A DNA stretch of 15,613 nucleotides from Thermococci archaeon (GTDB lineage: Archaea > Methanobacteriota_B > Thermococci > Thermococcales > Thermococcaceae). The translations under genes were made by a program, and so were the position numbers. Each line of letters starts with the position of its first letter. Within the stretch, counting starts at the first letter, position 1. Of this stretch, positions 1-15,613 are shown piece by piece. Below the pieces are notes generated by a model, which was not told the origin of the DNA, searched no databases, and saw nothing but the letters and a program-made list of their open reading frames with translations. The stretch lies in contig QMUF01000019.1 of NCBI GenBank assembly GCA_003663525.1, positions 1 to 15,613 of the forward strand. The letters run 5' to 3'.

Positions 1-64
1 ATATGGGTCTTGGTGAAATTTTGATATCTTTGGTGGGGATTTCTTTTTCCCAAACGATTTTCAT
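1..64 (-). CDS. N-terminal fragment of unknown protein (cut by window edge)
   Basis: Only the first 21 codons are inside the window; they read MKIVWEKEIPTKDIKISPRP and one more residue. The ATG is at 64-62, 31 bases after the rescued stop of the dehydrogenase pseudogene on the same strand, so the two were probably co-transcribed. An AT-rich TATA-like stretch lies at 81-90 and no ribosome site is obvious, which would fit a nearly leaderless message. The short charged start looks like a real cytoplasmic protein, but no family can be named. A chance open frame remains possible. Confidence 0.4.
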   Translation of the reverse strand, partial: MKIVWEKEIPTKDIKISPRPI

Positions 65-95
65 AGGAAAAATTTTAGGAGATTTAAATAAAAAC

Positions 96-838
96 TTAAT
101 CCATCAATCGGCCACCGTTGACGTCTATTATCTCCCCCGTTATCTGGTCATTTTCGAGCAGAAATATCACTTATGTGCTATATCTTCGGGTTTTGCTATT
201 TTTCCCGTTAGGGTTAATTTTTTCAGGCTTTCTTTATCAGCATCTTCAATTAGTTCGGTTTCCACGCTTCCAGGAGCGACAGCGTTTACTAGTACATGGG
301 GTGCTAAATGCCTCGCCAGGTTAAAAGTGAGTGCAATTAGGCCGCCTTTTGAAGCAGAATAGTGTGCTCCCACGTTAGGGCGTATCTCTCCCTTCCCTGC
401 TATTGATGCTATGTTTATTATTTTGGCTTTTTTCATATATTTTAAAACTTCTTGGGTGACTATGAAAGCTCCTTTGTGATTAACATTCAAAACCCTGTCC
501 CAATCCTCATCGGTTATCTCTATTGGGTTGGAAGTCTTTCCAAGTATTCCTGCATTATTCACTAGGATATCTATTCTACCAAAATTTGTGATGATCTTTT
601 CCACCATGTTTCTAACTTCGCTTCTATTGCTAACATCAGCCTTTACAACCAAGGCTCCAACACCGTGGGATTTGCAAAGTTCTTCAGTTTTCTTGGCTCC
701 CCCAACATCTTTTGAGTAGTTAATCGCAACGTTGCATCCTTTTTGGGAAAGAGACACAGGTATGGCCCTACCAACCCCTCTAGAAGCCCCCGTAACTAAT
801 GCAACTTTTCCTTGAGCTCCATTTAGTTCACCAAACAT
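96..838 (-). pseudogene. Short-chain dehydrogenase/reductase (FabG-like), C-terminal frameshift
   Basis: This is a classical SDR: NAD(P)-binding TGASRGVGRAI near residues 17-27, NNAG, catalytic Ser and YxxxK in NIASIAG and HYSASKGG, and VNAVAPG after the active site. Family members reduce 3-oxoacyl thioesters or other carbonyls in the cytoplasm. The open frame stops at 167-169 after EDIAHK, about 24 residues too early. Shifting frame at 170-175 restores the missing end (IFLLENDQITGEI, IDVNGGRLMD) and a natural stop at 96-98. The net change is equivalent to loss of one base. The ATG at 838 sits about 26 bases from an AT-rich TATA-like element (855-870), so the message could be leaderless. A sequencing error or a very recent mutation would look the same, because the tail is otherwise intact. 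The lost end normally closes the cofactor pocket and tetramer interface. Confidence 0.8.
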
Positions 839-921
839 TCTATTGTGTGGAGGAGTAAAAATTTTATTAATGAAAGAAGCATTACGAAATATTTTTACGT
901 TTTTATAACGAATATTGGAAC

Positions 922-1458
922 ATGAAAGTTTTAGTTATTTTGTTGGGTCTTTTTGTGTTGGTTGCGGGGTGTCTTGAAGGAGGTGAAAAAATGAGTTTGA
1001 AGGTTAGCTCGGTGTTTGGTGAGAATGAGTTCATACCTTCCAAATATACCTGTGAAGGTGCAGATATTAGCCCGCCTCTGAAACTTAGTGGATTAAGTGA
1101 TGAAGCTGTTAGCATAGCAATAATAGTCGACGATCCTGATGCTCCTATAGGGACTTTCACTCATTGGGTGGCTTGGAATATTCCACCTACCAGTGAAATT
1201 CCTGAGGGTATTCCAAAGGAAAAGGTTGTTGAAAGTCCGATAAAAATGGTTCAAGGAAGGAACGACTTTGGGAGAATAGGTTATAATGGCTCATGTCCAC
1301 CAAGGGGACACGGAGTTCACCATTATCACTTCAAGGTTTATATTCTTGACACAAGCCTCAATCTAAAACCAGGTGCAACTAAAAAGGATTTAGAAAGGGC
1401 TATGGAGGGCCATATAATTCAGTTTGGGGAGTTTGTTGGTCTTTATGAAAGGAGATGA
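922..1458 (+). CDS. PEBP-family (YbhB/YbcL, Raf-kinase-inhibitor-like) lipoprotein
   Basis: This phosphatidylethanolamine-binding-protein family member has 178 residues. The family hallmarks are present: DPDAPIGTFTHWVAWNIPP near residues 72-90 and the GSCPPRGHGVHHYHF ligand-pocket motif near 121-137. From the first ATG the protein carries a lipoprotein signal: a hydrophobic stretch at residues 3-15, then LVAGC with the lipidated Cys at 17, so it would be anchored outside the membrane. Family members bind anionic ligands or act as protease or kinase inhibitors; the substrate here is unknown. No ribosome site precedes ATG 922. A perfect GGAGGTG at 979-985 precedes an in-frame ATG at 991, which would give a 155-residue cytosolic form. 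The gene is divergent from the dehydrogenase. T-rich DNA just after its stop is a plausible terminator. Confidence 0.88.
   Translation: MKVLVILLGLFVLVAGCLEGGEKMSLKVSSVFGENEFIPSKYTCEGADISPPLKLSGLSDEAVSIAIIVDDPDAPIGTFTHWVAWNIPPTSEIPEGIPKEKVVESPIKMVQGRNDFGRIGYNGSCPPRGHGVHHYHFKVYILDTSLNLKPGATKKDLERAMEGHIIQFGEFVGLYERR
979..993 (+). promoter_or_regulatory. Internal Shine-Dalgarno and alternative start in the PEBP gene
   Basis: GGAGGTG at 979-985, five bases before an in-frame ATG at 991, is the best ribosome site in this gene. The primary ATG at 922 has none. Initiation here removes the lipoprotein signal and gives a protein beginning MSLKVSSV, the usual size of soluble PEBP proteins. Confidence 0.6.
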
Positions 1459-1482
1459 ATTTATTTATCTTTTTCTTTTAAA
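1459..1482 (+). terminator. T-rich terminator after the PEBP gene
   Basis: Directly after the stop codon is a run dominated by T (TTTATTTATCTTTTTCTTTT). Oligo-T tracts end transcription in Thermococcales without needing a hairpin. The next gene is convergent, so a stop for transcription is expected here. Confidence 0.45.
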
Positions 1483-1506
1483 AATATCACCTTTTAGAGG
1501 GTTGGA

Positions 1507-1752
1507 TCACTTGTATCGGAGTTTCACATATAAGTTAATTCCACTCTGAAGGGTTGCAAGGGAGTTTAGGGCTAGAAACACGGGGTCCCGTATTAAGTAT
1601 GAATAGATTGTCAGCAACAGGGAGGCAGTGACATAGATTATAATAAATTCTAAGTTCAGTGGACACTTTTTATTTTTTATAGTTTCTAATGTTTGGGGTG
1701 CCCAAGAACTCACGAGAAGGAGCATACCTATCAATCCCACAACTTCTTTCAC
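1507..1752 (-). CDS. SemiSWEET / PQ-loop small membrane protein
   Basis: The protein has 81 residues and three predicted membrane helices (about 3-18, 34-52 and 57-75). The PQ-loop motif WAPQTLETIKNKK lies at the end of helix 1, with Pro19-Gln20. This is the layout of SemiSWEET-type half-transporters, which dimerise to pass sugars or related solutes; the actual substrate cannot be told. The start is GTG at 1752, chosen because GAGGTGA lies four bases upstream; an overlapping ATG two bases upstream is in another frame. No partner gene is adjacent. Confidence 0.8.
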   Translation of the reverse strand: MKEVVGLIGMLLLVSSWAPQTLETIKNKKCPLNLEFIIIYVTASLLLTIYSYLIRDPVFLALNSLATLQSGINLYVKLRYK

Positions 1753-1867
1753 ATTATCACCTCTTTCATCATTAGCGTCTCAAGACTTAGAGGCACTATT
1801 AAAAAGTTTTGTGCACTGTTTTGGGTAAATTCATAGAAAAGAAAAGAGAGAGATAAACAAATACATG

Positions 1868-2341
1868 TTAATCTTTCTTTAACTCTGAAGCAAGTTTTGA
1901 AGTGGCCCAAGTCCTCACGTCATCGTCGAGAATATCGTTAATTATCTTGAACGCTTCTTGTATTTTTCCTTCTCTTGCAAGGGCCAACCCAACCTCGGCT
2001 TGGATTTTTGACCTATTCGAGACATCTTTTATAAATCCTGCTATTCTTAAGGCTTCATTAAACCTTTTAAGTGCTAAGAACTCAAAAGCGAGACTCATAA
2101 GGGCCTTTGTCACGTTTTCGTAATTTTCTATATCCATTATTGCTTCTATCGTTTTTTCGAGGGCCTCTTTGTAGTTTATTCTTTTTCTGGCCATTTCCAC
2201 AGTAACCATTGACATTGATTTGGCCCTTATACCTTTGTCAGGGATAGATTGGGCTATCTCTAGTGCATTGGTAAGATCTCCACGAGTTATGAGTTTTGAA
2301 ACCGTTTCATAGAGAGCTCGTGATTGATACCATTCTTGCAT
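1868..2341 (-). CDS. Alpha-helical repeat (TPR/HEAT-like) protein, unknown function
   Basis: The cytoplasmic protein has 157 residues and is built of repeated helical pairs. Units of the type ALEIAQSIPDKGIRAKSM, ALRIAGFIKDVSNRSKIQAE and AFKIINDILDDDVRTWA recur about every 30-40 residues. Such repeats usually make a protein-binding solenoid; no enzyme motif is seen. An upstream ATG at 2365 would add eight residues, but a TATA box (ATTTAAAT, 2373-2380) lies so close to it that transcription should begin near 2350, downstream of that ATG. ATG 2341 has a GGTG just upstream and is preferred. It is monocistronic, after the end of the CcdA gene. Confidence 0.75.
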   Translation of the reverse strand: MQEWYQSRALYETVSKLITRGDLTNALEIAQSIPDKGIRAKSMSMVTVEMARKRINYKEALEKTIEAIMDIENYENVTKALMSLAFEFLALKRFNEALRIAGFIKDVSNRSKIQAEVGLALAREGKIQEAFKIINDILDDDVRTWATSKLASELKKD

Positions 2342-2372
2342 GTGAACACCACATAAGTTTTGCATTTGAAGG

Positions 2373-2380
2373 ATTTAAAT
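2373..2380 (-). promoter_or_regulatory. TATA box of the helical-repeat protein
   Basis: ATTTAAAT is centred about 36 bases upstream of ATG 2341. With the archaeal spacing of about 26 bases from TATA centre to transcription start, the leader would be roughly 9 bases and would contain the GGTG ribosome site. The box lies just past the CcdA stop codon on the same strand. Confidence 0.55.
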
Positions 2381-2384
2381 TTTC

Positions 2385-3110
2385 CTACATTCCAATGATA
2401 ATGTATATTCCAAGTGCTATCAAAATGGCCCCAGCTACCATTGAAAGTTCCCGTGAGCGTTGAACAATCTTTTGAGAGATTGATTTACTCTCTGTTATGC
2501 TGCCCATGGTGAACAGTATTATCAGCAAGGGGAGGATAAAAATAATGTTATAGAGGGCCAGAAGTATCAATGTTAACGTTCTTCCAACTTTGGAGATTAA
2601 GATTGCATAGGCCAAGTATGTTCCGGCTGAACATGGTAGGAGGGTGAAGGAGATTATCACTCCTAATGAAAAGGCCCCAAAAATTGTTGCTTCTTTTCTG
2701 AATATATTTCGTCTTACTTCGTTTTTTCCAACAATCCTGCTTTTTTCTAGGTAGCCCGTGATAAATGTGTAACCCCCGAAAACTATTGCTACAGCTCCAG
2801 CAATCCAAATAGGGAGTGTTTTAGTCAATATTACAAGACCTATCCCAAGAACGTAGTATGAGATGTAAATGGCTGCCACAAAGGCCAGTCCGACAGCATA
2901 GATTTTTCTTTTGGATATATTTTCTTTTAGGGATAGGGCAATAAGAAGCATTGTGTAGATAACGAATGTACAGGGATTTATTGAATCTGCTCCAGCAAGC
3001 GCTAGAAGAGGATAAATCAACTCTTTTAAGCCGAGAAAAGTTAAAATTCCGGCTGTTAGGCCTAGGGAGGACAAACTTATTAGAAGTAAAGCCTTGATTT
3101 CAGATCTCAC
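2385..3110 (-). CDS. CcdA/DsbD-like thiol-disulfide transporter, membrane protein
   Basis: This hydrophobic protein has about 241 residues and six predicted membrane helices. It carries the two half-site motifs of the CcdA family: DSINPCTF before the second helix and LLPCSAGTYL in the fourth. The paired Cys in these motifs carry electrons from cytoplasmic thioredoxin to an outside acceptor. The likely acceptor is encoded just upstream: the thioredoxin-like lipoprotein, whose gene overlaps this one. The frame is open from a TTG at 3140 and includes ATG 3122, but neither has a ribosome site. GTG 3110 has GGTGAG at 3120-3115 and is chosen here. The overlap with the upstream gene would then be 11 bases, consistent with coupled translation. 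The exact start is uncertain; the family call is strong. Confidence 0.85.
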   Translation of the reverse strand: MRSEIKALLLISLSSLGLTAGILTFLGLKELIYPLLALAGADSINPCTFVIYTMLLIALSLKENISKRKIYAVGLAFVAAIYISYYVLGIGLVILTKTLPIWIAGAVAIVFGGYTFITGYLEKSRIVGKNEVRRNIFRKEATIFGAFSLGVIISFTLLPCSAGTYLAYAILISKVGRTLTLILLALYNIIFILPLLIILFTMGSITESKSISQKIVQRSRELSMVAGAILIALGIYIIIGM

Positions 3111-3624
3111 TTGGCTCACCATTTGTGAAAATAGATTCAAGCTTATTAATGATTTCGGTGTTATTCCCTGGGATTAGGTATACTTTATCTGTTATAAAGA
3201 GCACACCCTTTACTTTCATGGCCTCCTTGACAAAATCGTCCGCGTAATCCGTTGGAAATTCTCCATTGACTATTGCATATAACTCTCCATCATAGAATAT
3301 CCCTATGACCGGCACACCGGTTACACCAAGGATCTCGTAGAGTTGGTTGAACATTTGGCTGTTGTGGTCGTTTCCTTGGAGCTCATAATACGTTAGGGCC
3401 TCTTTTCCAAATGCTTTGGGGAGTTCTTCTTTCATTTTCTGACAGTGGGGGCATGTGACTACTCCATATTCATAAAAATGGAACTTTGATTTATCTAGTG
3501 TGAAGGTGTCTGTGGTTTCTGTAGGGTTGGTTGTTGGAGTGCTAGAAGCCGAATTGTTATTGGAGATACACATGCTTGTGAATACAACCAGCATAATGAG
3601 TAATGACACTAAAATTCCCCTCAT
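3100..3624 (-). CDS. Thioredoxin-like lipoprotein (extracytoplasmic redox partner)
   Basis: The protein has 174 residues. The signal is a hydrophobic N-terminus with lipobox FTSMC, so Cys19 is lipidated, followed by a Ser/Thr/Pro/Asn-rich linker (about 20-42). The thioredoxin fold has active site CPHC at 58-61 and a cis-proline in GVPVIG (Pro104). The protein should sit on the outer face of the membrane and reduce or isomerise disulfides, recharged by the CcdA-like protein encoded downstream and overlapping. AAGGTGA at 3637-3631 is a good ribosome site, and a TATA box lies at about 3660-3670, spaced for a short leader. The gene is divergent from the CBS gene, with 157 bases between them. Confidence 0.88.
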   Translation of the reverse strand: MRGILVSLLIMLVVFTSMCISNNNSASSTPTTNPTETTDTFTLDKSKFHFYEYGVVTCPHCQKMKEELPKAFGKEALTYYELQGNDHNSQMFNQLYEILGVTGVPVIGIFYDGELYAIVNGEFPTDYADDFVKEAMKVKGVLFITDKVYLIPGNNTEIINKLESIFTNGEPSEI

Positions 3625-3659
3625 TGAGTCTCACCTTGGAGTTTAGTATATGCTGTGAG

Positions 3660-3670
3660 TTATATAGTTT
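3660..3670 (-). promoter_or_regulatory. TATA box of the thioredoxin/CcdA operon
   Basis: The minus strand reads AAACTATATAA, centred about 40 bases before ATG 3624. Predicted transcription start is near 3638, giving a leader of about 14 bases that holds the AAGGTGA ribosome site. Confidence 0.6.
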
Positions 3671-3781
3671 TTTCGAAAGCAAATTTTCTGATTCAAAGAG
3701 GGACACAAGTGTTTATGGCTGCAAATTTTTGGGCACGCATCTTTTTAAGATGTTTCAAAAGAAGTTTGTGATGGTGAGAGC

Positions 3782-4312
3782 ATGAATGATGTGGAAAGGG
3801 CCCTTCAGACTTTCTATTCCATGAAGCTAAGTGACATCATGCCATCAGTGATTTCAATGCCGATTGTAACTCTGGATTCACCCATAGTGGATGCGTTAAA
3901 ACTGCTTAGGACAAGGCATCACGTTTGGGTGGTGAGTGATAAGAAGAGCATGAAGCTTGAGGGAGTCATACGATACCTTGATGTTATGTGCATCCTTTTA
4001 CCTCCAGAAAACACCAAGGCGAGGTTTGGAAACATAAGTGCGATTTTTAAATCCATCTTGGGCGGTGCGGAGAAAGCTGCCGATGTCATGGAGCATAATA
4101 TAATGACCATAGATGAGAACGCCACAGTTCTCGATGCTTTAACAAAAATGAGGCGTTATAAAGTGCAAATTTTAGCCATAATTGATGAAAAAGGAGCTTT
4201 GAAGGGAGAGATAAGCCTGAGGCTGCTCATCGACGAGTTCTTGAGACTAATGAAGGTAGGTGGTGTGCAATGGACGCAACATGGATCCTCTTCACGCTCG
4301 GAGTGGCACTAA
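3782..4312 (+). CDS. CBS-domain pair protein, likely antiporter regulator
   Basis: The cytoplasmic protein has 176 residues and two CBS domains (about 14-75 and 98-158), the second with the typical DVMEHNIMTIDENATVLDAL start. CBS pairs (Bateman modules) bind adenine nucleotides and control channels, transporters or enzymes. The last 43 bases overlap the start of the CPA2 antiporter gene in another frame, so the two are translated from one message and probably work together. GGTGAG at 3773-3778 precedes ATG 3782 by three bases. A TATA-like CTTTTTAAG lies near 3741-3749. The final residues after LRLMKVGG (Gln, Ser and Trp rich) look unlike the domain and may be a by-product of the overlap. Confidence 0.85.
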   Translation: MNDVERALQTFYSMKLSDIMPSVISMPIVTLDSPIVDALKLLRTRHHVWVVSDKKSMKLEGVIRYLDVMCILLPPENTKARFGNISAIFKSILGGAEKAADVMEHNIMTIDENATVLDALTKMRRYKVQILAIIDEKGALKGEISLRLLIDEFLRLMKVGGVQWTQHGSSSRSEWH

Positions 4313-5538
4313 TCTTTGGAAAGCTTGGCGATCATATAATGGAACGTTTTGAACTCCCGGGTGTTCTGGGAGAAATACTCATGGGTATGATTCTCGGAAA
4401 TCTCATCTATTTTGGCATTATTAAGCCCGAATACCTGGCACTGCACTCAAATGAAACTTTTGAGTTTCTTGCGAGACTTGGAATAATCTTCCTCCTCTTC
4501 TTGGGTGGGCTTGATACTGATGTTGAGATGCTCAAAAAGACCGGAGGCGTTGCAACTGTTTCTACCCTCATGGGGGTATTCATCCCATTACTCCTCGGGT
4601 ATTTTGGCCTTAAACTCATGAACTATCCTTCAAGGGAGGCATTCGCCGGCGGTGTGCTTTTGACCGCAACGAGCATAGGAATTACTGTTAGAGTTATGAT
4701 GGATCTTGGTGTTTTGAGGAGTGATGTGGGGGCTGCTTCTCTGAGCGCAAGTGTAATGGATGATTTTCTGGGCATAGCTCTCATCATATTCGCCGTTGGT
4801 ACTGGAAGTGTTTTAGATTTAATAGGTAAAATGGCAATCTTTTTCATTATAACTGGTCTTGTAGCGTGGTACACCATAGAGAAATATATCCACTTTTCAG
4901 AATGGCTTCACGTTGAGAAAGGTGTTCTTGGTATGGTGCTTGCTTTAATGTTTCTCTTCTCTGCTTTAGCTGAACACTGGTTTGATGCTGCCATAGAGGG
5001 AGCTTTTATGGCCGGTCTCGTTCTCTCAAAACTTCCTGAAGGTAAGAGGATAATGGATGATATTAGAGCCATTGCTTATGGATTTCTTGTTCCTGTATTT
5101 TTTGTCTACACTGGAGCAATGCTGGATTTAAGAGTTTTTACCAGCTTTGATGCCTTATCCTTGGCGGGGGTTTTAACTGCAATTGCAGTTATAGGTAAAG
5201 TCCTTGGCAGAGGAGTTGGGGCAATGGCAATGGGATGGAATGTTAAAAAAGGCCTTCAGATGGGAATAGGTTCCATCCCAAGAACTGAAGTGGCCCTAGT
5301 TGACTTGATGGTCGCCATTCACGGTGGTGCGATTCCTCAAAGCGATGCTCCCAAGTTCATTGCCGCAACGCTGATTTTTATAACAGTCTCTGTCATCATA
5401 ACCCCACCTCTGCTTAAGTGGGCGTTTAAAGAAGAGGTTGAGAGTATGAAAAAAGGAAAGACTGGGAAGAGGGTTGAAGCGGTTAAAGAAACAAAGAGGC
5501 GCATATTCTCACTAAAGAGACCAAGGAAAAGGCCTTAG
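4270..5538 (+). CDS. CPA2-family cation:proton antiporter (NapA/KefB type)
   Basis: The membrane protein has 422 residues and about 12-13 helices. It shows the CPA2 core: ELPGVLGEILMGMILG, FLGGLDTDVEMLKK, an unwound-helix segment TATSIGITV (122-130), and the ion-binding pair Asp164-Asp165 in SASVMDDFLGI. IPRTEVALVD near 336-345 places Arg338 where related antiporters have a Lys or Arg. It exchanges Na+ or K+ for protons across the cell membrane. The C-terminus (from about 393) is a strongly basic cytoplasmic tail of Lys and Arg, with no TrkA-N domain. GGTGGTG at 4259-4265, inside the CBS gene, is its ribosome site. The paired-Asp motif is linked to electrogenic exchange in the family; stoichiometry here is inference. 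Confidence 0.9.
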   Translation: MDATWILFTLGVALIFGKLGDHIMERFELPGVLGEILMGMILGNLIYFGIIKPEYLALHSNETFEFLARLGIIFLLFLGGLDTDVEMLKKTGGVATVSTLMGVFIPLLLGYFGLKLMNYPSREAFAGGVLLTATSIGITVRVMMDLGVLRSDVGAASLSASVMDDFLGIALIIFAVGTGSVLDLIGKMAIFFIITGLVAWYTIEKYIHFSEWLHVEKGVLGMVLALMFLFSALAEHWFDAAIEGAFMAGLVLSKLPEGKRIMDDIRAIAYGFLVPVFFVYTGAMLDLRVFTSFDALSLAGVLTAIAVIGKVLGRGVGAMAMGWNVKKGLQMGIGSIPRTEVALVDLMVAIHGGAIPQSDAPKFIAATLIFITVSVIITPPLLKWAFKEEVESMKKGKTGKRVEAVKETKRRIFSLKRPRKRP

Positions 5539-5732
5539 AAAACTCTTGCATATTCCCATTTTTTAATGCTTGTTATGATTGAGGTTTCAGTACTTTTTAT
5601 CTCTCCGTTGTTTGCAAGACCCTTTCCGAGAGGATGAGGAGTAGTGGTCGTGTGAACCGGCCTGTGGGGAGCAAACTCTCTCACGAAACTCCTTGCGTAA
5701 CCGAGGAGTAGTTCACAATGGGGTGGACTTTC
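5539..5732. other. Degenerate tail of the regulator remnant, no intact gene
   Basis: Between the antiporter stop and the recognisable Lrp segment there is no intact gene. The minus strand is open to a TAA at 5535-5537 (ending IKKWEYARVF), which overlaps the antiporter stop by three bases. Only the part near the HTH segment still resembles Lrp; the remainder is too diverged to assign. Confidence 0.5.
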
Positions 5733-5891
5733 TCATGACAACCCTTTCAACAAGTTTTTCATCCTTAACCTTACTGTTGACTCCGGGATTTCTGTTCTCC
5801 TCGCTATCTCGGAATAGTTCATCCTCCCATCCTCTTGCAGGAGCCTTAAAATTACCTTATCCCTCTAATCAATCCCTATGCCTTCCACCAA
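5733..5891 (-). pseudogene. Decayed Lrp/AsnC-type regulator (HTH remnant)
   Basis: Read on the minus strand from a TTG/GTG near 5891-5886, this stretch gives VEGIGID, a stop (5865-5867), then RDKVILRLLQEDGRMNYSEI, ARRTEIPESTVRLRMKN and a second stop at 5733-5735. That is the winged-helix DNA-binding part of the Lrp/AsnC family, with the recognition helix IPESTVRLR clear. Switching frame after VRLR yields KDEKLVERVVMRKSTP, and another switch gives IVNYSSV and GYARSFVREF, as expected after an Lrp helix. Several lesions are therefore present: one nonsense codon and at least two frameshifts. The original frame is open again to 5535, with no recognisable ligand-binding domain. It lies divergent from the PLP enzyme gene, the usual place for an amino-acid-sensing regulator. 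Confidence 0.75.
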
Positions 5892-6007
5892 TTGTTTAAA
5901 TGGTATTCTGCTAATTTTTAAATACATCTTGTTATTCTCGTCAAATCGTGCAAAAATTAATCGAAACTTCTATTAATTTCAAACACATATTTTGCTATGG
6001 TGGTAAA

Positions 6008-7339
6008 ATGAAAAAAGAGGAAGTAATAGAACGCTACTCCAAAGTTTTTCCAAAGGCTTCTCGTGTTACTTATGCACCGATAGTTGCCATTAAGGCCCAA
6101 AATGCAAGAGTTTGGGATGTAGAAGGGAGAGAGTATATTGACTTTTTAAGTGATGCAGCTGTTCAAAATGTTGGCCATAACAACGAGAGAGTCGTTAAGG
6201 CAATAAAAGAACAGGCCGATAATTTACTTCATTTTACGTTCATATATGGATTTACAATTGAACCCCTTCTTTTGGCAGAAAAGCTTGGAGAGATTTCCCC
6301 TGTTGATAATCCAAAGGTGGTCTTTGGTCTCAGTGGTAGTGATGCCAATGATGGTGCGATAAAATTTACTAGGGCCTATACAAAACGAAGAACCATTCTT
6401 AGTTACCTTAAGAGTTATTATGGGGCAACTTATGGAGCTTCAAGTATAACAGGCCTTGACTTTCATGTTAGGGCCCTAGTTGGTGAGCTTAGTGATGTAC
6501 ACTACATCCCATATCCCGATTGCTACAGGTGCCCATTTGGGAAAGAGAAAAACTCCTGCAAGATGGAGTGTATTAAATACATAAAAGCTAAGTTTGAGGG
6601 AGAAGTTTACGCCGATGGTGTTGCAGCCCTCTTTGCAGAGCCCATTCAAGGTGATGCAGGAATGATTGTGCCACCGGATGATTACTTCAAGAAGCTCAAG
6701 AAGATATTGGATGACCATGGGATCCTCTTGGTACTGGATGAGGTTCAAAGCGGCCTTGGAAGAACGGGAAAATGGTTTGCAATAGAGCATTTTGGGGTTA
6801 GGCCCGATATAATAACCATAGCCAAATCCCTAGGTGGAGGGTTACCCATAAGTGCAGTAATAGGAAGGGCCGAGATAATGGACTCTCTCCCACCTTTAGG
6901 CCATACTTTCACATTAACTGGTAATCCAGTTACAAGTAGGGCCGCAATGGCAGTTATAGAAGAGATTGAAGAGAAAAATCTCTTGAAAAGGGCAGAAAAG
7001 CTTGGAAATTATGCTATGAAAAAGCTCGAAAAGATGAAGAAAGAACATGAACTGATCGGAGACGTAAGAGGCAAAGGCCTGATGATTGGAGTAGACTTAG
7101 TTAAAGACAAGGAAACAAAAGAAAGGGCCTATGATGAGGCTAAAAAGATTGTATGGAGAGCCTATGAACTTGGTTTAATTATTGCCTTCCTCCAGGGAAA
7201 TGTGTTGAGGATCCAGCCGCCACTTACAATTGAAGGGGAGCTTCTCGAAGAGGGCCTTAATAGGCTGGATCAGGCAATGACAGATGTTGAAGAAGGCAAA
7301 GTTGGAGATAAGGCTCTTAAAAATGTTCAAGGTTGGTAA
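6008..7339 (+). CDS. PLP-dependent class III aminotransferase-fold enzyme, probable broad-specificity amino-acid racemase
   Basis: The cytoplasmic enzyme has 443 residues. PLP features: SGSDAN (109-114) for phosphate binding, Asp244 in [14 protein letters not shown] for the pyridine nitrogen, Schiff-base Lys273 in [11 protein letters not shown], and HTFTLTGNP closing the site. Class III enzymes are mostly omega-transaminases, but archaeal members with this sequence style (compare the characterised Pyrococcus horikoshii racemase) interconvert L- and D-amino acids. Transaminase activity on GABA or ornithine remains an alternative. An insert with four cysteines ([18 protein letters not shown], residues 171-188) could bind a metal. 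A GTG at 5948 would add 20 residues, but GGTGGT at 5999-6004 marks ATG 6008. The divergent Lrp remnant suggests lost amino-acid-responsive control. Confidence 0.88.
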
Positions 7340-7358
7340 ATTTTTCTCTTCTTTCTTG
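7340..7358 (+). terminator. T-rich terminator after the PLP enzyme
   Basis: A pyrimidine-rich tract, TTTTTCTCTTCTTTCTTG, follows the stop codon directly. It lies before the TATA box of the next gene, so it likely separates the two transcripts. Confidence 0.4.
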
Positions 7359-7396
7359 CTCATCTCTGTTCATTAGGCCTCTTTTTGCATCCCAAA

Positions 7397-7407
7397 ATTT
7401 TATAAAG
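7397..7407 (+). promoter_or_regulatory. TATA box of the MFS transporter
   Basis: ATTTTATAAAG is centred about 43 bases before ATG 7446. Predicted transcription start is near 7429, leaving a short leader with the GGTGGT ribosome site at 7434-7439. Confidence 0.6.
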
Positions 7408-7445
7408 CAAACTTCGTTCGGCGAGAGTATCGTGGTGGTTGAAAA

Positions 7446-8762
7446 ATGAGGAAAAAAGTAAATGCAACAATGCAGGCTAGAAAAGTTGCCCTGCTTAGTT
7501 CAAATTCCAAGATGCCTAAGTGGTTTTACTCTTTCATTCCGTTTAAGGTAGCTACGGGTGGATCTTCTCAAGTCATCCCCCTTTATGCACTCCAGCTTGG
7601 TGCTGAGGCGGGTGAAATAGGTCTGTTAACTTCTCTGTCAGCATTTGCATCAACATTAGGGACAGTTTTCTGGGGTAAATTGAGTGATAAGCTTCTTAAA
7701 AGGAAGCTTTTTATCTTAATGGGCTTTTTTAGTGTATCCGTATTTCTCAGCGCTCTTTCACTTGTATCAAACTTTTGGGAACTAATTCTCGTTAATGCCC
7801 TTTATTCATTCTTCTTGGCGTCAACAGTCTCTATACGAATTGTTTTGCTTTTTAGAAATGTTAGAAAGACTAGATGGGAAGAAGGAGTTGGAAAGTTCAA
7901 CAAAATTGGGGGTTGGTCGTGGGTAATTGGCCTTTTACTTGGGTTTATACTTGTCAGGTTTCTTGCCTTTAGAGAGCTTCTTCTATCATTTGCTTTCCTA
8001 AATATTCCTGCCTTCATTATAGCTTGGAAAACTATTAGAGAAGCACCAGTTTACCTTCATAGGAGTAATATCAAACCTCTCGTAAATCGGGTGATTCAAA
8101 AGGGGAGATACTTACCAAACTTTTTAATTCACCTTCCTGCAAGATTGAAAATCTCACCTAAATTCAGAGGGTTGTATCTATCATCTTTCTTCTTTTGGAT
8201 ATCTTCTGGCATGTATTCAACCCAGTTACCAGTGTTTTTAATAAAGAATGGTTTCACAAGTCAGGAAGTTTTTGGGATGGCTCTCCTAAACTCCTCAATC
8301 TCAGCACTCCTTTACCAGCGTGTAGGAAGAAAACTTGGATCAAGGACCCCTGTTTTAGCACTAATGCAAGGCTACTTCTCTAGAACAATCGGCATATCTC
8401 TCCTCCTACTGCCTTTGGCCATCCCCAATTCATTGCTCTTTCTCAGCACTGCGAGTTATGCCTTATGGGGATATTCATGGTCATATATAAGTGTCTCTTT
8501 AATCTCTCTCCTTGGAAGAATGAGTACCCCACGGGAGCAAGGAAACGCTTTGGCAACCTCAAATCTAGTGAACTCAAGTGGTTTTATCTTGGGGAGCCTA
8601 ATAGGTGGGACTGTGGCATCTAAAATTGGATTTGATGTGAATTTTGCCTCGGCATCTGTGGTGAGTTTCTTGGCCATAATTCCCTTGCTCCCGTTAATGG
8701 GCCCACTACCCAGTATCTCGACATTCAAAAGGCCCATTCCACATATTAGGAGAAGAGATTAG
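7446..8762 (+). CDS. MFS transporter, substrate unknown
   Basis: The membrane protein has 438 residues and about 11-12 helices in two halves joined by a basic cytoplasmic loop (about 200-240). The family signature between helices 2 and 3 is clear: GKLSDKLLKRKLF near residues 77-89. The second half has a weaker counterpart near LGRMSTPREQGNA. It resembles small-molecule efflux permeases of the Thermococcales, but the cargo cannot be read from the sequence. The basic N-terminus of about 20 residues before the first helix is accepted because GGTGGT precedes ATG 7446 by six bases. Its stop shares TTAG with the stop of the convergent helicase gene, with no room for a terminator. Confidence 0.85.
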   Translation: MRKKVNATMQARKVALLSSNSKMPKWFYSFIPFKVATGGSSQVIPLYALQLGAEAGEIGLLTSLSAFASTLGTVFWGKLSDKLLKRKLFILMGFFSVSVFLSALSLVSNFWELILVNALYSFFLASTVSIRIVLLFRNVRKTRWEEGVGKFNKIGGWSWVIGLLLGFILVRFLAFRELLLSFAFLNIPAFIIAWKTIREAPVYLHRSNIKPLVNRVIQKGRYLPNFLIHLPARLKISPKFRGLYLSSFFFWISSGMYSTQLPVFLIKNGFTSQEVFGMALLNSSISALLYQRVGRKLGSRTPVLALMQGYFSRTIGISLLLLPLAIPNSLLFLSTASYALWGYSWSYISVSLISLLGRMSTPREQGNALATSNLVNSSGFILGSLIGGTVASKIGFDVNFASASVVSFLAIIPLLPLMGPLPSISTFKRPIPHIRRRD

Positions 8763-10732
8763 TTTATCCCCGTGTTTCCAAGTTCTATATATCTTCCATA
8801 CTTTTTAACGAAATATATTAAGCGTTTGTATGTCTCATGGTTCACCAAGGTTTCGCTGTCTCCAATCACCACAAGCTTTCTCTTCGCCCTCGTTATAGAA
8901 ACGTTAAGTCTCCTTAAATCCGTTAAAAACCCAAGTTCCCCTTTCTTATTGGAGCGGACAAGGGAGAGTATTATGATTTCTTTCTCCCTTCCTTGATACC
9001 CATCAACCGTATGGATCTCTATCTCCTCATCTTGGATAATAGAACGTATTAAATCAACCTGATCATCATAAGGAGTTATAATTCCAATCCAATCTTTTTT
9101 GACACCCATTCTCAATAGCCTTTCAACCACTTCCCTAACCAAAAGGGCCTCGAGGGGGTTCTCCCTAGAGGTTGAGCCTTTTCTCTGCTTCTCGTGTTTG
9201 TCCCTCCTCTTTGAGGTGTCCAAGAACACTAGAGGTTCCTCTCTCCTAAGTATAGAGTCCCACGGCTCACCGAAGAAAGGTTCTCTAATCCCCAAGTCAG
9301 TCAATGTAATGTTTCTTACACTCTCATCGGCCTTTATCTTTCCATTGTAGAACTCCCTACTTGGGAACTCCATTAAAAGTTGGTTCATGCGGTACTGAAT
9401 TTTAAGCATCTTTGCTTTGAAAGGATATAATTCTATCAATTTTTCAAAAAGGGTTTCGCTGAGGGCCTTGGCCTCCTCACTTAAAATCGTTGGGGGAAGT
9501 TGTTTGTGATCCCCAGCAAGAATAAAGCGCTTGGCTTTTGCAATAGGTATTAAAACACTTGGAATTGTCGCCTGCGAGCCCTCATCTATGATAGCAATGT
9601 CAAATCCAACGTCTTTTATGAATTCAAGGGCTGCAGATGAGTTTGTACTCAGAACAACGTCTACATCTTCAATTATCTCACTTATTATCTCACCTTCAAT
9701 CTTTTCTGCAAATTTATAGAGCTTCTGAATTTGCTCGTTTAGTGTTATCCATTGGGCCATCTGCCTGACATCTTTAGCTGGGACACCTCTAGACCCTCTG
9801 CCCCTATATGCCAACTTGAGTATTTGTTTGTTGGTTAATCCTCTTCTCATTTGTGGTGTGGGTTTTTTGTATTGATCCCTCATCACTGCGAGCCTTTCCG
9901 CTTTATTTCTCAGTTCTCTAACCTTTCTATGCCGCTCATGAGATTCGACTTGAAATGCAAGTGTTGATTCCTTTAGATGGACTGAGACTCTTGAAGGGTG
10001 CCCCAATCTGACGAGCTTAACCTTCCCCCAAAGCCTTTCTACAAGATTATCAACGGCCACATTGCTTTCGGCCGTTGCAAGAACTTTGTTTCCTCTCTTA
10101 ACTTCCTGTATAATGAGTTCTACCAAAGTTCTTGTCTTACCAGTCCCAAAGGGCCCGTGGATTAGAAAGAAATCCTCGCTTCCTAAGGCGTAACTTACGG
10201 CCTCCTTTTGACTCTGGTTTAAGTTCCTGTCAAAAGGGGTGAACTCTTCAGGAAAGCTTTTTAATGGGGTTTCTTGTCCCAGAATAAGCTTTAAGGCTCT
10301 AGTACCACTCTCACCCAGTTTTTTAAGATTCTCAAGCTGCCTTCTGAAGGTTATATCGTTAGCGTAAAGGTCTATTCTAACGTTTCTAAAGGCCCAGGAA
10401 GGCACTGTTTCGAGGGCTACCACAATAAATCTACTTCCTTTTTCTACAACAGTACCAACAAGATCACTCGCTAGTGGATTCCCCTTACTTATTACAATCA
10501 GGTCTCCAACCCCAATTTCAGTTTTAAATGGCTCTTTCCTTCCATACTTTACAAGTTTGAAGCCAAATTCTTCACCAATTACTTTCCCGTTGAGATTTAA
10601 AATAGCTCTACCGACTTTCTCTCTTTCATATCCCTTAAGTCTTCGCATTTCTTCTCGCATGGCCTCTATTTCGGCCTCTCGCTCAAGTTCAACAAGATCA
10701 ACGAGTTTAGCAATGTAAGTTTTAACGTGCAT
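8759..10732 (-). CDS. IGHMBP2/UPF1-like superfamily-1B helicase
   Basis: The ATP-dependent helicase has 657 residues. An N-terminal helical and beta-barrel part (about 1-165) precedes two RecA-like domains. Motifs: Q-motif region DRNLNQSQKEAV, Walker A GPFGTGKT (193-200), AESNVAVDNL, Walker B IIDEGSQA (about 381-388), GDHKQLPPT (407-415), QYRMN, VDGYQGREKEIIILSLVRS and LRRLNVSITRAK. The arrangement matches IGHMBP2-type 5'-3' helicases acting on DNA or RNA. The frame is open 44 codons further upstream, but that extension is the tRNA-Ile gene read as protein. ATG 10732 (MHVKTYIAKL) is the true start. A TATA-like TTTTTATA at about 10754-10761 would place transcription start almost exactly at this ATG, so the message may be leaderless, or come from tRNA read-through. 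Confidence 0.9.
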   Translation of the reverse strand: MHVKTYIAKLVDLVELEREAEIEAMREEMRRLKGYEREKVGRAILNLNGKVIGEEFGFKLVKYGRKEPFKTEIGVGDLIVISKGNPLASDLVGTVVEKGSRFIVVALETVPSWAFRNVRIDLYANDITFRRQLENLKKLGESGTRALKLILGQETPLKSFPEEFTPFDRNLNQSQKEAVSYALGSEDFFLIHGPFGTGKTRTLVELIIQEVKRGNKVLATAESNVAVDNLVERLWGKVKLVRLGHPSRVSVHLKESTLAFQVESHERHRKVRELRNKAERLAVMRDQYKKPTPQMRRGLTNKQILKLAYRGRGSRGVPAKDVRQMAQWITLNEQIQKLYKFAEKIEGEIISEIIEDVDVVLSTNSSAALEFIKDVGFDIAIIDEGSQATIPSVLIPIAKAKRFILAGDHKQLPPTILSEEAKALSETLFEKLIELYPFKAKMLKIQYRMNQLLMEFPSREFYNGKIKADESVRNITLTDLGIREPFFGEPWDSILRREEPLVFLDTSKRRDKHEKQRKGSTSRENPLEALLVREVVERLLRMGVKKDWIGIITPYDDQVDLIRSIIQDEEIEIHTVDGYQGREKEIIILSLVRSNKKGELGFLTDLRRLNVSITRAKRKLVVIGDSETLVNHETYKRLIYFVKKYGRYIELGNTGIN

Positions 10733-10757
10733 AGTTATCACTGGGTTTTTGTGTATA

Positions 10758-10793
10758 AAAAGCTCTCGAAACCTTTCCTTTAGAAGAGCTTTT
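10758..10793 (-). repeat. Inverted repeat between tRNA-Ile and the helicase gene
   Basis: Nine-base arms AAAAGCTCT (10758-10766 on the plus strand) and AGAGCTTTT (10785-10793) are perfectly complementary across an 18-base spacer. In the minus-strand transcript the hairpin begins at the last base of the tRNA CCA and ends in a T run. It could serve as a terminator or as a processing signal for the tRNA 3' end. It also covers the helicase TATA region. Confidence 0.55.
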
Positions 10794-10870
10794 GGTGGGC
10801 CCGCGGGGCTTCGAACCCCGGACCTCCCGCTTATCAGGCGGGCGCTCTGACCAGGCTGAGCCACGGGCCC
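10793..10870 (-). tRNA. tRNA-Ile (anticodon GAU), CCA encoded
   Basis: A full cloverleaf of 78 bases including CCA is present. The acceptor stem is GGGCCCG/CGGGCCC (7 perfect pairs), the D-stem GCTC/GAGC, the anticodon stem CCCGC/GCGGG with loop CTGATAA giving anticodon GAT, and the T-stem CGGGG/CCCCG with loop TTCGAAG. The discriminator is A. No intron is present. It decodes AUC/AUU. It lies six bases downstream of tRNA-Glu and would be cleaved from a common precursor. Confidence 0.95.
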
Positions 10871-10876
10871 ATATTT

Positions 10877-10954
10877 TGGTGCCCCGGCCGGGATTTGAAC
10901 CCGGGTCGCGGGATCGAGAGTCCCGTATGATTGACCGGGCTACACCACCGGGGC
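10877..10954 (-). tRNA. tRNA-Glu (anticodon CUC), CCA encoded
   Basis: The gene is a 78-base cloverleaf. The acceptor stem is GCCCCGG/CCGGGGC, the anticodon stem CGGGA/TCCCG with loop CTCTCGA giving anticodon CTC, and the T-stem CCGGG/CCCGG with loop TTCAAAT. The discriminator is A, followed by encoded CCA. It reads GAG; a second Glu tRNA (UUC) must be elsewhere. It is the first gene of the Glu-Ile pair, transcribed from the TATA box at 10981-10988. Confidence 0.95.
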
Positions 10955-10980
10955 GTCGATGTTGATAACCAAAAATTAAT

Positions 10981-10988
10981 TTATAAAT
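10981..10988 (-). promoter_or_regulatory. TATA box of the tRNA-Glu/tRNA-Ile transcript
   Basis: The minus strand reads ATTTATAA, preceded by a purine-rich BRE-like CGAAAG. Its centre is about 30 bases upstream of the tRNA-Glu 5' end, predicting a start near 10958. It is one of the clearest promoters in the window, as expected for a stable RNA. Confidence 0.7.
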
Positions 10989-11032
10989 CTTTCGATGCTT
11001 TTTGTATTGGATTTTATGGAAAATTTGGGATG

Positions 11033-12424
11033 TTAAACTGTTCTAAAAGGCTGAGAGCGGGGCCAATTTAATATGGAAGGAGAACACGTTGGAACAGGAG
11101 GGAGGAAGTTAGGGATCTTGGTTCCAGGAATTTCTATGAAAATATCCTCTTTCACCTCCACCCTTAACAGATGATATGGTGTTTTAAAAGAGGCCTTTTC
11201 GTCTATTATGGGGATATCACGTTCTCTGTACACGTAATACTCTCCTTTTTTATACAGGGGTTTTATTATCTTGCCCCCATTTGTGAAATATAAGGGCATA
11301 TCAATTCCATCGATTTTGACATAGTATTTTCCTTTTCTGTGTATTATCGTTATATTTGTGTTTATTGTGGTGTTCTGGAAGTATCTCTCATAAGACCAAT
11401 TAAATGATTGGGGGATTATTAATGCATAGCCACCAGGATAGTAGTCAATTTGGTCATCTTTGGGGTTGTAAACTACTATACCGGTTTTACTGGATTCGAT
11501 TATTTTCATACCCTTGTATCTCACTTCATTAGTATTGGTGGTGTAATTTTGCACACTTTCGAGTCTGAAAAGAGGCATTTCGTCAGGTGCAAAGGGGGTG
11601 TAATTTCCAACGTATACTGCGATGTTGTCGTGGATTATCGGGTGGAGAGGATCTCTCTGTCTTGTTGGATCTATGGGATACCAGCCCACTTCAGGATCAT
11701 TTACAATGACCCATGCATGGCCTAGGCCTGTGTGGGTTGAGAACTGTACTAACTCTGGTATTGTGTTGAGTTCAGACGGGTCAATATATTTGTGGCTTCC
11801 ACCTACAGGGACTAAAACGTAACCCCCAACGTATTCTGCATTAATACCAGCATATCTAAGCATCTGTTGTGCCAAAATTGCCTTGTGTCTACAAACACCT
11901 TTTTTCTTTTTCCATATTTCGTCAATCAGCCAATTCGTTTCATTTTTGGTGAAAATCACACGCCCAAGTTCAGTTATGTAAGAAACATCTTCATACGTTA
12001 TGGTTTTGTGGACAAACCATGAAACTCGCCATGCAAATTCAGCGACGGTGTCACTAGATTCTGCAATTTCTTTCACTATTTTTTTCAAATCTTCAGGAAG
12101 ATAAACAGACTCATTATATTGGGGGATAAATTTTGAGGACTTAACCGGGGGTGCCCAAATAATTTTTCTTTTTCCTGTATACATAGCATACTCAACGCTG
12201 TAGTTTGCTAGGCTTATTTCATAATTCCCTTCTATTGTTGAGCCATATAACGCACTAATTGAGATACCATAATTTAGGGAGACCCCTGGGATTGCAGGGC
12301 GATTTTCGGATATAATTATGTACTTGGTTTCGAGGGTGCCAATGGGGATCGTTAAAGCACTTATGGGGGTTGCTGTTAGGAGTAATAGCATCAAAAGCGT
12401 TAATTTTATTTTTATGTATTTCAT
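11033..12424 (-). CDS. Secreted transglutaminase-like protein
   Basis: The protein has 463 residues and an N-terminal signal (Lys-rich start, hydrophobic 8-19, likely cleavage after PISA at about 23). A transglutaminase-like papain-fold domain spans about 125-260 with the Cys-His-Asp triad visible: Cys178 in GVCRHKAILAQQMLRYAGI, His236 in GLGHAWVIV and Asp252 in YPIDPT. Such domains cleave or cross-link peptide bonds; many archaeal ones are thought to be proteases. The C-terminal 200 residues are beta-rich with many Asn-X-Ser/Thr sites, fitting a glycosylated outside protein. No C-terminal membrane anchor is seen. GGAGATG at 12436-12430 lies five bases before ATG 12424. It is divergent from the peptide cluster; a link is possible but unproven. 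Confidence 0.85.
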   Translation of the reverse strand: MKYIKIKLTLLMLLLLTATPISALTIPIGTLETKYIIISENRPAIPGVSLNYGISISALYGSTIEGNYEISLANYSVEYAMYTGKRKIIWAPPVKSSKFIPQYNESVYLPEDLKKIVKEIAESSDTVAEFAWRVSWFVHKTITYEDVSYITELGRVIFTKNETNWLIDEIWKKKKGVCRHKAILAQQMLRYAGINAEYVGGYVLVPVGGSHKYIDPSELNTIPELVQFSTHTGLGHAWVIVNDPEVGWYPIDPTRQRDPLHPIIHDNIAVYVGNYTPFAPDEMPLFRLESVQNYTTNTNEVRYKGMKIIESSKTGIVVYNPKDDQIDYYPGGYALIIPQSFNWSYERYFQNTTINTNITIIHRKGKYYVKIDGIDMPLYFTNGGKIIKPLYKKGEYYVYRERDIPIIDEKASFKTPYHLLRVEVKEDIFIEIPGTKIPNFLPPVPTCSPSILNWPRSQPFRTV

Positions 12425-12541
12425 TTTAGCATCTCCGTAGAGAGGCTTATTAGCAAATTTACATCAGTAAAAAATAACATAAAAAGGTTGTGGAACTACA
12501 AGACAACTTATGCAGTTCGATAGATATTTGTTAAATTGGAG

Positions 12542-12553
12542 ATATTCGAATAT
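12542..12553. promoter_or_regulatory. Perfect 12-base palindrome between divergent genes
   Basis: ATATTCGAATAT is its own reverse complement. It lies in the 247-base gap between the transglutaminase-like gene and the glycine-zipper gene, about 80 bases upstream of the latter's TATA box. It is absent from the second promoter copy near 15.3 kb. It is a candidate binding site for a dimeric regulator; with AT-rich DNA, chance is not excluded. Confidence 0.35.
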
Positions 12554-12581
12554 TGATTAAAGATTTTTGGCTATCATTCAA

Positions 12582-12734
12582 CTCATATTCAAAACTCAAT
12601 GAGTGGTAATCAATTTTTTCTCGAAAAACTTTTTATTGTGGTTTTTGGATTATAATTACTGGTGGTAACCGATGTGGAGGAAAGCACTTGCTTTGGGTTT
12701 GGTGTTAATGGCGTTTGGAGTTGTGGTTGGAGGA
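12582..12734 (+). repeat. Promoter-plus-leader direct repeat, copy A
   Basis: It aligns without gaps to 15286-15438 (offset 2704). The core 12607-12734 differs at about 14 of 128 positions by eye; the part left of it is weaker. It includes the TATA element (TTTTTAT, 12630-12636), the ribosome site GGTGGT (12661-12666) and the first 21 codons of the following gene. DNA similarity drops sharply after codon 21. Confidence 0.85.
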
Positions 12735-12980
12735 ATATTTGAAAATAGTAACTTGACATACAGATTAACTAAGAAATACACAAATCCCGAAAAAGCTGCA
12801 ATTGTAGGAGGAGCTGCAGGAACAGCATTAGGATGGGTGGGTGGTAAGGCTATTGATTACTTAAGTGGAAGAGCAGCAGCTTATATCGGGGCACGTGTTG
12901 GAGCAAGAGTTGGAGCAGCATTCGGCGGTCTTGTTGGAGTGGCTGTTGGAGTAGTTGTGGGTGCAGCAGTTGGATACTAA
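12672..12980 (+). CDS. Glycine-zipper hydrophobic peptide, candidate membrane-active peptide precursor
   Basis: The protein has 102 residues; I do not know a named family for it. Residues 5-21 form a hydrophobic leader ending VVVGG, followed by a polar linker with LTKKY (32-36). Then come two glycine-zipper segments. In the first, Gly is at 46, 50, 54 and 58. In the second, Gly falls at every fourth residue from 73 to 101 (eight in a row: GARV GARV GAAF GGLV GVAV GVVV GAAV GY). Such zippers pack helices tightly in membranes and occur in pore formers and some bacteriocins. The ribosome site GGTGGT precedes the ATG by five bases. A two-helix membrane protein gene follows after 37 bases, then a DUF95 gene. 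Leader and promoter are duplicated at 15.3 kb in front of a different body. A structural membrane-protein role is the alternative. Confidence 0.75.
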   Translation: MWRKALALGLVLMAFGVVVGGIFENSNLTYRLTKKYTNPEKAAIVGGAAGTALGWVGGKAIDYLSGRAAAYIGARVGARVGAAFGGLVGVAVGVVVGAAVGY

Positions 12981-13017
12981 CGTTCAGAAATCTAAGTGCT
13001 GAGCGTGGAGGGAGAAC

Positions 13018-13233
13018 ATGAAGCACAATCTTGCCAACATTATTGTTCCAATACTTGCCCTGACATTAATAGCTAAGACTACTCAAAATATAGTATTTAC
13101 AATTGTTTCGGGTCTTACTTTGGGAAGCTTTCTAGCATCAACCAAACATTCACATACAAGGATCATAGGTACCATAGGCCTAATTATTGGAGTCATCATC
13201 GGCTACTCTTTAATTCCGAAAATACTGCCATAG
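13018..13233 (+). CDS. Small two-helix membrane protein, unknown function
   Basis: The protein has 71 residues, is basic, and has hydrophobic helices at about 7-19 and 24-40 plus a third hydrophobic stretch at 48-66. The end GLIIGVIIGY has Gly at 54, 58 and 62 followed by Tyr, the same pattern as the C-terminus of the preceding peptide (Gly 93, 97, 101, Tyr 102). GGAGGGAG at 13007-13014 is an excellent ribosome site, and the 37-base gap makes an operon with the glycine-zipper gene likely. Tiny basic membrane proteins next to membrane-active peptides often give self-immunity; that role is a guess here. Confidence 0.7.
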   Translation: MKHNLANIIVPILALTLIAKTTQNIVFTIVSGLTLGSFLASTKHSHTRIIGTIGLIIGVIIGYSLIPKILP

Positions 13234-13333
13234 CTCATGTTATCAGTAGTATCTAGTGAAAACCTCTACTGTTTATATTTTTTAACAGGGACACATACCT
13301 TTCAACACACGAAACGATCCATGAGGGGAGCAT

Positions 13334-13861
13334 ATGAACAACAGACCGTTTTTGATTTTAGTATTCTTTTTCCTTTTAGGTCTAATTTTTGGAGTTTTTT
13401 CCGCATTATTTCATGATTATTCGGCATATTTTGGCTTTGATCCTTTTGACAATTTCAATCCGGGAGTTTTATTCTTTTTTAAACACAATCTCAAGGTGGC
13501 TTTTTTGTTATGGTTCGGTGCAGTAACGCTTGGTATAACAACCCTGGTGAACTTGTTCTCTAATAGCTTTATTTTAGGCTCAGCTATAAAAACAGTTACA
13601 AGTCAAGTTGGACTAACAAAAACTCTCCTCCTAATCCTTCCTCATGGCATTTTTGAAATCCCTGGCTTAATTATTGCCGGAATCGCTGGCTTTAAAATCC
13701 CCTATGAGATATTGAGATTCGTTTTGGGCAAGAAGGAGGAAATAATCACTGAAGAAGATGCAAAAGAATTCTTTAAACTTGTTGGTCTTTCAATTCTTCT
13801 GATTTTCATTGCGGCGGTAATAGAAAGCAAAATAACACTAAAACTGGCTGAACAATTGTGA
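13334..13861 (+). CDS. SpoIIM/DUF95-family membrane protein
   Basis: The protein has 175 residues and about five membrane helices. The family signature is clear: the segment FKHNLKVAFLLWFGAVTLGI around 50-69 and LPHGIFEIPGLIIAGIAG around 102-119, including the hallmark Pro-His-Gly and Glu-x-Pro. Family members act in spore engulfment in Bacillus, but in Archaea and in circular-bacteriocin loci DUF95 proteins are linked to maturation, export or immunity of hydrophobic peptides. The ribosome site is GAGGGGAG (13323-13330), three bases before ATG 13334. The 100-base gap upstream has a TATA-like GTTTATATTT (13271-13280), so it may be transcribed alone as well as with the peptide genes. A T-rich stretch follows it (about 13869-13879). 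Confidence 0.85.
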   Translation: MNNRPFLILVFFFLLGLIFGVFSALFHDYSAYFGFDPFDNFNPGVLFFFKHNLKVAFLLWFGAVTLGITTLVNLFSNSFILGSAIKTVTSQVGLTKTLLLILPHGIFEIPGLIIAGIAGFKIPYEILRFVLGKKEEIITEEDAKEFFKLVGLSILLIFIAAVIESKITLKLAEQL

Positions 13862-13868
13862 TCACGTA

Positions 13869-13882
13869 TTATTTTTTCATTT
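13869..13882 (+). terminator. T-rich terminator after the DUF95 gene
   Basis: ATTATTTTTTCATT lies just after the DUF95 stop and before the operator pair of the next gene. It is likely to end the peptide-cluster transcript. Confidence 0.4.
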
Positions 13883-13884
13883 GG

Positions 13885-13931
13885 ACTATTAATAGTACAA
13901 ACATTTATAAAGTATTAGCACTATACATAGT
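13885..13931 (+). promoter_or_regulatory. Promoter with paired palindromic operators around the TATA box
   Basis: Two palindromes of the form ACTAT-NN-ATAGT lie at 13885-13896 (ACTATTAATAGT) and 13920-13931 (ACTATACATAGT); both are followed by AC. The TATA box TTTATAAA (13904-13911) sits midway between their centres. Predicted transcription start falls at about 13934, the ATG itself, so the message is probably leaderless and the downstream operator would cover the start site. The layout predicts repression by a dimeric or tetrameric DNA-binding protein. Confidence 0.7.
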
Positions 13932-13933
13932 AC

Positions 13934-15223
13934 ATGATATCAAAAGAAGTCTGGGGTAGAATAATAAGGGACCACCTTGAGTGGGATGTTAAACTTGTTG
14001 AGCGAAGTATAAACTACAGTATACCTAAGATCCAAAGAGCTTTGGCAATCATTGGGCCACGAAGAGCTGGAAAAACTTATTTCATGTTCCAGATAATTAA
14101 AGAGCTTTTAAAACACGGGGTTAAGAAAGAAGAGACGATCTACATTAATTTGGAAGATCCCAGGATAATAGATACTAGTTTAGATGATTTATTAGGCCTC
14201 TTGGATGTCTATTACTCCCAATTTCCTGAAAATGTAAAGGGACATAACTACTTTTTCTTGGATGAAATCCAAACAGTTAAAAATTGGGAAAAGTTCGTGA
14301 GGTTCTTACTTGATAAAAATCAGCGGGTGATTGTTTCGGGTTCTTCCTCCAGGCTTTTCTCAAAAGAAATAGCAACTGAACTGAGGGGGAGGAGTATCCC
14401 TATAAAAGTTTATCCCTTTTCATTCAAAGAGATACTGATTTCTAATGGAATAAAGGTCGATAGATTCTACTCCACTTATGAGGAAGCTAAGATCAAGAAG
14501 CTACTTAGGCAATATCTCCGTTGGGGAGGTTATCCCGAGGTTATACTAGACTTTTCTTTGAGGAGAGCTATTCTTCAAGAGATAGTTGACCTAACGATTT
14601 ATAGGGATATTATTGAAAGGTGGAGGGTAACTAACATAAAAGCTTTGAGAGTCCTTTTCAAGATGCTTGCCTCCTCATCACATCTTTCTATTTCCAAGGC
14701 TTATAAAAACTTGAAGGGAATTGGTATCGAAGTTGGAAAAACAACGGTTGCAAATTATTTGGAGTACTTGGAGGACTCCTTGGTCTTTTATGTCCTCAAA
14801 CCTCTGGCGAAATCGTATAAGTTGCAGGAGTTGTATGGATTTAAACCATATTTGGTGGACAATGGACTGATGGCCGTTTTGGGTATTGAAGACGAGGGTA
14901 GATTACTGGAGAATTTGGTTTTTGTCGAACTTTTGAAGGCAGGTCTGGAGCCAAATAGAGATCTATTTTATTACAGGACAAGGGATAATAAAGAGGCGGA
15001 TTTTGTTCTAAAGGAAAAAGAGAGTGTAAGAGAAATACTTCAGGTTACCTATGAAATTAATAATACCAACTATGAAAGAGAAGTCTCCGCCTTAATCAGA
15101 GCATCGAGAGAGCTCAGTTGTAATAATCTTTTCATTATTACGTGGGATCAGGAGGATGTGATTAAAGAGAAAGGGAAGGAAATTAAGGTAGTACCTCTGT
15201 GGAAGTGGCTTCTTTCTATTTAG
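13934..15223 (+). CDS. Archaeal AAA ATPase with DUF4143 C-terminal domain
   Basis: The protein has 429 residues. The N-terminal P-loop domain has Walker A GPRRAGKT (41-48), Walker B YFFLDEIQ (Asp110-Glu111) and a sensor segment VSGSSSRLFSKEIATELRGR (134-153). Residues 200-310 form a helical/winged-helix part. The C-terminal DUF4143 region has a restriction-nuclease-like core, with Glu in LLENLVFVELL, Asp in NKEADFVLKE, and LQVTYE where the catalytic E-x-K would be, so the nuclease site looks incomplete. Cellular role of the family is unknown; copies are numerous and variable in archaea. It lacks a ribosome site and is probably leaderless. It is not an ABC-transporter ATPase, so it should not be read as the export motor of the neighbouring peptide genes. 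Confidence 0.88.
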   Translation: MISKEVWGRIIRDHLEWDVKLVERSINYSIPKIQRALAIIGPRRAGKTYFMFQIIKELLKHGVKKEETIYINLEDPRIIDTSLDDLLGLLDVYYSQFPENVKGHNYFFLDEIQTVKNWEKFVRFLLDKNQRVIVSGSSSRLFSKEIATELRGRSIPIKVYPFSFKEILISNGIKVDRFYSTYEEAKIKKLLRQYLRWGGYPEVILDFSLRRAILQEIVDLTIYRDIIERWRVTNIKALRVLFKMLASSSHLSISKAYKNLKGIGIEVGKTTVANYLEYLEDSLVFYVLKPLAKSYKLQELYGFKPYLVDNGLMAVLGIEDEGRLLENLVFVELLKAGLEPNRDLFYYRTRDNKEADFVLKEKESVREILQVTYEINNTNYEREVSALIRASRELSCNNLFIITWDQEDVIKEKGKEIKVVPLWKWLLSI

Positions 15224-15285
15224 TGGGCGTTATTGTAATTTGAACAATTTTTACCTTTTTGTTTGTGTTGTTGGCAGTTGTCCAG
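15224..15285. other. Short spacer with T-runs after the ATPase gene
   Basis: No coding potential is visible. It has T runs (ATTTTTACCTTTTTG, about 15248-15262) suited to end the ATPase transcript before the second promoter-leader copy begins. Confidence 0.4.
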
Positions 15286-15438
15286 CTCTTATTCAAGGTT
15301 AAGGGAGTAGTAATCAATTTTCATTCAAAAAACTTTTTATTGTAGTTTTTGAATTATAATTATTGGTGGTAACCAATGTGGAGGAAAGCACTTGCTTTGG
15401 GGTTAATGTTGATGGCTTTAGGAGTTGTGGTTGGAGGA
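15286..15438 (+). repeat. Promoter-plus-leader direct repeat, copy B
   Basis: This is the partner of 12582-12734, gap-free. It carries the same TATA element (15334-15340), the same GGTGGTAACC ribosome region (15365-15374) and near-identical first 21 codons. Several codon differences are silent (for example GGT/GGG, TTA/TTG, GCG/GCT), suggesting the leader protein sequence is under selection. Confidence 0.85.
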
Positions 15439-15613
15439 GCTGTTGGAGAGGGGAGGTTTTCAGCGTATCTAAGTAGGAAATATCAGAAAAAAGCTGATTA
15501 TTATTGGGATAAATATGAAAAGGCATTAGCTGAAGGGAACACTGCAAAAGCTGAATATTACCGCGCAAAAGCTGAGAGATATCAGAGAACAGCAGATAAA
15601 TATTTTGACGTTG
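15376..15613 (+). CDS. Second leader-family protein with Tyr-rich heptad helix (cut by window edge)
   Basis: The first 79 codons are in the window. Residues 1-21 match the glycine-zipper peptide except at positions 11 and 15, and LSRKY at 32-36 aligns with LTKKY at the same positions, so the two share a 36-residue N-terminal module. After that this protein is hydrophilic: repeated seven-residue units with pattern x-A-(D/E)-x-Tyr-x-x (KADYYWD, KAEYYRA, KAERYQR, TADKYFD), predicted as a long amphipathic helix. No family is recognised. The C-terminus, which might carry its own hydrophobic segment, is outside the window. Confidence 0.75.
   Translation, partial: MWRKALALGLMLMALGVVVGGAVGEGRFSAYLSRKYQKKADYYWDKYEKALAEGNTAKAEYYRAKAERYQRTADKYFDV

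Follow-up and report, generated by a model that had tools for sequence, protein, structure and literature searches.

Gene clusters known for circular bacteriocins have in common an ABC transporter, a SpoIIM (DUF95) membrane protein and an immunity protein that is small, cationic and hydrophobic; loss of the DUF95 protein of leucocyclicin Q causes the mature circular peptide to build up inside the cell (PMC6131525, in the sections covered here). For archaea, the covered sections of two surveys describe DUF95 genes (arCOG01996) clustering in Pyrococci, with a suggested membrane-associated defence role (Makarova 2014, PMC4158269), and favour membrane remodelling as the function of archaeal SpoIIM loci (Makarova 2015, PMC5898192).

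The stretch of DNA analyzed here (the window) is a contig of 15,613 nucleotides from a Thermococcaceae archaeon (QMUF01000019.1), in which an initial annotation had proposed a cluster of three genes for a membrane-active peptide with a circular-bacteriocin-like layout. Open reading frames and Pfam confirmed the genes as placed. The first (12672..12980, + strand) encodes a 102-residue precursor peptide of core type I, which, with the border placed by inference after VVGG, would comprise a 21-residue leader (12672-12734, +) and an 81-residue variable core (12735-12977, +). After a gap of 37 bases follows the gene for a 71-residue partner, a putative immunity protein (13018..13233, +) that is hydrophobic (GRAVY 1.06) and basic (charge +5), and then that for a 175-residue SpoIIM/DUF95 membrane protein of an island-type subfamily (13334..13861, +), with an FGFDPFD stretch and the motif LPHGIFEIPG. 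The last of these matches PF01944 (SpoIIM; E 2.3e-28), and neither the 102- nor the 71-residue protein has a Pfam family above cut-off. Because all three are kept in the same order in a relative (G079), with identities of 98, 92 and 85%, respectively, we regard them as genes rather than chance reading frames. Comparison of the window with G079 gives a dN/dS of 0.11 (peptide) and 0.13 (SpoIIM); the value of 2.07 for the partner comes from very few changes (dN 0.04, dS 0.02).

Downstream of SpoIIM lies an AAA_14/DUF4143 ATPase (13934..15223, +) that among the fetched regions occurs only in the window's genus and is probably accessory. It is followed by a second precursor peptide (15376..15613, +) that has the same leader and another core, like type V by eye, and runs off the contig end. 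The cassette array probably continues on contig C81 of the same genome, because C81 holds the genes that flank the island in G079: read backwards, it shows a small hydrophobic gene in the partner position, then an island-type SpoIIM and, beyond it, epimerase, HepT, nucleotidyltransferase and polysaccharide genes. Upstream in the window, at 11033-12424 (-), is a gene for a transglutaminase-like protein with a hydrophobic N terminus, which in four genomes neighbours the island where this lies at site A and in G079 is not called; it could be a flank gene or a processing enzyme. A thioredoxin-like CPHC protein beside a CcdA-like membrane protein (2385-3624, -; by eye) is unrelated to the cassette.

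Both cassettes of the window are preceded by the same promoter element. For cassette 1 (12602..12674, +) it consists of AGTGGTAATCAA (12602-12613), a TATA-like AAAAACTTTTTATT (12624-12637) and GGTGGTAACCGATG (12661-12674), which overlaps into the start codon of the peptide; for cassette 2 it spans 15306..15378 (+). In both, GTRGTAATCAA and GGTGGTAA stand on either side of the TATA-like box, and this pair has two occurrences in the window's own genome (82.8% complete), both in the window, with none for a reversed-pattern control. In the window's genus, each of the 16 peptide starts found at site A or B has the form GTRGTAATCRA ... GGTGGTAA at a fixed distance before it. This form occurs nowhere else within the 25 scanned sequences, and it is absent from the loci of the other genera. 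The repeat around the TATA-like box looks like an operator for some regulator.

The distribution of the peptide was examined order-wide (94 Thermococcales genomes) and phylum-wide (115 genomes). An alignment search gave matches in 17 of the 115, all of them Thermococcales, and the remaining 21 genomes of the phylum had no match; a single-sequence search gave 18 of the 94, the extra one (G063) being a piece of a 746-residue frame. A search of genome contigs yielded three loci, all in one Thermococcus bin, JdFR-02. No relatives of the peptide were found in viral contigs and plasmids, and none of SpoIIM in phage records. We fetched 25 regions around peptide and SpoIIM matches, leaving a housekeeping locus (L073) out of the counts, and chose 23 intact peptides by eye, without the window's cut copy, the truncated duplicate L084 and broken copies. 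The islands or their flanks also carry genes of the kind seen in defence hotspots, namely HEPN-like, HepT, PIN-like and transposase-like ones (L075:9398-10203, L077:6660-7467, L074:11969-12508, L078:10204-10542 and L083:3276-4150; HepT by Pfam, the rest by eye).

The precursors are built from a constant and a variable part. Over 241 inter-genome pairs the mean identity is 0.80 in the leader versus 0.33 in the core, and the cores fall into about eleven types, named by eye. They measure 52-89 residues, with a positive GRAVY in 20 of 23 and a positive net charge in 15 of 23; those of type V, at a GRAVY of about -0.2, are not hydrophobic. Within a type the core is conserved, as dN/dS is 0.09-0.21 for the five computable of seven core pairs. 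A saposin-like helical fold is the family fold of circular bacteriocins; AlphaFold models of the type I precursor and the type III core are all helix and poor (pLDDT 53 and 56, respectively).

Directly after each of the 23 intact peptides stands a gene for a small, mostly hydrophobic protein (31-173 residues; GRAVY positive in 20 of 23 and charge in 21 of 23), and the order peptide, partner, SpoIIM recurs in five genera. To compare partners with cores, we scored inter-genome pairs as related at a shuffled-sequence z > 6, a threshold set once, ignoring kinship of the genomes. Partners were related in 13 of 26 core-related pairs versus 1 of 215 core-unrelated pairs, and in a permutation test of the matching none of 5000 runs reached 13, the maximum being 6. 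Where the core z exceeded 20, the partners were related in 10 of 10 pairs; the 13 core-related pairs with unrelated partners were weaker (z 6.2-19.1) and mostly across types. Types X and XI have a common partner without a similar core. The same core-partner pair can also be found at different chromosomal sites across genera, type II lying at site A in G084, at site B in G074 and again in G005.

Partners outnumber peptides. Searching the window and 24 regions by tblastn with the partner families, and discarding 15 matches (10 incomplete or containing stops, three within peptide genes, one at a contig edge and one in the duplicate L084), left 60 full-length open reading frames; since the regions were picked around peptide and SpoIIM matches, the count covers these regions only and would miss partners encoded elsewhere. 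Of the 60, 25 come after an intact peptide (23 peptides, of which two have a second partner), and 35 have none, eight of them near a broken peptide; locus L078 holds a row of eight different partners without peptides. The reverse case, an intact peptide lacking a partner, does not occur (0 of 23), and this asymmetry is as expected for toxin and immunity. Pairs with at least one orphan partner gave dN/dS of 0.07-0.55 where computable, over a span that includes time when the gene was paired. For the family of the 71-residue partner, the order-wide search found eight genes, all within the fetched regions.

A constant leader, a variable core and a matched partner, as in these cassettes, are also found in signalling peptides. 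The core might accordingly act as a pheromone that is exported by SpoIIM/ABC and received by the matched membrane protein. We think this quite unlikely, given partners as short as 31 residues and at most 173, of which five scanned with Pfam have no family above cut-off, and given no obvious reason for receptors to outlive their peptides 35 to 0.

In the partner of the type V peptide of L077, 32 residues are 69% identical to the core of its own peptide (E 3e-13), and tblastn detects the same peptide-like segment in the type V partners of L086 and L087 (genes at L077:8010-8204, L086:7656-7850 and L087:7540-7737). The segment could reflect immunity by mimicry, or the partner could be a second subunit.

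Some SpoIIM gene is present in 88 of 94 Thermococcales genomes, and two kinds can be told apart. A distant copy, about 30-40% identical to the window's protein, forms a separate clade (10 rows, support 100/99) that can serve housekeeping roles; the placement of bacterial rows in this tree is unsure. The island type, mostly 50-85% identical to the window's, is found in 17 of 17 peptide genomes versus 2 of the 77 others (G078 and G085, remnants only). Within 2.3 kb downstream, 21 of the 23 intact peptides have the SpoIIM motif; in L079 and L081 a further partner gene comes before it. Together with the constant presence of a partner, this supports, by sequence comparison, the earlier reading as a bacteriocin-like cassette; a peptide found widely apart from membrane-protein neighbours, which would have spoken against it, was not seen. 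Two intact peptides, L091_7920 and L075_8538, have no SpoIIM or a remnant beside them; the SpoIIM gene is split in L069 and L093 and shortened in L081. Among 14 full-length island proteins, mean identity is 80% in the C-terminal half and 43% in the N-terminal half. FGFDPFD is present in six (types I, IV, VI and X) and absent from eight (II, III, V, VIII and IX); both N-terminal forms never occur within one core type among the 14, where more than one member is available only for types I, II, IV and V. A sequence search found no solved structure for SpoIIM.

The initial annotation had noted that the window lacks an ABC component, and a distinct permease is indeed encoded elsewhere in this genome, on contig C84. 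At site C, an ABC-2 operon is oriented divergently from the peptide cluster and comprises a permease, an ATPase, a large protein with extracellular-type domains and a second permease-like protein. Counting matches above 60% identity, the peptide-nearest permease is present in 15 of 17 peptide genomes and in 0 of 77 others (Fisher p 1.5e-15, relatedness ignored), other relatives among the matches listed being at most 48% identical. Of the 68 genomes in genera g4 and g5, three have peptide or permease, and all three have both. The permease of the window's genus lies away from intact cassettes, at a distance of about 408 kb in G079, for example, and stands beside cassette remnants in G084 and G077. 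Some peptide genomes have the permease gene next to their peptides. The two peptide genomes without it are G004, in which the SpoIIM genes beside its single peptide are cut, and G009, with broken peptides and a permease remnant of 155 of 326 residues. The large extracellular-type protein of the operon was rejected as a cassette marker because it is unspecific (61 of 94 genomes at E 1e-60).

The same genes could instead serve an intracellular membrane toxin-antitoxin or virus-exclusion system, in which an unsecreted peptide depolarises the cell's own membrane upon infection and the partner restrains it. Such a system could yield the same pattern of orphans and pairing, and the islands also contain a HepT gene and, by eye, HEPN- and PIN-like genes. 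It leaves unexplained, however, why most cassettes include SpoIIM and why the ABC-2 permease co-occurs, and rows of different partners without peptides, eight in L078, better suit immunity to foreign peptides. We therefore hold it to be unlikely, although the least improbable of the alternatives.

We searched plasmid records with the window's SpoIIM and obtained ten matches, three bacterial and seven archaeal. All three bacterial ones (Priestia, S. aureus pRJ101 and Anoxybacillus) lie in annotated circular-bacteriocin clusters; the archaeal matches H3, H5 and H7 lie outside such cassettes and are long SpoIIM proteins, of 489-518 residues by coordinates, and H8 is without annotation. A membrane-remodelling or vesicle complex has been proposed for archaeal SpoIIM/Yip1 loci (Makarova 2015); in its favour, diverged small membrane proteins accompany SpoIIM in Archaeoglobi, Methanococci and Thermococci (PMC5898192, section 3.3, as far as covered). 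Variable cores, partners matched to them and orphan partners would not be expected from such a complex. Moreover, a YIP1 gene also sits inside the annotated circular-bacteriocin cluster of Priestia (L117:2066-4363), which makes a vesicle role of archaeal YIP1/SpoIIM loci less likely, and housekeeping roles can fall to the separate SpoIIM clade. We consider the vesicle reading very improbable here.

Taken together, these comparisons of sequences suggest, with a probability of roughly 70%, a polymorphic bacteriocin-like (archaeocin) system with a shared leader/SpoIIM/ABC-2 route, a variable toxin core and a matched immunity protein. The constant hydrophobic leader would feed the precursor into the shared membrane route of SpoIIM and the ABC-2 transporter, which may be unlinked from the cassette, and the variable, mostly hydrophobic core would be released as a membrane-active peptide. 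The released core may quite possibly be cyclised head to tail, as in SpoIIM-dependent bacteriocins; this is the least certain part of the explanation, and no protease or cyclase was recognized among the scanned neighbour genes. The peptide would then harm related archaea without the matching small protein, and the partner would shield the producer. Secretion, leader removal, killing and protection by the partner are steps that we infer. The cassette sets look like peptide weapons in the manner in which they vary and decay, and they probably represent a new archaeocin family, a variant of SpoIIM-dependent bacteriocin systems. A bolder version, to which we give somewhat less than even odds, is that this is the first polymorphic circular-type bacteriocin family of hyperthermophilic archaea, with one leader, one SpoIIM/ABC-2 route, about eleven interchangeable core types and an immunity gene dedicated to each; for some of these genes, those of type V, protection would come from a copied segment of their own toxin.

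To our knowledge few archaeal peptide weapons have been described, and the part of the literature covered names none from Thermococcales. If the archaeocin reading is true, the islands would provide a testable toxin/immunity system at very high temperature, in an order for which laboratory strains and genetic tools exist, and a source of unusually heat-stable membrane-active peptides; archaeal SpoIIM islands would be weapons loci, not vesicle factories. The single leader over many cores makes the part of SpoIIM in bacteriocin maturation directly testable.

The peptide family was not found named in the literature covered on Thermococcales bacteriocins or archaeocins and on SpoIIM/DUF95, a scope that stops short of the 2019 archaeocin survey. 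Among described loci, the hypervariable Ig-domain module of Thermococcales (PMC8416519, as covered) is likewise a conflict locus with variable downstream genes, but its proteins are others, and SpoIIM/DUF95 appears 0 times in the main text. The arCOG01996/DUF95 dark-matter islands of Pyrococci and methanogens, compared here by layout, likewise have a DUF95 gene clustered with small variable membrane proteins; their descriptions, in the sections covered (PMC4158269, PMC5898192), are without a precursor peptide, leader/core design, core-specific or orphan partners, permease or circular bacteriocins. The best plasmid-borne SpoIIM match (38.7%) is on pMETHO01 of Methanomethylovorans hollandica, also with small hydrophobic proteins. 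There (NC_019972.1, L116:3787-5435), two near-identical 66-residue hydrophobic peptides and an 80-residue hydrophobic protein accompany SpoIIM. The peptides belong to another family, with YIP1 and ABC genes alongside; they have no family match and no significant similarity to bacterial circular bacteriocins, and the locus is a candidate for another archaeal SpoIIM-linked bacteriocin.

The nearest relatives in design are the uberolysin/carnocyclin-type circular bacteriocins (PF09221, TIGR03651; S. aureus 4185 pRJ101). None of the 23 cores matches the bacteriocin models PF09221, PF12173 or TIGR03651 (Pfam, NCBIfam), profiles of types II and III gave no match when compared with those of five bacterial circular bacteriocins, and neither did the type II core against PDB sequences. 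The likeness to circular bacteriocins put forward in the initial annotation holds for SpoIIM, the small partner and, by co-occurrence, the ABC permease, but not for the cores, which have no detectable homology to known circular bacteriocins; because they match no bacteriocin model, the likeness is one of system. The archaeal cassette and the bacterial clusters have in common a small precursor, a homologous SpoIIM/DUF95 protein (E 2.7e-21), a small basic hydrophobic partner and an ABC transporter. Unlike the uberolysin/carnocyclin type, the Thermococcales peptides carry a 21-residue hydrophobic leader, signal-peptide-like by eye, that is kept over many cores, and their genes stand in arrays of up to five (one broken), in an archaeal host and often unlinked from the ABC permease.
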